Positions 1 to 64,000 of a stretch of 64,000 bases of DNA are shown in pieces. The notes beneath the pieces were generated by a model. It was not told the DNA's origin and made no database searches. It was given only the letters and a program-made list of their open reading frames with translations. Made by a program: the position numbers and the translations under genes. The stretch lies in NCBI GenBank assembly GCA_021791495.1, contig JAJYWN010000023.1, forward strand, positions 124,572-188,571. The letters are read 5' to 3'. The stretch is from Bacillota bacterium. Its GTDB lineage: Bacteria; Bacillota; Sulfobacillia; JAJYWN01. Positions within the stretch are counted from its first letter, which is position 1, and every line of letters starts with the position of its first letter.

Positions 1-416
1 CCCCAATCGTGTGTCCCGAATCGACACACTAGTTCCCGCAGACACAAGCGACGCCGGAACGGTCGAAAGGTCCGAACGCTTATCCCTCTGGCGCGGCGGA
101 AAGTTCGGGAAGCCACCCCGGCCCGCCCCCTCCCCGCGACCGAGGTGGGGAATTGTCACGTGCTGCTGGACGGCACCACCCATCAGACCACCAAGCCATT
201 TAGGAACCGTTCTAATAGTCAAGATGTACCGTCAGGGATGCCCCTTTTGTCATGGGCCGGGACGCCGTCCTGCTCATCACCGCCGTGAAACGGGTCACGG
301 AAACCACCTGTCGGAGCGTAAGATGACGCAGGCTGGTCTGCCGTTCGGCAAGAAGGGTGGCAGGTTGAGACCGAGGGCCGGATGATGTGGGAGGATGGGG
401 GAGGGACGGGCGGCCC
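1..416. other. Left-edge region without recognised gene
   Basis: I see no gene that I can support here. Open frames exist on both strands, but they have no ribosome binding site, no recognisable family and arginine/proline-rich shadow-type composition. The region probably holds the promoter of the ABC importer that follows, but no convincing -35/-10 pair was found. Confidence 0.4.
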
Positions 417-1280
417 ATGGAGGCGTTGATCGAGGTCAAAGGCGTATCCAAGGCCTACGCCAACTACGCCACCGGACGTGAGCTGGTCGTCCTCAGAGAC
501 ATCGACCTGCAGGTGCGCCCGAACGAGTTCGTCTGCCTCTTGGGCCCCAGCGGGTGCGGCAAGACGACCCTGCTGAAGATCCTTGACGCCATGATCACAC
601 CCGACCGAGGGGAAGTCCTGTTGGGCGGGCGGCCCTTGATCGAACGGCTGGCGGATATCGGTTTTGTCTTTCAAGATGTGGGCCTTCTGGCGTGGCGAAC
701 CGTTTTGGGCAACGTGGCCCTGGGGTTGGAGGCCCGGGGTATGCCGCGCCGGCAGCGCGAGACAGTGGCTTTGGAGTACATCAAACTGGTTGGACTGGAG
801 GGGTTTGCCCACTATTACCCCCATCAGCTCTCTGGCGGCATGCAACAGCGGGTGGGTCTGGCGCGGGCGCTGGCCATCTCACCGAAGGTCCTACTAATGG
901 ATGAGCCTTTCGGGGCTGTGGACGCCATGACCCGCCAGACTCTCCAAGTCGAGCTGGCCCGTATCTGGGAGCAGAGCCGGGCCACAGTGGTGTTCGTCAC
1001 CCACGATGTGGACGAAGCCATCTTCCTGGCCGACCGCATCGTGGTCATGGGGCGGGCCCAGGCCACCCGTTCGGTCAATGTCGCCCTGCCCAGACCCCGT
1101 TGGAACCGGGACGCCCAGTCCGACCCGGAGTACGTGGCTTTGCGGGTCAATCTCATTCGCATGCTGAACACCGCACACGCCGCGGCCGCCGCGACCGTGG
1201 CACACGCCGCGGCCGCCGCCACCGTGGCACACGCCGCCGCCGCCGCGACCGTGGCACAGACCGCCAAGGGGGGAGAATGA
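417..1280 (+). CDS. ABC transporter ATP-binding protein, nitrate/sulfonate/taurine type (SsuB/TauB-like)
   Basis: This is the cytoplasmic ATPase of an importer for a small organic or inorganic anion (287 aa). The Walker A motif GPSGCGKT lies near residue 43, followed by a Q-loop (FVFQD), the signature LSGGMQQR, Walker B (VLLMDEPFGAVD) and the H-loop (VTHDVDEA), all typical of the SsuB/TauB/NrtD group. I chose ATG 417 because GGAGGG lies 11 bases upstream; an in-frame GTG at 387 would add ten residues. The last 40 residues are odd: three copies of a nine-residue Ala-rich unit encoded by 27-bp tandem repeats. The permease starts four bases after the stop, so the two form an operon. No substrate-binding protein gene is visible, and the substrate cannot be named. 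Confidence 0.9.
   Translation: MEALIEVKGVSKAYANYATGRELVVLRDIDLQVRPNEFVCLLGPSGCGKTTLLKILDAMITPDRGEVLLGGRPLIERLADIGFVFQDVGLLAWRTVLGNVALGLEARGMPRRQRETVALEYIKLVGLEGFAHYYPHQLSGGMQQRVGLARALAISPKVLLMDEPFGAVDAMTRQTLQVELARIWEQSRATVVFVTHDVDEAIFLADRIVVMGRAQATRSVNVALPRPRWNRDAQSDPEYVALRVNLIRMLNTAHAAAAATVAHAAAAATVAHAAAAATVAQTAKGGE
1173..1253 (+). repeat. 27-bp tandem repeat (3 copies) inside the ATPase gene
   Basis: Three consecutive 27-bp units start at 1173, 1200 and 1227 and differ by only a few bases. Each encodes AHAAAAATV, so the reading frame is kept. The repeat lies after the conserved ATPase core and forms an Ala-rich tail. Confidence 0.9.
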
Positions 1281-1284
1281 CCCG

Positions 1285-2145
1285 ATGGCGAACAACGACA
1301 GCACTCAGGAGATCGTGGCCACGCCGCTGACCGCCACAACGCCGGCGGGGAAGGCGGTGGCCGCACCCCGCCTGTCCCCCAGGGAAGAATCGTGGTTCGT
1401 GTCGGTCCGGGTCCCGATTATCTCCGTCGCCGCTTTTCTCCTCCTCTGGCAGTTCGGGGCCAGGCACATGAACCCGATCCTCATGCCCACGCCCACCCTG
1501 GTGGGGAGCGCTTTTCGTGACTTGATCAGCCGGGGCGTGCTCCAGAAGGCCTTCTTCATCAGCCTGCAGGACATGTCTTATGGATACTTCATCGCCATCG
1601 CCGTCGGGTCGGTCCTGGGGGTCCTGACGGGACGGTTCCGGACTTTCGAGAAGGTCGTTTCCCCGTATATCAGCTTCTTCATGGCCACGCCGACCATCGC
1701 CCTGGTCCCACTGGTTATCGTTTGGTTCGGCTTCAGCCAGTCCTCCCGCGTTTTCCTGGTGGCCATCCACGCCGTGTGGCCCGTGGCCATTAACACAGCT
1801 ATGGGTATCCGGGTGCTGAGCCGGCTCCTCCGTGATGTGGGGTGGGCCTACCGGCTGACCGAAAGCCAGTTCGTGCGGTGGGTGGCCTTGCCCAGCGCTG
1901 TGCCGTACATCCTGGCCGGCCTGCGCGTGGCCTTGGGGCGCGCCGTGGTCGGCATGATCGTGGCGGAGATGACCATGGAACTGACCGGCCTCGGCGGCCT
2001 GGTCATGGTCTATGGGAACGCCTTCAAGACGGCACACCTGATCGCCGGCGTCATCACCTCGGCGGTCTTCGCGGTCTTCGTCAGCGCGATGATGGATGTG
2101 GTCCGTGACCGGTTCTTCCCCTGGATCAAGGGGACTTCCGCTTGA
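1285..2145 (+). CDS. ABC transporter permease, nitrate/sulfonate/taurine type (SsuC/TauC-like)
   Basis: This is the membrane subunit that partners the ATPase just upstream (286 aa, usual for the family). After a roughly 45-residue Ala/Thr-rich N-terminus come about six hydrophobic segments of the BPD_transp_1 fold. The cytoplasmic coupling region is visible in the stretch beginning DVGWAYRLTESQ and followed by a conserved ALPSAVPYILAGLRVALGRA-type segment. The start at 1285 follows the ATPase stop by four bases. The gene ends facing the minus-strand acdB operon with about 50 bases between, and no clear terminator there. Family assignment is firm; the transported compound is not known. Confidence 0.88.
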   Translation: MANNDSTQEIVATPLTATTPAGKAVAAPRLSPREESWFVSVRVPIISVAAFLLLWQFGARHMNPILMPTPTLVGSAFRDLISRGVLQKAFFISLQDMSYGYFIAIAVGSVLGVLTGRFRTFEKVVSPYISFFMATPTIALVPLVIVWFGFSQSSRVFLVAIHAVWPVAINTAMGIRVLSRLLRDVGWAYRLTESQFVRWVALPSAVPYILAGLRVALGRAVVGMIVAEMTMELTGLGGLVMVYGNAFKTAHLIAGVITSAVFAVFVSAMMDVVRDRFFPWIKGTSA

Positions 2146-2198
2146 TGGTCCACCGGCCGCGCGGGTGAACACAACGCAACAAGCCTTGACGTGAGAGA

Positions 2199-2855
2199 CT
2201 ATTCTTTCACCACGATCCGCGCGTCCACCACCACGGCGCCCTTGGGGCCGACCACGACCGGGTTCAGGTCCACCTGATCTATCTCCGGGTGTGCCTCCGT
2301 CAGACGGCTGACCGACAGGAGCAGGCTCTCTACGGCGGCGAAGTCCACCGGCGGTTTTCCCCGGAAGGCGCCCAGCATCTTCGACGCACGCGTTTCGGCC
2401 ATAATGTCCTTGGCGTCCTGCTCGGAGAGCGGCAGCGCCCGAAAAGCCACTTCCTTGAAGAGCTCCGTCGCCACGCCGCCCAACCCGAACATAATGACCG
2501 GGCCGAAAGTGGCGTCTTGGACCACGCCGGTGATGACTTCGCGGTCGGTATCCATCTGCTTCATGACCATAACCCCGTCGAGGCGCGCCTCGGGAGCCGC
2601 TTCCCGGACCGAGGTGACGATCTTCCGGTAGGCCCGCTCCGCTTCCTCCCGGCTACGGACATCCAGGACGACCCCGCCCACGTCCGACTTATGCTCCACG
2701 TCGGCCGAGACGATCTTCAAGACTACGGGAAAACCCATGCCATCGGCCGCCTCGGCGGCTTCCGACGGCGAGCGTGCCCAAAAGACCGCCGGAAGCGGGA
2801 TGCCGGCGCCGCGAAGCAGGGAGAAGACCTCGGCATCGGGCAATCTCTTACTCAT
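2199..2855 (-). CDS. acdB: ADP-forming acyl-CoA synthetase, beta (ATP-grasp) subunit
   Basis: The product (218 aa) matches the ATP-grasp beta subunit of NDP-forming acetate/acyl-CoA ligase, which takes phosphate from the alpha subunit to make ATP. Visible marks are GFPVVLKIVSADVEHKSDVGG, the VMKQM..DREVITGVVQDATFGPVIMFGLGG core and the C-terminal DLNPVVV motif. I chose the ATG at 2855; the open frame continues upstream to about 3131, but that part lies in the 3' end of iorB and is not conserved. It is the last gene of the minus-strand fadR-acdA-iorA-iorB-acdB operon. The alpha subunit is encoded separately at 5546-6904, with iorAB between them. With IOR, the enzyme would convert acyl-CoA to free acid and ATP. 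Confidence 0.88.
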   Translation of the reverse strand: MSKRLPDAEVFSLLRGAGIPLPAVFWARSPSEAAEAADGMGFPVVLKIVSADVEHKSDVGGVVLDVRSREEAERAYRKIVTSVREAAPEARLDGVMVMKQMDTDREVITGVVQDATFGPVIMFGLGGVATELFKEVAFRALPLSEQDAKDIMAETRASKMLGAFRGKPPVDFAAVESLLLSVSRLTEAHPEIDQVDLNPVVVGPKGAVVVDARIVVKE

Positions 2856-2896
2856 GGCGGGATCACCCACTCCTCTCTCTGGCCGCCGCACGGTCT

Positions 2897-3535
2897 TCAG
2901 TCGCCTGAGACGGCGCCGGCGGCGTTGCCGGACGCGACGGTGTCGCGTCCCAGCCCAAAGGCCTTGATGTTCAGCTCCACGGTCTTCGGCGGCACTCCGG
3001 CCCGGACGGCCTCGGTCAGGTCGCCCTCGGCGAAGGGCAGGAGGCCGGTCCCGAAGAGGGCACCCAACATGGCCACGTTCAGGGTGCGGATGTCGCCCGC
3101 CTCCTTGGCCAGCGCGCTGCCGTCGATCCACTTGATCTCCGCGCCCAGCCCGCGTACGGCCCCTTCAATCTCCGCCTCGGTCGGATAACGGGCGACGCCG
3201 ATCTTCACGTCCGTGGGCGGGATGGGGGTGCGGTTGAACAGCGCCAGCGACCCCTTGCCCAGGAAGTCCGCGCCCACGCGCAGACCCTCCAAGGGTTCGA
3301 GAGCCAGAACGACATGGGCATTTCCCTTCCCCACCAGCGGCCCCTCCACCTTACCGATGCGGACGTGAGAAGCTACAGCTCCGCCGCGCATGGCGGCGCC
3401 GAAAGTCTCACCGACGCGGACGGCGACGTCCTCGCCGGTGCGCTCGGCGTAGGCGATGGCGGCCTCGGCAATGAGGTGCGACGCCAGGATGCTGCCCTGG
3501 CCGCCCACGCCGGCGACGATCAGTTCGAGTTTCAT
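2897..3535 (-). CDS. iorB: Indolepyruvate:ferredoxin oxidoreductase, beta subunit
   Basis: This is the small subunit (212 aa) of the enzyme that oxidatively decarboxylates aryl-pyruvates to aryl-acetyl-CoA with ferredoxin as acceptor. The N-terminal GVGGQGSILASHLIAEAA and the RVGETFGAAMRGGAVASHVRIG segment are typical of the POR gamma-type domain. Its ATG directly abuts the stop of iorA (3536), so the two are translationally coupled. Length is normal for IorB. Confidence 0.93.
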   Translation of the reverse strand: MKLELIVAGVGGQGSILASHLIAEAAIAYAERTGEDVAVRVGETFGAAMRGGAVASHVRIGKVEGPLVGKGNAHVVLALEPLEGLRVGADFLGKGSLALFNRTPIPPTDVKIGVARYPTEAEIEGAVRGLGAEIKWIDGSALAKEAGDIRTLNVAMLGALFGTGLLPFAEGDLTEAVRAGVPPKTVELNIKAFGLGRDTVASGNAAGAVSGD

Positions 3536-5521
3536 CTACCGGACCTCCCCTTCGAAGGAGTGCCTCGGGCACACCTGGTGGCACAGTCCGCAGTCGGTGC
3601 ACTGCTCCGCGTCCACGCCGGCCTTCTTGGCGGCCGCGTCGAAGGTGATGGCCGGGCAGCCAAGTTGCAGGCAGATCTTGCATCCGTTACAGGTGTCCTG
3701 GTTCACTTGAGTGGTTGACTTGCGGTTCTTCTGTTTGCGCCAGAACTGCAGTCGGCACTCGCTATAGAGCACGGCCACGGACGGGCCGTCGAAGTCGATG
3801 GCTTCCTTTAGCGCTACTTCGGCCTTTTCCAAGTCGTAGGCCGGCGCTTCCACCACCTTCTGAATGCCAAGGGAGCGGGCCACGGCGGCGATGTCGGTGA
3901 CCGAAGCCTCCGCGCCGGTAGCGGTCTGGCCGGTCGTCGGATTGGGCTGGTGCCCGGTCATCGAAGTCCACTCATTCGCGTAGACCAGGAAGGTCATGGG
4001 CGTCTTGTTATAGGCGGCGTTGGCCACCGCCGGCAGACAGGCGTGGAAGAAAGTGGAGTCACCGGCCACGGCGACGACCTTGCCGTCGCGGTATCCCGCC
4101 TGTACCTGACCTTCGGCCATGCCGATGCCGCTCCCCATCACATACAGGGTGTCAAGGGTTTCGTAGGGCGACTCGATACGGTATCTCTTGTTATCCTCGG
4201 AGTTCGCCGTCACCGGACGCGCCGCCACGCCATAGCCGCCCTGTTCGTAGCAGCCGATATCGCCATTGATGATGTGGTTGCCGGGGATGCGCCGGAGCAC
4301 GTTCTTTAGAGCGTAGTAGCTCCCGAGGTGGGAGCAGCCGGGGCACAGCGCCGACGACCGGCTGGCGACCAGCGACCGGGCGGCGCCGATGGCGGAGTCG
4401 GCGCGCGTCGCCTCGGCGGCGGGTAGGCCGGCGACCTTACGCAGCGCGGCCTCGACCAAGTCCGGGTTCAACTCGTCCCAGAGCGGTAGCACGGCGCGCG
4501 CACCCTTGGCACGTTTCCCGTAGAGAGCTGGGATGCGCCGCCCCTCGCCCGCCAGTTCGGCGGCGAAGGATTTCACCTGATCTTCGATGACCGGATCACC
4601 TTCTTCGACGATGAGGACCGTCTTTGAAGCGGCGAGAAGCTGTGCCAGCTTCTTCTCGGGCAGTGGGAAAGCCAGGCCCAGCCGGAGCAGGTTATGGGGC
4701 ACGCCCAGGCCATCCAGAGCTTCGGTCACGTAGGAGGCTCCCATGCCGGAGGTGATGACGCCCAGCGTGGCCCCCGGCGAAAGCTTGAGCACGTTCCAAG
4801 GGGTTTCCTCGACCAAGGCGCGCGCCTTTTCCAGAGCCCCGTGGAGCCACTGGTGCTTGGAAACCGCGCCGGGTGGCCCGTAAACGTTCCAGCGGAACGG
4901 GATGTCGTAATGTTTGTTGAAACCCAGCGTTTTCTCGGCCCCGGGGCGAACGGCCACTTCACCGACGCGGACGTCCCCACTGGCGTGGGAGAGGCGGCTG
5001 ACCGAACGGAGGAAGACGGGCAGGCCCGTCGCCTCGGAGAGCAGCACGGCCGCCGGCACCATGTCCTTGGCTTCCTGCTGGTTGGCCGGTTCGAAGCACG
5101 GGATCTCGGCGTACATGGCGGCGTATCGTGTGTCTTGTTCGCTGGAGGAGTAGTGGGCGCCCGGGTCGTCCGCCACCACGATGACGAAAGCGGACTTCAC
5201 GCCGGTGTAGGGCAGAGTCATGAAAGTATCCATGGCCACGTTCAGACCGGCATTCTTCATCGCCGTCATGGACCTGGCGCCCACCAGCGCCGCACCGGCG
5301 GCCATTTCAAAGGCCACCTTCTCGTTGGTACTCCATTCGACGTACATTCCGGTATCGCCGGCGGCGGCCGCCTTGGCCAGGACTTCGCCTATCTCCGACG
5401 ACGGGGTGCCGGGATAGGCGGACATCATGGTGAACCCCGCCTCCAGCGCGCCGCGGGCGATGGCCTCGTTGCCCATGAGGAGCAGCTTCTGACCAGCCCT
5501 GGGTGTCGCTATGGTTGACAT
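3536..5521 (-). CDS. iorA: Indolepyruvate:ferredoxin oxidoreductase, alpha subunit
   Basis: The large subunit (661 aa) carries thiamine diphosphate and iron-sulfur clusters. In order: a POR N-terminal domain (LLMGNEAIARGALEAGFTMMSAYPGTPSSEIGE), a middle transketolase-like region, a ThDP-binding core (GCSHLGSYYALKN, NGDIGCYEQGGYG, AVAGDSTFFHACLPAVANAAYN) and two C-terminal ferredoxin motifs (CNGCKICLQLGCP and CTDCGLCHQVCP). A GGAGG seven bases before ATG 5521 supports the start. It lies between the alpha and beta genes of an ADP-forming acyl-CoA synthetase, an arrangement that couples 2-keto acid oxidation to ATP synthesis, as known for peptide-fermenting archaea. The keto acid preference (indole-, phenyl- or another pyruvate) cannot be read from sequence. 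Confidence 0.94.
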   Translation of the reverse strand: MSTIATPRAGQKLLLMGNEAIARGALEAGFTMMSAYPGTPSSEIGEVLAKAAAAGDTGMYVEWSTNEKVAFEMAAGAALVGARSMTAMKNAGLNVAMDTFMTLPYTGVKSAFVIVVADDPGAHYSSSEQDTRYAAMYAEIPCFEPANQQEAKDMVPAAVLLSEATGLPVFLRSVSRLSHASGDVRVGEVAVRPGAEKTLGFNKHYDIPFRWNVYGPPGAVSKHQWLHGALEKARALVEETPWNVLKLSPGATLGVITSGMGASYVTEALDGLGVPHNLLRLGLAFPLPEKKLAQLLAASKTVLIVEEGDPVIEDQVKSFAAELAGEGRRIPALYGKRAKGARAVLPLWDELNPDLVEAALRKVAGLPAAEATRADSAIGAARSLVASRSSALCPGCSHLGSYYALKNVLRRIPGNHIINGDIGCYEQGGYGVAARPVTANSEDNKRYRIESPYETLDTLYVMGSGIGMAEGQVQAGYRDGKVVAVAGDSTFFHACLPAVANAAYNKTPMTFLVYANEWTSMTGHQPNPTTGQTATGAEASVTDIAAVARSLGIQKVVEAPAYDLEKAEVALKEAIDFDGPSVAVLYSECRLQFWRKQKNRKSTTQVNQDTCNGCKICLQLGCPAITFDAAAKKAGVDAEQCTDCGLCHQVCPRHSFEGEVR

Positions 5522-5545
5522 GCGCTTGCCTCCTTCGGTCTCCGT

Positions 5546-6904
5546 CTAACTGCGGCGGTGCACCAGTGCCATGGCCCGGGCCGCCCTTTCGGGGGTGGGG
5601 AAAACGAGCATCCCCTTGGACCGCAGTGCTTGGACTTCTTCTTTCTCGGTGGCACCCCCGCCGATGTAGCAGCAAACCACCTGTTTTCCGGACTCGAACG
5701 CTCCCGCTGCCAGACCGGCCGCGACCTCGGCGGCGCCGGGTATGGGGTCCCCGAAGATGGCTAACAAGGTCCCGGTCTCACCCGCCCGCAGCATGATGCG
5801 CCCTGCCACCTCGAAACGCGCGGCGTCGGCGTCGCCGGTCAGGTCCAGCGGGTTACCGATGACACAATGAGGGGGCAGGAAGGTTCTCAATTCGGCGGCG
5901 GTGGCCGACTGCAGGTCCGAGAGTCTATAGCCGTGCTCTTCGGCGGTGTCGGCCGCCAGGATCCCGCTGCCGCCCGAACTGGTGACCACCGACAGGCCGG
6001 CGTTGGACGGCCCGCCCAGGAACGCCCAAGTGCGCGCGGCGTCGAACAGGGAAATGACATCGGGGACCAGGACGGCGCCTACCTGGCGTGCCACGCCCTG
6101 AAACACGGCGTAGGAACCGGCCATGGACTTGGTGTGAGACTGGGCCGCCTTGATGCCACGCTCGGTGCGGCCGGGGCGCAGCACGAAGAGGGCCTTGCCG
6201 GCGCGACGGACGGCGCGGACCGCCTCCATGAACTTCCGGCCGTCGCGCAACCCTTCCACGTAGAGGGCTATGGCCAGTGTTCCGGGGTCGGCGGCGAAAT
6301 GGGCGATGAGGTCGGACTCATCCACGTCGCCGCGGTTCCCAAGGCTCACCACGCCCGATACCCCGGCGCCTTCATCTTCGGCCCACCCGGCCAGAGCGGC
6401 CGCCACCGTCCCGCTCTGGGATATGACGGCGATGGGCCCGCGCCTGGAGGTCAGGGGCCAGGAAGCGCAGAGCTTGGCGCCCGTGGATACGATGCCCTGG
6501 CAGTTGGGTCCGACCACGCGCACGCCGCTTTCCTTAATAGCCTGCTGGAGCCTGGTCTCCAGTTCATCGTTGCCCGCCTCGCGGAAACCGCCGCTGATGA
6601 CCACGGCGTACTTCACGCCACGGCTGCCCAGCTGCATCAAGGTGTCGGGCACCATGGCGGCCGGGATGACCACGACCGCTACGTCGACGCCGTCCGGCAA
6701 CTGGGGGACGGCGGGCACCACGGCGCGGCCCATAATCTCGCCGCCACGCGGGTTCACCGGATAGACCGGGCCCTCGAAACCGCCGGCCAGAATGTTTTGG
6801 AGGATGGTGTGCCCGGTCTTCCCCGGAGTAGCGGAAGCGCCGATGACGGCCACGGCCCGGGGTCGGAAAAGCGTCTCCAGTTCGCTTGGGTACTGGCTGG
6901 ACAT
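5546..6904 (-). CDS. acdA: ADP-forming acyl-CoA synthetase, alpha (CoA-binding) subunit
   Basis: The product (452 aa) has the CoA-binding Rossmann domain at the N-terminus (VIGASATPGKTGHTILQN) followed by two succinyl-CoA synthetase-like flavodoxin domains. The phospho-histidine loop appears as SHTKSMAGSYA; the family more often reads SHTGSLAG, so K replaces the usual small residue. It would pair with the separately encoded beta subunit at 2199-2855. The gene begins five bases after the FadR-type regulator ends and is followed by iorA 24 bases on, so it belongs to the same minus-strand operon. Confidence 0.9.
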   Translation of the reverse strand: MSSQYPSELETLFRPRAVAVIGASATPGKTGHTILQNILAGGFEGPVYPVNPRGGEIMGRAVVPAVPQLPDGVDVAVVVIPAAMVPDTLMQLGSRGVKYAVVISGGFREAGNDELETRLQQAIKESGVRVVGPNCQGIVSTGAKLCASWPLTSRRGPIAVISQSGTVAAALAGWAEDEGAGVSGVVSLGNRGDVDESDLIAHFAADPGTLAIALYVEGLRDGRKFMEAVRAVRRAGKALFVLRPGRTERGIKAAQSHTKSMAGSYAVFQGVARQVGAVLVPDVISLFDAARTWAFLGGPSNAGLSVVTSSGGSGILAADTAEEHGYRLSDLQSATAAELRTFLPPHCVIGNPLDLTGDADAARFEVAGRIMLRAGETGTLLAIFGDPIPGAAEVAAGLAAGAFESGKQVVCCYIGGGATEKEEVQALRSKGMLVFPTPERAARAMALVHRRS

Positions 6905-6909
6905 GGGAC

Positions 6910-7650
6910 CTATCCCTCCACCTTCGGAACGGTCCCGTCCGGCTGGCTCCGGTCTTTCAAGGCCCGCACCTGTTGAATGACATCGTTGATGTGCCGGGAC
7001 ATGGCCTGGCCGGCCGCTTCCGGGTCGTGGGTGGCGATGGCCGCGCAGACTTCCTGGTGTTGGCGGGCCGAAAGGAGGCCGCGGCCCTCCATGACGAAGG
7101 TGGCCTGCCGGTCATCGGCCCCCCAGGAACTGGGGGCCAGTTTGAGAAGAAAGGAGTTACGGCTGGCCTTGGCCACGGCGGTGTGAAAGTCCCGGTCCAG
7201 TTGGGCCATGGTCTCCGTGCCGCCCTCGTTCTTTTTGGCCTGCTCCACCATGCGGTCGGCCAGAGCCTCAAGCTCCTCTATGTCGGCCGGTTCGGCAAAT
7301 CTGGCCGCCAGCTGTGCGGCCTTCACTTCCACCGCTTCGCGGACTTCGAGCAGTTCCAGGACCTCAGTCTGAAAAGCGCGCAGCCAGGACAGCCACATAC
7401 GCGGCGGCTGACTCTGATCGCCCGATCCGGTGAGAAAGCAGCCCCGGCCGTGGCGCACTTCCACCACACCCATGGTTTCGAGGATGCGCAGCGCTTCGCG
7501 GACGCAGTTCCGGCTGACGGTGAACTCGGCCGCCATGGCATTCTCGTCCGGCAGGCGGGCTCCGGGCTCCAGCTCGCCCCGGCGGATCGCGGCGAGGATA
7601 TGGTCCACCACATGTTCGGCTTTCCGGACGCCCTTGAACGGCTTGAACAT
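6910..7650 (-). CDS. GntR-family regulator, FadR/FCD subgroup (copy 1)
   Basis: A 246-aa DNA-binding regulator: an N-terminal winged helix (GELEPGARLPDENAMAAEFTVSRNCVREALRILETMGVVEVRHGRGCF) and a C-terminal FCD ligand domain. FCD proteins usually bind small carboxylates. I chose the ATG at 7650 because GAGGAG lies seven bases upstream; a start at 7677 has no such site. It is first in the minus-strand operon with acdA-iorAB-acdB and divergent from the catabolic island. It is clearly paralogous to the regulator at 28740-29510: both share IWLSWL-type sequence, an EVL-L-EVREAVE-KAA block and MF-P at the N-terminus. It probably controls its own operon and perhaps the island. Confidence 0.9.
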   Translation of the reverse strand: MFKPFKGVRKAEHVVDHILAAIRRGELEPGARLPDENAMAAEFTVSRNCVREALRILETMGVVEVRHGRGCFLTGSGDQSQPPRMWLSWLRAFQTEVLELLEVREAVEVKAAQLAARFAEPADIEELEALADRMVEQAKKNEGGTETMAQLDRDFHTAVAKASRNSFLLKLAPSSWGADDRQATFVMEGRGLLSARQHQEVCAAIATHDPEAAGQAMSRHINDVIQQVRALKDRSQPDGTVPKVEG

Positions 7651-7740
7651 GTTAGTCTCCTCTGGTCGAAAATGCACCGGTCATTCTACAACTCCATCGG
7701 ACGGACGTTTCGGCGTACCTCCGTGAAATCCTTCTGTTTG

Positions 7741-7756
7741 GCAATATCAATATTGC
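7741..7756. promoter_or_regulatory. 16-bp perfect palindrome, candidate regulator operator
   Basis: GCAATAT-CA-ATATTGC reads as two 7-bp inverted arms around a 2-base centre. It lies 91 bp upstream of the FadR-1 start and in the region divergent from the opine-type dehydrogenase gene. It is AT-rich inside GC-rich DNA. The sequence differs from the classic FadR/GntR core, so assignment to the neighbouring regulator rests on position only. Confidence 0.4.
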
Positions 7757-8075
7757 CGCAAGACCCTGAAAGAGCCGCTACGACTGGATCGCGGCTTCCA
7801 AAAACCTTATTCACCAAGCAGGATTATGACTGGGAGAAAGAGAAAGTGATGAAGCAGTTGTAGAATCTCTCCACCTTTGTGACGGTCTCCAAGCGGCATG
7901 GTGCGGAAACCGGCCACGGTCTGGCGGTGTGGGATGGAACCCTGCGGGCGGTTCATCGCGCAAGGCGGAGAGATTAGGGTGCGGGGAAGTATGAGCAAAG
8001 CTGCTGGGCTGGAAGACAGAGGTCCTCGATTCTAGTAGTCATCAAAGCGTTAGCATTCAAGGAGGTAGACTGACA
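7757..8075. other. Intergenic region, no gene recognised
   Basis: No supported gene lies here. The region holds 9-bp inverted arms (AATCTCTCC at 7864-7872 and GGAGAGATT at 7967-7975) about 95 bases apart. A good ribosome binding site (AAGGAGG near 8059) belongs to the next gene. It may be a long leader of the island transcript. Confidence 0.35.
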
Positions 8076-9188
8076 GTGAAAGTCACGGTGTTGGGCGGCG
8101 GTAACGGCGCGTTTATCACTGCGGCAGATCTGGCGGGCCGTGGTCACCGGGTGAAGATCTACGAAGCCCCCGAATTCAGCAAGGCCCTGGAACCCGTCAA
8201 GGAACGGGGGGGCATCGAACTGGAAGTCCGCGCCGCCCTCAAACTCTCGGCCGGATTCTGGCCTGTGGAGGCTGTTTTCGACGCCCGCCAGGCGGTGGAG
8301 GAAGCGGAGATCATCCTCCTGGTCGTGCCGGCCTTCGCCCAGAAACGTTTCGCCGAACTGGTCGGCCCCCACCTGACGGACGACCAGGTGGTCATGATGA
8401 GCCCTGGGAACTTCGGCGGGGCCATTGAATTCGCCAAGATCATCAAGGAGAAGGGCGCCAAGGGCCGCCCCATCATCATGGAAAGCGAGTGCATGATCTA
8501 CTCGGGCTTCAAGGGCAGTCCCACGTCCGCCTGGGTGAGCGGTTTTAAGAACGGCATGCGCGCCGCGGCTTTCCCGGCCGTGGACGGGGCCCGGGGCATC
8601 AGCGTCATTCACCAGATTTACCCGCAGACCCAACTCTTCCATAATGTCATCGAAACCGGACTGGGTAACGTGAACACCGTCTTCCACGCACCCATCCTGG
8701 TCCTGAACGCCGGCCGGGTCGAGTCGGATAAGGACGAGTTCCTCTTCTACTGGGAGGGCTGCTCCCCGTCGGTGGGGCGCGTCGTTGAAGGGGTCGAAGC
8801 GGAACGGATGGCCCTTGGCAAGGCTCTCGGCATCCAGCCCATTCCCTTCAAAGACGTTATGATCGAGTGGTATGGTCACCAGGGTGCCAAGGGTGAGACC
8901 CTCTCGAAGATCATGGCCACCAATCCGGCCTACGAATGGGACACCGCCCCCCGGGACCTGCACCACCGCTTCCTGCTCGAAGACATTCCCTACGGGATGG
9001 TGGCCATGGAAGACCTCGGGAAGCTGACCGGTGTTCCCACTCCGCTCACCACGGCCGTGATCGAGCTGGCCTGTCGGCTCTTGGATGATGACCTGCGCGC
9101 GAAAGCCCGCAGCCTGCCCTCTTTGGGACTGGCCGGGCTCACCGTGGAGCAGTTCAAAGCGGTCATGGAGACGGGAAAAGGTTTCTAG
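8076..9188 (+). CDS. NAD(P)-dependent opine/octopine dehydrogenase-family protein
   Basis: A 370-aa oxidoreductase with an N-terminal Rossmann fold (VTVLGGGNGAFITAADLAGRGHRVKIYE) and a C-terminal octopine-dehydrogenase helical domain (GVPTPLTTAVIELACRLL). Known members reductively join a 2-keto acid to an amino group, or run in reverse to split an opine. GTG 8076 follows AAGGAGG by about ten bases. It opens the plus-strand catabolic island and is followed by an FAD enzyme; the pair could oxidise an N-substituted amino acid, but substrate and direction are unknown. A ketopantoate reductase-like role is a less likely alternative. Confidence 0.82.
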   Translation: MKVTVLGGGNGAFITAADLAGRGHRVKIYEAPEFSKALEPVKERGGIELEVRAALKLSAGFWPVEAVFDARQAVEEAEIILLVVPAFAQKRFAELVGPHLTDDQVVMMSPGNFGGAIEFAKIIKEKGAKGRPIIMESECMIYSGFKGSPTSAWVSGFKNGMRAAAFPAVDGARGISVIHQIYPQTQLFHNVIETGLGNVNTVFHAPILVLNAGRVESDKDEFLFYWEGCSPSVGRVVEGVEAERMALGKALGIQPIPFKDVMIEWYGHQGAKGETLSKIMATNPAYEWDTAPRDLHHRFLLEDIPYGMVAMEDLGKLTGVPTPLTTAVIELACRLLDDDLRAKARSLPSLGLAGLTVEQFKAVMETGKGF

Positions 9189-9326
9189 CCTCGTCGCCAC
9201 CTGTACTAGAGACTCAGCTTCTTGCGTTCTATTACTTAGAGGAATGCGACCCGAAGCGTTGAAAAACGTGCCGTTCACGACATACGACCTGCTCGCTGCC
9301 TGACAAGTCTAGAACCGGGGTGACCC

Positions 9327-10619
9327 ATGTTGGACCAGAACCAGAAGCATTACGACGTCGTTGTCATTGGGGCCGGCTGGGCCGGAGCTTCCGCCGCTCT
9401 TTCGGCGGCGAAGGCCGGCAGCAAGGTCCTGCTCCTCGAGCGCACGGACCTTATTCTCGGCATTGGCCTGGTGGGCGGCATTTTCCGGAATAACGGCCGC
9501 TTCTCCGCCGCTGAGGAAGGGCTGGCCATGGGCGGGGGCAACATCCTCTTCAAGGTCATGGATGGGTGCTGCCGCCACGCGAACATTGAGTTTCCTGGAC
9601 ACAAGCACGCCAGCCTCTATGACGTAACCCGCATCGAGGGCGACGTCCGGCGCATCCTGGGCGAATACGGCGTCGACCTGAAAACCGAGACCAGGGTGAC
9701 CAAGGTCGAGTCCAACGGTGACCGGCTCACGGCTGTGGTGGACGCCAATGGCGAAGCCTACCATGCCGACGCCTTCGTGGACACCACCGGGACCTTCGGT
9801 CCCATGGGCAACTGCTCGAAGTACGGGAACGGCTGCGCCATGTGCATCATGCGTTGCCACTCGTACGGCCCGCGGGTTAGCGTCAGCGCGCAGTCGGGCG
9901 CCAGGGAATTCGTCGGTGAAAGCACTCCGGGGAAGTTTGGGGCCATGGGTGGCGCCTGCAAAATCCTCCTGGATTCACTGGACGATTCGGTGCGCGTCCC
10001 CTTGGAGCGGGACGGCGTTCTGGTCATCGAGCTGTCGCCGGAAATGATCAACTCCACCAAGCTGATGATCAAGGCTTGCCAGCAATACGCCCTGAAAGAG
10101 TTCGCCGAGAACATTGTCCTCCTCGACACGGGCCACGCCAAATTGATGTCGCCCTACTTCCCCCTGGAAAAGATGCGCGAGATCCCCGGTTTCGAGCGGG
10201 CCCGGTTCTTTGACCCCCTGGCCGGCGGAAAGGCGAACTCCATGCGCTTCTTCGCCGTGGCTCCCCGCGACGACACCTTGAAGGTGGACGGGGTAGCCAA
10301 TCTTTTCGTCGGCGGCGAAAAGTGCGGCCTCTACATCGGCCATACGGAAGCTATCGCCACGGGCGCTCTGGCCGGCCACAACGCCGCCCTAAAGGCTCAG
10401 GGCAAGGATTCCATCACCCTTCCAGTGGAAAGCGCCATCGGCGACTTCATCCATTACGGCGGTGAGGTCATCCGCACCCCGGGTGGCACGGCCCAGCGGT
10501 TCACCTTCTCCGGAGCCGCATACTTCCAGCGGATGAAGGAGCGGGGGACTTACTCCACCGACGTCGAGGCCATCCACGGGAAGATGAAGAAGCTCGGAGT
10601 CGCGGGAATCCTCAACTAG
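9327..10619 (+). CDS. FAD-dependent oxidoreductase with a cysteine cluster
   Basis: The 430-aa product starts with a dinucleotide-binding motif (VVVIGAGWAGASAALSAAKAGSKVLLLE) and ends with an FAD-closing segment (NLFVGGEKCGLYIGHTEAIATGALAGHNA) reminiscent of the GidA/TrmFO fold. Between them are four closely spaced cysteines at about residues 163, 170, 173 and 177 (C-x6-C-x2-C-x3-C), which could hold an iron-sulfur cluster or a redox disulfide. ATG 9327 follows GGGGTGA. Its place just after the opine-type dehydrogenase and before a molybdenum hydroxylase argues for a catabolic role rather than tRNA modification. The exact reaction is not known. Confidence 0.72.
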   Translation: MLDQNQKHYDVVVIGAGWAGASAALSAAKAGSKVLLLERTDLILGIGLVGGIFRNNGRFSAAEEGLAMGGGNILFKVMDGCCRHANIEFPGHKHASLYDVTRIEGDVRRILGEYGVDLKTETRVTKVESNGDRLTAVVDANGEAYHADAFVDTTGTFGPMGNCSKYGNGCAMCIMRCHSYGPRVSVSAQSGAREFVGESTPGKFGAMGGACKILLDSLDDSVRVPLERDGVLVIELSPEMINSTKLMIKACQQYALKEFAENIVLLDTGHAKLMSPYFPLEKMREIPGFERARFFDPLAGGKANSMRFFAVAPRDDTLKVDGVANLFVGGEKCGLYIGHTEAIATGALAGHNAALKAQGKDSITLPVESAIGDFIHYGGEVIRTPGGTAQRFTFSGAAYFQRMKERGTYSTDVEAIHGKMKKLGVAGILN

Positions 10620-10765
10620 CACCGAAACCCGGCAGGGATTACGCCGCGGTGGGCGAAACGTCGAAACAGCTAGGAAGATGTCAAACAGGTTGACAGTCTC
10701 TTATGTATGACCGCCAGACACCGCTGGGGTGGTGGGCGGCACCGGCCGTGTCCGAGGAGCCTGCA

Positions 10766-11689
10766 ATGTTTGAGATTACGAGTGTGGCCAAACCCGCGAC
10801 GGTAGACGAAGCCCTGACTTACCTAACCAGGGGTGGGGCCACTATGGCGAAAACGGGAGCAGCGCAACCGGGCGTCAGGCTCCTGGCCGGAGGCACCGAC
10901 CTCCTGGTGGCCTCTCGCGACCGGAACCTGCGCTGGGAGACGCTGATTGACCTGAAAAACATTCCGGAGCTGCACGGGATTCATCTTTCCGGCGGGACTC
11001 TGCGCGTTGGGTCCACCACGACCATCCATGAACTGGCCGCGTCACCGTTGGTAGCCGCAACTCTCCCGCCGCTGGCCGAGGCGGCCGGGATGCTCGGGTC
11101 GTATCAGTTGAGGCAGCGGGCGACCCTCGGCGGGAACATCTGCAATGCCTCGCCCGCCACCGAGACGGCATGCCCGTTGCTGGTGGGTAACGCCCGCGTC
11201 CAACTGGCCGGACCAACCGGGACTAGGACGGTTCCACTCTGCGAGCTTCTCCTGGCCCCTGGAAAGACGGCCTTGGAAAGCGGGGAGATCTTGGTCTCGG
11301 TGGAATGCGCAGTCCCGGAGCGAGCGCACCCGGACCTTCGGTATGGCGGCGCCTACATCAAGCTGGGCCCTCGCCGGGCCATGGATATCGCCATCGTCAA
11401 CGTGGCCGTCCTGGTGGGCTTGGACACCGACAGTGTTTGCCGGGATGCCCGCATCGCTCTGGGCTCTGTGGGCCCCACCGCCTTCCGGGTGCCCCAGGCC
11501 GAAGACCTGCTTATCGGCCAGGCGTTAGGCTCTAACGCCGTGGCGGCCGCGGCGGACGCGGCGCGCGCGGCGGCCCGTCCCATCACCGACATCCGCGCCA
11601 CCGCCGGGTATCGCCTGGACATGGTCCGTAATCTTGTGGAAACAGCCATCATAACCGCTTTGGAGAGGGTGACTCCGGCTGGGCTCTGA
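10766..11689 (+). CDS. Molybdenum hydroxylase, FAD-binding medium subunit (CoxM/XdhB-type)
   Basis: A 307-aa subunit of a xanthine dehydrogenase-family enzyme. It passes electrons from the 2Fe-2S subunit through FAD to an acceptor. Visible motifs are VRLLAGGTDLL, the FAD loop LRQRATLGGNICNASPATETACPLL and a C-terminal CO_deh_flav_C domain ending in TAGYRLDMVRNLVETAI. I chose ATG 10766 with GAGGAG six bases upstream; the open frame extends to 10703, but the extra residues are unlike the family. It is the first gene of a medium-small-large (M-S-L) set typical of bacterial molybdenum hydroxylases. Confidence 0.92.
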   Translation: MFEITSVAKPATVDEALTYLTRGGATMAKTGAAQPGVRLLAGGTDLLVASRDRNLRWETLIDLKNIPELHGIHLSGGTLRVGSTTTIHELAASPLVAATLPPLAEAAGMLGSYQLRQRATLGGNICNASPATETACPLLVGNARVQLAGPTGTRTVPLCELLLAPGKTALESGEILVSVECAVPERAHPDLRYGGAYIKLGPRRAMDIAIVNVAVLVGLDTDSVCRDARIALGSVGPTAFRVPQAEDLLIGQALGSNAVAAAADAARAAARPITDIRATAGYRLDMVRNLVETAIITALERVTPAGL

Positions 11690-11702
11690 CGGCACGAATT
11701 CA

Positions 11703-12239
11703 GTGGGTGCAGGCACGGCGACCATTCGAGTCACCGTTAACGGCAGGCCGGAGTCGCTTCAGGTCCCGGTCGGTTTGACGCTCCTGGAAATGGTTCGGGA
11801 TAGTCTGGGGCTGAAAGGGACCAAGGAAGGCTGCTCCGCGGGAGACTGCGGCGCCTGCACGGTCCTCCTGAACGGCCGCCCCGTGAACTCCTGTTTGGTC
11901 CTGGCCGTGGAGGCCGACGGCCACGACGTCACGACCATCGAAGGCCTCGTGGGCGCCGGTGGCGGGGATGACACCGGGAACGACCTGCATCCGGTCCAGC
12001 GGGCTTTTCTTCGTCACGGCGCCATCCAGTGCGGCTTCTGCTCGCCCGGTATGATCATGACCGCTGTCGGTCTGCTACGGGCCAATCCACATCCCACCGA
12101 AACGGAAGTCCGGACGGCCATTTCCGGGAACCTATGCCGGTGCACCGGCTATGCCAAAATCGTCCAGGCGGTGATGGAGGCCGGCCGGATGATGAGTTTG
12201 CCGGGAGGGGAAGGGGGCCGCGGTCGTGGCAACCACTAG
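11703..12239 (+). CDS. Molybdenum hydroxylase, 2Fe-2S small subunit (CoxS/XdhC-type)
   Basis: A 178-aa iron-sulfur subunit. The plant-type ferredoxin site (EGCSAGDCGACTVLLNG with a later NSC) and the second, helical cluster site (QCGFCSPGMIM and GNLCRCTGY) are both complete. A roughly 20-residue Gly-rich C-terminal tail follows. The start is GTG 11703, without a strong ribosome binding site, so the exact start is less certain. Its end overlaps the large-subunit gene by 14 bases, which indicates coupled translation. Confidence 0.93.
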   Translation: MGAGTATIRVTVNGRPESLQVPVGLTLLEMVRDSLGLKGTKEGCSAGDCGACTVLLNGRPVNSCLVLAVEADGHDVTTIEGLVGAGGGDDTGNDLHPVQRAFLRHGAIQCGFCSPGMIMTAVGLLRANPHPTETEVRTAISGNLCRCTGYAKIVQAVMEAGRMMSLPGGEGGRGRGNH

Positions 12240-14412
12240 CACCCTCACTGCCGTCGGCCGGCCTTTTGAACGTCTGGACGGCGAGCGCAAGGCCCGCGGG
12301 CAGGCCCTCTACGCCGCCGACATTGAGCTTCCGTCCATGCTCCACGGGCGACTGGTGAGGAGTCCTCACGCCCACGCGCGCCTCCTTGGGGTCGATCCTT
12401 CAGCGGCTCTGGCTGTGCCCGGAGTGGTTGCCGTACTTACGGCCAAGGATGTGCCGGGCCGGAACGCCGTAGGGTCTCGTGGTGTGCAGGATCAGCCGAT
12501 TCTGGTCACGGACCACGTCCGTTTCCTGGGTGAGCCAGTGGCCATGGTGGTTGCGGAGAGCGTGGCGGCCGCCACCCAGGGTACCGCCAAAGTGAAGGTC
12601 GACTACGAGCCGCTCCGCGGGGTGTTCACGCCTGAGGAGGCGCTGGCCCCAGACGCGCCGGCCCTCTTCGAGCGGGGTAACCTCTGTCACCAGGCCCGCA
12701 CGCGCCGCGGGGATTTCGACGCCGCCCGCCGCCAGGCCGCTCTGGTCGTCACGAATGTCTATCGGACACCCATGGTGGACCACGCCTTCCTTGAACCGCA
12801 CGCCGCCGTGGCCCGTCCGGACGGCGGCGACGCCGTGACGGTCTGGGTCACGGCCAAAACGGTCCACCCGATGATGGATGAAATCTCGCGCATCCTGGGC
12901 TGGCCGAAGGAGAAGGTGCGCGTGATCGCCGCCACCGTTGGCGGAAGCTTTGGCGGCAAACCGGAGATCCCCCTTGGTTGCCTGGTAGCTTTGGCCGCCG
13001 TAAGAACCGGCCGCCCGGTAAAAATGGTCTATACCAGGGAAGAGACTTTCCAAACCTCGGCCAAGCGCCATCCCTATGTCGTGCGTTTGACCCATGCAAT
13101 GGCCGCCGACGGACACATCTTGGGCCTCCACGCCGACATCACCGCCGATGCCGGCGCCTACACGACGGAGAGCCGGGCCGTGGTCGGGCGTGCCGTTGGC
13201 CATTGCGCCGGGCCTTACTACATCCCGAACGTGGACGTGGAAGGGAGAGCCGTCTTCACGAATAACCCCGCTCCAGGGGCTATGCGGGGCTATGGCGTCC
13301 CCCAGGTGGCTTTCGCCCACGAGATTCAGATGGACATCATCGCCGCCAGGCTGGGCCTGGACCCGGTCGAGGTCCGGCTGCGCAACGTCTTGAAGCCCGG
13401 CCTTCCCACCATCACCGGCCAGCCGGTGCTGGAGGGTGTCGGGGCGGAAGCGTGCCTCCTGCGCATCAGAGAACTCTTGGCGGCCGAGGACGCCACTGAT
13501 CCCTGCCCGCCCCAAGGCGTTCCGGACCGGAACGGTGAGCTTCTGGGCTGGGGGGTGGCCACGTTCTACTATGGCAATGGCCGCACGGCCGTGGAAGACG
13601 TCGGCCGGGCCCGCATCCGGCGAGAGGCCGACGGCAGCTTCACTCTTTTCGTCGGCGTGCCCGACGTGGGCCAGGGTTCCGACACCATTCTGGCTCAGGT
13701 GGCTTGTGAGGAATTGCGCGTGCCGTGGCCGGCGGTAAAGGTCATCTCGGCCGACACGGCCCATACCCTTGAAACGGGCCCCTCCAGCGCCTCACGAGTA
13801 ACGGTGGTGGTTGGGAGGGCGGTCCAGGAGGCGGCGCGCCGGATGCGCGAGTTCCTTGATTCCGGAGGTGGTGCCGATTGGCGACCGGGTGACCCTCTCC
13901 CCGAAATGGCGGCGGAATACAGGACTGATAGCACCAGCTTGGACAAGAACGGTCAAGGCTCTCCCTATGGCACATACACCTATGGAGTGCAGGCGGTGAA
14001 AGTCGGAGTGGACCCGAGGACAGGCAAGGTCGCGGTAAGGAAGGTGTTGGCCGCGTATGACGTGGGTCCGATCGTGAACCCCCTGCTTTTCCAGGGACAG
14101 GTCGAGGGCGGCGTAACCGGAGGCGTCGGATACGCCTTGTTTGAGGGTATTCGCTTGACCGAAGGCCGTGTGGCCAACCCGAACTTCCATACCTACTTAC
14201 TTCCCACAGCACTTGATTCGACCGCGCCGGTGCTGGCTGAAACGGTGGAGAGCCACGACGGTGCCGGGCCTTTCGGGGCCAAGGGCATCGGCGAACCGGC
14301 CTCCATCCCCACGGCGCCGGCCATCGCCAACGCTATCCACCGCGCCACGGGCGGACGCTTTTTCGAATTGCCCATCACCATGGAGAAGGTCTATCGGGCT
14401 CTACGCCGGTGA
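12226..14412 (+). CDS. Molybdenum hydroxylase, molybdopterin-binding large subunit (XdhA-type)
   Basis: The 728-aa catalytic subunit binds the molybdopterin cofactor and hydroxylates a carbon, usually next to a ring nitrogen or an aldehyde. Motifs seen are GRPFERLDGERKARGQALYAADI, GGSFGGKPEIP, GAMRGYGVPQ, the QGSDTI-type Moco loop and a C-terminal FGAKGIGEP containing the expected catalytic glutamate. The aerobic CO dehydrogenase signature AYxCSFR is absent, the equivalent region reading AMRGYG, so it is not a CO dehydrogenase. The length is slightly short for the family. With UbiD decarboxylases and an amidohydrolase downstream, an N-heteroaromatic substrate is plausible, but that is inference. 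Confidence 0.92.
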   Translation: MATTSTLTAVGRPFERLDGERKARGQALYAADIELPSMLHGRLVRSPHAHARLLGVDPSAALAVPGVVAVLTAKDVPGRNAVGSRGVQDQPILVTDHVRFLGEPVAMVVAESVAAATQGTAKVKVDYEPLRGVFTPEEALAPDAPALFERGNLCHQARTRRGDFDAARRQAALVVTNVYRTPMVDHAFLEPHAAVARPDGGDAVTVWVTAKTVHPMMDEISRILGWPKEKVRVIAATVGGSFGGKPEIPLGCLVALAAVRTGRPVKMVYTREETFQTSAKRHPYVVRLTHAMAADGHILGLHADITADAGAYTTESRAVVGRAVGHCAGPYYIPNVDVEGRAVFTNNPAPGAMRGYGVPQVAFAHEIQMDIIAARLGLDPVEVRLRNVLKPGLPTITGQPVLEGVGAEACLLRIRELLAAEDATDPCPPQGVPDRNGELLGWGVATFYYGNGRTAVEDVGRARIRREADGSFTLFVGVPDVGQGSDTILAQVACEELRVPWPAVKVISADTAHTLETGPSSASRVTVVVGRAVQEAARRMREFLDSGGGADWRPGDPLPEMAAEYRTDSTSLDKNGQGSPYGTYTYGVQAVKVGVDPRTGKVAVRKVLAAYDVGPIVNPLLFQGQVEGGVTGGVGYALFEGIRLTEGRVANPNFHTYLLPTALDSTAPVLAETVESHDGAGPFGAKGIGEPASIPTAPAIANAIHRATGGRFFELPITMEKVYRALRR

Positions 14413-14545
14413 GAGCAGGGGCCTAAGGACCGGGGGAGCGCCGCGGCCGGCCCGACCTCTTTTACCGGGAGTTTTGCACGTCGGATGTAGGCAACTGGAC
14501 GATGGAAAAGGGTCGAAATCCCGAGTGAATCGTGGAGGTGCTATC

Positions 14546-15580
14546 GTGATCAGTCTGTTCGGAATGGGTCGTCTCCGGTCCAGGCGGATTGTCTTGGCAG
14601 TGACAATTATCGCCATCCTGTCGCTGGTCGGCTTCTCCGCCGGCTGCGCCAAGAAAAAGGAGAAGTTTCCAAGCAAGGCCGTGACTTTCATCGTTCCGAT
14701 GAGCCCCGGTGGCGGTGTGGACACCATGTCTCGTGGCATCGCGAGCTACGTCCAGAAGTACCTCGGTCAGCCCCTGGTCGTCGAGAACGTTCCGGGCCCC
14801 GGCTCGGTGAACGCTATCGCCCAGGTCATGAAGGCCCCGAAAGACGGCTATACGATTATGGCCGTGACCACACCCATTATGATCAGCATCCACCTCTATG
14901 AGAAGCAGATGGCGCTGGCTAAGCCGTTCATGGAGTCGTGGAAACCGATTTTCGCCTTCCTCACCGGTGACGGCAACGGCCTGGCGGTCCGCAAAGGCAC
15001 TTTCAAGGATATCAACGCCCTAGTGGCTGAAGCGAAGAAGCGGACCCTCAAGGTCGGCGGCGCCACCGGTTTCGGTTCCAGTGACCACGCCACGCTCCTG
15101 CAGTTCGCCGACGCTTACGGCGGTAGCTACGACTACATCCCGCATGGTGGTGGCGGCGAGGCCATGGCCTCGCTCCTGGGCGGCAAGATCGATGCCTTGA
15201 TGATCAGCCTCTCCGGCGACGCGGTGGACCTCAGCCGCGTGGACATCCTGGGCGTCAGCATCGCCGACCGGTTTGAAGGCTACCCGAACATCCCGACCTT
15301 CAAGGAACTGGGACATCCCGAGCTGACCCTGAACTGGGCCGTCGGCGCCTACGCGCCGCCGGACGTTCCCGACGATGTGGTGAAGACCCTGGAGACCGCT
15401 TTCGACAAGGCCTTCCACGACCCGGACTTCCAGAAGTGGGCCAAGCAGGCCAAGAAGCCCATCGGCACCGGTTGGAACGCCAAGCAGTGGGGGGACTTCC
15501 TGAAAGGCTACGAAGCTTCCGCTCTGAAGATCCTGCCGAAGATGCAGGCGGAAATGCAGAAAGCCCAGTCCGGCAAATAG
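14546..15580 (+). CDS. tctC: Tripartite tricarboxylate transporter substrate-binding lipoprotein (module 1)
   Basis: A 344-aa TctC/Bug-family extracytoplasmic receptor that captures a carboxylate. GTG 14546 follows GGAGG by seven bases. A hydrophobic leader ends in a lipobox (FSAGC), so Cys34 should be lipidated in the mature protein. The family core follows: FPSKAVTFIVPMSPGGGVDTMSRGIA, the QPLVVENVPG segment, and C-terminal GAYAPPDVPDDVVKTLE. A strong hairpin lies between this gene and tctA. It is paralogous to the binding protein at 21640-22659; the two probably recognise different but related acids. Confidence 0.92.
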   Translation: MISLFGMGRLRSRRIVLAVTIIAILSLVGFSAGCAKKKEKFPSKAVTFIVPMSPGGGVDTMSRGIASYVQKYLGQPLVVENVPGPGSVNAIAQVMKAPKDGYTIMAVTTPIMISIHLYEKQMALAKPFMESWKPIFAFLTGDGNGLAVRKGTFKDINALVAEAKKRTLKVGGATGFGSSDHATLLQFADAYGGSYDYIPHGGGGEAMASLLGGKIDALMISLSGDAVDLSRVDILGVSIADRFEGYPNIPTFKELGHPELTLNWAVGAYAPPDVPDDVVKTLETAFDKAFHDPDFQKWAKQAKKPIGTGWNAKQWGDFLKGYEASALKILPKMQAEMQKAQSGK

Positions 15581-15627
15581 CCGGCGGGCGCGCCGTCTTC
15601 GCGCATACCTGAAGTGTTTCCCCGTCT

Positions 15628-15666
15628 ACGGGAAGGCCCGCGTGATGCTCCGCGCGGCCTTCCCGT
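15628..15666 (+). terminator. Intercistronic hairpin after tctC-1
   Basis: ACGGGAAGGCC at 15628-15638 pairs perfectly with GGCCTTCCCGT at 15656-15666 and the stem can extend inward. There is no T-run, so it is more likely an mRNA 3'-end stabiliser or attenuator that raises binding-protein output relative to the permease. Confidence 0.6.
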
Positions 15667-15705
15667 GGCGGGAGACCATCGACTGACGTTAGGAGGCTTG
15701 GACTG

Positions 15706-17217
15706 GTGAACTGGGTACAAGGCCTGTTCATGGCCATCAGTCCGGTATCGATTTTCGCCGTCTTCCTTGGCGTCTTCGTCGGCATCATTATCGGCGTGAT
15801 ACCGGGCATCGGAGCCGGCGTCGGGCTGACGCTTCTCTTGCCGTTTCTGATGAACCAGCCGGCCCTGATCGGACTGGCCCTGCTCCTGGGCCTTTGGGCG
15901 GCCGACGGCTACGGCGCGTCGATCTCCTCGATCCTGATCAACGTCCCGGGCGGCTCAGGCGCTGTGGCCACCTGTTTCGACGGATACCCCATGGCCCGGC
16001 AGGGTAAGGCCGGTCAGGCCATCGGCCTGTCCATGGGCGCATCCCTCATCGGTGGGTTGTTCGGAACCGCGGTCCTGATGTTCTTGGCCCCACCCATGGC
16101 CGAGTTCGCCATCAAGATCGGTCCGGCGGAGTACACCTTACTCGGGTTGACCGGACTGACCATGGTCGGCGGTCTGTCTGGTGATGATCCCATCAAAGGC
16201 GTGGTTTCCGCCGCGGTCGGACTGATGCTGAGCTTCGTCGGCTACGATCTGACCACCGGTTTCATCCGCTACTCCTTCGGTCAGAAGTACCTCTACGGCG
16301 GCATCGAGTTCGGCCTGGCCATGATCGGCCTTTTCGCCATCAGCAGCCTGGTCGAGTCCACCCAGGAAGAGGAAGAGGACGCTGGCTACCGGGTCCGGGT
16401 TAAGGACAGCACCATCAAGGGGCTTCTCGCCACCGTTAAGTACCCGGGCGCCGTTCTCCGCGGGTCACTGGTCGGCACGGTCCTGGGAGCCTTCCCCGGT
16501 ATCGGCATCGGCGTCAGCAGCATGATGTCTTACTCCATCGAGCAGAAGGTCTCCAAGCATCCGGAGACTTTCGGCAACGGGGCGCCGGAGGGCGTCATCG
16601 GACCGGAGGCCGCCAACAACGCCGTCCAGCCCGCCGCACTCATCCCAGCGTTGGCTCTCGGCATTCCAGGGAGTTCCACCGCCGCCATCTTCATGGGGGC
16701 CCTGATGATGTACGGGTTGAAACCAGGGATGGACCTCTTCAAGACCTCAAGTGCACTGGTCTGGGCCCTCTTCTGGTCCATCGTCGTCGCCAGCTTCATG
16801 TATGTTATTGTCGGCCTCGCTTTCGGCAACTTCTTTGCCAGCATCACGGGGGTGCCCATCGAGTACCTCATCCCGGCGACGATCCTGGTGTCTTTCGTGG
16901 GCGCCTTCGCCATGGACGGTCAATCCACAGCCTGGCTGGTGGTGATTGTCCTTGGGTTCATCGGTTTCATGATGCGCGCCCATAAATACCCCATGGGTCC
17001 CGCCGTTCTAGGGATGGTGTTGGGCGACCTCATCGAGAGGAACTTCAACCGGGCCCTCCTCATTTCTGACCATTCCTACAAGATCTTCTTCAGCGGCGCC
17101 ATCAACTGGGTCCTGTGGATCATCCTGGTCCTGTCCATTTTCGGACCCCTGGCGTGGTCGACCGTGAAGAAGCTGTTTTTGGGCGGCGGGAAAGTCGGCG
17201 CTAAGCCGGCCGCCTAG
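15706..17217 (+). CDS. tctA: Tripartite tricarboxylate transporter large membrane subunit (module 1)
   Basis: A 503-aa polytopic membrane protein of the TctA family, the main channel of a secondary carboxylate importer. Typical blocks include IIIGVIPGIGAGVGLTLLLPF near residue 25, ADGYGASISSILINVPGGSGAVAT and the second-half repeat EGVIGPEAANNAVQPAALIPALALGIPGS. GTG 15706 follows AGGAGG. The gene order here is unusual, C-A-ubiD-B, with the decarboxylase inserted between the two membrane subunits. That strongly suggests the imported acid is the UbiD substrate. Confidence 0.95.
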   Translation: MNWVQGLFMAISPVSIFAVFLGVFVGIIIGVIPGIGAGVGLTLLLPFLMNQPALIGLALLLGLWAADGYGASISSILINVPGGSGAVATCFDGYPMARQGKAGQAIGLSMGASLIGGLFGTAVLMFLAPPMAEFAIKIGPAEYTLLGLTGLTMVGGLSGDDPIKGVVSAAVGLMLSFVGYDLTTGFIRYSFGQKYLYGGIEFGLAMIGLFAISSLVESTQEEEEDAGYRVRVKDSTIKGLLATVKYPGAVLRGSLVGTVLGAFPGIGIGVSSMMSYSIEQKVSKHPETFGNGAPEGVIGPEAANNAVQPAALIPALALGIPGSSTAAIFMGALMMYGLKPGMDLFKTSSALVWALFWSIVVASFMYVIVGLAFGNFFASITGVPIEYLIPATILVSFVGAFAMDGQSTAWLVVIVLGFIGFMMRAHKYPMGPAVLGMVLGDLIERNFNRALLISDHSYKIFFSGAINWVLWIILVLSIFGPLAWSTVKKLFLGGGKVGAKPAA

Positions 17218-17265
17218 AAGACGGGGCCGCCGGATCATCCACGATACTTGGGAGGTATTGGTTCA

Positions 17266-18675
17266 GTGCCGCAAGACCTCAGGTCCTTTCTGAAACTTAT
17301 CGAAAACAACGGAGAACTCGTCCGCATCCATAGAGAGGTCGATCCTCAAGGCAACCTGGGTGGGCTGGCCTGGCAGGGCGAGAACAAGCTGGGCAAAGCG
17401 ACCTTCTTTGAGAACCTGAAAGGTTACCCCGGCTGGCGGGCCGTAAGTTACGCTGAGGCCAGCCGCCGGCGTATGGCCCTGGGCCTAGGCTGCACACCGC
17501 GCGAGTTCATCCCCAAGCTCCGCGGCCTGCTGGAAAAGGGGCCGACCCCGAAAGTCGCCATCCCCACCGGTCCGGTCAAGGAAGTCGTGCAGGTCGGGGA
17601 CGAGGTAGACCTATATAAGCTCCCCATTCATACCATGGCCGTCCTGGACGCGGGGCCATACATGGGTGGACATATGGCCATCATCAAGGACCCGGAGACG
17701 GGCATTCAAAACGTGTCTCTCCATCGCCACCAGCTGAAGGGCAAGAACAAGCTGGGCGTGATGATGCATCCGGGCCGGCACATGCACATGATCTACCAGA
17801 AGTACGAGAAGATGGGCAAGCCCATGCCCATAGCCCTGGTCGGCGGACACCACGCCGCCTACTATCTGGCGTCCACCTGGACCTTTCCCTTCGGCGTGGA
17901 TGAATTTGAATATGCCGGGACCTTCCTGGGCGAGCCGGTTCGCACCGTAAAAGGGGAAACGGTGGACCTGGACATCCCGGCCGACGCCGAGACCGTCATC
18001 GAGGGCTTCATGCCTCCCGGTGAGCGCGAGATGGAAGGGCCCTTCACCGAACACACCGGCTATGCAAGGGCCGGCGCGGGCCACAACCCCTTTATGTGGG
18101 TGACGGCCATCACCCGCCGGCGCGACGCCATTTACTATGCGCTGCAGGGCGGGAGGCCCATCGCCTCCTCGCAGATTCTGGACGCTCTGCCTATGGAGGT
18201 CGTGCTCTGGAACCGTATCAAGGACGTGGGGGGATTCGTCGACCTCAAGGACATCGTCGTCGTTCCCTGCGCCGGCGGCGCCCACATCGTCGTGGTTCAG
18301 CTAACCCCGCAGATCCAGGGTCAAGTCACCGACGTGCTGATGGCCACCCTTTCCAGCCCGTACATCCATCCCAAGATCGCCATCGCCGTGGACGACGACA
18401 TCGACCCCCACGATGTCAAGGAGATCATGTGGTCTCTCTCGACCCGCGTCAACCCCGCTGAGGACATCTTCATCGTGCCCCACACCCGTGGGCAGCACCT
18501 TGACGCTTCCCTGCCGCTGGTGACACCTCCCGGGACCTTCCCGGACATCCGGGTAGGCTCGAAAATGGGTATCGACGCCACCAAACCGGCCATCACTGAG
18601 CCGGAGCGCCGGGCCTATTTCGAACGTTCTTTTGGCAAGGGCATGGAGTTCAACATCGACGATTTCCTCAAGTAA
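17266..18675 (+). CDS. ubiD: UbiD-family prenyl-FMN-dependent decarboxylase (copy 1)
   Basis: A 469-aa decarboxylase of the UbiD/AroY/Fdc family. These enzymes use prenylated FMN made by UbiX to remove or add CO2 on aromatic, heteroaromatic or unsaturated acids. Metal and cofactor residues appear in NVSLHRHQLKGKNKLGVM, and the two catalytic glutamates lie in EGPFTEHTGY at about residues 257 and 262. I chose GTG 17266, ten bases after GGAGG, because it aligns with the start of copy 2 (MPQDLRSFL against MKHDLRSYL). The gene lies inside the first tripartite transporter operon. UbiX and an LpdD-like chaperone are encoded 9 kb downstream. Confidence 0.93.
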   Translation: MPQDLRSFLKLIENNGELVRIHREVDPQGNLGGLAWQGENKLGKATFFENLKGYPGWRAVSYAEASRRRMALGLGCTPREFIPKLRGLLEKGPTPKVAIPTGPVKEVVQVGDEVDLYKLPIHTMAVLDAGPYMGGHMAIIKDPETGIQNVSLHRHQLKGKNKLGVMMHPGRHMHMIYQKYEKMGKPMPIALVGGHHAAYYLASTWTFPFGVDEFEYAGTFLGEPVRTVKGETVDLDIPADAETVIEGFMPPGEREMEGPFTEHTGYARAGAGHNPFMWVTAITRRRDAIYYALQGGRPIASSQILDALPMEVVLWNRIKDVGGFVDLKDIVVVPCAGGAHIVVVQLTPQIQGQVTDVLMATLSSPYIHPKIAIAVDDDIDPHDVKEIMWSLSTRVNPAEDIFIVPHTRGQHLDASLPLVTPPGTFPDIRVGSKMGIDATKPAITEPERRAYFERSFGKGMEFNIDDFLK

Positions 18676-18707
18676 CCCCTGGTATACCCAGTGAGGGGGT
18701 AGTGCGT

Positions 18708-19151
18708 ATGGATAAGCGGAAACAGGAACTGCTCTTCACCGTGGCGCTGATGGCCTTCTTCGGCGTTCTCTTCGGCATCGCCAGCACCTATCCGAAACAG
18801 CCGAGGGAACTCCCCCAATTGGTGTCGGGCGTGGCCATTCTGCTCCTGGGGATCAGGATATACCGCCTCGTGGTCAACCCCTCCGTCGCCGCGGTCAAGA
18901 AGACCGACTGGCGCACGTCAATGCGGGTGTTTGGCGTCTTGATCGGTTTCTACTTGTTGACCAATCTTATCGGGACATTCCCGGCGGCGGCCCTGATGCT
19001 CTACACCCTGGGAATCGTTCTGAGGGCTAAGAGCCGTCTGAGGCTGGCCCTGGTCAGCATTGGCCTGGTGGTCATCTACTGGTTGGTCTTCACCGTCGGC
19101 GCGGGAGTGAACCTCCCCCACGGGATACTCATCGACCTCATCACCGGCTAG
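18708..19151 (+). CDS. tctB: Tripartite tricarboxylate transporter small membrane subunit (module 1)
   Basis: A 147-aa TctB-type protein with four hydrophobic segments. It starts at ATG 18708, about seven bases after GAGGGGGT; an in-frame GTG at 18702 is an alternative. It resembles the TctB at 22757-23185 (both open with a KRK..EL.F..-MLLFFGV-like segment and a YPP/YPKQPRELP loop). It completes the first transporter although separated from tctA by ubiD. Confidence 0.88.
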   Translation: MDKRKQELLFTVALMAFFGVLFGIASTYPKQPRELPQLVSGVAILLLGIRIYRLVVNPSVAAVKKTDWRTSMRVFGVLIGFYLLTNLIGTFPAAALMLYTLGIVLRAKSRLRLALVSIGLVVIYWLVFTVGAGVNLPHGILIDLITG

Positions 19152-19204
19152 GCAGCCGGGGCAGCCTGGGTTGCCAGGACACGTAGACACTGGAGGAAAC
19201 GATC

Positions 19205-20032
19205 TTGCCCACTATCAAGACGGGCGACATCAACACCTACTACGAAGTGCACGGCCAGGGCGCGCCGGTCCTGCTCATCGCGGGTACGGGCAGTTCTCAC
19301 CACGGCTGGATGATGGAGACCGTGCCGCGGCTCTCCCCACACTTCCAAGTCATCGTCTATGACCTGCGCGGGACGGGGGAGACCGACAAGCCGGACATCC
19401 CCTACAGCATGCGGATGTTCGCCAAGGATGCGGCCGACTTGCTGGACGGTCTCGGAATTACGGAACCGGCGCATGTGGCGGGGCATTCCATGGGCGGTCG
19501 GATCGCCCAGTGGCTGGCTCTGGATTACCCTGAGAAGGTACGCAGCCTGGTGCTGGCGTGCAGCGGACCGGGACGCTATGACGATTTCCGGCCTGAGCCG
19601 GGTATTCCCTTGAAGCACGCCCTGGAGATGATCGAAAAGGGCTACGAGGGCTATCGCCGCTATTATGCCACCTGCGAATTCATGTTCCCCAAGGAATTCT
19701 CGTCCACCCACCCGGAACTGATGCGGAAAATGGAAGAGAAGGCCATTCAGGAAAACACTCCAGCCAAGATGTACCTGCGGCACATTATCGCCCGCCAGGC
19801 CCATGACACTCTGGACCTGCTACCGCGCATTAGCGCTCCCACCCTGGTCCTCGAGGGCGCCAAGGACGATGTGGTCCGCGGAACGGGAAACCATGTGCGG
19901 TCTTCGCAGGTGCTGGCGGAGAAGATCCCCGGCGCTAGGTTTGAGCTCATCCCCGGTTGCGCGCACGCCGTTTTCCAGCAGGAACCGGAGTTGGTCCATC
20001 AACTCATGATTGACTTCTGTAACGCTCACTAG
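19205..20032 (+). CDS. Alpha/beta hydrolase (enol-lactonase/esterase-like)
   Basis: A 275-aa alpha/beta-fold hydrolase. The nucleophile elbow GHSMGG, an acid residue in LEGAKDDVV and a histidine in GCAHAVFQQEP make a complete catalytic triad. The HGQGAPVLLIAGTGSSHHGW oxyanion region is typical of the 3-oxoadipate enol-lactonase/meta-cleavage hydrolase group. The start is TTG 19205 with GAGG upstream. Placed between the two transporter-decarboxylase modules, it probably hydrolyses a lactone, ester or ring-opened intermediate; the substrate is unknown. Confidence 0.85.
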   Translation: MPTIKTGDINTYYEVHGQGAPVLLIAGTGSSHHGWMMETVPRLSPHFQVIVYDLRGTGETDKPDIPYSMRMFAKDAADLLDGLGITEPAHVAGHSMGGRIAQWLALDYPEKVRSLVLACSGPGRYDDFRPEPGIPLKHALEMIEKGYEGYRRYYATCEFMFPKEFSSTHPELMRKMEEKAIQENTPAKMYLRHIIARQAHDTLDLLPRISAPTLVLEGAKDDVVRGTGNHVRSSQVLAEKIPGARFELIPGCAHAVFQQEPELVHQLMIDFCNAH

Positions 20033-20138
20033 GACGGGTATAGCCGGTTCAGGTCACTCTTCGCATCAAGTTACCTGTAAGACAAGATAGATGTTCAACA
20101 GCAGTCTGCTATGGTTCTTCTGAAGTGAAGGTGAACTA

Positions 20139-21530
20139 GTGAAGATTATCGTGGAGCACGCCGAAGCCCTGATAGCCATGGATGCGGGCCGCCAGGTGAT
20201 CGCCGATGGCGCCGTCGCCATCGACAATGACCGCATCGTTGCCGTCGGCCCCACGGCGGAGGTCCGCCGGGCGTGCCCATGGGAGTTCGACCGCGCCATT
20301 GATGCCCGCTCCAAACTAGTCATGCCGGGGTTGATCGATGCGCACTTGCACGTCTCCGAGCAACTCAGTCGGGGCCTCTTCCCCGATGATTTGAACACCA
20401 ATCAGTGGGTGTTCAACTGGGCCAAGCCCTTCTACGGTACCGTCGACGCCGAAGAGGAGTACGTGGGCGCTCTCCTGGCCTGCGCTGAGATGATCAAGAG
20501 CGGCACAACCACGTTCCTTGATGTCGGTGTGTACAACGACATTGCCGGTTCAGCTCAGGCTGTCAAGGAGTCGGGCATTCGAGCGGTTCTCGGCCGTCAC
20601 GCCGCCGACCGCGTCCCCAAAAGGCTCCCACCCAACTGGACACCGGAAATCGTGGCCAAGCATTACTTCAGCTCAGCCGATGACGCTCTGGCCGCGCTGG
20701 AGGAAGCTCATCACCGGTGGCACGGGAAAGCCGATGGGAGGATCAACGTTTGGGTGAACATCGAAGGCAAGACACCCTGTTCGCCCGAGCTGCACGCCGG
20801 CGCCACGAAGCTGGCGGCCAAGCTGGGTGTGGGGGCGTCCTACCACATTTCGTCGTCCATCGAGGAGGCCCGGACCACAGAACAGGAGCACGGAGTCTGG
20901 CCCGTAACCTTGCTGGACAAATACGGCGCCCTCGGGCCCAACTTGCTCTTAGCCCACGTGGTGGCCATCAAGGATGAGGAGGTTGCCCTCCTGGCCCAGC
21001 ATGGCGTGAAGGTGGCTTTTTGCCCCGGGACCTCTCTCAAGCTGGCCAAGGGCGCAACCAAGATCGGCCGCTATCCCGAGATGCTGGAGGCTGGAATCAC
21101 TATGGGTCTGGGGTGCGATGGCGTATCGGCTGCCGGTTCCCTTGACCTCTTGCGCCAAGTCCACCTCGTGGCCGGCCTTTTCAAAGATGCGCGCATGGAT
21201 CCGGCGGCCGTTCCGGCCGAGCGGGCCCTGGCCATGGCTACCATCGACGGTGCCCGCTGCCTCCTGCTTGATGACCAGATCGGGTCGCTGGAGCCCGGCA
21301 AGAAGGCCGACATCGTGCTCATGGATCTCAACCGCCTCGATTGGGTGCCCCGCCACAATGTGGTCCAGACTCTGGTGTACTGTGCCACCGGAGACTCCGT
21401 GCACACAGTGATTATCGACGGTCGCGTGGTCCTGGAGAACCACGTTCTCACAACGCTGAAGGAGGGCGAGATCATCGAGAACGGGATGCGCTTGGCCGCA
21501 CGTGCGGCTCGGCGCAGCGGATTAATCTGA
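20139..21530 (+). CDS. Metal-dependent amidohydrolase (SsnA/AtzA/MTA-deaminase group)
   Basis: A 463-aa member of the cyclic amidohydrolase superfamily. The metal-binding HLH is seen in MPGLIDAHLHVSEQ, further metal ligands in ASYHISS and LLLAHVV, and the aspartate in GLGCDGVSAAG. The C-terminal small domain (GSLEPGKKADIVLMDLN) is also complete. The start is GTG 20139 with GAAGGTGA upstream. Members deaminate or open N-heterocycles such as guanine, atrazine or methylthioadenosine. In this island, ring opening or deamination of a heterocyclic intermediate is plausible. Confidence 0.86.
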   Translation: MKIIVEHAEALIAMDAGRQVIADGAVAIDNDRIVAVGPTAEVRRACPWEFDRAIDARSKLVMPGLIDAHLHVSEQLSRGLFPDDLNTNQWVFNWAKPFYGTVDAEEEYVGALLACAEMIKSGTTTFLDVGVYNDIAGSAQAVKESGIRAVLGRHAADRVPKRLPPNWTPEIVAKHYFSSADDALAALEEAHHRWHGKADGRINVWVNIEGKTPCSPELHAGATKLAAKLGVGASYHISSSIEEARTTEQEHGVWPVTLLDKYGALGPNLLLAHVVAIKDEEVALLAQHGVKVAFCPGTSLKLAKGATKIGRYPEMLEAGITMGLGCDGVSAAGSLDLLRQVHLVAGLFKDARMDPAAVPAERALAMATIDGARCLLLDDQIGSLEPGKKADIVLMDLNRLDWVPRHNVVQTLVYCATGDSVHTVIIDGRVVLENHVLTTLKEGEIIENGMRLAARAARRSGLI

Positions 21531-21639
21531 AGGAGGCGAAACGCCAACCCTTGGCAAGCTGGACGTTTCCGGCCTTGCCACGGGAGTGAGGGAAGACATT
21601 CTGGCCCCGATTGACAACCTTGGGAGGTGTACAGAAAGA

Positions 21640-22659
21640 ATGCGACGCAACGCAATGTCCAAGATGCTCTTGCTGGCCGCGACCGCTCTTCTGACGGTCG
21701 GCCTTCTGGCCGGCGGCTGCAAGGCGGGCGGCAGTAACAAGAAATGGCCCGCCAAGCCCGTGACCCTTATCGTCAGCCAAGGCACCGGTGGCGGTACCGA
21801 CACCACGGTCCGCGCCCTCCAGCCCTACCTTCAGAAGGCGCTGGGCGTGGCGGTCATGGTTGAGAACAAGCCTGGCAGCGCCGGACTCACCGCGGCCAAT
21901 TACGTGTATGATCAGCCGTCTGATGGTTACACCATCCTGGCCAGCCACAACGGGCTGCTCCTCTCAACCCAGTTGACCCCGGACGCCTTTAAGCCCAAGA
22001 AGCCCCTGCTTGACGTACTGACGCCGATGTATTCGTGGTTGTCGGCCGACGGCAACGCTATTATCGTGAAGAAAGACTCACCATTTAAGTCAGTCGACGA
22101 CATCGCCAAGGCCGCTCAGACCAAGACCCTTACGGTCGCCCTGGCCGGCGGTGCCGGTTCCACTGACCACCTTACTTACTTGCAGTTCACCAAAGCCTAT
22201 CCTGGGAAATACCAGTTCGTCCCGTTCGACAGCGCTGGTGAAGCCGTAGCGGCCGTTCTCGGCGGACACACGGACTTCGGTCTCGCCGGTCTGGCGGGTG
22301 GCTCGGTCGACCTTTCCCGTGTCACCGCACTGGCTGTGACCACAGAGAAGCGCATGGACGCGGCGCCCGATGTCAAGACCTTCGCTGAACTGGGCCACAA
22401 GGAATTGACGCTCACCTTCACCGTTGGCGCCTACGTGAAGGCCGATACACCTCCCGAAGTGAAGAAAGCCCTGGAAGCTGCCTTTGAGAAAGCCTTCAAA
22501 GACCCCGGCTACCAGGATTGGGCTAAGAACTCCAAGAAGCCAATTGGCGAAGGTTGGGGTTCGGCCAAGTGGACGGAATACCTGAAGTTCTTTGACGGCG
22601 TCGTTCAGAAGGTTCTGCCCGACATCAAGGCCGACATGGCCAAGGCTCAGGGCAAGTAG
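21640..22659 (+). CDS. tctC: Tripartite tricarboxylate transporter substrate-binding lipoprotein (module 2)
   Basis: The second TctC/Bug receptor (339 aa). ATG 21640 lies 12 bases after GGGAGG; another ATG five codons later is possible. The lipobox LAGGC makes Cys27 the likely lipidated residue. Family blocks WPAKPVTLIVSQGTGGGTDTTVRAL and VMVENKPGSAGLTAANYV are present. A strong hairpin again lies just downstream. The gene order of this module is C-B-A-ubiD, unlike module 1. Confidence 0.92.
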   Translation: MRRNAMSKMLLLAATALLTVGLLAGGCKAGGSNKKWPAKPVTLIVSQGTGGGTDTTVRALQPYLQKALGVAVMVENKPGSAGLTAANYVYDQPSDGYTILASHNGLLLSTQLTPDAFKPKKPLLDVLTPMYSWLSADGNAIIVKKDSPFKSVDDIAKAAQTKTLTVALAGGAGSTDHLTYLQFTKAYPGKYQFVPFDSAGEAVAAVLGGHTDFGLAGLAGGSVDLSRVTALAVTTEKRMDAAPDVKTFAELGHKELTLTFTVGAYVKADTPPEVKKALEAAFEKAFKDPGYQDWAKNSKKPIGEGWGSAKWTEYLKFFDGVVQKVLPDIKADMAKAQGK

Positions 22660-22685
22660 CCAGGAGAACGACTGGCCATCTCCGT

Positions 22686-22715
22686 CGGGTCTGGGCACTT
22701 CACGGCCCAGACCCG
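22686..22715 (+). terminator. Intercistronic hairpin after tctC-2
   Basis: CGGGTCTGGGC at 22686-22696 pairs perfectly with GCCCAGACCCG at 22705-22715 around an 8-base loop. As with module 1 there is no T-run, so an mRNA-stabilising or attenuating role is more likely than full termination. Confidence 0.6.
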
Positions 22716-22756
22716 GCAGAGGTGGATCAAATCCGCTGGAGAGAGGAGGTTGGGGG

Positions 22757-23185
22757 ATGAAACGCAAGACCCTGGAGTTAGTTTTCCTCCTCGGTATGCT
22801 CTTGTTTTTCGGCGTATACCTGGTCGTGGGTCTCAGCTACCCGCCGCGGCCCCGTGAACTTCCCGTACTCGTTTCAGCAGTGAGTATTGTGCTGGTTCTG
22901 GTGGAGATCGTCTTGACTTTCCGAAAGAACTTCAAGGAGCTCACCGTCAACTGGGTCAAGGTGGGTTACAGCTTTGCTTCTTTGGTCTTTGCCCTGCTGG
23001 CCATTGAACTCCTAGGGATGTCGCTGGGGGCGGCGCTGTTCGTGTTCGTTCTGGGCTGGCTTCTCGGCTCCAAGAAGAAGCTGACTTTGGCCTTTGTGGC
23101 GGGGTCAACCGGTCTGTTTGTATATGTTGTTTTCAACGTATTGTTGAAACTGACTATGCCCATCGGTATCATTACGGGTTTCTAA
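22757..23185 (+). CDS. tctB: Tripartite tricarboxylate transporter small membrane subunit (module 2)
   Basis: A 142-aa TctB-type membrane protein with four hydrophobic segments. The ATG at 22757 is preceded by a GAGAGGAGG element. The open frame begins further upstream, but that part lies in the 3' end of tctC and the hairpin. It is followed by tctA after 19 bases. Confidence 0.9.
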   Translation: MKRKTLELVFLLGMLLFFGVYLVVGLSYPPRPRELPVLVSAVSIVLVLVEIVLTFRKNFKELTVNWVKVGYSFASLVFALLAIELLGMSLGAALFVFVLGWLLGSKKKLTLAFVAGSTGLFVYVVFNVLLKLTMPIGIITGF

Positions 23186-23204
23186 GGAGGGAGGTGAACC
23201 AGAC

Positions 23205-24710
23205 ATGGTCCTACAAGGTCTGCTCCTGGCTCTCTCACCGGCCACTATCATCACCATTTTGGTGGGAGTGTTCCTCGGTATCATCGTCGGCATCGTTCCC
23301 GGAGTCGGGGCCGGCGTGGGCTTGGCGCTACTGCTACCCCTTATCTTCTCGGCCCCGCCCCTCATAGGGCTCATGCTTCTGCTGGCGCTTTGGGCGGCCG
23401 ACGGATACGGAGCGTCGATCACTTCGATTCTCATCAACGTTCCCGGCGGCCCAGGGGCTGTTGCCACGAGCTTCGATGGCTATCCCATGGCCCAGCAGGG
23501 TAAAGCCGCCGTCGCCATCGGCCTGTCCATGGCCTCGTCCATGGTCGCCGGGATCATCGGAACGGTCGTGCTCATGGTTGCCTCCCCTCCTTTGGCCGAG
23601 TTGGCTGTGAAAATGGGTCCGCCGGAGTATACGGTGTTAGCCGTCTTCGGCCTGACCATCATCGGAGGGCTGACGTCGAAAGACCCTTTGAAAGGGTTGA
23701 TCGCGGCGGGCTTCGGGCTCCTGATCAGTTTCATGGGCTATGACCTCCTCACCGGCTTCGTCCGGTACAGCTTCGGATGGCAGCACCTGTATGACGGCAT
23801 CGACTTCGGCCTTGCCGTCATCGGAATCTTCGCCATCGGCAGTCTGGTGGACGCCGCGCAGGAAGGCGGCACCATTTCCGCCATGAGCAAAGTCGATGGA
23901 AGCACCTGGGAAGGATTCAAACTGGCCTTTAAGAAATACCCTATGGCCATGATCCGAGGCTCCCTGGTGGGTGCGGTCCTCGGTATCCTGCCGGGTATCG
24001 GCATCTCCATTTCGAGCCTCGTAGCCTACGATGTCGAAAAACGTGTCTCAAAGCACCCCGAGACGTTCGGCAAGGGCGCCCCCGAGGGTGTGATCGGTCC
24101 GGAAGCCGCCAACAACTCGGTACAGCCGGCCAACCTCATTCCCGTGCTCACCCTGGGCATTCCGGGCGGCGCGACATCGGCCGTATTCCTGGGAGCCCTG
24201 ATCATGTATGGCCTCACCCCCGGCCTGGACCTCTTCCGCAACCAGGGAAACGTGGTTTGGGGAATGTTCTGGGGCATTATCATCGCCAGCATCGCCTACG
24301 TGGCTGTGGGGATGCTCTTTGCGGGCTTCTTTGCTAAAGTGACCCTGATCCCGGTCGAATACCTCATCCCGGTTACCCTAGTGACCTGCTTTGTGGGAGC
24401 CTTCACCCTAAATGGCAAATTCCCGGACATGGTCCTGGCGGTGGCCATGGGTGTGGTCGGGTATCTGATGCTTGTCCTCAAGTACCCGGTGGCGCCGGCC
24501 GTCTTGGGCGTAGTGCTCGGGCCCATGCTCGAGCGCAACTACTTCCGTTCGCTCCTCATTTCCGGCGGCACGCATGCCATCTTCTTCCAAGGTTCTATCG
24601 TCTGGGTTCTGTGGGCCCTCACTGCTTTCGCCCTGGTATATCCCTATTTCGTTAGCTACAAGGAACGAAAGAAGGGCAAACGAATTCCTATCGAAGTGAC
24701 TGGCGGCTAG
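23205..24710 (+). CDS. tctA: Tripartite tricarboxylate transporter large membrane subunit (module 2)
   Basis: A 501-aa TctA-family protein, close in sequence to the one at 15706-17217. It has the same ADGYGASITSILINVPGGPGAVAT and EGVIGPEAANNSVQPANLIPVLTLGIPGG blocks and about a dozen hydrophobic segments. ATG 23205 follows an AAGGAGGGAGG region. It is coupled to ubiD copy 2, which starts 47 bases after its stop. Confidence 0.95.
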   Translation: MVLQGLLLALSPATIITILVGVFLGIIVGIVPGVGAGVGLALLLPLIFSAPPLIGLMLLLALWAADGYGASITSILINVPGGPGAVATSFDGYPMAQQGKAAVAIGLSMASSMVAGIIGTVVLMVASPPLAELAVKMGPPEYTVLAVFGLTIIGGLTSKDPLKGLIAAGFGLLISFMGYDLLTGFVRYSFGWQHLYDGIDFGLAVIGIFAIGSLVDAAQEGGTISAMSKVDGSTWEGFKLAFKKYPMAMIRGSLVGAVLGILPGIGISISSLVAYDVEKRVSKHPETFGKGAPEGVIGPEAANNSVQPANLIPVLTLGIPGGATSAVFLGALIMYGLTPGLDLFRNQGNVVWGMFWGIIIASIAYVAVGMLFAGFFAKVTLIPVEYLIPVTLVTCFVGAFTLNGKFPDMVLAVAMGVVGYLMLVLKYPVAPAVLGVVLGPMLERNYFRSLLISGGTHAIFFQGSIVWVLWALTAFALVYPYFVSYKERKKGKRIPIEVTGG

Positions 24711-24757
24711 CACAAAGGAACGACCCATTCGCACGCACCCTAGTAAGGAGGACCGAT

Positions 24758-26170
24758 GTGAAACACGATCTTCGTAGCTACCTGGCCGACCTGGAAGCAG
24801 CGGGCGAAATCCTGCACATCAAGAAGGAAGTCGATGTTCTGAAGAACGTGGGCGGACTGGCCTGGCAGGCCGAGAACTACATGGGCAAGGCTCCCATGTT
24901 CGAGAATGTGAAGGGCTATCCTGGCTGGAAAGTGCTGAGCTACCTGAATGGGAGCCGGCGCCGGCTGGCCTTCGGCATTGGAACCACGCCCGAAAAGTTC
25001 ATTCCCACCTGGCGGGAGCTGCTCCAGAAGGGCCTGACCCCCACGAAGATGGTGGGCAACGCCCCTTGCCAGGAAGTCGTCTGGACAGGCGACCAAGTCG
25101 ACCTCTCCAAGCTGCCCATCCACAAGCACTCCTATCTCTGTGCGGGCCCATACATAGGTGGCGGTCTGGGCATCGTCAAGGACCCTGATACAGGGATCCG
25201 TAATGTATCCCTCCACCGGCATCAGATCAAGGGCAAGGACAAGATGGGTGTCATGATGGTAGAGGGCCGACACATGGACCTCATACGGCGTAAGTGGGAT
25301 GCGTTGAACAAACCATGCCCCATCGCCATCGCCATCGGCCATCACGGTGCTCTCTACCTTGCTGCCAACTGGACCATGAGCTATGGCGTGGACGAGATGG
25401 AGTTGGCCGGCACCCTCTTGGGCGAACCGGTGGAAATGGTCAAGTGTAAGACCATCGACATGGAAGTTCCGGCCGACGCGGAAGTCGTTATCGAGGGACT
25501 GATACAACCCAACCAGCGCGAGTTGGAAGGTCCCTTCGCCGAGCACACCGGGTACGCACGGGCTGGTTCAGGTCAGAATCCCTGGCTAAAGGTCACCGCC
25601 ATCACCATGCGGAAGGACGCGCTGTTCTATGACCTCCAAGGTGGACGGCCGATCTCCGAATCGCAGATCCTGGACGGCATGCCCATGGAAGTCGTGTTGT
25701 TCGACCGTCTGAAAGACGTCGGTTCTTGGGTCGATCTAAAGGACGTCGTGGCGCTGCCCTCGGCCGGCGGATCCCACATCTTAGTCATCAAGATGACTCC
25801 GCACCTGGACGGCCAGGCCCGGCTGGTGCTGATGGCCGCCTTAGCACACCAATATATACATACCAAAGTAGCTATAGCCGTAGATGATGACGTGGATCCA
25901 CACAACGAGAAGGAACTGTGGTGGTCCATCTCGACCCGTGTCAATCCGGCCAAGGACATCTTCATCGTTCCAGATACGCTGGGGCATCCTTTGGATGCTT
26001 CGTTGGAACTGGTTACCCCTCCGGGGCACGCTCCGGGTGTACGTGTCGGTTCAAAAATGGGGATCGACGCGACCAAACCGCCCACACGCCTGGCCGAGGC
26101 ACGCGCCCACTTCGAGCGCGCCATGCCCAACGGACTCTACGAATACCTGCTGAAGGACTTCATCGGATAG
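24758..26170 (+). CDS. ubiD: UbiD-family prenyl-FMN-dependent decarboxylase (copy 2)
   Basis: A 470-aa paralogue of the decarboxylase at 17266, nearly the same length and alignable end to end. NVSLHRHQIKGKDKMGVMM holds the metal/cofactor residues and LEGPFAEHTGY holds the glutamate pair at about residues 257 and 262, the same positions as copy 1. GTG 24758 follows TAAGGAGG. It follows the second transporter and precedes a tautomerase. Divergence from copy 1 suggests a different ring substituent rather than simple gene dosage. Confidence 0.93.
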   Translation: MKHDLRSYLADLEAAGEILHIKKEVDVLKNVGGLAWQAENYMGKAPMFENVKGYPGWKVLSYLNGSRRRLAFGIGTTPEKFIPTWRELLQKGLTPTKMVGNAPCQEVVWTGDQVDLSKLPIHKHSYLCAGPYIGGGLGIVKDPDTGIRNVSLHRHQIKGKDKMGVMMVEGRHMDLIRRKWDALNKPCPIAIAIGHHGALYLAANWTMSYGVDEMELAGTLLGEPVEMVKCKTIDMEVPADAEVVIEGLIQPNQRELEGPFAEHTGYARAGSGQNPWLKVTAITMRKDALFYDLQGGRPISESQILDGMPMEVVLFDRLKDVGSWVDLKDVVALPSAGGSHILVIKMTPHLDGQARLVLMAALAHQYIHTKVAIAVDDDVDPHNEKELWWSISTRVNPAKDIFIVPDTLGHPLDASLELVTPPGHAPGVRVGSKMGIDATKPPTRLAEARAHFERAMPNGLYEYLLKDFIG

Positions 26171-26203
26171 GCGTGACCATATAGAAAGGCCTGGTGGATA
26201 CAG

Positions 26204-26425
26204 ATGCCGGTAGTCATTGTCGAAATGTGGGAAGGCCGGACCGTGGAACAGAAGCGCCGTCTGGTTAAGCGCATCACCGACGCCATGGTGGAAGAGGCGA
26301 AAGTCAAACCCGACCATCTGCACGTCATCATTCACGACGTCCCGAAGGATAGCTGGGGACGTGAAGGCAAGCTCGGTTCGGACCTGGAACCGGCCGGCGC
26401 CCCCGGCGAAGGCGGGAAGAAGTGA
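26204..26425 (+). CDS. 4-oxalocrotonate tautomerase-like protein
   Basis: A 73-aa small tautomerase. After Met removal Pro-1 is the expected catalytic base (MPVVIVEMWEGRTVEQKRRLV), and the family's C-terminal half follows (DHLHVIIHDVPKDSWG). Members interconvert enol and keto forms of ring-cleavage products. Its stop overlaps the next start (TGATG). Presence inside the island supports ring degradation. Confidence 0.88.
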   Translation: MPVVIVEMWEGRTVEQKRRLVKRITDAMVEEAKVKPDHLHVIIHDVPKDSWGREGKLGSDLEPAGAPGEGGKK

Positions 26426-26787
26426 TGGCCTACATCGAACGCCTGTCCCACATGGCCCTGAAGACCGTCGACCTGGAGAAGTCGGTCGAGTTCTACACTA
26501 AGGTCATCGGCCTCACCCTGCATTCTCGGGGGAAGGTGGGCGACGCTCCCTTGGTAGTGCTGGTGGAAGGCATTGGCCTAACCACCGGCGGGCCGGGCGC
26601 CGGCCACGCCACCGTAGTGGATCACTTTGCCTTCAAAGTCCCTGACCTCGGACCGGTGGTCGAACGCTTGAAGGCGGTCGGAGCCATGATCGTGGATGGC
26701 CCGCGCCCCTCGCCCTATGGTAACTCGGTCTACTTCCTTGATCCTGATGGTAACAAGGTCGAGTGCCACGATGGCGAACGTGCCTAG
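26425..26787 (+). CDS. VOC/glyoxalase-fold protein
   Basis: A 120-aa protein of the vicinal oxygen chelate fold. The N-terminal RLSHMALKTVDLEKSVEFYTKVIGL and C-terminal YFLDPDGNKVECHD are typical, with likely metal ligands His (SHMAL), His (VDHFAF) and Glu (KVEC). ATG 26425 overlaps the previous stop. Family members act as lyases, isomerases or dioxygenases; which one applies here is unknown. Confidence 0.82.
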   Translation: MAYIERLSHMALKTVDLEKSVEFYTKVIGLTLHSRGKVGDAPLVVLVEGIGLTTGGPGAGHATVVDHFAFKVPDLGPVVERLKAVGAMIVDGPRPSPYGNSVYFLDPDGNKVECHDGERA

Positions 26788-26832
26788 CACGGCGCCCGTC
26801 CGGTGCGCCGGATTTCGGAAGGAGGACGCCCC

Positions 26833-27723
26833 ATGTCCCTAGCCGGGCTTAAGACCGCCGTCATCGGCGGGGACGCCCGTGAACTTGAAATCGTCCGGCT
26901 CATGAAGCTTGAGGGGATGGACGTAAAGGTCATCGGTTTGCCTCCCGCCGTCGAGGCGGTCCTGGGCCGCCCGCAGGAAAAGACAGTCGGCGACGCCATC
27001 GACGGTTGCCAGGCGCTGGTCCTGCCCATTCCCGGTCAGGCGTTGGACGAGGCCATCTTCGCTCCGGCTTGGCCGGAGCGCATCTATGTGCGTCCCGCGG
27101 ATTTGGCCCGTGCGGTCAAACCGGCGTGTATGGTCATGGGGTGGGCTTCCCCGACGTTGAAGGGAGACCTGGAGCACGCCGGTATCAGGCTCCGCGAATA
27201 CGAAAAGGACGACGAACTGATGATCCTCCGGTCGCGCGCCATCGCCGAGGGAGCCATCAAAATCATCATTGAGAATACCGACGTCACCATTCATAAGGCC
27301 AAGGTGTTTCTCCTTGGGTTCGGTCGCGTGGCCATGACCATGCTGGAGGTGCTGAACGCGCTGGGCGCGCGGGTGACCCTGGTGGCCCGTAACCCGGCGC
27401 AACTGGCCCGCGGGTGGGAAATGGGGGCCGAGCCTCTGGAGTTGACGCAGTTGGCCGGCAGCATCGGACAAGCCCGGATCGTCATAAACACTGTTCCGGT
27501 CAGACTCCTGGATGCGGGGATGATCAAGCTAACGGCGCCTGACGTCCTGCTCATCGACATGTCCGCCCCTCCCGGCGGCATCGACTTTGACGCCGCCAAA
27601 GCTCTCGGGCGCAAAGGCGTCTGGGCGCGGGGCCTTGGGTCGCGGGCGCCGGTGACGGTCGGTGGCAGTCAATGGAAAGGTGTAAGGAAGATCCTTGTGG
27701 AAGAACTCCGGCCTCAGAACTGA
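26833..27723 (+). CDS. dpaA: Dipicolinate synthase subunit A-like dehydrogenase
   Basis: The 296-aa product aligns over its whole length with DpaA (SpoVFA), the subunit that, with flavoprotein DpaB, oxidises dihydrodipicolinate to dipicolinate during sporulation. The DpaA N-terminal block (LKTAVIGGDARELEIVRLMK) and the NAD-binding block (TIHKAKVFLLGFGRVAMTMLEVL) are plain, as is the late MSAPPGGIDFDAA motif. ATG 26833 follows GGAGGA. No dpaB is adjacent; instead the next gene is ubiX, a member of the same flavoprotein superfamily as DpaB. The place inside a catabolic cluster suggests a pyridine-ring reaction other than, or besides, spore dipicolinate synthesis. Confidence 0.82.
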   Translation: MSLAGLKTAVIGGDARELEIVRLMKLEGMDVKVIGLPPAVEAVLGRPQEKTVGDAIDGCQALVLPIPGQALDEAIFAPAWPERIYVRPADLARAVKPACMVMGWASPTLKGDLEHAGIRLREYEKDDELMILRSRAIAEGAIKIIIENTDVTIHKAKVFLLGFGRVAMTMLEVLNALGARVTLVARNPAQLARGWEMGAEPLELTQLAGSIGQARIVINTVPVRLLDAGMIKLTAPDVLLIDMSAPPGGIDFDAAKALGRKGVWARGLGSRAPVTVGGSQWKGVRKILVEELRPQN

Positions 27724-27756
27724 ATGTTGCGGGGGCCTTAAGGAGAAAGAGAACTG

Positions 27757-28341
27757 TTGAAGGCAGACAGAAGGAAAGTCGTGGTCGGGATCACCGGCGC
27801 CACCGGGTCCATCTATGGTGTCCGGCTCCTGGAGACTCTGGCCAAGCGGGATGACGCCGAAGTTCATCTGGTAGTCAGCCGGTGGGCCGAGCGCACCCTG
27901 GCTCTGGAAATGGGGCTTTCCGTGGCCGACCTGAAACCGCTGTGCCACCGGATGCACCCCCCCGAGGACGTATCGGCCGCCATCGCCAGCGGTTCCTTCG
28001 GAGTGCAGGCCACGGCCATCATTCCGTGCAGCATGAAGACCCTGGCCGCCGTGGCCGCCGGCTACTCGGCCGATCTGATATCGCGCGCCGCCGACGTGGC
28101 CTTGAAAGAGCGCCGTCCCTTGATCCTGGTGACGCGGGAGACGCCGCTCTCGGCCATCCATCTCAGGAACATGCTGACGGCCACCGAGGCGGGTGCCATG
28201 GTCCTCCCGCCGGTCCCGGCCTTCTATGGTCATCCCCAGAACATAGGGGACATTGTCATGCAGACCGTCAGCCGGGTTATGGACCACCTCGGCTTTCCGA
28301 ACTCGGTGGCCTACCGGTGGGAGGGGCTGGATGAACACTGA
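27757..28341 (+). CDS. ubiX: UbiX-family flavin prenyltransferase
   Basis: A 194-aa enzyme that joins dimethylallyl phosphate to FMN to make the prenyl-FMN cofactor for UbiD. The family marks are VVVGITGATGSIYGVRLLE, IPCSMKTLAAVAAGYSADL, and ERRPLILVTRETPLSAIHLRNM. DpaB lacks these marks, so this is not DpaB. The start is TTG 27757 with AGGAG upstream. It overlaps the LpdD-like gene by 11 bases and serves both UbiD copies in the island. Confidence 0.93.
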   Translation: MKADRRKVVVGITGATGSIYGVRLLETLAKRDDAEVHLVVSRWAERTLALEMGLSVADLKPLCHRMHPPEDVSAAIASGSFGVQATAIIPCSMKTLAAVAAGYSADLISRAADVALKERRPLILVTRETPLSAIHLRNMLTATEAGAMVLPPVPAFYGHPQNIGDIVMQTVSRVMDHLGFPNSVAYRWEGLDEH

Positions 28342-28756
28342 CGAGGGTATCCGCGCTTCGGTCGGTCAAGGCCGCCTCCGCGTTTGGGGCGAAGCGGTCG
28401 AGGTGGGCGATGACTTGGTGGCCTGGGTGGCCGGCGGTACCCGCGCCCATGTGGGCGCTGTGGCCGTGGCGGCACTGCGGCCCAGTCTGGCCGACGCCGG
28501 CCGACTTTCTTTCACGCCGTCCCTGATCACCCTGGCCGGCCATAAGGAGGACACCTTGGCACTGGAGGGGGCGGCCGTCCTCTCGAAGGTCACCCAGCGC
28601 ACGGTGGTGCTGACTGTCGGCATTCACATCGACGACGCCACCGGCGCGGAACTGGCTGCTCTGGTACAGAATGCTCGGGCTGTCATCAAGGATTTGGCCG
28701 ACCGGACCCCGCGTCCGGCCCGGCAAGGGAGTGCTTCCAATGTTCAACCCCATTAG
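28331..28756 (+). CDS. LpdD-like prenylated-flavin chaperone candidate
   Basis: A 141-aa small protein. The core reads VGDDLVAWVAGGTRAHVGAVAVA, then a proline-rich strand (TPSLITLAGHKEDTLALEGA) and VVLTVGIHIDDATGAELAALV. This pattern matches, from memory, the LpdD-like family found next to UbiD-type gallate and related decarboxylases. Such proteins are thought to help deliver or mature the prenylated flavin. ATG 28331 overlaps the ubiX stop, and its own end overlaps the FadR-2 start, so the three genes are tightly coupled. Assignment rests on pattern and context and needs a profile search. Confidence 0.68.
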   Translation: MNTDEGIRASVGQGRLRVWGEAVEVGDDLVAWVAGGTRAHVGAVAVAALRPSLADAGRLSFTPSLITLAGHKEDTLALEGAAVLSKVTQRTVVLTVGIHIDDATGAELAALVQNARAVIKDLADRTPRPARQGSASNVQPH

Positions 28757-29510
28757 CCAGACCAGGATCGCCCAACGCGTGGTTGAGCAGATCGTCAAGT
28801 CCATCCGCGAAGGCCGCGTCAACCCCGGTGATAAACTGCCCGGGGAGAATTCCCTGGCGGCCGATTTTCAGGTGAGCCGGCCCTGCGTCCGGGAAGCCCT
28901 GCGCATCTTGGAGGCCGTGGGTGTGGTCGAGGTGCGACGCGGGAAAGGATGCTACGTCCTGCGCAGCCCGGACGGGCTGGACGGAGGCTCCATCTGGCTT
29001 TCCTGGCTAACGGTGTTTCGTCACGAAGTGCTGGCCCTGATGGAAGTCCGCGAAGCGGTGGAATCCAAGGCCGCCGCTCTGGCGGCGGCGCGGGCTTCTG
29101 ACGCGGATATCGCGCAGCTACAGGACATCGTGAACCGGTTCTGGGCGGGCCTGCGCCAAAGTGGCGGCGGCGAACTGACCCCCGACGAGGCCTACGCTTT
29201 AGACACGAGGTTCCACCAGACCATTGCTACCGCCAGTGGGAACCCCTTCCTGCTCCGGTTGGCGAACAACATCGGGGGGGCCATCGATGCCGACCGGCGT
29301 GCCGTCATGACCATGCCCAACCGCATGCAGGCCTCAGCCGAGGACCACCAGGCCATCGTCCAGGCTTTGAAGAACCGGGACGCCGAGGGGGCCCGGAACG
29401 CCATGGTCCACCACATCCAAGGAGTAGCTCGGGCCATCGAGTCGGGCGTCGAAGACCGGTCGGAAGCCGGTCAACGCAAGACCAGGCGGAAGCGAGCGAT
29501 GGTAGGTTAG
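28740..29510 (+). CDS. GntR-family regulator, FadR/FCD subgroup (copy 2)
   Basis: A 256-aa regulator paralogous to the one at 6910-7650. The winged helix (NPGDKLPGENSLAADFQVSRPCVREALRILEAVGVVEVRRGKGCY) and the FCD domain (MEVREAVESKAAALAA, a later RFHQTIATASGN with metal-binding His, and DHQAIVQAL) are complete. ATG 28740 follows AAGGGAG and overlaps the preceding gene. It is the last gene of the plus-strand island, so it is likely an autoregulated sensor of the island substrate. Its 3' end overlaps the convergent MATE gene by 4 bases. Confidence 0.9.
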   Translation: MFNPISQTRIAQRVVEQIVKSIREGRVNPGDKLPGENSLAADFQVSRPCVREALRILEAVGVVEVRRGKGCYVLRSPDGLDGGSIWLSWLTVFRHEVLALMEVREAVESKAAALAAARASDADIAQLQDIVNRFWAGLRQSGGGELTPDEAYALDTRFHQTIATASGNPFLLRLANNIGGAIDADRRAVMTMPNRMQASAEDHQAIVQALKNRDAEGARNAMVHHIQGVARAIESGVEDRSEAGQRKTRRKRAMVG

Positions 29511-31018
29511 ACCCTTATTTCTTTCCACTTTCCCGTGCCGATTCTCCGCAGTACCAGGAACATCCGGACCCACTGGTCCAGGTTCACGGCGAGCCATACT
29601 CCCGTGAGGCCCAGCCCGAAGGCAAGGACCATCAGGTAGGCGGCTCCCACGCGCAAGGTCCACATCCCCACGAAGGTGATGTAGAGCGGGTATCTCGTGT
29701 CGCCGGCGCCGCGTAACGCGCCGGCAAGGATAGAGTACGAGCCCATCGGCGGTTGGGCGAAGGCCGCCAACCGGAGAATGTGCGCGCCCATGGCGATAAT
29801 GGCGGCGTCTGTGGTGTAAATGCGCATCAACGAGGACCCGAAGAAGAAGAAGCACACCGACAGCAAGCCCATGACCAAGACTCCTAAGCGTCGGGTCATC
29901 AGGGCGTAAGCTTCCGCCAGATCGGGCCGCTTGGCCCCCAGGCTCTGCCCGACCAGCGTCGCCGCGGCCAGGGAGAAACCGAAGCCAGAGGTGAAAGAGA
30001 CCGAGGTGATGTTCGTAGCTACCTGGTGCGCGGCGTAGGCCGTGGTACCCAGGGAGATGATGAGGCGGGCGAAAGCGTTCATCCCGCCCGACATCAGGAG
30101 CTGTTCCAGAGCGGAAGGCACGCCGATGACGAGCAGACGGCGGATCATGCCGGGGTCGACGCGGAGTCGCCCGCCCGGCCAGGTCAGACGCACGGCGAAA
30201 CGCCCGGAAGTCAGGGTCAGCAGGTAAACGCCGCTGGTTACCATACCGGCCACTAGGATAGCCAGCCCCGCTCCGGCCACATCCATCTCCGGCAAGCCGA
30301 ACCTGCCATAGACCAGGAGCCAGATGATGCCGACGTTCACAAGGGCGCCGGCGAAGGCGATTTTCATGGGCGTGCGGGTATCACCGGCGCCGCGCATGGC
30401 GGCGGAGAAGCACAGGTTTAGATTGGAGAAGACCGAGGCGGCGAAAAGCAGGCGCAGGTAGACGATGGCCGGCGCCAGGACGTCGTCCTCGGCGCCCATG
30501 AAGCTGAGAATCGCGGGGGCCATGGCGAAACCCAAAGTGGCGACGGCGAAAGAGAGCAAGAAGGAGACCGTCACGGCCTGACGCGCCGCCAGTTCGGCTC
30601 CCTGGTGGTCGCGGGCGCCCACGAAATGGGCCACGAGAGTGGTGGTGCCGACGCCGAAGGCGCTGAAGCCGGACGAGAAGAACCAGTTGATGGAGTTGGA
30701 AACGCCCACGGCGGCGATGGCCTGTGCTCCCAAGTGCGATACCATCGCCAGGGCGGCGATCTGCACGGCGGTGAAAAGTAGTTGCTCGCCGACGGCGGGT
30801 CCCGCCAGGCCCAGGACGCGGGCAGCCAGTTCCCTGGGACCGGGAATGCCGGCCGGTACCGCCGGTGCTGCCGTCCGCGAGGGTCCGGCCGGGAGCGTGC
30901 TGGTAGATACAGCGGACGCGGAGGATGCTACGGACGCGGGGGACCCGGTACGCGCGACCGGTGCTATGATCTCTACGGCAGATGCCAGTCCGTCGGGATT
31001 TTCTTCGGGTGTCGACAT
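29507..31018 (-). CDS. MATE-family multidrug/toxin efflux transporter
   Basis: A 503-aa secondary exporter with two MatE repeats and about 12 membrane segments (AVGVSNSINWFFSSGFSAFGVGTTTLVAHFVGA in the first half, TSVSFTSGFGFSLAAATLVGQSLGA in the second). I chose ATG 31018 with GGAG five bases upstream. The first 60 residues are low-complexity (Ala/Ser/Pro-rich, such as ASVASSASAVSTS) and not part of the family. It is convergent with the island and divergent from asnB. The substrate is unknown; export of island intermediates is possible but unproven. Confidence 0.9.
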   Translation of the reverse strand: MSTPEENPDGLASAVEIIAPVARTGSPASVASSASAVSTSTLPAGPSRTAAPAVPAGIPGPRELAARVLGLAGPAVGEQLLFTAVQIAALAMVSHLGAQAIAAVGVSNSINWFFSSGFSAFGVGTTTLVAHFVGARDHQGAELAARQAVTVSFLLSFAVATLGFAMAPAILSFMGAEDDVLAPAIVYLRLLFAASVFSNLNLCFSAAMRGAGDTRTPMKIAFAGALVNVGIIWLLVYGRFGLPEMDVAGAGLAILVAGMVTSGVYLLTLTSGRFAVRLTWPGGRLRVDPGMIRRLLVIGVPSALEQLLMSGGMNAFARLIISLGTTAYAAHQVATNITSVSFTSGFGFSLAAATLVGQSLGAKRPDLAEAYALMTRRLGVLVMGLLSVCFFFFGSSLMRIYTTDAAIIAMGAHILRLAAFAQPPMGSYSILAGALRGAGDTRYPLYITFVGMWTLRVGAAYLMVLAFGLGLTGVWLAVNLDQWVRMFLVLRRIGTGKWKEIRV

Positions 31019-31094
31019 GATTGCTCCATAATATGGCATTCTTCGCATACCGCATTCGAGCTTTGCCCAAGTATTCCCTTCGGCCTCGGAATCT

Positions 31095-31124
31095 TTGACA
31101 TTATGCAAACTTGTCGGTTAACAT
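31095..31124 (+). promoter_or_regulatory. Candidate sigma-A promoter for the asnB-type gene
   Basis: TTGACA at 31095-31100 and TAACAT at 31119-31124 are separated by 18 bases, about 50 bases upstream of the start codon of the next gene. The -35 is a perfect consensus; the -10 matches at four of six positions. Confidence 0.45.
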
Positions 31125-31172
31125 ACGGACAGGCACTAATCTCGCTTTCCTTCTGTGGGGAGGGATCCGCAA

Positions 31173-34130
31173 GTGTGCGGCATCTTTGGCTTTGCCGGAA
31201 AAACTGACGAGCAGCTTCTTGGCCGCATGGGTGCGGTCCTGATCCACCGCGGTCCCGATGACGGCGGCTCCTTGCGCCTGCCGTGGGTCAGCCTTGGCCA
31301 CCGCCGGCTGTCCATCATCGATATCGCGGGCGGACACCAGCCTCTGGCCAACGAGGACGAGACGGTCTGGCTCATCTTCAACGGCGAAGTTTACAATTAC
31401 CGCGAACTCCGAGCTGAGCTGCTGTCTAAGGGGCACCAGTTCCGTACGAACAGCGACAGCGAAGTCATCATCCACGCCTATGAGGAGTTCGGACCGGATT
31501 GCTTCAAGCGTTTCAATGGCATGTGGGCCCTGGCCATCGCCGACACCAAGCGGCGCCGGCTGGTGCTGGCACGCGACCATTTCGGCATCAAGCCCTTATA
31601 CTACGCCCAATCGCCGTCGGGCCGCCTGCTGTTCGCTTCAGAGATCAAAGCACTGTTGCAGGACCCGGCGATCAAGGCCGACGCCGATGACCAGATGGTC
31701 TACGAATACCTGGTCCACGGCTTCCACGATCACCGGTCGGAAACGTTCTTCAAGGGCATCTATCATCTGATGCCGGCCACCTACATGGTGGTGGACGTGG
31801 ACGCGGTGGTGGACGTGGACGCGGTGGGCGGCGCGGACGCGGCGGGCGGGCCGGATGGTAACGGGGCGCGCGACGGCGGCGCCACCACCGAAGCGGCCGA
31901 TGCCACCAATAACGGCGGTACCTTGCGGCTGCGCAGAGAACTCGTGACCTACTGGACGCCAAAGCTCAGCGAGGACGGCAGCGGTGATCCGGAGGAGTTC
32001 CGTCGCCTGTTCCAAAAGTCGGTGGAGCGCCGCTTGGTGGCCGAGGTCCCGGTAGGTTCGTGCCTGTCGGGCGGGTTGGACTCGACGGCCATCGTTTCTT
32101 TCATGAGCGAACTCCTGCGCGACAAGGCGCCGGACGCCGCTTCCATGCGCGGACAACTCAAAACCTTCTCGGCGGTCTTCGACAAGGACCCCATCGACGA
32201 GCGCGACTACATCAAGGTGGCCGTCGACCACACCGGCGCGGACACGACGTACATCCGACCGCAGTCCGAGGTCTTCGTGGATGAACTGCGCGACCTCATC
32301 TGGCACCAGGAGGAGCCCATCGTCAGCACGGGCCCCTACGCTCAGTGGTGTGTCATGCGGGAAGCCCGCAAGCAGGTCACCGTTCTCTTGGACGGGCAGG
32401 GCGGGGACGAGCTTCTGGCGGGGTACGTGCCCTACCACTTCGTCTACCTGCGCCAGCTCCTGAAGGAGCGTAAGTATGCGGCGTTGACCCGCGAAGCGTG
32501 GGCTGCGCGCGATATACTGAAGCCTTTCATCCTCAGGCGGCTCGGCCTGGGGGCGGGGCTGCGGGGTCTCCTGGGACGCGGGGCGAGGCGGCCGCGGGAC
32601 CTGCCGGTCCGCAGCCTGTTGCGACCCGAGTTCTCGGCGTCGGTGAAGGACCCCGGGTACGGCCGGTCTCAGGATAATCTGAAACTTCGGCTGTTACAGG
32701 ATGTCACCACCTACAGCCTGCCGTGCCTGCTCCGGTACGAGGACCGGAACTCCATGGCCCACTCGGTGGAGTCGCGGGTACCGTATCTGGACCAGGAGCT
32801 GGTGGAATGGATCCTGCGGCTGCCGCCTTCGGCCATGGTCCGTGACGGTTGGAGCCGGTGGATCGTGCGGGCCGGCCTGCGCGGCGTGCTGCCTGAGAAA
32901 ATCAGGGGGCGGCGCTGGAAAGTAGGGTTCACCACTCCCGAGATGCGCTGGCTGAAAGCTCGTCGGGCCACGTTCCTCGGCCTGTTCCGGTCGCCGACGT
33001 TCCAGGCACGCAAGTACTGGGACGCGGAGAAAGTGGCCGCCGCCTTCCTCGGCGCATGCCAGGGCAGGGTGGACGAGTCCATGTTCTTCTGGCGGGCCAT
33101 CAATGTGGAGTTGTGGTTGCGCGAGTTCATCGACGCTCGGGCTTCGGCCGGCTCGGGCTCCGGAACCGCGGTGGCAACCACGTCGTCTCCGGCGGCACTG
33201 GTGGCGGCAGCGGAGGACGTGCAGGCAACGGCGGTAGCACAGGCGGCGGCGGCCCTGACCTTGCCAGGTCCCGTAGGTGCTCAGCACCGCGGCTCCCTGG
33301 GAGACCTGGGGGACATGCTGGCGGCGGATATGATCGGGACCGAAGAAGCGTGGCGTCTGCGCGACACCTACCGTCCCGACGGTGGCAAGCACCTGTTCGC
33401 CACGGCGCGCGGTCGGGTTTACGCTCGGCTGCCCATCAAGACCGGCAAGCTGGTGCGCGGTGACAGTCTGGACGACTTCGTGGCCGAATACGCCGGCCCG
33501 GTCGTGCGGAATGGCGACATCATGGTCATCGCCGAGAAGCCGGTAGCCATCAGTCAGGGGCGGTCGTGGCCCATTGAGGAGATCAAGGCCACCTGGCTGG
33601 CGCGGCTCCTGACCAAGGCGGTCACCAAGACGCCGCACGGCATCGGCCTGGGCATTCCCCAGACCATGCAACTGGCGCTGAACGAGGCGGGCGCGCCCCG
33701 TATCCTGGTCGCGGCCGTAGTCTCGGCGGTAGCACGCGTCCTCGGTGTACGCGGCGTGTTCTACAAGATTGCCGGTCCGACGGTGGAAGCCATCGACGGC
33801 CCGACGGCGGGCACCTTGCCGCCCTATGACAGCCAGGCCAAGTTGGGGCCGAAGGACCCCATGGGTGTGGCGGCGCATCTCGCGGAGATGCTTAGTGGCA
33901 GTGGCGCCGTGGGCGTGGCTATCATCGACGCCAGTGACTTGTCGGTGAAGGTGTTAGGCCACTCTGCCGGAGTAGATCCGGCGGTGGTTGCCACCTTAAT
34001 GCGGGATAACCCGCTGGGTCAGGGCCATCAGCAGACACCCATCGCCGTGCTGCGGATGGTCGGCGAACTGCCGGGAACGCCGCGGGACGAGAGCGCGCGG
34101 AGCGGACGGTCTATGGCGGCGGCCGACTAG
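31173..34130 (+). CDS. asnB: Asparagine synthetase B fused to a C-terminal CofE-like (F420-0:gamma-glutamyl ligase) domain
   Basis: A 985-aa protein with unusual architecture. Residues 1-200: class II glutamine amidotransferase; GTG 31173 places Cys2 (M-CGIFGFAG) as the free N-terminal nucleophile, with GGGGAGGG upstream. About 206-250: an Asp/Val/Gly/Ala-rich insert encoded partly by 18-bp repeats. About 260-650: the asparagine synthetase ATP-pyrophosphatase domain (SCLSGGLDSTAIVSF, LDGQGGDELLAGY, RVPYLDQELVEW). About 655-710: an Ala/Ser-rich linker. About 745-965: a domain like CofE (PIKTGKLVRGDSL, VIAEKPVAISQGR, TKTPHGIGLGIPQTM, IDGPTAGTLPPYD, NPLGQGHQQTP). The first part makes Asn or another amide from Gln; the second type of domain joins glutamate to an acceptor. 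The joint product is unknown. Confidence 0.88.
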   Translation: MCGIFGFAGKTDEQLLGRMGAVLIHRGPDDGGSLRLPWVSLGHRRLSIIDIAGGHQPLANEDETVWLIFNGEVYNYRELRAELLSKGHQFRTNSDSEVIIHAYEEFGPDCFKRFNGMWALAIADTKRRRLVLARDHFGIKPLYYAQSPSGRLLFASEIKALLQDPAIKADADDQMVYEYLVHGFHDHRSETFFKGIYHLMPATYMVVDVDAVVDVDAVGGADAAGGPDGNGARDGGATTEAADATNNGGTLRLRRELVTYWTPKLSEDGSGDPEEFRRLFQKSVERRLVAEVPVGSCLSGGLDSTAIVSFMSELLRDKAPDAASMRGQLKTFSAVFDKDPIDERDYIKVAVDHTGADTTYIRPQSEVFVDELRDLIWHQEEPIVSTGPYAQWCVMREARKQVTVLLDGQGGDELLAGYVPYHFVYLRQLLKERKYAALTREAWAARDILKPFILRRLGLGAGLRGLLGRGARRPRDLPVRSLLRPEFSASVKDPGYGRSQDNLKLRLLQDVTTYSLPCLLRYEDRNSMAHSVESRVPYLDQELVEWILRLPPSAMVRDGWSRWIVRAGLRGVLPEKIRGRRWKVGFTTPEMRWLKARRATFLGLFRSPTFQARKYWDAEKVAAAFLGACQGRVDESMFFWRAINVELWLREFIDARASAGSGSGTAVATTSSPAALVAAAEDVQATAVAQAAAALTLPGPVGAQHRGSLGDLGDMLAADMIGTEEAWRLRDTYRPDGGKHLFATARGRVYARLPIKTGKLVRGDSLDDFVAEYAGPVVRNGDIMVIAEKPVAISQGRSWPIEEIKATWLARLLTKAVTKTPHGIGLGIPQTMQLALNEAGAPRILVAAVVSAVARVLGVRGVFYKIAGPTVEAIDGPTAGTLPPYDSQAKLGPKDPMGVAAHLAEMLSGSGAVGVAIIDASDLSVKVLGHSAGVDPAVVATLMRDNPLGQGHQQTPIAVLRMVGELPGTPRDESARSGRSMAAAD
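31788..31841 (+). repeat. 18-bp tandem repeat (about 3 copies) inside asnB
   Basis: Three 18-bp units begin at 31788, 31806 and 31824; the first two are identical (VVDVDA) and the third is diverged (VGGADA). They begin a low-complexity insert between the amidotransferase and synthetase domains and keep the frame. Confidence 0.85.
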
Positions 34131-34141
34131 TAATCAGCGGA

Positions 34142-34792
34142 CTAGCAATCAGATGAGGTCCGGTCGAAAGGGCCGGGCCTCATCTCCTCCCAGGCCTCCC
34201 GTAACCACGGGTGGATGACTCTCATCGTCTCCCGCCGCTCCCACACCCAGTGCAGATAGGTGGACACAGCTCTGTCAAGAGACTCCACCAGCGCCGACGA
34301 TACCGCTTCGCCGTAGGGCGGCGCCCCCGGCTGGTCCCAGGATAGCTTGTCGGCTAAGAAGACTAGCTTCTCCAGAGCACCGGCGCCCCGGCGCAGCGTA
34401 GTGTGGTGGCCGATGGCGTCCAGGGTGGCGGGATCGGATATGCCGAATACTGTCTTAGCTATGACGACCGAGAGCTTCTGATGAAGGAGGAGGGGCAGAG
34501 CCTCCTCTTCCGGCAGCACCTCCACTTCCCAGTCCCGAGCCGCTGCCAATCTCCCGGAATCCGGAATCACGGCGCTGATGTCGTGCAACCACCCGGCCGC
34601 GTAGGCCTTCTCGGGCTCTCCTCCCAGAGCCATCGCCAACCGGCGGGCCTCCACAGCCACAGCCTCAGAATGTCTGGCGGTACCCGTGCATCCGTGGGCC
34701 AGAAGAAAGGCTCGCGCGTCGCGGGCCAAGTTCCCCGACGGGCAGACCGCCGAAGAGAGCTTCCTGAGCTGCTCAGACTGTTCGCGCTTCAT
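34142..34792 (-). CDS. HD-domain phosphohydrolase (YqeK-like)
   Basis: A 216-aa HD-superfamily hydrolase. The metal-binding residues are visible as ARHSEAVAVEARRLA, AAGWLHDISA (the HD pair) and GHHTT, with a later D in FLADKLSWD. This pattern matches YqeK-type Ap4A hydrolases, although the neighbours (GerMN lipoprotein) differ from the usual nadD-yqeK-rsfS group. Its start overlaps the stop of the GerMN lipoprotein gene in an ATGA, so they are one transcript. It ends 11 bases from the convergent asnB stop. Confidence 0.78.
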   Translation of the reverse strand: MKREQSEQLRKLSSAVCPSGNLARDARAFLLAHGCTGTARHSEAVAVEARRLAMALGGEPEKAYAAGWLHDISAVIPDSGRLAAARDWEVEVLPEEEALPLLLHQKLSVVIAKTVFGISDPATLDAIGHHTTLRRGAGALEKLVFLADKLSWDQPGAPPYGEAVSSALVESLDRAVSTYLHWVWERRETMRVIHPWLREAWEEMRPGPFDRTSSDC

Positions 34793-36039
34793 TTCGCCAG
34801 GAGCACCTCGTTCCTCGGCAGCGGCCGGCTGATATCCATGTGTCCTCCCAAGGTCTCTACCCGCCGGCCCTCGACCAGGATCTGCACTCGCTGCACCCCC
34901 GGAAAATCGGTGAGAGTGTTGGCGATCGACGCGATGGCCAAGGCTTCGGTCATTGACCCACCCCCGAACTTGGTAACCAACTCGCCGGAAAAATCGGCGT
35001 AGGCGATCTTGTCCTTGATACTTACCGATAGGACGCGCGCCTCCTTCGAGAGGAGGGCGTGGAGGCCGGCCGTCTTAGGCCCCCGCAACAACTCCGCCAG
35101 CGCCGCCGCCTGGAGCCCGGTCTCGGCCGTCGCCACCACCGGCCGGCTTTCCCGAAGGATCTTGTCTCCGGAGGCATTACCGAAGTACAAGTTCACCTTG
35201 GCGGTGCGCAGTCTCTCGACGGGCACCATGGCCCCCTCGACGCCCACTTCGATGCCGGCCGCCTTGGGAAGGGTGAGCTGGGTCCCGGCCTGGGCCGCGG
35301 GCAGGGCGCTCGCACCCGCCGGCAGGGCCTGCCTGGCATAGATAAAGACGTAGTAATTCCCAGCGCGCACATCCACTCGCTTCAGTACGACTTCATATCC
35401 CGGCCGGGCCGCGCCGGTCACGACCAGGTACGAGACTGCGACGGGAGGCTGGCTGCCGCCTTCCGACACGGCACCCTCATCTTCCACCCGAAAAACGCGG
35501 GCGTTGGGCGCACTCTGGAGCCCCGCCAAGGAATCGGCCACCGCCGTTGGTACCCCGGTGCTCAACCCTGCCGGAAGGAGGAAAGGAACCAGGCGTTCCA
35601 TCTCCGCTCTGGAAACTGTGTAGAAATAGGCGCGAGTCCCTTTGGCCAATCCGAGCTGGGCCCGATCATTTCCGAGCCGGACGTAGACCGAGGCCACGGG
35701 GGGGCTGCCGGCGACCGGCCCGTGGAGGTCGAGTCGCATGTCCCAATCCTCACCTATGTCAAACGCCGCCCCCTGGTCCGCCACGGCCTTCGCCAGGAGC
35801 GACATCATGCTGTCCTTAGCGGCGCCCTCGAGACTGAGGCTTTGCTTGCCCGTCGGGTCCACGGCGACGATGCGGCTCACCTTGCCGGTACCTGCCCCAG
35901 TCCCGACCCCGACCCCGGTCCCGGCTCCGGCCCCGACCCCAGCCACCTTCAACAAACCGGGTTTCGCACAGCCCGCCGCAACCAACAGGACGAGGGATAG
36001 AGCCAAGACCAAGCAGAAGATGCTTTTCGTACGCTTCAT
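34789..36039 (-). CDS. GerMN-domain lipoprotein
   Basis: A 416-aa predicted lipoprotein. The leader ends VLLVAAGC, making Cys24 the lipidation site. An X-Gly alternating tract follows (residues about 34-50, encoded by a 6-bp-like repeat). The C-terminal part has a GerMN/sporulation domain (KVNLYFGNASGDKI, AALAELLRGPKTAGL, IAYADFSGELV, LTDFPGVQRVQILVEGRRVETLGGHMD). GerM acts in sporulation and germination of Bacillus, but GerMN lipoproteins are also found outside it. ATG 36039 has GGAGGGGG five bases upstream. Confidence 0.85.
   Translation of the reverse strand: MKRTKSIFCLVLALSLVLLVAAGCAKPGLLKVAGVGAGAGTGVGVGTGAGTGKVSRIVAVDPTGKQSLSLEGAAKDSMMSLLAKAVADQGAAFDIGEDWDMRLDLHGPVAGSPPVASVYVRLGNDRAQLGLAKGTRAYFYTVSRAEMERLVPFLLPAGLSTGVPTAVADSLAGLQSAPNARVFRVEDEGAVSEGGSQPPVAVSYLVVTGAARPGYEVVLKRVDVRAGNYYVFIYARQALPAGASALPAAQAGTQLTLPKAAGIEVGVEGAMVPVERLRTAKVNLYFGNASGDKILRESRPVVATAETGLQAAALAELLRGPKTAGLHALLSKEARVLSVSIKDKIAYADFSGELVTKFGGGSMTEALAIASIANTLTDFPGVQRVQILVEGRRVETLGGHMDISRPLPRNEVLLAK
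35885..35945 (-). repeat. Short GC-rich repeat encoding alternating X-Gly
   Basis: The stretch is built from variants of a six-base unit and encodes alternating Gly with Ala, Val or Thr directly after the lipidated N-terminus of the GerMN protein. It probably forms a flexible tether. Confidence 0.7.
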
Positions 36040-36306
36040 GTTCCCCCTCCGTTTCGCCCCACGGCCCACCGGGAGGACACCTCACGGCACTGGCCCACGC
36101 CTGGCCCCGCCTAACAGTATACGACTGCGTCGCCCGTCCATCTGACCGTCCGTCAGCTCCGGACGGCACACAGACCACACTCACAACAGATTACGACCTG
36201 TTAACCCCTAGTTTAGAAAAAAATCGTCCTTTTGGAAGATGTTGTAGAGGTAAAAATGAGTCCGGACAGAATCCTTGATTGTCCCGGGCGATGGGGGGGA
36301 TGGACG
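36040..36306. other. Divergent intergenic region
   Basis: This 267-bp region separates the minus-strand GerMN gene from the plus-strand ABC exporter operon and must hold both promoters. It includes an A-rich stretch near 36216-36226. I found no convincing consensus pair or operator. An in-frame ATG at 36256 with an AGAGGT upstream is an alternative start for the ATPase. Confidence 0.4.
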
Positions 36307-37257
36307 ATGCTCGAAGTCTCAGGTCTGACGAAAGTTTTCCCCGGGAGAAAGCCAGTTACCGCTGTTAATGGCATCACCTTCAAGGTCGACGCGGGCGAGG
36401 TGGTCGGTCTCCTTGGACCCAACGGGGCCGGGAAAACCACCACGATCAAGTGCATCCTCGGTCTGGTGCGCCCCACCGCCGGCCAGGTGAGCATCAACGG
36501 ATTCGACCAGCGCACCCATTACCGTCAGCTTCTGCGTCAGGTGGCGGCTGTCCTGGAAGGAAGCCGGAATATCTACTGGCGTCTCACGGTCATGGAGAAC
36601 GTCCTGTTATTCGCGGGCCTCCACGGCATTTCCAGGCGTGAGGCCCGCCCCTACGCCGAACACCTCCTGGAGAGCTTCCACTTGATGGAGAGGAAGGACG
36701 CGGAGGTCCGGAGCCTGTCCAGCGGCATGAAGCAGAAAACCGCCGTGGCCTGCGCGCTGGCTAAGCGGACGCCGCTGGTGTTCTTGGACGAGCCCACCGT
36801 CGGGTTGGACGTGGAGACGTCCTATGACCTGCGCCGGGTGCTGCGGGACTTGGCCGCCGGCGAGGGGCGCACCTTCGTCATCAGCAGCCACGACATGCAC
36901 GTGATCCAGGATGTCTGCGGCCGCGTGGTGATCATTTCGGGCGGCCGGATCATCGCGAATAACACCGTGGAGGACCTTCTCTCGCTTTTTCGGACCAGGA
37001 GCTACAATTTCACCCTAGCGGGTACGTTGGACGGGACACTGACGGAAGGTCTGGCACGGGCCTTCCCGCAGGCCACCGTCGCCGCGCGTGGCGGACAGAC
37101 CCTGGTTACGGCCCGCCTAAGCCACGGTGGGCAGCTGTACGAGCTTATTGACGTCCTCCGCCTTTCCGGCGCGGTGATCGAATCGGTCTCTCAGGTCGAA
37201 CCCGACTTGGAGCGGGCCTATCTAGAACTGGTGCGGCAGGGGAGGGAAACCGCATGA
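36307..37257 (+). CDS. ABC transporter ATP-binding protein (ABC-2/daunorubicin-type exporter)
   Basis: A 316-aa ATPase with Walker A GPNGAGKTTT, signature LSSGMKQKTAVACAL, Walker B LVFLDEPTVGLD and H-loop ISSHDMHVI. A C-terminal domain after residue 220 is typical of DrrA-like ATPases. I chose ATG 36307 because the conserved fold begins there (MLEVSGLTKVF) and a G-rich site lies just upstream. It overlaps its permease by four bases. The substrate is unknown; neighbouring antibiotic-response genes make a drug or peptide possible. Confidence 0.88.
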   Translation: MLEVSGLTKVFPGRKPVTAVNGITFKVDAGEVVGLLGPNGAGKTTTIKCILGLVRPTAGQVSINGFDQRTHYRQLLRQVAAVLEGSRNIYWRLTVMENVLLFAGLHGISRREARPYAEHLLESFHLMERKDAEVRSLSSGMKQKTAVACALAKRTPLVFLDEPTVGLDVETSYDLRRVLRDLAAGEGRTFVISSHDMHVIQDVCGRVVIISGGRIIANNTVEDLLSLFRTRSYNFTLAGTLDGTLTEGLARAFPQATVAARGGQTLVTARLSHGGQLYELIDVLRLSGAVIESVSQVEPDLERAYLELVRQGRETA

Positions 37258-38030
37258 GGCTGGCACCCGTGTTCGCGGCCGTCACCCGGCGCACCTTCGT
37301 GATGTTCAAGAGCTACTCGTTCAACTCCATCTCCAGCCTGGTGACCATGTATCTCGTCTTTTGCCTCATGTTCTTCGGGGCCAAGGCCATTGGCGGACCG
37401 GTGTTAAGCTCAGCCCAGACGCTGGAGGCCATGGTGGTGGGCTACTTTGTCTGGCTTCTGGCCGTATACAGCTACTCCGACCTGTCTTGGGACATTACAA
37501 ATGAAGCCCAGGTGGGGACGCTGGAGCAACTCTACCTGAGTCCGGTCGGGTATAAGTGGATCAGCTGCTTTGTCCTCGTGTCAAACGCTATTCTGGTCTA
37601 CTCCCTGAACATCGTCTTCCTGCTCCTGATGATGGTCACCACAGGTAAATTCCTACGTTTGGACCTGATCAGCCTGGTGCCTATCCTGGTTATCACCGTC
37701 GCCGGGGTGTACGGCATCGGCTACATGCTGGGCGGCCTCGCCCTGGTCTATAAACGCATCCAGGCCTTCTTCCAGGTCATGCAGTTCGTGTTGGTAGCTT
37801 TCTTACTGGCACCCGTGGACCGGTACGTCTGGGCGAAGCTGCTCCCGTTGGCCATGGGCAATCACTTAGCGGCGGAGGTGATGGTCCGAGGCAAGCATCT
37901 GTGGCAACTGCCACCCGCCGACCTTCTCTATCTTACCGCCTCCAGCGCCTTCTATCTTGCCTTGGGACTGGCCGTCTTTACCCGGTGCGAGAAAGCCGCG
38001 AAGAAGGTGGGCCTGTTGGGCCAGTATTAG
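37254..38030 (+). CDS. ABC-2 type transporter permease
   Basis: A 258-aa membrane protein with six hydrophobic segments and the ABC-2 pattern (GTLEQLYLSPVGYKWISCFVLVSNAILVYSLN; ILVITVAGVYGIGYMLGGLALVYKRIQAFFQVMQF). Its ATG overlaps the ATPase stop (ATGA). Its stop lies two bases before the convergent bceB stop. Confidence 0.85.
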   Translation: MRLAPVFAAVTRRTFVMFKSYSFNSISSLVTMYLVFCLMFFGAKAIGGPVLSSAQTLEAMVVGYFVWLLAVYSYSDLSWDITNEAQVGTLEQLYLSPVGYKWISCFVLVSNAILVYSLNIVFLLLMMVTTGKFLRLDLISLVPILVITVAGVYGIGYMLGGLALVYKRIQAFFQVMQFVLVAFLLAPVDRYVWAKLLPLAMGNHLAAEVMVRGKHLWQLPPADLLYLTASSAFYLALGLAVFTRCEKAAKKVGLLGQY

Positions 38031-38032
38031 GC

Positions 38033-39967
38033 TCATCCTTCCATCACGGCGCGGACGTAGGAGCCGCGCGTGGCCAGGAAGTACCCGATGTAAAGGAAAG
38101 CGAAGACCGCACCGGTGAGCCCCGCCGGGAGCCACAACGACCGCCCCGTGTCACCGGTCATGGCGGCCAAGGCCAGGGTGCCGTGGACCACGGCGAACAC
38201 GACCGGGGTGAAGAATAGGATCGCCGTCTGTACAGAAACCACCTGCCGTATCTCGCTCACATCAAGTCCCAACTTGATCATGGTCTGGAACTGGGAACGC
38301 TCCTCCTGAACGTCGGTGTAGAGCTTGAAGTAGATCATGCTACCCGAGGCCAGGAAGAAGAGGACGCTCAGGAAACCGGCCAAGACCAAGGCCATTCCGG
38401 CACCCGCTTTCAGATTCGAGTAAGCGATGGGCCGGGAGTAGACCGTCTCGGGTCCCTGCGAGAAACGCGTCGCCTGACCTTCGATGACCAACTGGCCCGC
38501 GGCTTCACGCGCCGCCCTGGAGCGCCAGGCGGGAAGGTCCCAGCCGTTGGCTACCAGGCCGCGTGTCGCGCCGTACGTCTGCCACAACCGTTCAAAGACC
38601 GAGTCTTCCATCACTACCTGGCCGCTGATCCCAAGCCAACGGGCAAAGATCCCGCCGGTGACCACCCGGCCCGTCACGATAACGGCGAGCGGGCCCTGAC
38701 CGAGGTCAAGGTTCCAGGCACCGAGCATTGGGTTCCAAGGGTAGGCGGGGCTAACCAATAGCGTGGCTTGCCCGGGCCCGACAGTCAATTCCTTGGCCGC
38801 CGTCAAGGTGCCGATCCAACGGTTGACCTCCGATAGAGGCATCAGGTAGACATAGGCGTTGGCTTGTGCCGCTATCTTGGCTCTCAGCACGCGAAACTGA
38901 GCGTGGGCGCCTGCCGGCAAACCGTGTTCGCTCAGAATGGCTTCGACCCGTTCAGGGGAAAGCCCACCGGGCATGCCCATCATCTGCACGCCTACCGGGG
39001 TCTCCTCGATGGCCCGCTTCTCAACTACTTGGTACGTTCTGGTGAACCAGCCGACGGCAGTGAAAGCCATGGTGGACAACAGCGACACCATGAAAAGGAT
39101 CTTGACGTTGTCCCTGGCCCGATATAGCAATTGGGACACGGTGATGAGGTTCGCTCCCCGGTAGTACACGGCGGGTCGGACCTTGAACGCCGCCAACACT
39201 GCCCCGCCGGCCTCGGAGAAGAAGAGATACGTGCCCACGGCCAAAAGGGCCAGGACCGCCCAGGTGTATGCTCCGCTCTGCATCATGTCTCGCAGCAGAG
39301 CCGGTCTGGGGCCGGGCCAGAGGACCAGGACATAGCTGCTCCCCAAAGTCAGGAAACAGGCCATCGCCAGCCACGCGCTGACCCGGGGCGGTTTGTTGCC
39401 TCGGGCCGCCCCCCGCAAAAGCTCGGCCACCGGCCACCGGCTCAGCCGACGATACCCGCGCCACGAAAGCAGGCCGAAGATCAGAGTGAAGGTGGCCGCC
39501 GTGACTGCCATAGCTCTGACAGGCCAGTAGAAGGAGACGGGAACATCCAGGTCCAGCGCCTTCCCCATGGCCAGGAAGAACAGTCGGGCGAGAGTCAGCC
39601 CGGACCCAAGCCCCACGGCCAACGACGCCCCTCCGATGATGGCGTTCTCCCAGTGGATCATCTTTCCGAGCTGAGCCGGAGTCAGACCTATCAGGTTCAG
39701 GACGGCCAACTCCCTCTGGCGTGCCTTCAAGAAAGCCCCGTGGGCGTACCCGATGAAGAGGATGGCGAAGACGGCGACCAGCACCTCCACGGCTCCAAGG
39801 GCGGTTCGTACGGCCCCCATACCGCTGTTCCCGGAGAACGCGGGGTGGTCGACTCCCGCCGCGTAAAGAAAGAACATGGCCACGGCCAAAGTCGAACTGA
39901 GAAAGAAGGAAGTGTAGGTCCCGGCCCGGTGTCGGATGTTCCTAACGGCCAGATGTCGCCAGGTCAC
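38033..39967 (-). CDS. bceB: BceB-type FtsX-family permease
   Basis: A large permease (about 644 aa) of the peptide-antibiotic resistance type: one N-terminal membrane segment, FtsX domains with clustered membrane helices, and a big extracellular region about residues 290-520 that binds the peptide or its lipid target. GTG 39967 is eight bases after GGAGG; the frame allows a GTG at 39976, but that lies only one base after the GGAGG. It overlaps bceA by 26 bases. Together with bceA, bceS and bceR it forms the known module in which the transporter also acts as sensor for the kinase. Confidence 0.88.
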   Translation of the reverse strand: MTWRHLAVRNIRHRAGTYTSFFLSSTLAVAMFFLYAAGVDHPAFSGNSGMGAVRTALGAVEVLVAVFAILFIGYAHGAFLKARQRELAVLNLIGLTPAQLGKMIHWENAIIGGASLAVGLGSGLTLARLFFLAMGKALDLDVPVSFYWPVRAMAVTAATFTLIFGLLSWRGYRRLSRWPVAELLRGAARGNKPPRVSAWLAMACFLTLGSSYVLVLWPGPRPALLRDMMQSGAYTWAVLALLAVGTYLFFSEAGGAVLAAFKVRPAVYYRGANLITVSQLLYRARDNVKILFMVSLLSTMAFTAVGWFTRTYQVVEKRAIEETPVGVQMMGMPGGLSPERVEAILSEHGLPAGAHAQFRVLRAKIAAQANAYVYLMPLSEVNRWIGTLTAAKELTVGPGQATLLVSPAYPWNPMLGAWNLDLGQGPLAVIVTGRVVTGGIFARWLGISGQVVMEDSVFERLWQTYGATRGLVANGWDLPAWRSRAAREAAGQLVIEGQATRFSQGPETVYSRPIAYSNLKAGAGMALVLAGFLSVLFFLASGSMIYFKLYTDVQEERSQFQTMIKLGLDVSEIRQVVSVQTAILFFTPVVFAVVHGTLALAAMTGDTGRSLWLPAGLTGAVFAFLYIGYFLATRGSYVRAVMEG

Positions 39968-40724
39968 GGCACCCACCTCCGCTCACGGCGATAGTATCGA
40001 GAATGCGCTGGAGGAACTGCCCCCTGTCCAACCCGCGCCGCAGCTCAGCGTGGATCCTGCCGTCCTTGATGAACAGAATCCGACGGCAGTAGCTGGCCGA
40101 GACCGGGTCGTGGGTCACCATGAGGATGGTGGCCTCTTTCCGGACGTTCAGGTCCTCCAGACACCCCATCAAAGACCGGGCGGCTGCGGTATCAAGATTG
40201 CCCGTGGGTTCATCGGCCAGCACCAGGGCCGGCGCCGCCATGAGAGCCCGGGCGGCCGCGGCCCGCTGTTTCTGTCCCCCGGACACCTCGTACGGGTAGC
40301 GTGAGAGGACTTCCAGTATACCCAGTTCGCGTGCCAACTCCGCGGTCCGACTCTCGATTTCGGAGGCGGGCTTCTTCTCCAGCGCCAAAGGCAAGATGAT
40401 GTTTTCCTTGATGGTCAGCGAATCGAGCAGGTTGAACTCTTGGAAGATGAAGCCCAACCGGCGCCGCCGGAACACGGCGAGATCCAGTCCTTTCAGGTCG
40501 GAGAGCTCCTGTCCTTCCAGGATGATGTGCCCCGAAGTAGGGCGGTCGATGGTCCCCAAGAGGTGGAGGAGCGTCGTCTTGCCGCTCCCGGATGGACCCA
40601 TGATGCCGACGAACTCGCCCTTCTCAACGGTCATGCTCAAGCCGTCCAGAGCTCTTACCGTCACGGTCCCTCTTCTGCCGCCGTAAGTCTTGGTCAGTCC
40701 GGTGACACGAAGAACGTCTGTCAT
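39942..40724 (-). CDS. bceA: BceA-type ABC transporter ATP-binding protein
   Basis: A 260-aa ATPase with Walker A GPSGSGKTTL, Q-loop GFIFQEFNLL, signature VSGGQKQRAAAARAL and Walker B LVLADEPTGNLD, the pattern of MacB/BceA-type ATPases that pair with FtsX permeases. A GAGAGGAGG sits some 14 bases before ATG 40724. The gap of 136 bases to bceS holds a BceR-type operator. Confidence 0.9.
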   Translation of the reverse strand: MTDVLRVTGLTKTYGGRRGTVTVRALDGLSMTVEKGEFVGIMGPSGSGKTTLLHLLGTIDRPTSGHIILEGQELSDLKGLDLAVFRRRRLGFIFQEFNLLDSLTIKENIILPLALEKKPASEIESRTAELARELGILEVLSRYPYEVSGGQKQRAAAARALMAAPALVLADEPTGNLDTAAARSLMGCLEDLNVRKEATILMVTHDPVSASYCRRILFIKDGRIHAELRRGLDRGQFLQRILDTIAVSGGGCRDLATSGR

Positions 40725-40839
40725 GATGGTGGTGCATAGCCTCCTCTCAGCGGCCTGCCCGATATCAAGTCCACTTCAAGTCTAGCGGCGGACGGACGGG
40801 TCTTCCATCGGTTTGCCTTTCAAAGAGGGGTTAGTGGGC

Positions 40840-40853
40840 TTACATTCGTGTAA
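40840..40853 (-). promoter_or_regulatory. BceR-type operator upstream of bceAB
   Basis: TTACA-TTCG-TGTAA is a perfect inverted repeat with a four-base spacer. It fits the known consensus for BceR-like regulators, TNACA-N4-TGTAA. It sits about 115 bases upstream of bceA and just after the bceS stop codon, the expected place to control bceAB. Confidence 0.75.
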
Positions 40854-40860
40854 GGCTGCC

Positions 40861-42078
40861 TTAGGCGGAGGTGTAAGTCAAGGTGACGCTGGTCCCTTGA
40901 CCCGGTTCCGAGGCGATGGCGATGCCGTGACCAAGGTCGTCCACCACTTGGCGCACCAGCCAAAGCCCGATACCCGAGGCTCCGCTGAAACGGCGTCCAT
41001 TCTCTCCGGTGAAGAAAGGCTCGAAGACCCGGGGCAGGTCTTCCGCCGGGATTCCCGGGCCGAAGTCGGTGATGGTCAGCACCACCTGACGCCCTTGGGC
41101 GGTGGCATCGCCGTGCCGGAAGCGGAAGAGTATCTTCTCCCCCGGCGGCTGCCCATGGCTTGAGTATTTCAACGCATTAGAGACCAGTTGGTCAAGGACA
41201 AAAGCGTTCCATTTCTCGTCGGTCAGTACCATCCAGCGACCGCCGAGGTGGCCTGCGCCGCCTACATGACCTGCCCCGACCACATCGCCCGCGTCGCCCA
41301 AGTCACCGGCGTCGACTGTGGCGCCGGCGGCGTCACCACCATCCTCGACCGCCGGGAACACTCCAGACCGGATGAACTCACGCCTCCTGGAGTTGATGAC
41401 CTGGCGGACCGATGCCAGGAGGTCGACCTGGTTCACCCGATAGTCCTTGGCGAACTCCTCCAGACGGGCCATGTGCAGGACCATGTCCAGCCCTTCGGAG
41501 ATCCTCCCGGCTTCCTCCTCCATGTTGGCGAGGACGCCCCTCAGCTCCTGGCGGGTCAGGTCCGCCGCCTCCTGGGCCATGAGGTAGAGGGCAGTGACGG
41601 GCGTCTTCATGCTGTGCACCCACTGGTTCATGAAAGCCAGATGCCGGCGGTGGGCCTCCCGCTGCTCGTTCAGACGTTCGGCAGTCAGGTCGTGCAGCCG
41701 CTGAAGGAGTTCTCCACAGGTTTCCTGATCTCTGCCGTTCCCCGGAGGCAGATTCGTAAAGGCGTCTGGTTCTCTGGCCTGCTGAAGGAGGTATTCAGCC
41801 TGAGAAGCGAAGGGAATCCAGCGCCAGAGGTCGATTCCGAGATACACAAACAGGACCACGGTCGTCAGGAGTAGGGCATACCCCACGTTGGTCAGGATCA
41901 GTGAAACGTCGGCGCCGCCGACAGACAAGAGGAGACTAACCAAGCTCAAAACGAGCGCTGTCGTAAGGTAGACGACGAGAGCCATCACTAGGTGGTCACG
42001 CAGATATCCGATGACCAGACTCCAGCCGCCGGTGCTCCTCAAGACCTCTGTGCCCCCTATGCCCCGGCGGGCTCTCAT
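40861..42078 (-). CDS. bceS: BceS-type intramembrane-sensing histidine kinase
   Basis: A roughly 405-aa kinase with two N-terminal membrane helices joined by a very short loop, no extracellular sensor domain, an H-box (FMNQWVHSMKTPVTAL) and complete N, G1 and G2 boxes (DQLVSNALKYS, TDFGPGIP, GIGLWLVRQVV). An odd Asp/Gly/Ala-rich insert (GDLGDAGDVVGAGHVGG) of about 30 residues interrupts the region between the dimerisation and ATPase domains. ATG 42078 overlaps the bceR stop in an ATGA; a GTG at 42087 is less well placed. Confidence 0.88.
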   Translation of the reverse strand: MRARRGIGGTEVLRSTGGWSLVIGYLRDHLVMALVVYLTTALVLSLVSLLLSVGGADVSLILTNVGYALLLTTVVLFVYLGIDLWRWIPFASQAEYLLQQAREPDAFTNLPPGNGRDQETCGELLQRLHDLTAERLNEQREAHRRHLAFMNQWVHSMKTPVTALYLMAQEAADLTRQELRGVLANMEEEAGRISEGLDMVLHMARLEEFAKDYRVNQVDLLASVRQVINSRRREFIRSGVFPAVEDGGDAAGATVDAGDLGDAGDVVGAGHVGGAGHLGGRWMVLTDEKWNAFVLDQLVSNALKYSSHGQPPGEKILFRFRHGDATAQGRQVVLTITDFGPGIPAEDLPRVFEPFFTGENGRRFSGASGIGLWLVRQVVDDLGHGIAIASEPGQGTSVTLTYTSA

Positions 42079-42794
42079 CCGGCACACGCCTCCAAGCGTT
42101 CGACGGCCAACCGGTATCCCATTCCGCGGCGAGTCTCGATGGCATCCTTGAGTCCCAGAGACTCCAGCTTGGCCCGGAGCCGGGTGACGTTTACGGTGAG
42201 GGTGTTATCGTCGACGAAGGACACATCGTCCCACAGAGCTTCCAGGCATTCCTCCCGGGACGCCAGCTCTCCAACCTTCTCCATCAGGATCCGGATGAGC
42301 ATCAACTCGTTATGGGTGAGACGCTCGGTTTTCCCGCGAAAACCCAGTTCGCCCCGGGAAAGGTTCAGCTCGAGCCCGCCCAGACGCATCATGGTCGTTC
42401 CGGCCTGGGCCCCGGCCCCGGCATATTCACCATAGGTCCGGCGGAGGATGGCCTTGACTTTCGCAAGCAGCACTTCCAGGTGAAAGGGTTTCACAAGGTA
42501 ATCGTCACCGCCGCTCTCTATCCCCAAGACCTGCTCCATTTCGCCCGACCGGGCGGTGAGAAAGAGGAGAGGGACTTTGCTCTTCCGGCGAATGGCCCGA
42601 CAGAGATGGAAACCATCCTGGTAAGGGAGGTTAACGTCCATCACCACGAGATTCGGTTGGAGGCTTTCGAACTCCCGTTCCACCTCGCGGAAGTCCTTCG
42701 TGAGGGTGACCACATACCCGTACCGGGCAAGGTGGCCCGCCACCAGGTGGCCTATGGTTTCGTCATCCTCCACGATGTAGATCGAAAACGCCAC
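42075..42794 (-). CDS. bceR: BceR-type response regulator (OmpR family)
   Basis: A 239-aa regulator with a receiver domain (IVEDDETIGHLV, phospho-Asp in LVVMDVNLPYQDG, FLTAR, YLVKPF) and an OmpR winged helix (LTHNELMLIRILMEKVGELASREECLEALWDD, VNVTRLRAKLE). GTG 42794 follows AGGGGGAAG. It is the first gene of the bceRS-bceAB unit. Confidence 0.92.
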   Translation of the reverse strand: MAFSIYIVEDDETIGHLVAGHLARYGYVVTLTKDFREVEREFESLQPNLVVMDVNLPYQDGFHLCRAIRRKSKVPLLFLTARSGEMEQVLGIESGGDDYLVKPFHLEVLLAKVKAILRRTYGEYAGAGAQAGTTMMRLGGLELNLSRGELGFRGKTERLTHNELMLIRILMEKVGELASREECLEALWDDVSFVDDNTLTVNVTRLRAKLESLGLKDAIETRRGMGYRLAVERLEACAG

Positions 42795-42942
42795 GCTTCT
42801 TCCCCCTGGGCGGATACTCTTTGACGCCTCGGGCCAAAGGCCTTCTCATGAACTCACCGGTCTAGAAGGAACCCCCCGACGCCCGTGGCGAAGAGACTGG
42901 CGTCCACACTACTTGCCGCAAATCACGCTGGGGGTGCCCGCC

Positions 42943-44142
42943 ATGGCCAAAGAGAATACCACATCCACTGCCTGGGAGAAGAAAGTCCAGGAAACCCTCG
43001 CCTTGCCTGAAGTCCAGCGGGCCCTGGCCAGGTTTGATGCCATCCTCGAAGACGTTGCCGCCGAGATCAAAGCCATCTCCGAGGTGGCGGCCCCGCCCTT
43101 CCACGAAGGCGAACGCGCCCGCTTCGTGGCCGAGAAGATGAAAGCTATCGGGCTTACCGACGTGCACGTGGACGAAGCGCCCAACCCCATCGGGGTCTAC
43201 CCGGCCACCTCCGGGAAAGAGGGCGAGGCCCTGCTCTTGGCGGCCCACATCGACACCGTCTTCCCGCCGGGCACCGACGTGACGGTGACCCGCCAGGGCA
43301 ATGTGATGAAGGGCGCCGGCGTGGGCGATAACGCCTCCAACGTCGGGGCCATTCTGGCCGTGGCCCGCGTCTTGAAAGAAGAAGGGTTCCAGCTGCCGCG
43401 GGAGGTCATCTTCGTCGGGACCGCCGGCGAGGAGGGGCTGGGTGACCTGCGCGGGATGAAGCAGGCCATGAAGACCTACAAGGATCGCGTGCGCTGGTGC
43501 TTACCGGTGGACGGGTCCCTGGGCGGGGTCACCCACGCCGCGGTCGGCAGCCGGCGCTACGACATCGTCGTCCGCGGGCCGGGCGGCCACAGCTACGGGG
43601 CTTTCGGCGCCCCCAGCGCCATCCACGCCCTGGGCCGGATGATCGCCGCCATCTCCGACATCCAGGTGCCGGAGCGGCCGCGGACCACCTATAACGTGGG
43701 GACCGTCACCGGCGGCACTTCGGTGAACACCATCGCCCCCGAGGCGTCGATGCTCCTTGATATGCGTTCGGAGAGCGCCGAGGAACTGGCGCGGCTGGAG
43801 GCGGAAGTCAAGCGGCGCGTCGACTCGGTGGCCAAGCTCAGCAAGGTCACTTACGAGATGAAGCTCCTGGGCGACCGGGCGGCGGGCGCGCTACCCGTCG
43901 AGCACGACTTGCCGCAGATGGTCATGGCGTCCGGACGCGCGCTAGGCGTTGAGCCACACCCGCACGCCTCCTCCACCGACTCCAACGTCCCCATTGGGAT
44001 GGGTATCCCTTCGGTGACGATGGGCACAAGCCACAAGGGGAACTCGCACCGCGTCGACGACTGGTTCGACGTCCCGTCGCTGGCGACGGGCATGAAACAC
44101 CTGCTCCTGTGTGTGCTCCTGGGGACGGGGTACAAGGAGTAG
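42943..44142 (+). CDS. M20-family metallopeptidase (peptidase T/CPG2-like)
   Basis: A 399-aa zinc peptidase or amidohydrolase. The metal site is visible as LLLAAHIDTVFPPG, GAGVGDNASNVGAIL, FVGTAGEEGLGDLRG and a final histidine in GTSHKGNSHRVDDW. The dimerisation domain contains the family's VRGPGGHSYGAFGAPSAIHAL. I chose ATG 42943 with GGGGGT upstream; TTG 42913 is an alternative. Substrate unknown; N-acyl amino acids or small peptides are typical. Confidence 0.88.
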   Translation: MAKENTTSTAWEKKVQETLALPEVQRALARFDAILEDVAAEIKAISEVAAPPFHEGERARFVAEKMKAIGLTDVHVDEAPNPIGVYPATSGKEGEALLLAAHIDTVFPPGTDVTVTRQGNVMKGAGVGDNASNVGAILAVARVLKEEGFQLPREVIFVGTAGEEGLGDLRGMKQAMKTYKDRVRWCLPVDGSLGGVTHAAVGSRRYDIVVRGPGGHSYGAFGAPSAIHALGRMIAAISDIQVPERPRTTYNVGTVTGGTSVNTIAPEASMLLDMRSESAEELARLEAEVKRRVDSVAKLSKVTYEMKLLGDRAAGALPVEHDLPQMVMASGRALGVEPHPHASSTDSNVPIGMGIPSVTMGTSHKGNSHRVDDWFDVPSLATGMKHLLLCVLLGTGYKE

Positions 44143-44197
44143 GGGCCGGCGGGTATACTGGAAGGAGCAACGGCGCAAACGCCTTCTGGAGGCCCGG

Positions 44198-44494
44198 ATG
44201 ATGGCGCGGAAGTTGACAAGCAGCTCTCTTGCCACCATAAAGGCCGTGTGTCTGCGGCACGGCGTGGCTAAGGCCGCTCTCTTCGGTTCCTGTGCCAGGG
44301 GTGACGCACGTGAGGACAGCGACGTGGACCTTCTGGTCGAGTTCCGGTCTGAAGGTAAGTCACTAGTGGACCTTGTGGCTCTGAAGCAGGATCTTGAGGA
44401 TCAACTCCGTCGAAGGGTGGACGTGGTCACGTATCGGAGCCTGCATCGCCTTTTGAGGGAGACGGTGTTGAAGGAACAGGTGCCCGTTCTATGA
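44198..44494 (+). CDS. mntA: MntA-type nucleotidyltransferase (antitoxin)
   Basis: A 98-aa minimal nucleotidyltransferase with the GSx10DxD signature ([22 protein letters not shown]). In known MntA-HepT systems this enzyme AMPylates the HEPN toxin and so silences it. GGAGG precedes ATG 44198 (a second ATG at 44201 is equally possible). It overlaps hepT by four bases. Confidence 0.87.
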
Positions 44495-44856
44495 CCAAGA
44501 GCCCAGAGTTCCTGCTCACGTACATACTCGAAAGCATTAGGCATGCCGAGGATCATCTTGCCGATGTAACTCAGGATGAATACCTCAAGGATGTCAGGGT
44601 TCAGGACGCTGTTGTCCGCAGACTGGAAATCATCGGAGAGGCCGTCAAGAATCTGCCTTCGGACCTCTTATCCGAACACCCCGAGATTCCCTGGAAACAG
44701 ATTGCGGGCATGCGGGACATCCTCATTCACGAGTATTTCGGCGTGGATCTATTGGAGACGTGGGAAACCGTAGTGAAGGACTTGCCGCCCCTCAGAAACG
44801 CCGTCTCCGACATGCTTTCGCAGCTCAAGTTCCGCAAGTCGGGCGGCACAGACTGA
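44491..44856 (+). CDS. hepT: HepT-type HEPN RNase toxin
   Basis: A 121-aa HEPN-domain protein (DUF86). The catalytic R-x4-H motif appears as [13 protein letters not shown], and the tyrosine next to it (HEY) is the residue AMPylated by MntA in studied systems. Its start overlaps mntA and its stop overlaps the next gene (TGATG). Confidence 0.87.
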
Positions 44857-45680
44857 TGGTCGCCCGTCCTGGTGCCCAGTCTGCACGTGACCCTCATCAG
44901 ATGCGCCAACTGATCCGCGAGGGGCGCTGGACCGGCCCCACGGCCGGGGCGGCGCCGGGCTACGCTCAGGCGAACCTGGTTGTCATCCCCAAGGAGCACG
45001 CCTTCGACTTCCTGCTCTTTGCCCAGCGTAACCCCAAGGCGTGCCCGGTGATCGATGTGCTGGAGCCGCGGCGGGGGCCGGTCGCGGCGCCGGCTACGGA
45101 GCCTGCCGTGGCGCCGGGGGCCGACCTGCGGACCGATCTGCCTCGCTACCGCATCTATCGGGACGGTGAGCCGGCCGGCGAGGTTACCGATGCGACTCCC
45201 TTGTGGCGTGACGATATGGTCGCGTTCCTCCTTGGATGCAGTTTCACCTTCGAGAACGCCCTCCTCAAGGCCGGAGTTCCGGTCCGGCACATCGAAGAGG
45301 GACGCAACGTCCCCATGTACGTCACGAACCGCCAATGCCGCCCGGCCGGGGTCTTCGCGGGCCCGATGGTGGTGAGCATGCGGCCGGTCCCCGCGGACCT
45401 GGTGGCCAAGGCCACCGCGGTCACCGCCCCTCACACCGGGGCCCACGGCGCGCCCGTGCATGCGGGCGACCCGGCGGAGCTGGGCATCTCCGACCTGACA
45501 CGTCCCGACTTCGGCGACGCGGTGACCATCCGGGCCGGCGAGGTGCCGGTCTTCTGGGCTTGCGGGGTGACCTCGCAGGCCGCCTTGATGGGGGCCCGCC
45601 TCCCCTTCGCCATCACCCACGCTCCCGGACATATGTTCATCACGGACCTTCGGGACGAGGACTTACGCAACCAAACGTAG
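44856..45680 (+). CDS. DUF1445 putative hydro-lyase (YcsI/D-glutamate cyclase-like)
   Basis: A 274-aa protein of the DUF1445 family. Matching segments are [62 protein letters not shown], and a C-terminal [13 protein letters not shown] ... [11 protein letters not shown]. Some members interconvert D-glutamate and 5-oxoproline; others are of unknown function. ATG 44856 shares a base with the hepT stop, so it is translated from the same message as the toxin pair. A short Pro/Ala-rich insert ([14 protein letters not shown]) lies near residue 80. Confidence 0.85.
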
Positions 45681-45793
45681 CCGGTGGTCTTACCATGCAC
45701 GCCTCGTTAGGAAGCACGAGCAACAGAGGCAGGAAAACGTGGGATCGTCGCGAACATGTGTTCGTATCTCACTACTTACTGGAGGGTGAAGAT

Positions 45794-46288
45794 ATGACAG
45801 GCCTGCGAACCATGTACGATTGGGTCAAGGCTACCAGGGAAGAGGTTTTCCGCTACTGCGCCGAACTGCCATCCGACGCGTTTCTCCGCGAACTCAACGG
45901 TTTTGGTCACGGGTCCGTCCGCGATACGCTTTTCCACGCCGCCCACTGCTACTAGTACTGGCTTGAAGGAGTAGCCTTCGGCCAAAAGGTCCCATCATAC
46001 GGTACATACGTGGAATACCCAGATGTCGCCGCCATACGTTCGGCCTTCGCCCGATCGGATAAGGCTATGGCCAACTTCCTCGAGCATTTTGGGGCAGCTC
46101 CCGATACCACCATTTCGGTATCAGTGACGTGGCAGCCGGAGCCCTTGATCGCTACTCCCCGGTGGCTGTTCACGCACACGGTCACCCACGAGTTCCATCA
46201 CAAAGGGCAAGTCGTGGCGATGGGCCGCCTCCTGGGGTACCCGCCGCCGGAGACAGACCTGTTTCGACCGGAGTCTTGGACTAGATGA
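45794..46288 (+). pseudogene. DinB-family protein gene with an in-frame amber codon
   Basis: Reading from ATG 45794 (GGAGGGTG six bases upstream) gives 164 codons of a DinB/YfiT-type four-helix protein, interrupted only by TAG at 45953-45955 (the 54th codon). Before the stop: MTGLRTMYDWVKATREEVF ... DTLFHAAHCY; after it: YWLEGVAFGQKVPSYG ... FTHTVTHEFHHKGQVVAMGRLLG, including the metal-binding histidines. Frame and family similarity continue across the stop, so this is one nonsense change, sequencing error or readthrough. No other damage is seen. Confidence 0.8.
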
Positions 46289-46303
46289 GCGCCGCAAAAC
46301 CAC

Positions 46304-46360
46304 AGTTGACTCCACCCGTGGTTTGCCGAGGCGCGATGGAAACCACGGGTGGAGTCAACT
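46304..46360. repeat. Perfect 21-bp inverted repeat with 15-base loop
   Basis: The arms lie at 46304-46324 and 46340-46360 and are exact complements (outer AGTTGACTCC..., inner ...GTGGTTT). No T-run follows. The right arm overlaps the start of structured element copy A. Confidence 0.9.
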
Positions 46361-46404
46361 CAGGACACTCTTCTCTCGACAAGAGAGTGTCTTGGGTTTA
46401 CCCC
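46350..46404 (+). repeat. Structured element, copy A
   Basis: About 54 bases: GGAGTCAACTC, then an 8-bp stem GACACTCT/AGAGTGTC (46364-46371 and 46384-46391), then TCTTGGGTTTACCC. A second copy occurs in opposite orientation at 46617-46670. Confidence 0.7.
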
Positions 46405-46616
46405 CCGTCACGCGGTTATACCCCAGGGGGGTATTCGAGAGGCCTTTTGGAGGTCCGCCGCCAAGTCTCGGGGTCCACCTTCCCGTGGATTGTCGCTCCA
46501 TGGGGGAACGCGAATGTGGGCACTGTGCTCTCTAGCTGAGGGAAGAGAGACGGGGCGGTGCGACCCCGACCTCGAAAGGCCCGCCGCCCAATTGTGAAAG
46601 CCGGCTCAATGGCCTC

Positions 46617-46670
46617 GGGTAAACCCAAGATACCCTGTTGGTCTCGGAAAAGTATCCCGAATTGACTCCA
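46617..46670 (-). repeat. Structured element, copy B (inverted)
   Basis: Read on the minus strand it begins GGAGTCAATTC, has a stem GATACTTT/AGGGTATC and ends TCTTGGGTTTACCC. Compared with copy A one stem pair changes from C-G to T-A and two others become wobble pairs, so the stem is preserved. Confidence 0.7.
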
Positions 46671-46879
46671 ACGACCCTATGGCGGCGGATACCCCCCCCA
46701 CCTTCCGACATGAACTTGGTTTCTGTGCGCGCCACCGGAACACCACGACCCGCTGGAAGTGGTATCGTTCCTCCAACCGGCGCACCCGCGCCTCGACCGT
46801 GAGGGGGTCGGCCATGTTGCCGGAAAACACCTCGGCCGCCGATCAACCGGTCGGACGCTTCCGTACCCGCCTCCGCCGA

Positions 46880-47212
46880 TTACTTACCTTCGGCCAGACG
46901 GCGGGCCACCGTTAGGTAGACTTCGCCTTTGTCGCGGGGGCCGATGCCAATGACCAGGACCGTGACTTCGCTGGCGTTTACCTGCCAGATGATCCGCATC
47001 CGCTCTCTGTCCACGCAGACTCTCCTGAACCCGGTCAGGTCCACGCCCATCCGGTTACCGAATGGTTCGCCAGTGAGCGGGTTGGCCTGTATCTTCAGGA
47101 GTTGTGCGGCCACCTTCAGCTTGACCGACTTGTCAAGGGCCTTGAACTCCTGGTAGGCAGAAGCCTTGAACAGCAGCCGGAACTCACTCTGGGTCGACTT
47201 TTCGGAGCTCAT
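46880..47212 (-). CDS. RelE/ParE-family toxin
   Basis: A 110-aa RelE-type toxin: EFRLLFKASAYQEFKALDKSVKLKVAAQLLKIQANP, GVDLTGFRRVCVDRERMRIIWQVN, and a short C-terminal strand. ATG 47212 lies inside the antitoxin gene, preceded by GAGGAGGGG. Studied relatives cleave mRNA at the ribosome. Confidence 0.85.
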   Translation of the reverse strand: MSSEKSTQSEFRLLFKASAYQEFKALDKSVKLKVAAQLLKIQANPLTGEPFGNRMGVDLTGFRRVCVDRERMRIIWQVNASEVTVLVIGIGPRDKGEVYLTVARRLAEGK

Positions 47213-47492
47213 CGGGGTTAAGCCCCTCCTCGCTCAGCAGTCTCCCGAGATCAGCGACCACTGGTTCGCTCCGACGCGCCTCGATCAGCTCCGCCGCCAC
47301 CAGGTGTTCGACAATCTCCTCGTAGTCCGATAGCCTCTCGTAATCCTCGATTCCCATGAGGACGACCTCGATCCGGTTGTTCCGGGCCACGAAGACGCGT
47401 TCACCACGCTCGGCCGCCTTGTCCAAATAGGCGGAAAGGTGCCGAGCCACGTCTGTTCCCGAGACCATCTGCCGGCGGTTCAGTTTCAGCAT
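47184..47492 (-). CDS. Phd/YefM-family antitoxin
   Basis: A 102-aa antitoxin with the Phd/YefM N-terminus (VSGTDVARHLSAYLDKAAERGERVFVARNNRIEVVLMGIEDYERL) and an acidic C-terminus that should wrap the toxin. ATG 47492 has GAGGTG upstream; TTG 47513 is possible. It overlaps the toxin by 29 bases and lies upstream of it, as usual. It probably represses its own promoter. Confidence 0.84.
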   Translation of the reverse strand: MLKLNRRQMVSGTDVARHLSAYLDKAAERGERVFVARNNRIEVVLMGIEDYERLSDYEEIVEHLVAAELIEARRSEPVVADLGRLLSEEGLNPDELRKVDPE

Positions 47493-47530
47493 AGAGGGAC
47501 GCACCTCACCCAAGATAATTCTGCATATGA

Positions 47531-50500
47531 TTATACATTATATCTTATGTTTGATTCCACTCTGATAGCCAAAACCGCCGGCTCGCCTTCGACCTCCTGA
47601 GCCTGCACGAAGAAGCCGCGCCGGAGGGCCTCATCCTGCTCAAGATCCACGATGTCGGCGGCCAACACCTCCCGCCGGATATAGGCGCCGTGCCGCTCGC
47701 GGGCCCTGGCCAGGTCGGCGACGGCGTCGGTCCCGGTGGTGGCGGAGGCCCCGCTGGTGGCGGTGGCGTGGATAGATACCGTCACGGTGTCGTCCACCTT
47801 GTAGCCGGCCTCGCGCCGCATGCGCTGCAAACGGTTGACCAATTCGCGGGCCAACCCTTCCAGCAGGAGTTCGTCTGACACCTCGATGGACAAGGCCACA
47901 CCACGCGTGCCGTTACCTTCGTAGAGATAGCCGCCGTGCCCGGTCGTGCGGACCTCAACCTCGTCGGGTCCGATGGTCGCCGGCCCGCCCGCAAGGGGCA
48001 CGGTCAGGTCACGGCCGGCGGTCAGTGCGGCCGCGGCCGCCGCGGGGTCCATAGCAAGGAGGGACCGGACCACCCCCGGCGTGGCCTTGCCGAAGCGCGG
48101 GCCCAGCCGGTCGTAACGCGGCGCCAGATCCCGCCGGACGTAGGCGGAGGGATCGGTGGGCAGGACCACTTCCTTGACGTTCAGTTCCTCGGCCAGCAGG
48201 TCAAGCAGGTCACCAAGGTCGCGACCGCGGCCATGGCCGCCGCCCGAGCTGCTTACTCCGTCCTGGCTTGCGCTACCGGCTACCCCGTCGGCGCGTGCTC
48301 CGGCGGCCCTTTCGCCACTTGCCTCGTCTAGCAGCGCCAGAACCGGCAGGGGCTGGCGCGTCTTTATTCCGGCGCGGTTGCGGGCGGCCCGGCCCAGGGC
48401 GACATACTCCCGGAGTTCGCCCATGGCCTGCTCCAGTTCATCATCCACCAGCGCCTGGTCGGGTTCAGGGTAGTCCTCCAGGTGCACGCTGCCCGCCGAG
48501 CCATCCAGGTTCAGGTAGATCTCCTCGGCCATGAAGGGGGTAAAGGGTGCCATGACCTTAGCCAGCGTCACGAGGACGCGGTAGAGGGTGGTGTAGGCGG
48601 CGGCCTTGTCGGCGTCGGACTCCGCCTTCCAGAACCGGCGGCGGCAGCGGCGCACGTACCAGTTAGAGAGGTCCTCCACAAAGCCGGCCAGGAGCCGGGT
48701 GGTGGGGGCGATGTCGTAGGCGCCCAGACCCGCCCGCACGCCGGCCACGGTGTGCTGCAGCCGGGACAGGATCCAGCGGTCGATGGGCGCCAGGGCAGGC
48801 ATAGGCACGGGTCCGCCGGCCGACGGCTCGTCAGCCCCGCCGGCTGAGGCTGCCCCACGCGGGTCCCACCCGTCAAGGTTGGCGTAGAGCACGAAGAAGC
48901 CGTACACGTTCCGGAGAGTGTCCAGAAGCCTCTGGGCTTCGGTCACCGCCGCCTGGGAGAAACGCTTGGGCACCCAGGGTTGGCTGACCGAATACACGTA
49001 CCAGCGCAGGGCGTCCGCTCCCTGACGGTCCAGGAAGTCCCACGGGTTCACCACATTCCCCTTGTGCTTGCTCATCTTGGCGCCCTGATCGTCCAGTCCG
49101 TGCTCAGTGACGAGGCAGTTCAGGTAGGCCGGCCCCCCGAAGAGCGCGGTGGAGATGGCCAGAAGACTGTAGAACCACCCCCGGGTCTGGTCCACCGCCT
49201 CGCAGATGTAGTCCGCCGGAAAAGACTCCTCGAACTCGGCACGGTGCTCAAAAGGATAGTGCCACTGGGCGAAGGGCATGGAACCGGCGTCGAACCAGCA
49301 GTCGATGACCTCCGGCACCCGGTGCATCTCGCCGCCGCAAACCGGACAGGTCAGGACCACGTCGTCGATGGCCGGCTTGTGCGGGTCGAAGGGGTGTGGC
49401 AGGGGGGCGCGGGAGCGCCGCGCCAGCTCGGCGAAACTCCCCACACACAATTGGTGGCCGCACCGCTCGTCGTCGCATCTCCAGATCGGGAGGGGCGTGC
49501 CCCAGTAGCGTTCGCGGGACAGGTTCCAATCCACCACGTTCTCCAGCCAGTCGCCGAACCGGCCTCTCTTCAGGTGCTCCGGATACCAGTTGACGCGCTC
49601 ATTGTTAGCCAGGAGTTCGGAGCGCAGGGCCGTCATCCGGATGAACCAGGCCGAGCGGGCGTAGTAGAGCAGCGGGGTATCGCAACGCCAGCAGAAGGGG
49701 TAGCTGTGCCGGTACCCCTCGGCCCGGAAGAGCAGCCCGCGAGCCGCGAGGTCGGCGATGATGTCCGGGTCGACTTCCTTCACAAAACGTCCTGCCCAAG
49801 GGCCCGCTTCGGACGTGAACCGCCCCTGGGTATCCACGGGTTGGAACACCGGCAGCCCATGCCGCCGCCCCACGCGCAGGTCATCTTCGCCGAAGGCGGG
49901 GGCGATGTGGACGATACCGGTACCATCTTCAAGGGTGACGAAGTCGCCGGCGATCACCGAGTGGACGCGCGCGACCGCGGCGGCATCATCCGGGGCGGCG
50001 GCGGCGTCACCCCTTGGGGCGGAAGCCGATGGGGACCGGAGGAAGTCATAGGGAGGCACGTACTCCAGCCCCAGGAGAGCCTCGCCGGGGAATTCGGCCA
50101 GGACGCGGCTGCCGCCGGCGGGGAAGACTTTCGCCACCAGGGCCGCGGCCAGGATGAGGCGTTCCGGAGCGCCGGTGGGGGCGCCGCCGTCGGCGGAGGT
50201 GCCGCTGCCAGGCGAGGCGCCGCCGCCGTTTGGACCCGCCGGCACTTCCACCAAGGCGTAGCGGCTCGCGGGGTTCACCGCCAGGGCCGTGTTGCTCGGC
50301 AGGGTCCAGGGCGTGGTCGTCCAGACGAGGAAGGCGGCGCCCTTGAGGAGTTCAGGGGACAGGCCGTCGGGATGGGAGCGGTCGGGGGCGTTGGGGTCTG
50401 GGTTTAGACGCACCGGCATGCGAACGAAAACCGACGGGTCTTCGACCTCCGCGTACCCTTGAGCCACCTCGTGGCTGGAAAGCGCCGTCCCGCACCGGGG

Positions 50501-51046
50501 GCAGTAGGGCACCACCTTGTGGCCTTGGTAGAGAAGGCCCTTCCGCCAGAGTTCCGATAGCGCCCACCAGACCGACTCCACGTAGTCGTTTGTGTAGGTA
50601 ACATAGGCGTCGTCAAGGTCGACCCAGAAGCCGATGCGCTCCGTGACCCGCTCCCACTCGCGCTTATACTTGAAGACACTGGCCTTGCACTGGTCGACGA
50701 ACTCCTTGACCCCGTAGCGCTCGATTTCCGGCTTGCCCGTGATCCCCAGCGCCTTCTCCACCTCTAGCTCCACGGGGAGCCCGTGCGTGTCCCAGCCGGC
50801 CTTGCGGAGCACGTGGTAGCCGCGCATGGCCTTGTAACGCGGAATCAGGTCCTTCAGCGCCAGCGGCATGACGTGTCCCACGTGGGGTCGGCCGTTGGCT
50901 GTCGGCGGCCCTTCGTAGAAGACGAAGCCGGGGCCGTCTTTGCGTTGCTCGATCGTCCGGCGGAAGACATCATGGTCCCGCCAGTAGGACAGGATCTTCT
51001 CCTCCATCTCAGGGTGGCCGGTTCGGACATCGACCGGGTTGAACAT
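47531..51046 (-). CDS. ileS: Isoleucyl-tRNA synthetase
   Basis: A roughly 1171-aa class I synthetase that charges tRNA-Ile. The HIGH-type motif is HVGH at 55-58 and the KMSKS motif is KMSKHKGN. The editing domain, a zinc-like CPRCG site and the anticodon-binding domain are present. KMSKHKGN and the VPYCPRCGTALSSHEVAQGY stretch resemble the eukaryote-like type 2 IleRS, which in studied cases is insensitive to mupirocin. It is longer than most because of Gly/Ala/Ser-rich inserts (for example NGGGASPGSGTSADGG, and near 48230-48310). ATG 51046 has GAGAGG eight bases upstream. A T-box leader precedes it. Confidence 0.96.
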   Translation of the reverse strand: MFNPVDVRTGHPEMEEKILSYWRDHDVFRRTIEQRKDGPGFVFYEGPPTANGRPHVGHVMPLALKDLIPRYKAMRGYHVLRKAGWDTHGLPVELEVEKALGITGKPEIERYGVKEFVDQCKASVFKYKREWERVTERIGFWVDLDDAYVTYTNDYVESVWWALSELWRKGLLYQGHKVVPYCPRCGTALSSHEVAQGYAEVEDPSVFVRMPVRLNPDPNAPDRSHPDGLSPELLKGAAFLVWTTTPWTLPSNTALAVNPASRYALVEVPAGPNGGGASPGSGTSADGGAPTGAPERLILAAALVAKVFPAGGSRVLAEFPGEALLGLEYVPPYDFLRSPSASAPRGDAAAAPDDAAAVARVHSVIAGDFVTLEDGTGIVHIAPAFGEDDLRVGRRHGLPVFQPVDTQGRFTSEAGPWAGRFVKEVDPDIIADLAARGLLFRAEGYRHSYPFCWRCDTPLLYYARSAWFIRMTALRSELLANNERVNWYPEHLKRGRFGDWLENVVDWNLSRERYWGTPLPIWRCDDERCGHQLCVGSFAELARRSRAPLPHPFDPHKPAIDDVVLTCPVCGGEMHRVPEVIDCWFDAGSMPFAQWHYPFEHRAEFEESFPADYICEAVDQTRGWFYSLLAISTALFGGPAYLNCLVTEHGLDDQGAKMSKHKGNVVNPWDFLDRQGADALRWYVYSVSQPWVPKRFSQAAVTEAQRLLDTLRNVYGFFVLYANLDGWDPRGAASAGGADEPSAGGPVPMPALAPIDRWILSRLQHTVAGVRAGLGAYDIAPTTRLLAGFVEDLSNWYVRRCRRRFWKAESDADKAAAYTTLYRVLVTLAKVMAPFTPFMAEEIYLNLDGSAGSVHLEDYPEPDQALVDDELEQAMGELREYVALGRAARNRAGIKTRQPLPVLALLDEASGERAAGARADGVAGSASQDGVSSSGGGHGRGRDLGDLLDLLAEELNVKEVVLPTDPSAYVRRDLAPRYDRLGPRFGKATPGVVRSLLAMDPAAAAAALTAGRDLTVPLAGGPATIGPDEVEVRTTGHGGYLYEGNGTRGVALSIEVSDELLLEGLARELVNRLQRMRREAGYKVDDTVTVSIHATATSGASATTGTDAVADLARARERHGAYIRREVLAADIVDLEQDEALRRGFFVQAQEVEGEPAVLAIRVESNIRYNV

Positions 51047-51082
51047 CGCTGTCACCTCTCAGAGAATGCCTGAAAAACGCCG

Positions 51083-51121
51083 GAAAAAACAACACCCCTC
51101 GTCCCAGACTGGGACGAGGGG
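51083..51121 (-). terminator. T-box intrinsic terminator
   Basis: A 12- to 13-bp GC-rich stem (CCCCTCGTCCCA on each side) is followed on the minus strand by TGTTGTTTTTT. Its 5' arm is next to the T-box sequence, as needed for the antiterminator switch. Confidence 0.9.
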
Positions 51122-51425
51122 TTAGCTCGCGGTACCACCCAGCTTGCCGCGCCTTCCGAGCTTCCCGGGGCGGAACACGACCAAGGGATCAAGGAATAGC
51201 GGCCAGCTTTCAACTCGGATACGGGGAGAGACGCGCAATCCCGATATCCGCTTCCTCGTGATAACGGTGGAAGCCTCCGTCCACGCCTACTTGAATTGCT
51301 CTTTCGGGTGGCGGCTCCGAGGGGATTCTCGCTCGACCTTCCGGCTGCCGGCTTCCACCGACCCGGCTCTCTGCTAACCTCCAGCCGAGCTACGTCCTCA
51401 TCATCACCATTGACTCAATATAGGA
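51090..51425 (-). promoter_or_regulatory. T-box riboswitch leader of ileS
   Basis: On the minus strand the leader contains an AG-bulge region (AGAGAGCCGG), a candidate Ile specifier ATC near 51324-51326, the T-box core GGTGGTACCGCG near 51123-51142 and the competing terminator at 51095-51121. Uncharged tRNA-Ile is expected to pair with the specifier and T-box and allow read-through into ileS. The core is unmistakable; the specifier position is tentative. Confidence 0.9.
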
Positions 51426-51459
51426 CGGCTGGCGGATTCGCCGCCGCTATTTGGCGCCC

Positions 51460-51488
51460 ATTCTACCACATTGGAGCGGGGCGGGCAA
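51460..51488 (-). promoter_or_regulatory. Candidate promoter of the ileS T-box transcript
   Basis: On the minus strand TTGCCC (51483-51488) and TAGAAT (51460-51465) are 17 bases apart, about 40 bases before the T-box stem I region. Both boxes fit a sigma-A promoter well. Confidence 0.6.
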
Positions 51489-51495
51489 TCGAAAA

Positions 51496-51547
51496 AAGGC
51501 GCATACCTCTCACGGAAGAAGGCGCATACCGGAACAAGGTGCATACC
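51496..51547 (+). repeat. Three copies of AAGGYGCATACC upstream of coat genes
   Basis: Copies start at 51496, 51519 and 51536; the first two are AAGGCGCATACC and the third AAGGTGCATACC. They lie just upstream of the first coat-type gene and may be regulator sites; each contains the CATA core seen in sporulation sigma -10 boxes. Confidence 0.5.
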
Positions 51548-51602
51548 GTTCATCCTCGCGGCAATTCTAGGTCACGTGATGGAACAAAAGGAGGTGACGC
51601 GC

Positions 51603-51818
51603 GTGCCCCACACTACCAACTCCGGGATCAGCCAGGTGGAGCTTCAAACCCTACGGCACTTGATCAACGATGCCGACACAGGCTCCAAGAAGTTTCAGAT
51701 GTACGCCCAGGAGTGTCAGAACCCCGAACTGCGGAACTGGGTGCAGCAACAGGCCCAGTCGTGCGACCAGAAGAAGCACACTCTGATGCAGTTCCTAAGC
51801 TCGACGGGCTCCGTGTGA
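51603..51818 (+). CDS. Small CotF-type spore coat protein candidate
   Basis: A 71-aa protein (QVELQTLRHLINDADTGSKKFQMYAQECQNPELRNWVQQQAQ) with amphipathic helices resembling half of a CotF domain. GTG 51603 follows AAAGGAGGTGA, a near-perfect ribosome binding site. It lies next to a clearer CotF-type gene and probably works with it in the spore coat. Function is inferred from similarity and context. Confidence 0.62.
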   Translation: MPHTTNSGISQVELQTLRHLINDADTGSKKFQMYAQECQNPELRNWVQQQAQSCDQKKHTLMQFLSSTGSV

Positions 51819-51867
51819 CGACCCGCCCGCGCCAGCGTGAGACGTCCCCATGAAAGGAGGACTGAAC

Positions 51868-52215
51868 ATGGACGACAAGGTCATCGCCAACGACTGCCTT
51901 GAGTCGGCCAAGGTGGCCTGCTCCGAAATCACCAAGGCTATCGCCGAATGTGGCAACCAGCAACTTCGCCAGACCCTGACCCAACTACGCAACCAGGCCG
52001 AGCAATCCCAGCAGCAAATCGCGCAGATCGCTCAGCAGCAGAACTGGTATCCCGCCGCGGGCCCCGCTTCGCCGGACGAAGTGAACCGCGTCCGGAGTTT
52101 CTTCGAAGGCGGCGGCGCAGGTACGGTTACCGCGACCTATCCCGGCGCCCAGACGGCCGGCCAGACCTTCGGTCAGACTGCGGGACAGTTCGACTACTCA
52201 ACCCGCAGGAGATAG
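51868..52215 (+). CDS. CotF-domain spore coat protein
   Basis: A 115-aa protein whose first 75 residues form a CotF-type ferritin-like helix pair (DKVIANDCLESAKVACSEITKAIAECGNQQLRQTLTQL, then NWYPAAGPASPDEVNRVRSFF). A Gly/Thr/Gln-rich C-terminal tail follows. ATG 51868 has AAGGAGG seven bases upstream. It ends before a strong terminator. Confidence 0.75.
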   Translation: MDDKVIANDCLESAKVACSEITKAIAECGNQQLRQTLTQLRNQAEQSQQQIAQIAQQQNWYPAAGPASPDEVNRVRSFFEGGGAGTVTATYPGAQTAGQTFGQTAGQFDYSTRRR

Positions 52216-52276
52216 GCCGAATGCCGCCGGGGATAGGCCGAATCCGGCCTGTTCCCAAACAGAACTTAAGCAAGTT

Positions 52277-52320
52277 AGCCGCCCCCCCAAACCCCGTTCG
52301 GTGGGGCGGCTTTGCTTTTT
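52277..52320 (+). terminator. Intrinsic terminator after the coat genes
   Basis: AGCCGCCCC (52277-52285) pairs with GGGGCGGCT (52303-52311) and is followed by TTGCTTTTT. Just upstream a short direct repeat (GATAGGCCGAAT at about 52211 and 52234) is seen without known role. Confidence 0.85.
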
Positions 52321-52373
52321 GGGTCATCAAGCCTATCTGGGACCCCTCACGCCAGACGACGAAGGCCGCCCTA

Positions 52374-52410
52374 TTGACACCCCCTATCAATTGGTGGATA
52401 CTATTGTCAA
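52374..52410 (+). promoter_or_regulatory. Promoter with inverted repeat upstream of the MerR-type gene
   Basis: TTGACA (52374-52379) and GATACT (52397-52402) are 17 bases apart. TTGACA and TGTCAA (52405-52410) form an inverted pair spanning the promoter, a good place for autoregulation by the MerR-type protein. Confidence 0.55.
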
Positions 52411-52421
52411 GGGTGGTTCCT

Positions 52422-52817
52422 TTGGATGATGATTTCTACACCGCGCGGGAAGTGTCAGAGCGGCTGAAGGAGGACAAGGGAATCGAGCTGAGCGTGAGCT
52501 CGGTGCGCCATTACCGGCGGCTGGGACTAACGCCACCACTGGTTACCGTGGGAGCTTCCAACTACTACACGGAGGAGCACATCCAGGCCATCGCCGAGGC
52601 ACACAGCCGTCTCCGGCACGGAGAGCCGCTCTCGGATCAGGTGACTGTGGCCGAGTCGCGATCCCCTTACCAGACTCCCGCGCCACCCCACTACATCTCC
52701 CCGACCAAGGAAATCACTCTGGTCGTGCCGGGCGACCTGCCCGAGGAGATGCTCCGGGAACTCGTGTCCAGCATCAAAGAGCTGTCCAAGAAACACGGGA
52801 GGGATGAAGATGATTAA
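52422..52817 (+). CDS. MerR-family DNA-binding protein
   Basis: A 131-aa protein with an N-terminal MerR-type helix-turn-helix (YTAREVSERLKEDKGIELSVSSVRHYRRLGLTPPL and a wing with YYTEEHI) and a C-terminal region lacking metal-binding cysteines. The start is TTG 52422 with AAGGGTGG upstream. It overlaps the VWA-protein gene start by eight bases. It probably controls this two-gene unit; the signal is unknown. Confidence 0.75.
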   Translation: MDDDFYTAREVSERLKEDKGIELSVSSVRHYRRLGLTPPLVTVGASNYYTEEHIQAIAEAHSRLRHGEPLSDQVTVAESRSPYQTPAPPHYISPTKEITLVVPGDLPEEMLRELVSSIKELSKKHGRDEDD

Positions 52818-54078
52818 GATCCTGCTGTCCAAGGACCGCTTCGACCTGAAAGCGGAAGAGTATCTCCAGGTTCTGGTGAGCGTGCCGGCGGGAAGGCGAT
52901 CCCCCGTCTCGGCAGCGCTGGTCTTCGACACTTCGGGGAGCATGGGTGAGCCGGCGTTTGGTGAGCGACCGTCGCCGTCTTTCCTGACTGACGGACCGGA
53001 CTACCGCTCCACGGCTGCCTTTCACACAAAAATGGAATTCGCCAAGGCCGCCGCCCGGAAGCTGATCGGCAGCCTACAGGCCGCAGACAGGCTTTCCATG
53101 ATCTCTTTCTCCACCAACGCCAAGGTGTTGTTCCCCATGACTCCGATGGACGAGAAGGGGAAGGCCAAGGCCAAACGTACCGTGTCCGCCTTTGCCCCCG
53201 AGAACATGACCAACATGTATGGCGGCGTCAGCCTCTTGGATGGCGTTTTCTCCGAGGAAACCAAGGAGAACGGGGGAGCCGGACGATCGTGCCGGGCCAT
53301 CCTCCTGACCGACGGCTTAGCGAACGAGGGCATCACCAGCGACGATTCCTTCGCGGACCTGGCGGCGAGCCTCGCCCATGAAGGGATCGCGGTCTCAGCC
53401 ATCGGTATAGGTGAGAGCTACAACCCCCATCTCCTAGGCGTCATCGCCCAGGCCGGCGGCGGAAACTTTCATCACCTGAAGACCCTGGAGACCTTGGACA
53501 GCATCTGCACCCAGGAGATGGCCGAGGCCTCCGAGATCGGCGGGCGGAAAGTGACCCTGAAGGTCTCTTTCCCCGAAGCCCTTCTCGGAGACAATCTGAA
53601 TCTCTACCGTCAGATGCCCATCCCCGGAGGCCTGGAGATCTTCCTCGGCGACATCTCCGGGGAGAAAGATGTGGTCCTACCTTTCAAGCTGCCCAACGGT
53701 TACAAGGGTGGGAAGGTCACCGTGGAGCTTTCCGGGGAGAGAGACGGCCACCCGGTGTCCGCCGCGGCCGAAGAGGAAATCCTGGTTGGCCATGGCAACG
53801 TGCGGGCGGAAGTCATGCGCCGCGCCGGCGACCTCATCTCCGCCAAGGCGCAAAGGATCGCCGCCGGCATGTTCGCACATGGCGATTACACCGGTGCGGG
53901 GGCCGTCCTCGCCGAGTCCTCCGCCCTTCTGGATCAGCTCGCCCCGCTGGCTCCGGAGCTGCGAGCCATGGCCGCCGAGCTTTCCAGCGAAGCCACCTCC
54001 TACAGCACGGGCCAGGTCTCCGAGAATGTGGTCCGGTCTAGCTACCAGGTAAGTTACAGGCGAAGCCGAAAGTCCTAG
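52810..54078 (+). CDS. von Willebrand factor A domain protein
   Basis: A 422-aa protein with a VWA domain: the metal-ion-dependent adhesion site DTSGSMG near residue 39 is intact, with conserved Thr and Asp further on (MTNMYGG, ILLTDGLANEG). No signal peptide is seen, so it probably acts in the cytoplasm. ATG 52810 is six bases after GGAGGG; an ATG at 52804 is too close to that site. Related VWA proteins are known near chaperones, stress and tellurite-type systems; nothing here decides among these. Confidence 0.82.
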   Translation: MIKILLSKDRFDLKAEEYLQVLVSVPAGRRSPVSAALVFDTSGSMGEPAFGERPSPSFLTDGPDYRSTAAFHTKMEFAKAAARKLIGSLQAADRLSMISFSTNAKVLFPMTPMDEKGKAKAKRTVSAFAPENMTNMYGGVSLLDGVFSEETKENGGAGRSCRAILLTDGLANEGITSDDSFADLAASLAHEGIAVSAIGIGESYNPHLLGVIAQAGGGNFHHLKTLETLDSICTQEMAEASEIGGRKVTLKVSFPEALLGDNLNLYRQMPIPGGLEIFLGDISGEKDVVLPFKLPNGYKGGKVTVELSGERDGHPVSAAAEEEILVGHGNVRAEVMRRAGDLISAKAQRIAAGMFAHGDYTGAGAVLAESSALLDQLAPLAPELRAMAAELSSEATSYSTGQVSENVVRSSYQVSYRRSRKS

Positions 54079-54082
54079 GCAG

Positions 54083-54457
54083 CTAGTTTTCAGGTTGGCA
54101 CAAGGGAGCGACAGCCGAAGAGGACTTGGTGCATGCCGTCGGTTCAGACTCAGCCCCAGAGCCTGAGGGCCTGTTGGGATTATCCTCGACCAGCGTGTTC
54201 AACGTAGCGGTTCCACCTTCAGCCCGCGAGGCTTCTCCGGGCAATGGTGGTTCCACGCCGCGCGCGATCAAGATCTCCAGGTAGCCGCGGCGAACCTCGT
54301 CCAAAGAAGCCTTAGCTTCTTCGGGCGTATCACCTTCAGCACGACAACCCAAGAGGTCTGGGTGGTATGCTTCATAGCATACAGAGCCATCTTCCCGTAC
54401 CTCGGCCATCACGACGGTCGGATATTCCAGGCTCAGGTACTCGTCCAGTTTCTTCAT
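54083..54457 (-). CDS. hicB: HicB-type antitoxin
   Basis: A 124-aa protein. Its N-terminal half is the HicB RNase H-like fold (YPTVVMAEVREDGSVCYEAYHPDLLGCRAEGDTPEEAKASLDEVRRGYLEILIARG). The remaining 50 residues are low-complexity and contain no visible DNA-binding domain. ATG 54457 overlaps hicA by four bases. Confidence 0.82.
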   Translation of the reverse strand: MKKLDEYLSLEYPTVVMAEVREDGSVCYEAYHPDLLGCRAEGDTPEEAKASLDEVRRGYLEILIARGVEPPLPGEASRAEGGTATLNTLVEDNPNRPSGSGAESEPTACTKSSSAVAPLCQPEN

Positions 54458-54732
54458 GATTGGCCACCCTTCTGATCCTTGAGGGCTATCAACTTCCCGA
54501 CTATCCTGACCGCATCAGCCACGAACCCAGCCGTGATGTCCCGTCCTTTGGGAGCCGAACCGATTAGGAAAGGATACAGAGGGTGGACGTAATAGCGATG
54601 TTTCTCCCTGTCTTCGATCTCGAAGCCGAAACCTGTGTAGAGGGCGTCAAGATCCCTCCTTTTCCAGCCGTGCTTGGTTCTCTTTGCCCGCTCTAGGAGT
54701 CTGTCGGGCAAATCAGCCACGATGGGCTGCAT
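54454..54732 (-). CDS. hicA: HicA-type toxin with N-terminus altered by the IS
   Basis: A 92-residue frame with a HicA-like core (RRDLDALYTGFGFEIEDREKHRYYVHPLYP; the histidine of YYVHP may be catalytic). The first 12 codons (to PDRL) are encoded by the end of the insertion sequence and the next by its target CTAG. The native part starts around LERAKRTKHGW. No good ribosome binding site precedes ATG 54732, so the original 5' end was probably lost and expression is uncertain. Confidence 0.72.
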   Translation of the reverse strand: MQPIVADLPDRLLERAKRTKHGWKRRDLDALYTGFGFEIEDREKHRYYVHPLYPFLIGSAPKGRDITAGFVADAVRIVGKLIALKDQKGGQS

Positions 54733-56322
54733 AACCGGAAATCAGACGATTGGTACGGCAGTCCTCGGACGATGACCGGAAGACCAACGCTGTTGCTGTT
54801 TCCGGACATCGGCAGAACCGATAGGCCGGCTGGAGGCTCCACTCCCGGCAATATACTCCATCTATCCTCCGACAACCGCCGGTCGCCATCCGCTGTGGAA
54901 TAGCTTCAGGAGATTGTGTGTCAGGCAGATCAGGTCCCACTCAGCGGCCACTTGATCAAACCCGCGCAGGGAGAACCGCCGAAAGCCTCGGACCTCCTTG
55001 ATCTGTCCGAACACGGGCTCCACGATCGCCTTCCGTCTGCGGTAGATGTCCCGCCCTTGGTCCGTGCGCAGCTTATGGCGCATCCGTTCACCCACGGGCC
55101 CATCTTCCGGCACGGGGTTGTCGACAGGCGGCGGGACATCCCTGTGCTTCTGCTTGTCAGGTGGAACGTAGAGGTCAACACCGGTCAGCGCCTTATCTTC
55201 CACCGCTTTCGCGCTGAAGTATCCGGCGTCCGCTGATGCCACCAACGGCGCTTTCCCTAAGTTCGCGACCGCCTCTTTGAGCATCGGCACCAATTGCTCT
55301 TTATCGTTTACCTCCTGGGTCACCGCCGCGGCCACGATCACCTGCGCCTTGGCATCCACCACGGCCTGCGCGTTATATGCCTGCACAAAAGACTTGCTGG
55401 AGGAATCCACCATGATGCGCGAATCGGGATCGGTGAAGTTCTTCTGGGCCTGGGTCCTGGGCACGGCCCTTTCCGGGTCCGGCGCCGCCGGCGGCCGACC
55501 GCCCGGCTTCCGGCCCTTCTTCTCCTGTTCCCGTTCGCGCTCGGCCAGCTTTTCCTCCACCTCCCGCTTTCGTGCCTCTGCCTCGATCTTGGCTTCGGCC
55601 TCGAGCTGGGCCTTAGCTTCCTTGAGCTTCAATAGCCGGCTTTCCCGCCGTTGTAGCTCCTTTGGCAGGTCATCCCCAAGTTGCCCCTTGCCAAACTCGG
55701 CGTCCTCCTTGGCGTCCGCCCGTTCCGCCAGCCTCAGCAACTCCTCAATTTCCCGCTCCAGTTGCCTTTCCACGTCGGCCATCCGCCCGTAACTCATGGC
55801 CTTATGCTTGGAGGCGTTCGCCTTCACCTTCGTCCCGTCAAGGGCCAGGTGCCCCAGTTCCACCAAACCGGCAATTTGACATAGCTTCAACACCTGCGTG
55901 AACAGCTTTCCCAGTTCCCTAAGGTGCCGCTGCCGGAAAGCCGCGATACTGGAGTGATCCGGATGCTGGTTCGCCGCCAGCACCCGGTAAGCCACCTCGT
56001 CCCACGTGGCCCGCTCGATCTTCCGGGATGACACCTTGCCCGTGCTGTAGCCATAGAGAAGCAGCTTAACCATCATCGCCGGGTGGTAAGCCGGGTGTCC
56101 CCGGTCATCGCCCTCGTACACCTGGTAGATTTCAGAAAGGTCCAAGGTATCCACCACGTCGCTGATGAACAATGCCAGAGATCCTTCCGGCAACCACTCA
56201 CGTAGGTCCGGCGGCAACAGGAAGGGCTGATTCGGCTCGTACGGGATGAATGTTCTCATGCCCTTCCAGTTCTCCATCTGTCCTGGTAAATCCTATATCA
56301 AGGGGATTTGCCCGACAGACTC
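54697..56322. mobile_element. IS1182-family insertion sequence
   Basis: An element of 1626 bp with perfect 18-bp terminal inverted repeats (GAGTCTGTCGGGCAAATC at 54697-54714 and its complement at 56305-56322). Both ends are flanked by CTAG (54693-54696 and 56323-56326), consistent with a 4-bp target duplication at a palindromic site. It contains one transposase gene on the minus strand. Confidence 0.88.
54862..56277 (-). CDS. IS1182-family transposase
   Basis: A 471-aa DDE transposase. The N-terminus has the DUF772-type domain (HPAYHPAMMVKLLLYGYSTGKVSSRKIERATWDEVAYRVLAANQHPDHSSIAAFRQRH), then the first acidic residue in LALDGTKVKANASKHKAMS, a long charged coiled-coil insert about residues 170-265, the second acidic residue in ASADAGYFSA, and a late VEPVFGQIKEVRGFRRFSLRG with the glutamate. 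It is intact, so the element may be active. Confidence 0.92.
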   Translation of the reverse strand: MENWKGMRTFIPYEPNQPFLLPPDLREWLPEGSLALFISDVVDTLDLSEIYQVYEGDDRGHPAYHPAMMVKLLLYGYSTGKVSSRKIERATWDEVAYRVLAANQHPDHSSIAAFRQRHLRELGKLFTQVLKLCQIAGLVELGHLALDGTKVKANASKHKAMSYGRMADVERQLEREIEELLRLAERADAKEDAEFGKGQLGDDLPKELQRRESRLLKLKEAKAQLEAEAKIEAEARKREVEEKLAEREREQEKKGRKPGGRPPAAPDPERAVPRTQAQKNFTDPDSRIMVDSSSKSFVQAYNAQAVVDAKAQVIVAAAVTQEVNDKEQLVPMLKEAVANLGKAPLVASADAGYFSAKAVEDKALTGVDLYVPPDKQKHRDVPPPVDNPVPEDGPVGERMRHKLRTDQGRDIYRRRKAIVEPVFGQIKEVRGFRRFSLRGFDQVAAEWDLICLTHNLLKLFHSGWRPAVVGG

Positions 56323-56326
56323 CTAG

Positions 56327-56532
56327 AGAACGCCATCAAGGCCAACAACAACAAGCTGCCCACCCGGGCCCAGGTCTCGGCCGAAGTCCGGAAGATACAG
56401 TACACGGGCCTGTCGGGCAAGGTCAAGTTCGACTCCAAGGGCGATAACGAATATGCCAAGATCTTCGTCTACAAGTTCGCCAGCGAATCCTATCCGGGCG
56501 TGCTCCAGAAGGAGCTGGCCGGCAAACCTTAA
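56327..56532 (+). pseudogene. 3' fragment of a branched-chain amino acid binding protein gene (livK/livJ)
   Basis: About 68 codons (NAIKANNNKLPTRAQVSAEVRKI, GLSGKVKFDSKGDNEYAKIFVYKF) match the C-terminal end of Leu/Ile/Val-type periplasmic binding proteins. The upstream 80 percent or more is absent; the coding sequence begins directly at the IS end. It precedes livHMGF, as an intact livK would. A translated product from a TTG inside the IS end is possible but would not fold as a receptor. Confidence 0.85.
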
Positions 56533-56551
56533 GGGCGGCCGAGCCCGAGTG

Positions 56552-56586
56552 TCGCCGGGTTGCCCGGAACAGGGGTAACCCGGCGA
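56552..56586 (+). terminator. Hairpin between the livK remnant and livH
   Basis: TCGCCGGGTT (56552-56561) pairs with AACCCGGCGA (56577-56586). There is no T-run. As with both tctC genes, it follows a binding-protein gene and precedes the permease. Confidence 0.6.
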
Positions 56587-56660
56587 TAGGTATGGGAAGG
56601 TGAAGGGGGGCGGGGCGACCCCCACCCCCCTCGACTCTTGCCGGAAGGTAGGCTGGTGGC

Positions 56661-57620
56661 ATGCGCGAGATCGCCCAGATGTTCCCTCAGGTCGTCGTGG
56701 ACGGCCTCACCCTTGGTTTCGTATACGCCCTGGTGGCTCTGGGCTACACCATGATCTACGGTGTGCTGGAGTTCATCAACTTCGCCCACAGCGAGGTGTT
56801 CATGTTCGGGGCCTTCGCGGGAACGGAGGTACTCCTTGCCCTGAAGGCCTCCGGTCTGATGGCCACCTTTACGCCGGTGGGGTCCCTTTTTGTGTCCCTG
56901 CTGGCAGGTACCGTGTTGACGGGCCTGTTGGGTGTGGTCATGGAGAAAATCGCCTACCGGCCCTTGCGCAGCGCCCCTCGCCTGGTGCCGCTGATTTCGG
57001 CCATCGGCGTGTCCTTTTTCCTCCAGGACGCCGTTAGGCTGGTCGAAGGCCTCTGGCACAACGCTTTCTACGTCAGCGCGCCAACCCTTTTCGCCGGCGG
57101 CTGGAGCCCTTCCCCCACGGTCCGGATCCCGACCAAATCCATGATTCTCATTCTGGTCTGCCTTGGCATCATGCTCGGGCTATCTCTGTTCGTAGGTCGC
57201 ACCAAGCTGGGAAAAGCCCTGCGAGCTGTGGCTCAGGACCAAGCAACATCCAGCCTCATGGGCATTAATGTGGACCGCATCATCTCCTTGACCTTCCTCA
57301 TCGGCGCCGGCCTGGGTGGCGCGGCGGGGACATTGTTCTCCCTGCAGTACACGCTAATCCATCCCTACGTGGGCTTCATCCTGGGCATTAAGGCATTTAC
57401 CGCGGCGGTGTTCGGCGGTATCGGGAGCATCCCCGGGGCCATGGTCGGCGGCGTGCTCCTTGGAGTCTTTGAAGCCTTCGCTTCGGCCTTCCTGGGTCCG
57501 TTGACTCACGGGGCTTTCGGCGCGGAGTACAAGGACGTTTTCGCCTTCATCATTCTCATTCTGGTCTTGATCTTCAAACCCAGCGGTCTGCTGGGCCAGA
57601 GCGCCACCGAGAAGGCCTAG
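56661..57620 (+). CDS. livH: Branched-chain amino acid ABC transporter permease LivH
   Basis: A 319-aa inner-membrane permease (YALVALGYTMIYGVLEFINFAHSEVFMFGAF; GKALRAVAQDQATSSLMGINVDRIISLTFLIGAGLGGAAGTLF; FTAAVFGGIGSIPGAMVGG). It belongs to the HAAT import family. The start is ATG 56661. It is followed by livM after 14 bases. Confidence 0.94.
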   Translation: MREIAQMFPQVVVDGLTLGFVYALVALGYTMIYGVLEFINFAHSEVFMFGAFAGTEVLLALKASGLMATFTPVGSLFVSLLAGTVLTGLLGVVMEKIAYRPLRSAPRLVPLISAIGVSFFLQDAVRLVEGLWHNAFYVSAPTLFAGGWSPSPTVRIPTKSMILILVCLGIMLGLSLFVGRTKLGKALRAVAQDQATSSLMGINVDRIISLTFLIGAGLGGAAGTLFSLQYTLIHPYVGFILGIKAFTAAVFGGIGSIPGAMVGGVLLGVFEAFASAFLGPLTHGAFGAEYKDVFAFIILILVLIFKPSGLLGQSATEKA

Positions 57621-57634
57621 AGGGAGTGGGTGAT

Positions 57635-58963
57635 ATGGCCAAAGTGAAAGCGATGATGTCAAGAGTCTGGCAGCGTAACAGCGGTAACCCGCTGGTCATC
57701 GGCGGCCTCATCCTGGCCACCGCCGCATTGGTCATGATCCTCCCCCGGTCGGCCGTCGGCTTCGCCCTCTTCCTGGCCAGCCTGTTCGCCCTCTTCTGGG
57801 CCAAGCTGGAGCCCCGTCACAAGTTAGTCATGGGTGTGATCTCGCTAGTCGTCCTGTTACCTGTCATCGGGATCCTGAACCGCTATTACATGGATGTGGC
57901 CATCCAGATCGGCATCTACATGGCACTGGCGTTAGGACTGAACATCGTCGTCGGGCTGGCGGGGCTGTTGGACCTTGGTTACGTGGCCTTTTACGCCACC
58001 GGCGCCTATGTCTGGGCCATTTTCGGGTCGAAGCAGGCGGCCAAGTTCATGCATGTGGGGACCTACCCGCTTCGAGGGGAGTATTTCTGGCTCTTCCTGG
58101 TCATCGGTGTGGTGGCCGCCGCCTGTGCCGGCATCTTGCTCGGGTTATCGGTGTTGCGCCTGAAAGGCGACTACCTGGCCATCGTCACCCTGGGCTTCGG
58201 GGAGATCATTCGCATCGTCCTGAATAACCTGGACAAACCGGTGAACTTCACGAACGGTCCCAACGGCATCACGGCGGTCCAGGCACCGGCCCTTTTCGGC
58301 CTTAGCTTGGGTCAGGGCATCGACTACTACTTCATCGTCTTGGGCCTGGTGCTACTGGTGATAACCGTCTCCCGGCGCCTGCAGGAGTCGCGCATCGGCC
58401 GGGCTTGGGAGGCTATTCGCGAGGACGAGGTGGCCGCCGTCTCCATGGGGATACCCGTCGTCAAGGCGAAGCTGTTGGCTTTTGCCATGGGCGCTTCCTT
58501 CGCCGGTGCCATGGGCGTGGTCTTCGCCTCCAAGCAGAACTTCGTCGATCCGTCCAGTTTCTCGTTCATGGAGTCCATTGGCGTCCTATCCATGGTCATC
58601 TTGGGAGGAATGGGCAGTGTGACCGGGGCGCTTGTCGGGGCGGTCATCGTCACCGTTCTTCAATTGCAGATTCTGAAGAGCGTCTCCGACTACTTCAGCT
58701 ACCTCAGGAACGCCGGTATTCTGAACCTTCCGGCCCAGCTGGAGATCGCAAAGTACGAGAAGTTCGTCTTCGGCATCATCCTGATCATCATGATGATCTA
58801 CCGGCCCACCGGTATCATTCCATCGGAACGGAGGCGCCTGGAACTGGAAGGCAAGGGCTCACGCGGTGATACCGGCACCGGTGGGCCGCCGGAAGGCGGG
58901 AAGGCGGTCCCGACCTCGTCCACCGGCACCGGCGCGGCCGGCTTGGGAGGAGGTGGGTATTGA
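57635..58963 (+). CDS. livM: Branched-chain amino acid ABC transporter permease LivM
   Basis: A 442-aa permease, longer than LivH because of extra N-terminal hydrophobic segments and a Gly/Thr-rich C-terminal tail. Core motifs are YMALALGLNIVVGLAGLLDLGYVAFYATGAY, LRLKGDYLAIVTLGFGEIIRIVLNN and GMGSVTGALVGA. ATG 57635 is seven bases after AGGGAGTG. It ends overlapping the livG start. Confidence 0.94.
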   Translation: MAKVKAMMSRVWQRNSGNPLVIGGLILATAALVMILPRSAVGFALFLASLFALFWAKLEPRHKLVMGVISLVVLLPVIGILNRYYMDVAIQIGIYMALALGLNIVVGLAGLLDLGYVAFYATGAYVWAIFGSKQAAKFMHVGTYPLRGEYFWLFLVIGVVAAACAGILLGLSVLRLKGDYLAIVTLGFGEIIRIVLNNLDKPVNFTNGPNGITAVQAPALFGLSLGQGIDYYFIVLGLVLLVITVSRRLQESRIGRAWEAIREDEVAAVSMGIPVVKAKLLAFAMGASFAGAMGVVFASKQNFVDPSSFSFMESIGVLSMVILGGMGSVTGALVGAVIVTVLQLQILKSVSDYFSYLRNAGILNLPAQLEIAKYEKFVFGIILIIMMIYRPTGIIPSERRRLELEGKGSRGDTGTGGPPEGGKAVPTSSTGTGAAGLGGGGY

Positions 58964-59736
58964 TGGCCCTCCTTGAGGCCAGGAAGGTTACGAAGAAGTT
59001 CGGCGGCCTCATCGCCGTGAACGCGGTGGACTACGCGCTGGAGACTGGGCGCATCGAAAGCATCATCGGCCCCAACGGCGCTGGGAAGACCACCTTCTTC
59101 AACATGATCACCGGGCTGTACCATCCGAACGGTGGCGAATTGACCCTTTCGGGGACTAACCTGGTCGGTCGGAGCCCGGATCAGATCACGGCCTTGGGGA
59201 TTGCCCGCACTTTCCAAAACATCCGCCTCTTCGGGAACATGTCGGCCTTGGAAAACGTGCTGGTGGGGATGCATGTGCACCTGAAATCCGGACTTCTCGA
59301 CGTGCTGGGCCACTCCCGCCGCGTGCGCGCCGAAGAGTCACAGGCCTTGGGGCGCGCCGTGGACCTGCTGCAGTACTGCGGGCTGCGAGGCAAGGGCGAC
59401 GAGAACGCCAGGAACCTCTCCTATGGCGACCAGCGCCGCCTGGAGATCGCCCGGGCTATGGCCAGCGGTCCCAGGCTCCTCCTTCTGGACGAACCCACCG
59501 CCGGGATGAACCCCCGCGAGACCGAGGAGACCATGGGCCTCATCCGCCGCCTGCGGCAGGAGCGCGGCCTCACCATACTCCTGATCGAACACGACATGCG
59601 GGTGGTCATGGGGATTTCCGACCGGGTCACCGTGCTGGACTACGGCACGAAGATTGCCGCCGGGACGCCGGCGGAAGTACGCCGTGACCCGCGGGTCATC
59701 GAGGCCTATCTGGGGCGTTCGGCAGTGGCCGGCTAG
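58963..59736 (+). CDS. livG: Branched-chain amino acid ABC transporter ATPase LivG
   Basis: A 257-aa ATPase with Walker A GPNGAGKTTFFNMITG, the LivG hallmark GIARTFQNIRLFGNMSALENVLVG, signature LSYGDQRRLEIARAM and LLLDEPTAGMNPRE. ATG 58963 shares one base with the livM stop; GGAGGAGGTGG lies just upstream. Confidence 0.95.
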   Translation: MALLEARKVTKKFGGLIAVNAVDYALETGRIESIIGPNGAGKTTFFNMITGLYHPNGGELTLSGTNLVGRSPDQITALGIARTFQNIRLFGNMSALENVLVGMHVHLKSGLLDVLGHSRRVRAEESQALGRAVDLLQYCGLRGKGDENARNLSYGDQRRLEIARAMASGPRLLLLDEPTAGMNPRETEETMGLIRRLRQERGLTILLIEHDMRVVMGISDRVTVLDYGTKIAAGTPAEVRRDPRVIEAYLGRSAVAG

Positions 59737-59774
59737 GCGTCACGGCGAGGGGACTAAGGAGGAAACAGCCACCC

Positions 59775-60488
59775 ATGGCAGTGCTGGAACTGGAGAATGT
59801 CCACGCCTATTACGGGATGATCCACGCCTTGAAAGGCGTTTCGCTGGCCGTTGGGGAGGGTGAAATCGTTACCCTGATCGGCTCCAATGGGGCCGGCAAG
59901 TCCACCACGCTGAAAGCCATTTCCGGCCTGGTCCGGCCACGGGACGGGCGGATATCTCTTGAGGGACGGCCCATCGGCGGTCTCAAGGCGCATGAGATCG
60001 CGGAGAAGAGAGTGGCTCACTGCCCCGAGGGGCGGAAGATCTTCCCTCGTCTGAGCGTGCGCGAGAATCTGGAGATGGGGGCTTTCGTGTGTCGGTCTAC
60101 GGCGGAGGTCAAGCAGAGCCTGGAGAAAGTCACCGAGTTGTTTCCCAGGCTCAGGGAACGTCTCGGCCAGAAAGGGGGCACCCTCTCCGGCGGCGAGCAG
60201 CAAATGCTGGCTATCGCACGGGCACTGATGATGCAGCCGAGGATTCTGCTCCTGGACGAACCTTCCATGGGATTAGCACCGGTCCTGGTCGAACAGATTT
60301 TCCAGATCATCCAGAACTTAAACCGGGCCGGCACCACCATTCTGCTGGTCGAGCAGAATGCGCTGCAAGCTCTGCAGGTGGCCCACCGCGGCTACGTCAT
60401 CCAGACCGGGAACATCGTCTTAGCCGACAAAGCCGCGCATCTGAGGCAGAACGAGATGGTGCGCCGGGTGTACCTTGGCGAGAGTTGA
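59775..60488 (+). CDS. livF: Branched-chain amino acid ABC transporter ATPase LivF
   Basis: A 237-aa ATPase with Walker A GSNGAGKSTTLKAISG, RVAHCPEGRKIFPRLSVRENLEMGA, signature LSGGEQQMLAIARAL and LLLDEPSMGLAPVLVE, diagnostic of LivF. ATG 59775 follows GGAGG. It is the last gene of the liv operon. A clear terminator was not found after it. Confidence 0.95.
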   Translation: MAVLELENVHAYYGMIHALKGVSLAVGEGEIVTLIGSNGAGKSTTLKAISGLVRPRDGRISLEGRPIGGLKAHEIAEKRVAHCPEGRKIFPRLSVRENLEMGAFVCRSTAEVKQSLEKVTELFPRLRERLGQKGGTLSGGEQQMLAIARALMMQPRILLLDEPSMGLAPVLVEQIFQIIQNLNRAGTTILLVEQNALQALQVAHRGYVIQTGNIVLADKAAHLRQNEMVRRVYLGES

Positions 60489-60710
60489 CGCCGCCCGATA
60501 ACCCCCGCATCCAGTTTTTCCGCGCTCCCCCGCTTTTCGGCCGCTCAAAACGAAACTTTATGAGGTGAAGACTCGTCCCACACAATGTTGCCCTTGGTTT
60601 TCGGGCCAGGAATTGCATGGCACCAGACCTGATTCTGAAGCAGGCATCCGCTTTTAGTACGCCGAAACCACTACGTCAAGCGTTGGCTACAAACTGGAGA
60701 TGCAACAGAT

Positions 60711-61763
60711 TTGACCGCACACTACTGGTTCTCTTTCGGAATAGCCCTCGTTATCGCCTTCGCTGCCACGCCTCTCGTCAAGATCCTGGCTTTTCGCGTC
60801 GGCGCCGTCGACGTCCCGGGAGTCCGCAGCGAACGCGGTATCCATACGAAGCCCATCGCGCGCCTGGGCGGGATCGCCATTTTCGTCGGCTTCACCGCCT
60901 CGGTTTTCTTCGTCGCGGGCCCGAGCCTGCAGAACCTGGGGCTCTTGGCCGGCGCGCTCATCCTGATCATCGTCGGTGCCATCGACGACATCCATCCGCT
61001 GAAACCCGCCCCCAAACTCGCCGCCCAGGTCGCGGCCGCGATCTGCCTGGTGGCCACGGGCGGCCGCATCGACTGGGTCACCAATCCTTTCGGCGGCATG
61101 TTCAGCCTGGGCTGGGCCGGAATTCCCCTGACCATCCTGTGGGTGGTGGCCCTAGCGAACTTCGTGAATTTCCTGGACGGCGTGGACGGTGTGGCCGCCG
61201 GCGCCTGCACCATTTCGGCGATGACCCTGCTTTTCGTGTCCTTGCAGGACGGCCAGGCTTTCGCCGGCGTCCTCACCGCGGCGCTGGCCGGATCGACTCT
61301 CGGGTTCCTGCCCTTTAACTTCAATCCAGCCAAGATCTTCATGGGCGACAGCGGTTCCATGTTCCTGGGTTACGGTTTGGCGTCGGTATCGGTCATCGGC
61401 ACCTTGAAAAGCGCCGCCGCCGTCGGCCTGTTCATCCCCATGCTGGCCCTCGGGCTCCCCATCTTAGACTCGCTGTTCGCCATCATCCGGCGGTTCTTCT
61501 CGGCCAAGCCGATTATGACCGCCGACCGCGACCACCTGCACCACCGTCTCCTGGACCGCGGCTTCTCCCAGCGGCAGGTGGCCCTGGTGGCCTACGCCAT
61601 CAGCGGTTTCTTCGGCGTTTCGGCCATCGCCGTGCGCGACATGGACAAGCGGCACGGGCTTTTGACCATCGTGCTGGCCTTGGCCGCTGTGCTGGGGATC
61701 GCGCTGCGCGTCGGTCTTCTATCCGTCAAGGTCGGCCGCCACCCCATGAACCGTTCGATGTAA
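60711..61763 (+). CDS. tagO: Undecaprenyl-phosphate sugar-1-phosphate transferase (WecA/TagO-type)
   Basis: A 350-aa membrane enzyme with about ten hydrophobic segments. It joins N-acetylglucosamine-1-phosphate to the lipid carrier, the first step of teichoic acid or other envelope polymers. Motifs include RLGGIAIFVGF, the DD pair (IVGAIDDIHPLKP), NFVNFLDGVDGVAAG, FNFNPAKIFMGDSGSMFLG and the HHRLLDRGFSQRQ histidine motif, which separate this group from MraY. The start is TTG 60711. The terminator at 61882 closes the unit. Confidence 0.9.
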   Translation: MTAHYWFSFGIALVIAFAATPLVKILAFRVGAVDVPGVRSERGIHTKPIARLGGIAIFVGFTASVFFVAGPSLQNLGLLAGALILIIVGAIDDIHPLKPAPKLAAQVAAAICLVATGGRIDWVTNPFGGMFSLGWAGIPLTILWVVALANFVNFLDGVDGVAAGACTISAMTLLFVSLQDGQAFAGVLTAALAGSTLGFLPFNFNPAKIFMGDSGSMFLGYGLASVSVIGTLKSAAAVGLFIPMLALGLPILDSLFAIIRRFFSAKPIMTADRDHLHHRLLDRGFSQRQVALVAYAISGFFGVSAIAVRDMDKRHGLLTIVLALAAVLGIALRVGLLSVKVGRHPMNRSM

Positions 61764-61881
61764 CCAGGGTCCCGCGAGCCGCCCACGCGGGGCGACGCGG
61801 TTACGCGCGGTGACACGATTAGGCGCGGCAACGAGCGCTTCACCACGTGCGACACACCTCCACCGCCACGGTCTAGCCGAA

Positions 61882-61911
61882 CCCCGCCGAAGGTCGCAGG
61901 CGGGCTTTTTT
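61882..61911 (+). terminator. Intrinsic terminator before murA
   Basis: CCCGCC and GGCGGG form a stem around a 10-base loop, followed by CTTTTTT. Confidence 0.8.
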
Positions 61912-62020
61912 GTCGAATTTTCCGCCCAGCCTCGCTCCGTCCACCCGAATACCCACTATAGTGCGCTCGAATAATAACAGCAGGTAGCCCCACGGTGGAA
62001 CTTATTGGGAGGACTCATTC

Positions 62021-63301
62021 TTGGAGACATTTGTCATCCGCGGGGGGCGGCGATTGGAGGGCACCGTCACCATCGACGGTGCCAAAAACGCTATACTGCC
62101 AATTCTGGCTGCCTGCCTGCTAACGGACAAGGAAATCGTTATCGGGGCCGTTCCCGAACTCCGCGACGTCTACACCATCGCCGAGGTGCTGGAGTCGCTG
62201 GGGGTCCGCGTCCGCACCGATCTGCCCGGTAGTTTGACGGTCCAGGCCGACGATGTGGACCGCTACGCCGCTCCCCATGATCTGGTCCGCCGCATGCGGG
62301 CCTCTTTCCTTGTCATGGGGCCGCTTCTGACGCGTTTCGGCCAGGCACGCATACCCCTCCCCGGAGGGTGCGCCATCGGCAGCCGACCCATCGACCTGCA
62401 CCTGAAGGGTTTCGAGGCCATGGGCGCGACGGTCGCGGTCGAGCAGGGGTACATTTCCGCCACTTCGCGCGGGCGGCTCCATGGTAACCGCATTTACCTT
62501 GATATTCCGAGCGTCGGGGCCACCGAGAACCTCATGATGGCGGCGGTGCTGGCCGAAGGGGTGACCGTGATCGAGAATGCCGCCGAGGAGCCCGAGGTGG
62601 TGGACTTGGCGAACTTCCTGGGGTCCATGGGGGCGCAGGTGCACGGTGCCGGCACCAGGGTCGTCCGCATCGACGGCGTGGACCAACTGGGCGGAACCCG
62701 GTACGTGGCGATCCCGGACCGGATCGAAGCAGGCACTTTCATGGTGGCGGCCGCCATCAGCCAAGGCGACGTAGTGGTATCGAACGTTATCATCGATCAT
62801 CTGAAACCCGTGGTCGCCAAGCTCCGTGAAATGGGTGTGGAGATTACCGAAGACTCCACGTCCGTGCGCGTCACCGCCACCGGCCGTCCCTACCCGGTGG
62901 ACGTGAAAACCCTGCCCTATCCCGGTTTCCCCACCGACATGCAGGCTCAGGTCATGGCCCTGCTGACGGTCAGCTCGGGGACCAGCGTGGTGACGGAGAC
63001 GGTTTTCGAGAACCGGTTCATGCACGTGGACGAACTCTGTCGCATGGGGGCGCACATCGGGGTGGAAGGCCGCTCGGCGATCGTCCGCGGGGTGTCCGTA
63101 CTCTCGGGGGCGCCGGTCATCGCCACCGACCTGCGGGCCGGCGCCGCGCTCGTCCTCGCCGGACTGGCGGCGGTGGGCGAGACCGAACTCAACGGGATTC
63201 AGCACATCGACCGGGGCTACGTCCATTTTGAAAGGAAGCTGGCCGGTCTCGGCGCCGACATCGTCCGGCGACAGGATGCCCTGAGAGGCGTGGCCGAATA
63301 G
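62021..63301 (+). CDS. murA: UDP-N-acetylglucosamine 1-carboxyvinyltransferase
   Basis: A 426-aa enzyme of the first committed peptidoglycan step, transferring enolpyruvate from PEP to UDP-GlcNAc. The start region ([28 protein letters not shown]) and the catalytic loop [25 protein letters not shown] with Cys117 (target of fosfomycin) are intact, as is the late [16 protein letters not shown]. The start is TTG 62021 with GGGAGG upstream. It is followed by spoIID, the order seen in Bacillus. Confidence 0.96.
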
Positions 63302-63357
63302 AAGCATAGGGGCATTTTTCGGACAGGCTGCTCATAGGTTGTACCGGTGAGCAGCCA

Positions 63358-64000
63358 ATGCGCAGGGTCGTACTCCTTGGTTTCGTCCTGGTCCTTCTAT
63401 GTGTATTCATTATTCCGGCCCTGATCGTGCGGAGCTGTGCCGGCGGTCCGCTGGGCCGCGGTCCGAACAGGGGGTCCGACGGGCCACCCATTAACGTCTA
63501 CATCGAGTCCACCGGCAAGATCGAGAAAATGACCCTGGAGGAATACGTCAAGGGCGCGGTGGCGGCCGAGGTGCCCGCTCTCTTCCATGTGGAAGCCCTG
63601 AAAGTCCAGGCTATCTTGGCACGTACGCTGGCCGTCCGCCGGATGCGGCTTCTGGGCGGACCGGGTCTGGATGGGGTGCCGGGCGCCGACATCTCCGACA
63701 GCCCGGCGAAGGGCCAGGGCTGGGCCTCTGAACAGCAACTGAAGGCCAGATGGGGCGCCGTGAACTACTACCGGTATTGGGCCCGCATCAGCCAGGCGGT
63801 GGAGGCCACCAATGGCCAGGTAGTCTTGTACCAGGGGCAACCCATTGATCCGGTCTACCACTCCACTTGCGGCGGACGCACCGAAAACTCGGAAGACGTC
63901 TGGTCGAACGTGGTCCCCTACTTGCGCTCGGTGGTATGCACCACCGACACGCACGCCAAGAACTACACCCAGTCCGTCGAGTTCACCTTGAGCGAGCTGG
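63358..64000 (+). CDS. spoIID: Stage II sporulation protein D (partial, runs off the window)
   Basis: At least 214 residues are present. A hydrophobic N-terminal anchor (VVLLGFVLVLLCVFIIPALIV) is followed by the SpoIID domain: MTLEEYVKGAVAAEVPALFHVEALKVQAILART with the catalytic glutamate, and YHSTCGGRTENSEDVW. SpoIID is a lytic transglycosylase needed for engulfment in sporulation. ATG 63358 has GGTGA upstream. The 3' end is beyond the window. Confidence 0.93.
   Translation, partial: MRRVVLLGFVLVLLCVFIIPALIVRSCAGGPLGRGPNRGSDGPPINVYIESTGKIEKMTLEEYVKGAVAAEVPALFHVEALKVQAILARTLAVRRMRLLGGPGLDGVPGADISDSPAKGQGWASEQQLKARWGAVNYYRYWARISQAVEATNGQVVLYQGQPIDPVYHSTCGGRTENSEDVWSNVVPYLRSVVCTTDTHAKNYTQSVEFTLSEL

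Follow-up and report, generated by a model that had tools for sequence, protein, structure and literature searches.

An asparagine synthetase-type amidotransferase fused to a CofE-like ligase domain recurs in several bacterial phyla and probably tailors a cell-envelope building block

To our knowledge, the characterised members of the CofE-type fold serve F420 synthesis. In CofE, a GTP-derived acyl phosphate is formed on a carboxylate and glutamate is then coupled to it, a scheme that its authors liken to that of MurD; in addition, an F420-contacting hairpin has been described in the A. fulgidus enzyme (PMC10861534). Enzymes of the AsnB type can be further differentiated into glutamine-hydrolysing asparagine synthases (TIGR01536), N-acetylglutaminylglutamine amidotransferases (TIGR03104), which amidate a dipeptide, and the peptidoglycan-amidating enzymes of several Gram-positive bacteria (e.g., B. 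subtilis AsnB, C. glutamicum LtsA, and Listeria AsnB), which amidate mDAP (PMC8554201). Both enzyme kinds are known, whereas no description of their combination, of a split form of it in a division gene cluster, or of a CofE clade outside F420 synthesis was found in open-licence papers; a full-text search of these for AsnB together with a CofE-like domain, and for PF01996, returned no paper on the combination, in line with the original prediction, whose author knew of no such described protein.

The fused gene lies at 31173..34130 on the forward strand of the window (the whole stretch of 64,000 nucleotides that was analysed), and is a single frame without internal stop that encodes 985 amino acids plus the stop from a GTG start, an arrangement found as one frame in many genomes. 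Because this GTG start gives (M)CGIFG, the glutaminase Cys2 is present; its codon (31176-31178) is situated 5' of the GATase_7 glutamine amidotransferase domain span (31299..31661, +; Pfam residues 43-163, E 2.7e-50). The ATP-pyrophosphatase (synthetase) domain with its SGGLDS motif is located at 31995..33122 (+; Pfam Asn_synthase, residues 275-650, E 2.8e-75), and its substrate region reads EEPIVSTGPYAQWC ... DGQGGDELLAGY in the motif table. A low-complexity insert within the AsnB part (residues 213-248; 31809..31916, +) is predicted to be disordered (pLDDT < 50), and the AsnB parts of relatives are shorter across this span. An Ala/Val-rich, low-complexity linker of about residues 661-703 (33153..33281, +), likewise predicted to be disordered (pLDDT < 50), precedes the CofE-like ligase domain of about residues 735-965 (33375..34067, +), which is delimited by PF01996, a PDB profile, Foldseek, and invariant residues.

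The Pfam match of this C-terminal domain to F420_ligase (PF01996, residues 755-919) has an E-value of 5.7e-8 and scores 33 bits against a gathering cut-off of 25, and the fold agrees with membership of the superfamily. Against the PDB, CofE is the only convincing match by profile (2phn/7uld, E 2e-5), and CofE structures are the only convincing matches by Foldseek (2phn, E 2.2e-10, prob 1.00). The AlphaFold2 model of the domain alone predicts a confident CofE-like fold (pLDDT 87.6, pTM 0.84), and the full-length model (pTM 0.82) predicts two folded parts with the disordered linker between them. The architecture first proposed for this locus, i.e., a single open frame in which a complete AsnB with Cys2 and SGGLDS is joined by a low-complexity linker to a CofE-like C-terminal domain, is thus borne out in each of its parts.

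Within the class to which the source genome belongs, relatives of the C-terminal domain were found in 114 of 154 genomes searched; about two dozen frames in these genomes are long enough for fusions, and those read are continuous AsnB-CofE proteins, with relatives from several families of the class represented. More fusions were obtained from genome contigs labelled Bacillota, Actinobacteria/Thermoleophilia, Chloroflexi, and Dormibacteraeota. Since several records are the same assemblies, the counts from both searches cannot be summed directly, and the resulting figure of more than 30 genomes or MAGs with a continuous fusion, from Bacillota, Actinomycetota (Thermoleophilia), and Chloroflexota/Dormibacterota, allows for this overlap. 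The AsnB/CofE-like pair is thus spread over three or more bacterial phyla, and the presence of the same continuous fusion in several families of the class and in public MAGs labelled as three to four phyla rules out an assembly error or chance. A plasmid search with the CofE-like domain yielded no match.

In the tree, a branch supported at 94/90 separates the fused CofE-like domains, as a single clade, from the rest. Seven Thermoleophilia genomes carry the two activities as separate adjacent genes, most of which overlap, at distances that are approximate because start codons were picked mechanically: the overlap is 4 bases in L106, L107, and L108 (e.g., 7872-7875), 8 bases in L176 (7462-7469), and one shared base in L105/L175, where asnB ends and the cofE-like gene starts at 1889; in L173, cofE-like (6717-7433) and asnB (7434-9434) abut on the minus strand with no overlap, and in L174 the AsnB call consists of two broken frames, with the cofE-like call beginning 188 bases inside. 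An AsnB-type gene also overlaps a CofE-like gene in L228 and L229, which come from two genomes in the search around a Chloroflexota/Dormibacterota genome and branch deeply in both the CofE-like and the AsnB trees. The search for the same fusion or adjacency in other genomes, which had been suggested at the outset, succeeded for both forms.

The two halves can nonetheless part. In one fusion (L051 in G067, 460-2913), Cys2 and SGGLDS are lost from the AsnB half and the CofE-like half is intact, and three genomes (G440, G583, and G378) possess a CofE-like protein with only weak, glutaminase-domain AsnB matches, so that some genomes have kept a CofE-like domain but no functional AsnB half. Conversely, L109 (G163) keeps AsnB with an eroded CofE part, and a stand-alone CofE-like gene is located elsewhere in that genome. 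Beyond the AsnB-linked clade, the CofE-like domain occurs alone, behind TPR repeats, or fused or adjacent to Amidase_3 (N-acetylmuramoyl-L-alanine amidase; L067, L068, and L070); stand-alone relatives, which had been mentioned for Firmicutes, do exist, but their range is not confined to that phylum. On inspection by eye, the Amidase_3 proteins of L068 and L070 lack an evident signal peptide, in which case amidase and ligase would form a pair in the cytoplasm. As for the TPR-type repeats, they were identified by Pfam in L069 (6653-8095), and similar N-terminal repeats were seen by eye in L184 (7684-9093) and L185 (7162-8535). Three tandem CofE-like genes are found in one genome (L057, 9368-11847).

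The gene neighbourhoods differ among lineages. In Thermoleophilia, the split pair is part of a division cluster with the order PgeF-YlmE-SepF-ProC-YggT-[pair]-DivIVA-YggU-DksA-LspA-RluD, and this position, with YggT on one side and DivIVA on the other, is shared by all six genomes read on both flanks (G154/L106, G155/L107, G156/L108, G179/L173, G209/L176, and G227/L174), the outer ends differing slightly. The seventh (G221, L105/L175) could be read on the DivIVA side only, as its contig starts inside asnB; all seven are one lineage by the tree, and thus amount to one independent context. In L083, L090, and L104, a class A PBP gene begins 18 bases 3' of the fusion (identified by Pfam for L104 only, and by clustering for the other two), and in L222 and L223 the last 4 bases of the fusion are shared with a full-length alanine racemase gene (Pfam run on L223). 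These three apparently wall-linked contexts were recognised post hoc. Two of three relatives from the window's order have an ECF sigma factor gene and a MucB/RseB-like gene following the fusion, which the third is without, and in the remaining lineages the neighbours encode transporters, peptidases, and unrelated proteins; no peptidoglycan synthesis gene is present in the neighbourhoods read for other lineages, the window's own included.

In the window itself, a MATE gene lies upstream of the fusion, and HD and Germane genes lie downstream. A conserved operon was considered and rejected, since the MATE, HD, and Germane genes are not recurrent beside other fusions; for the suggested spore product, the one sign is the converging Germane-domain gene next door, which was not seen beside the other fusions. 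Replacement of MurT/GatD by the pair was also discarded, as some carriers have MurT_C, the window's own genome being one, and others lack it. At a distance from the fusion, the region 23205-28341 contains a TctA-like membrane protein gene (named by eye) upstream of a dipicolinate synthase subunit A-like gene (227.7 bits to NF006162, cut-off 261), the latter flanked by genes for a UbiD-family decarboxylase and UbiX.

Its recurrence across three or more phyla, some of which have it next to cell-wall genes, makes the modification of a cell-envelope building block the probable function of the pair, and not the synthesis of asparagine or F420. The more specific proposal, a cytosolic bifunctional enzyme acting on a carboxylate-bearing envelope precursor, most likely the stem peptide of peptidoglycan, either as such or linked to lipid, is given about an even chance. 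By homology, the AsnB half would hydrolyse glutamine, adenylate the acceptor carboxylate, and convert it to an amide, and the CofE-like half would use a nucleoside triphosphate and divalent metals to form an acyl phosphate on a carboxylate, to which an amino acid would be coupled, as glutamate is in CofE. Gene context points to an envelope precursor as the putative target, and the order of the steps, like the action of both halves on one molecule, is presumed. The single fused clade and the adjacent split genes speak for a coupling of the halves, and the division (dcw) cluster, the class A PBP (PBP1A), the alanine racemase (Alr), and the Amidase_3 relatives speak for a wall context, which lends support to the earlier guess of a cell-wall product. 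Against this role stand the other neighbourhoods without a peptidoglycan synthesis gene, the post hoc choice of the wall contexts, the DGQG of the AsnB half in place of a Bacillus-type SGEG, a DGQG-type relative in a polysaccharide locus, and the separate loss of the halves, as in L051 and L109. The accompanying idea that one protein may amidate and glutamylate the same product is supported insofar as the two activities travel together, fused or in adjacent and mostly overlapping genes, though they can also part.

It is unlikely that the protein is simply an asparagine synthetase whose accessory or regulatory domain derives from CofE, and that it lies next to wall genes by coincidence, even though it has the AsnB domain order, scores 434.6 bits against the TIGR01536 cut-off of 267.1, and has intact catalytic motifs, with Cys2, the glutamine-site NGE motif, and SGGLDS retained across the fused clade in the motif table. 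The genome has a second, separate AsnB (L132, 28% identical), and, beyond the added C-terminal domain, the substrate region of the fused clade is unlike that of E. coli AsnB: STGPYAQ stands in place of TTIRASTP, and DGQGGDELLAGY is found where E. coli AsnB has SGEGSDEVFGGY (SGEGSDE to DGQGGDE). Moreover, the charged core of the CofE-like domain stays invariant even in proteins with a defunct AsnB half (L051) or none. The same comparison bears on mDAP amidation, for which the peptidoglycan-amidating AsnB enzymes are a precedent as AsnB-type catalysts of the proposed chemistry. A Bacillus-type AsnB from a Metabacillus plasmid (L245) carries SGEGADELFGGY with SGEG, whereas the fused clade has DGQG, and is placed far from that clade in an AsnB tree that includes no proven mDAP amidase (one entry, L232, is a wrong reading frame and was disregarded); since the AsnB half has DGQG and not SGEG, it is at most a candidate mDAP amidase.

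A surface polysaccharide could also be the substrate, the AsnB half amidating a sugar acid and the CofE-like half adding an amino acid to the same glycan. This would suit L110, a DGQG-type AsnB relative situated among UDP-GlcNAc 2-epimerase, sugar epimerase, and flippase genes, and a Solidesulfovibrio plasmid relative with glycosyltransferases nearby. In the loci read, however, no glycan cluster surrounds the fused or split copies, and the one Dormibacterota/Chloroflexota context with a flippase-like gene upstream has a class A PBP gene too; this origin of the substrate is accordingly regarded as improbable. About as improbable is the production of a small soluble peptide amide, for example a compatible solute such as N-acetylglutaminylglutamine amide, in which the CofE-like half would join amino acids and the AsnB half would amidate the product. 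The association of an AsnB-type amidotransferase with a peptide-forming enzyme fits such a logic, and TIGR03104 scores well at 292.5 bits, though under its cut-off of 570.1; yet the partner genes are different, no acetyltransferase or peptidase recurs beside the pair, and the pair is repeatedly placed with division and wall genes instead.

Compared with an envelope role, the F420 connection of the C-terminal domain fares far worse. The domain shares with CofE and the FbiB N-terminal domain (TIGR01916, PF01996) the fold, the N-terminal motifs GDDL and K..GR, and a matching Asp motif (IIDANDL versus IISDTxGRPWR), but it is about 27 residues shorter, by eye, between the Asp motif and NPLGQ/LVMG, and its fusion partners are AsnB, Amidase_3, or TPR repeats instead of the nitroreductase of the CofE/FbiB counterpart. 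Its score to the equivalog model TIGR01916 (F420_cofE) is 23.4 bits against a cut-off of 180.65, with 42.1 bits for L107 and 279.1 bits for a Chloroflexota CofE homologue (L205), and no NCBIfam model matches the C-terminal part above cut-off. By profile search, the genome contains no CofH, and its sole match to CofD has 24.5 bits against a cut-off of 257.45. On account of the low score, the shorter length, and the absence of CofH and a genuine CofD, the domain is, by sequence comparison, a distant relative of CofE and not CofE itself. That it should serve a cryptic F420 pathway as a genuine F420-0:glutamate ligase, as its PF01996 match above the gathering cut-off might suggest, is hardly credible, and a role in F420 biosynthesis was ruled out on the same TIGR01916 score and missing CofH and CofD.

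Seven residues of the CofE-like domain (R797, D875, D919, N946, P947, G949, and P956 in window numbering) show no variation in 76 family members, including CofE-like domains with partners other than AsnB, and this invariant charged core argues for an active enzyme. The Chloroflexota CofE homologues can be aligned with the family in the first half of the domain and again at the Asp motif, and the charged core is partly alignable with them in this sequence comparison.

Proteins of the CofE-like/AsnB family are likely misread as F420 or asparagine enzymes. A broader reading is put forward tentatively, namely that they form a new peptidoglycan-tailoring family spread over several phyla, in which a CofE-type ligase may add an amino acid to the cross-bridge or the stem peptide, with amidation by a partner of the AsnB type, thereby providing a non-Mur, non-ATP-grasp route of branching. 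If the wall role is true, CofE chemistry would have a second biological job, peptidoglycan synthesis would gain a new kind of peptide ligase, and unusual wall chemistry would be predicted in little-studied lineages of Bacillota, Thermoleophilia, and Chloroflexota.
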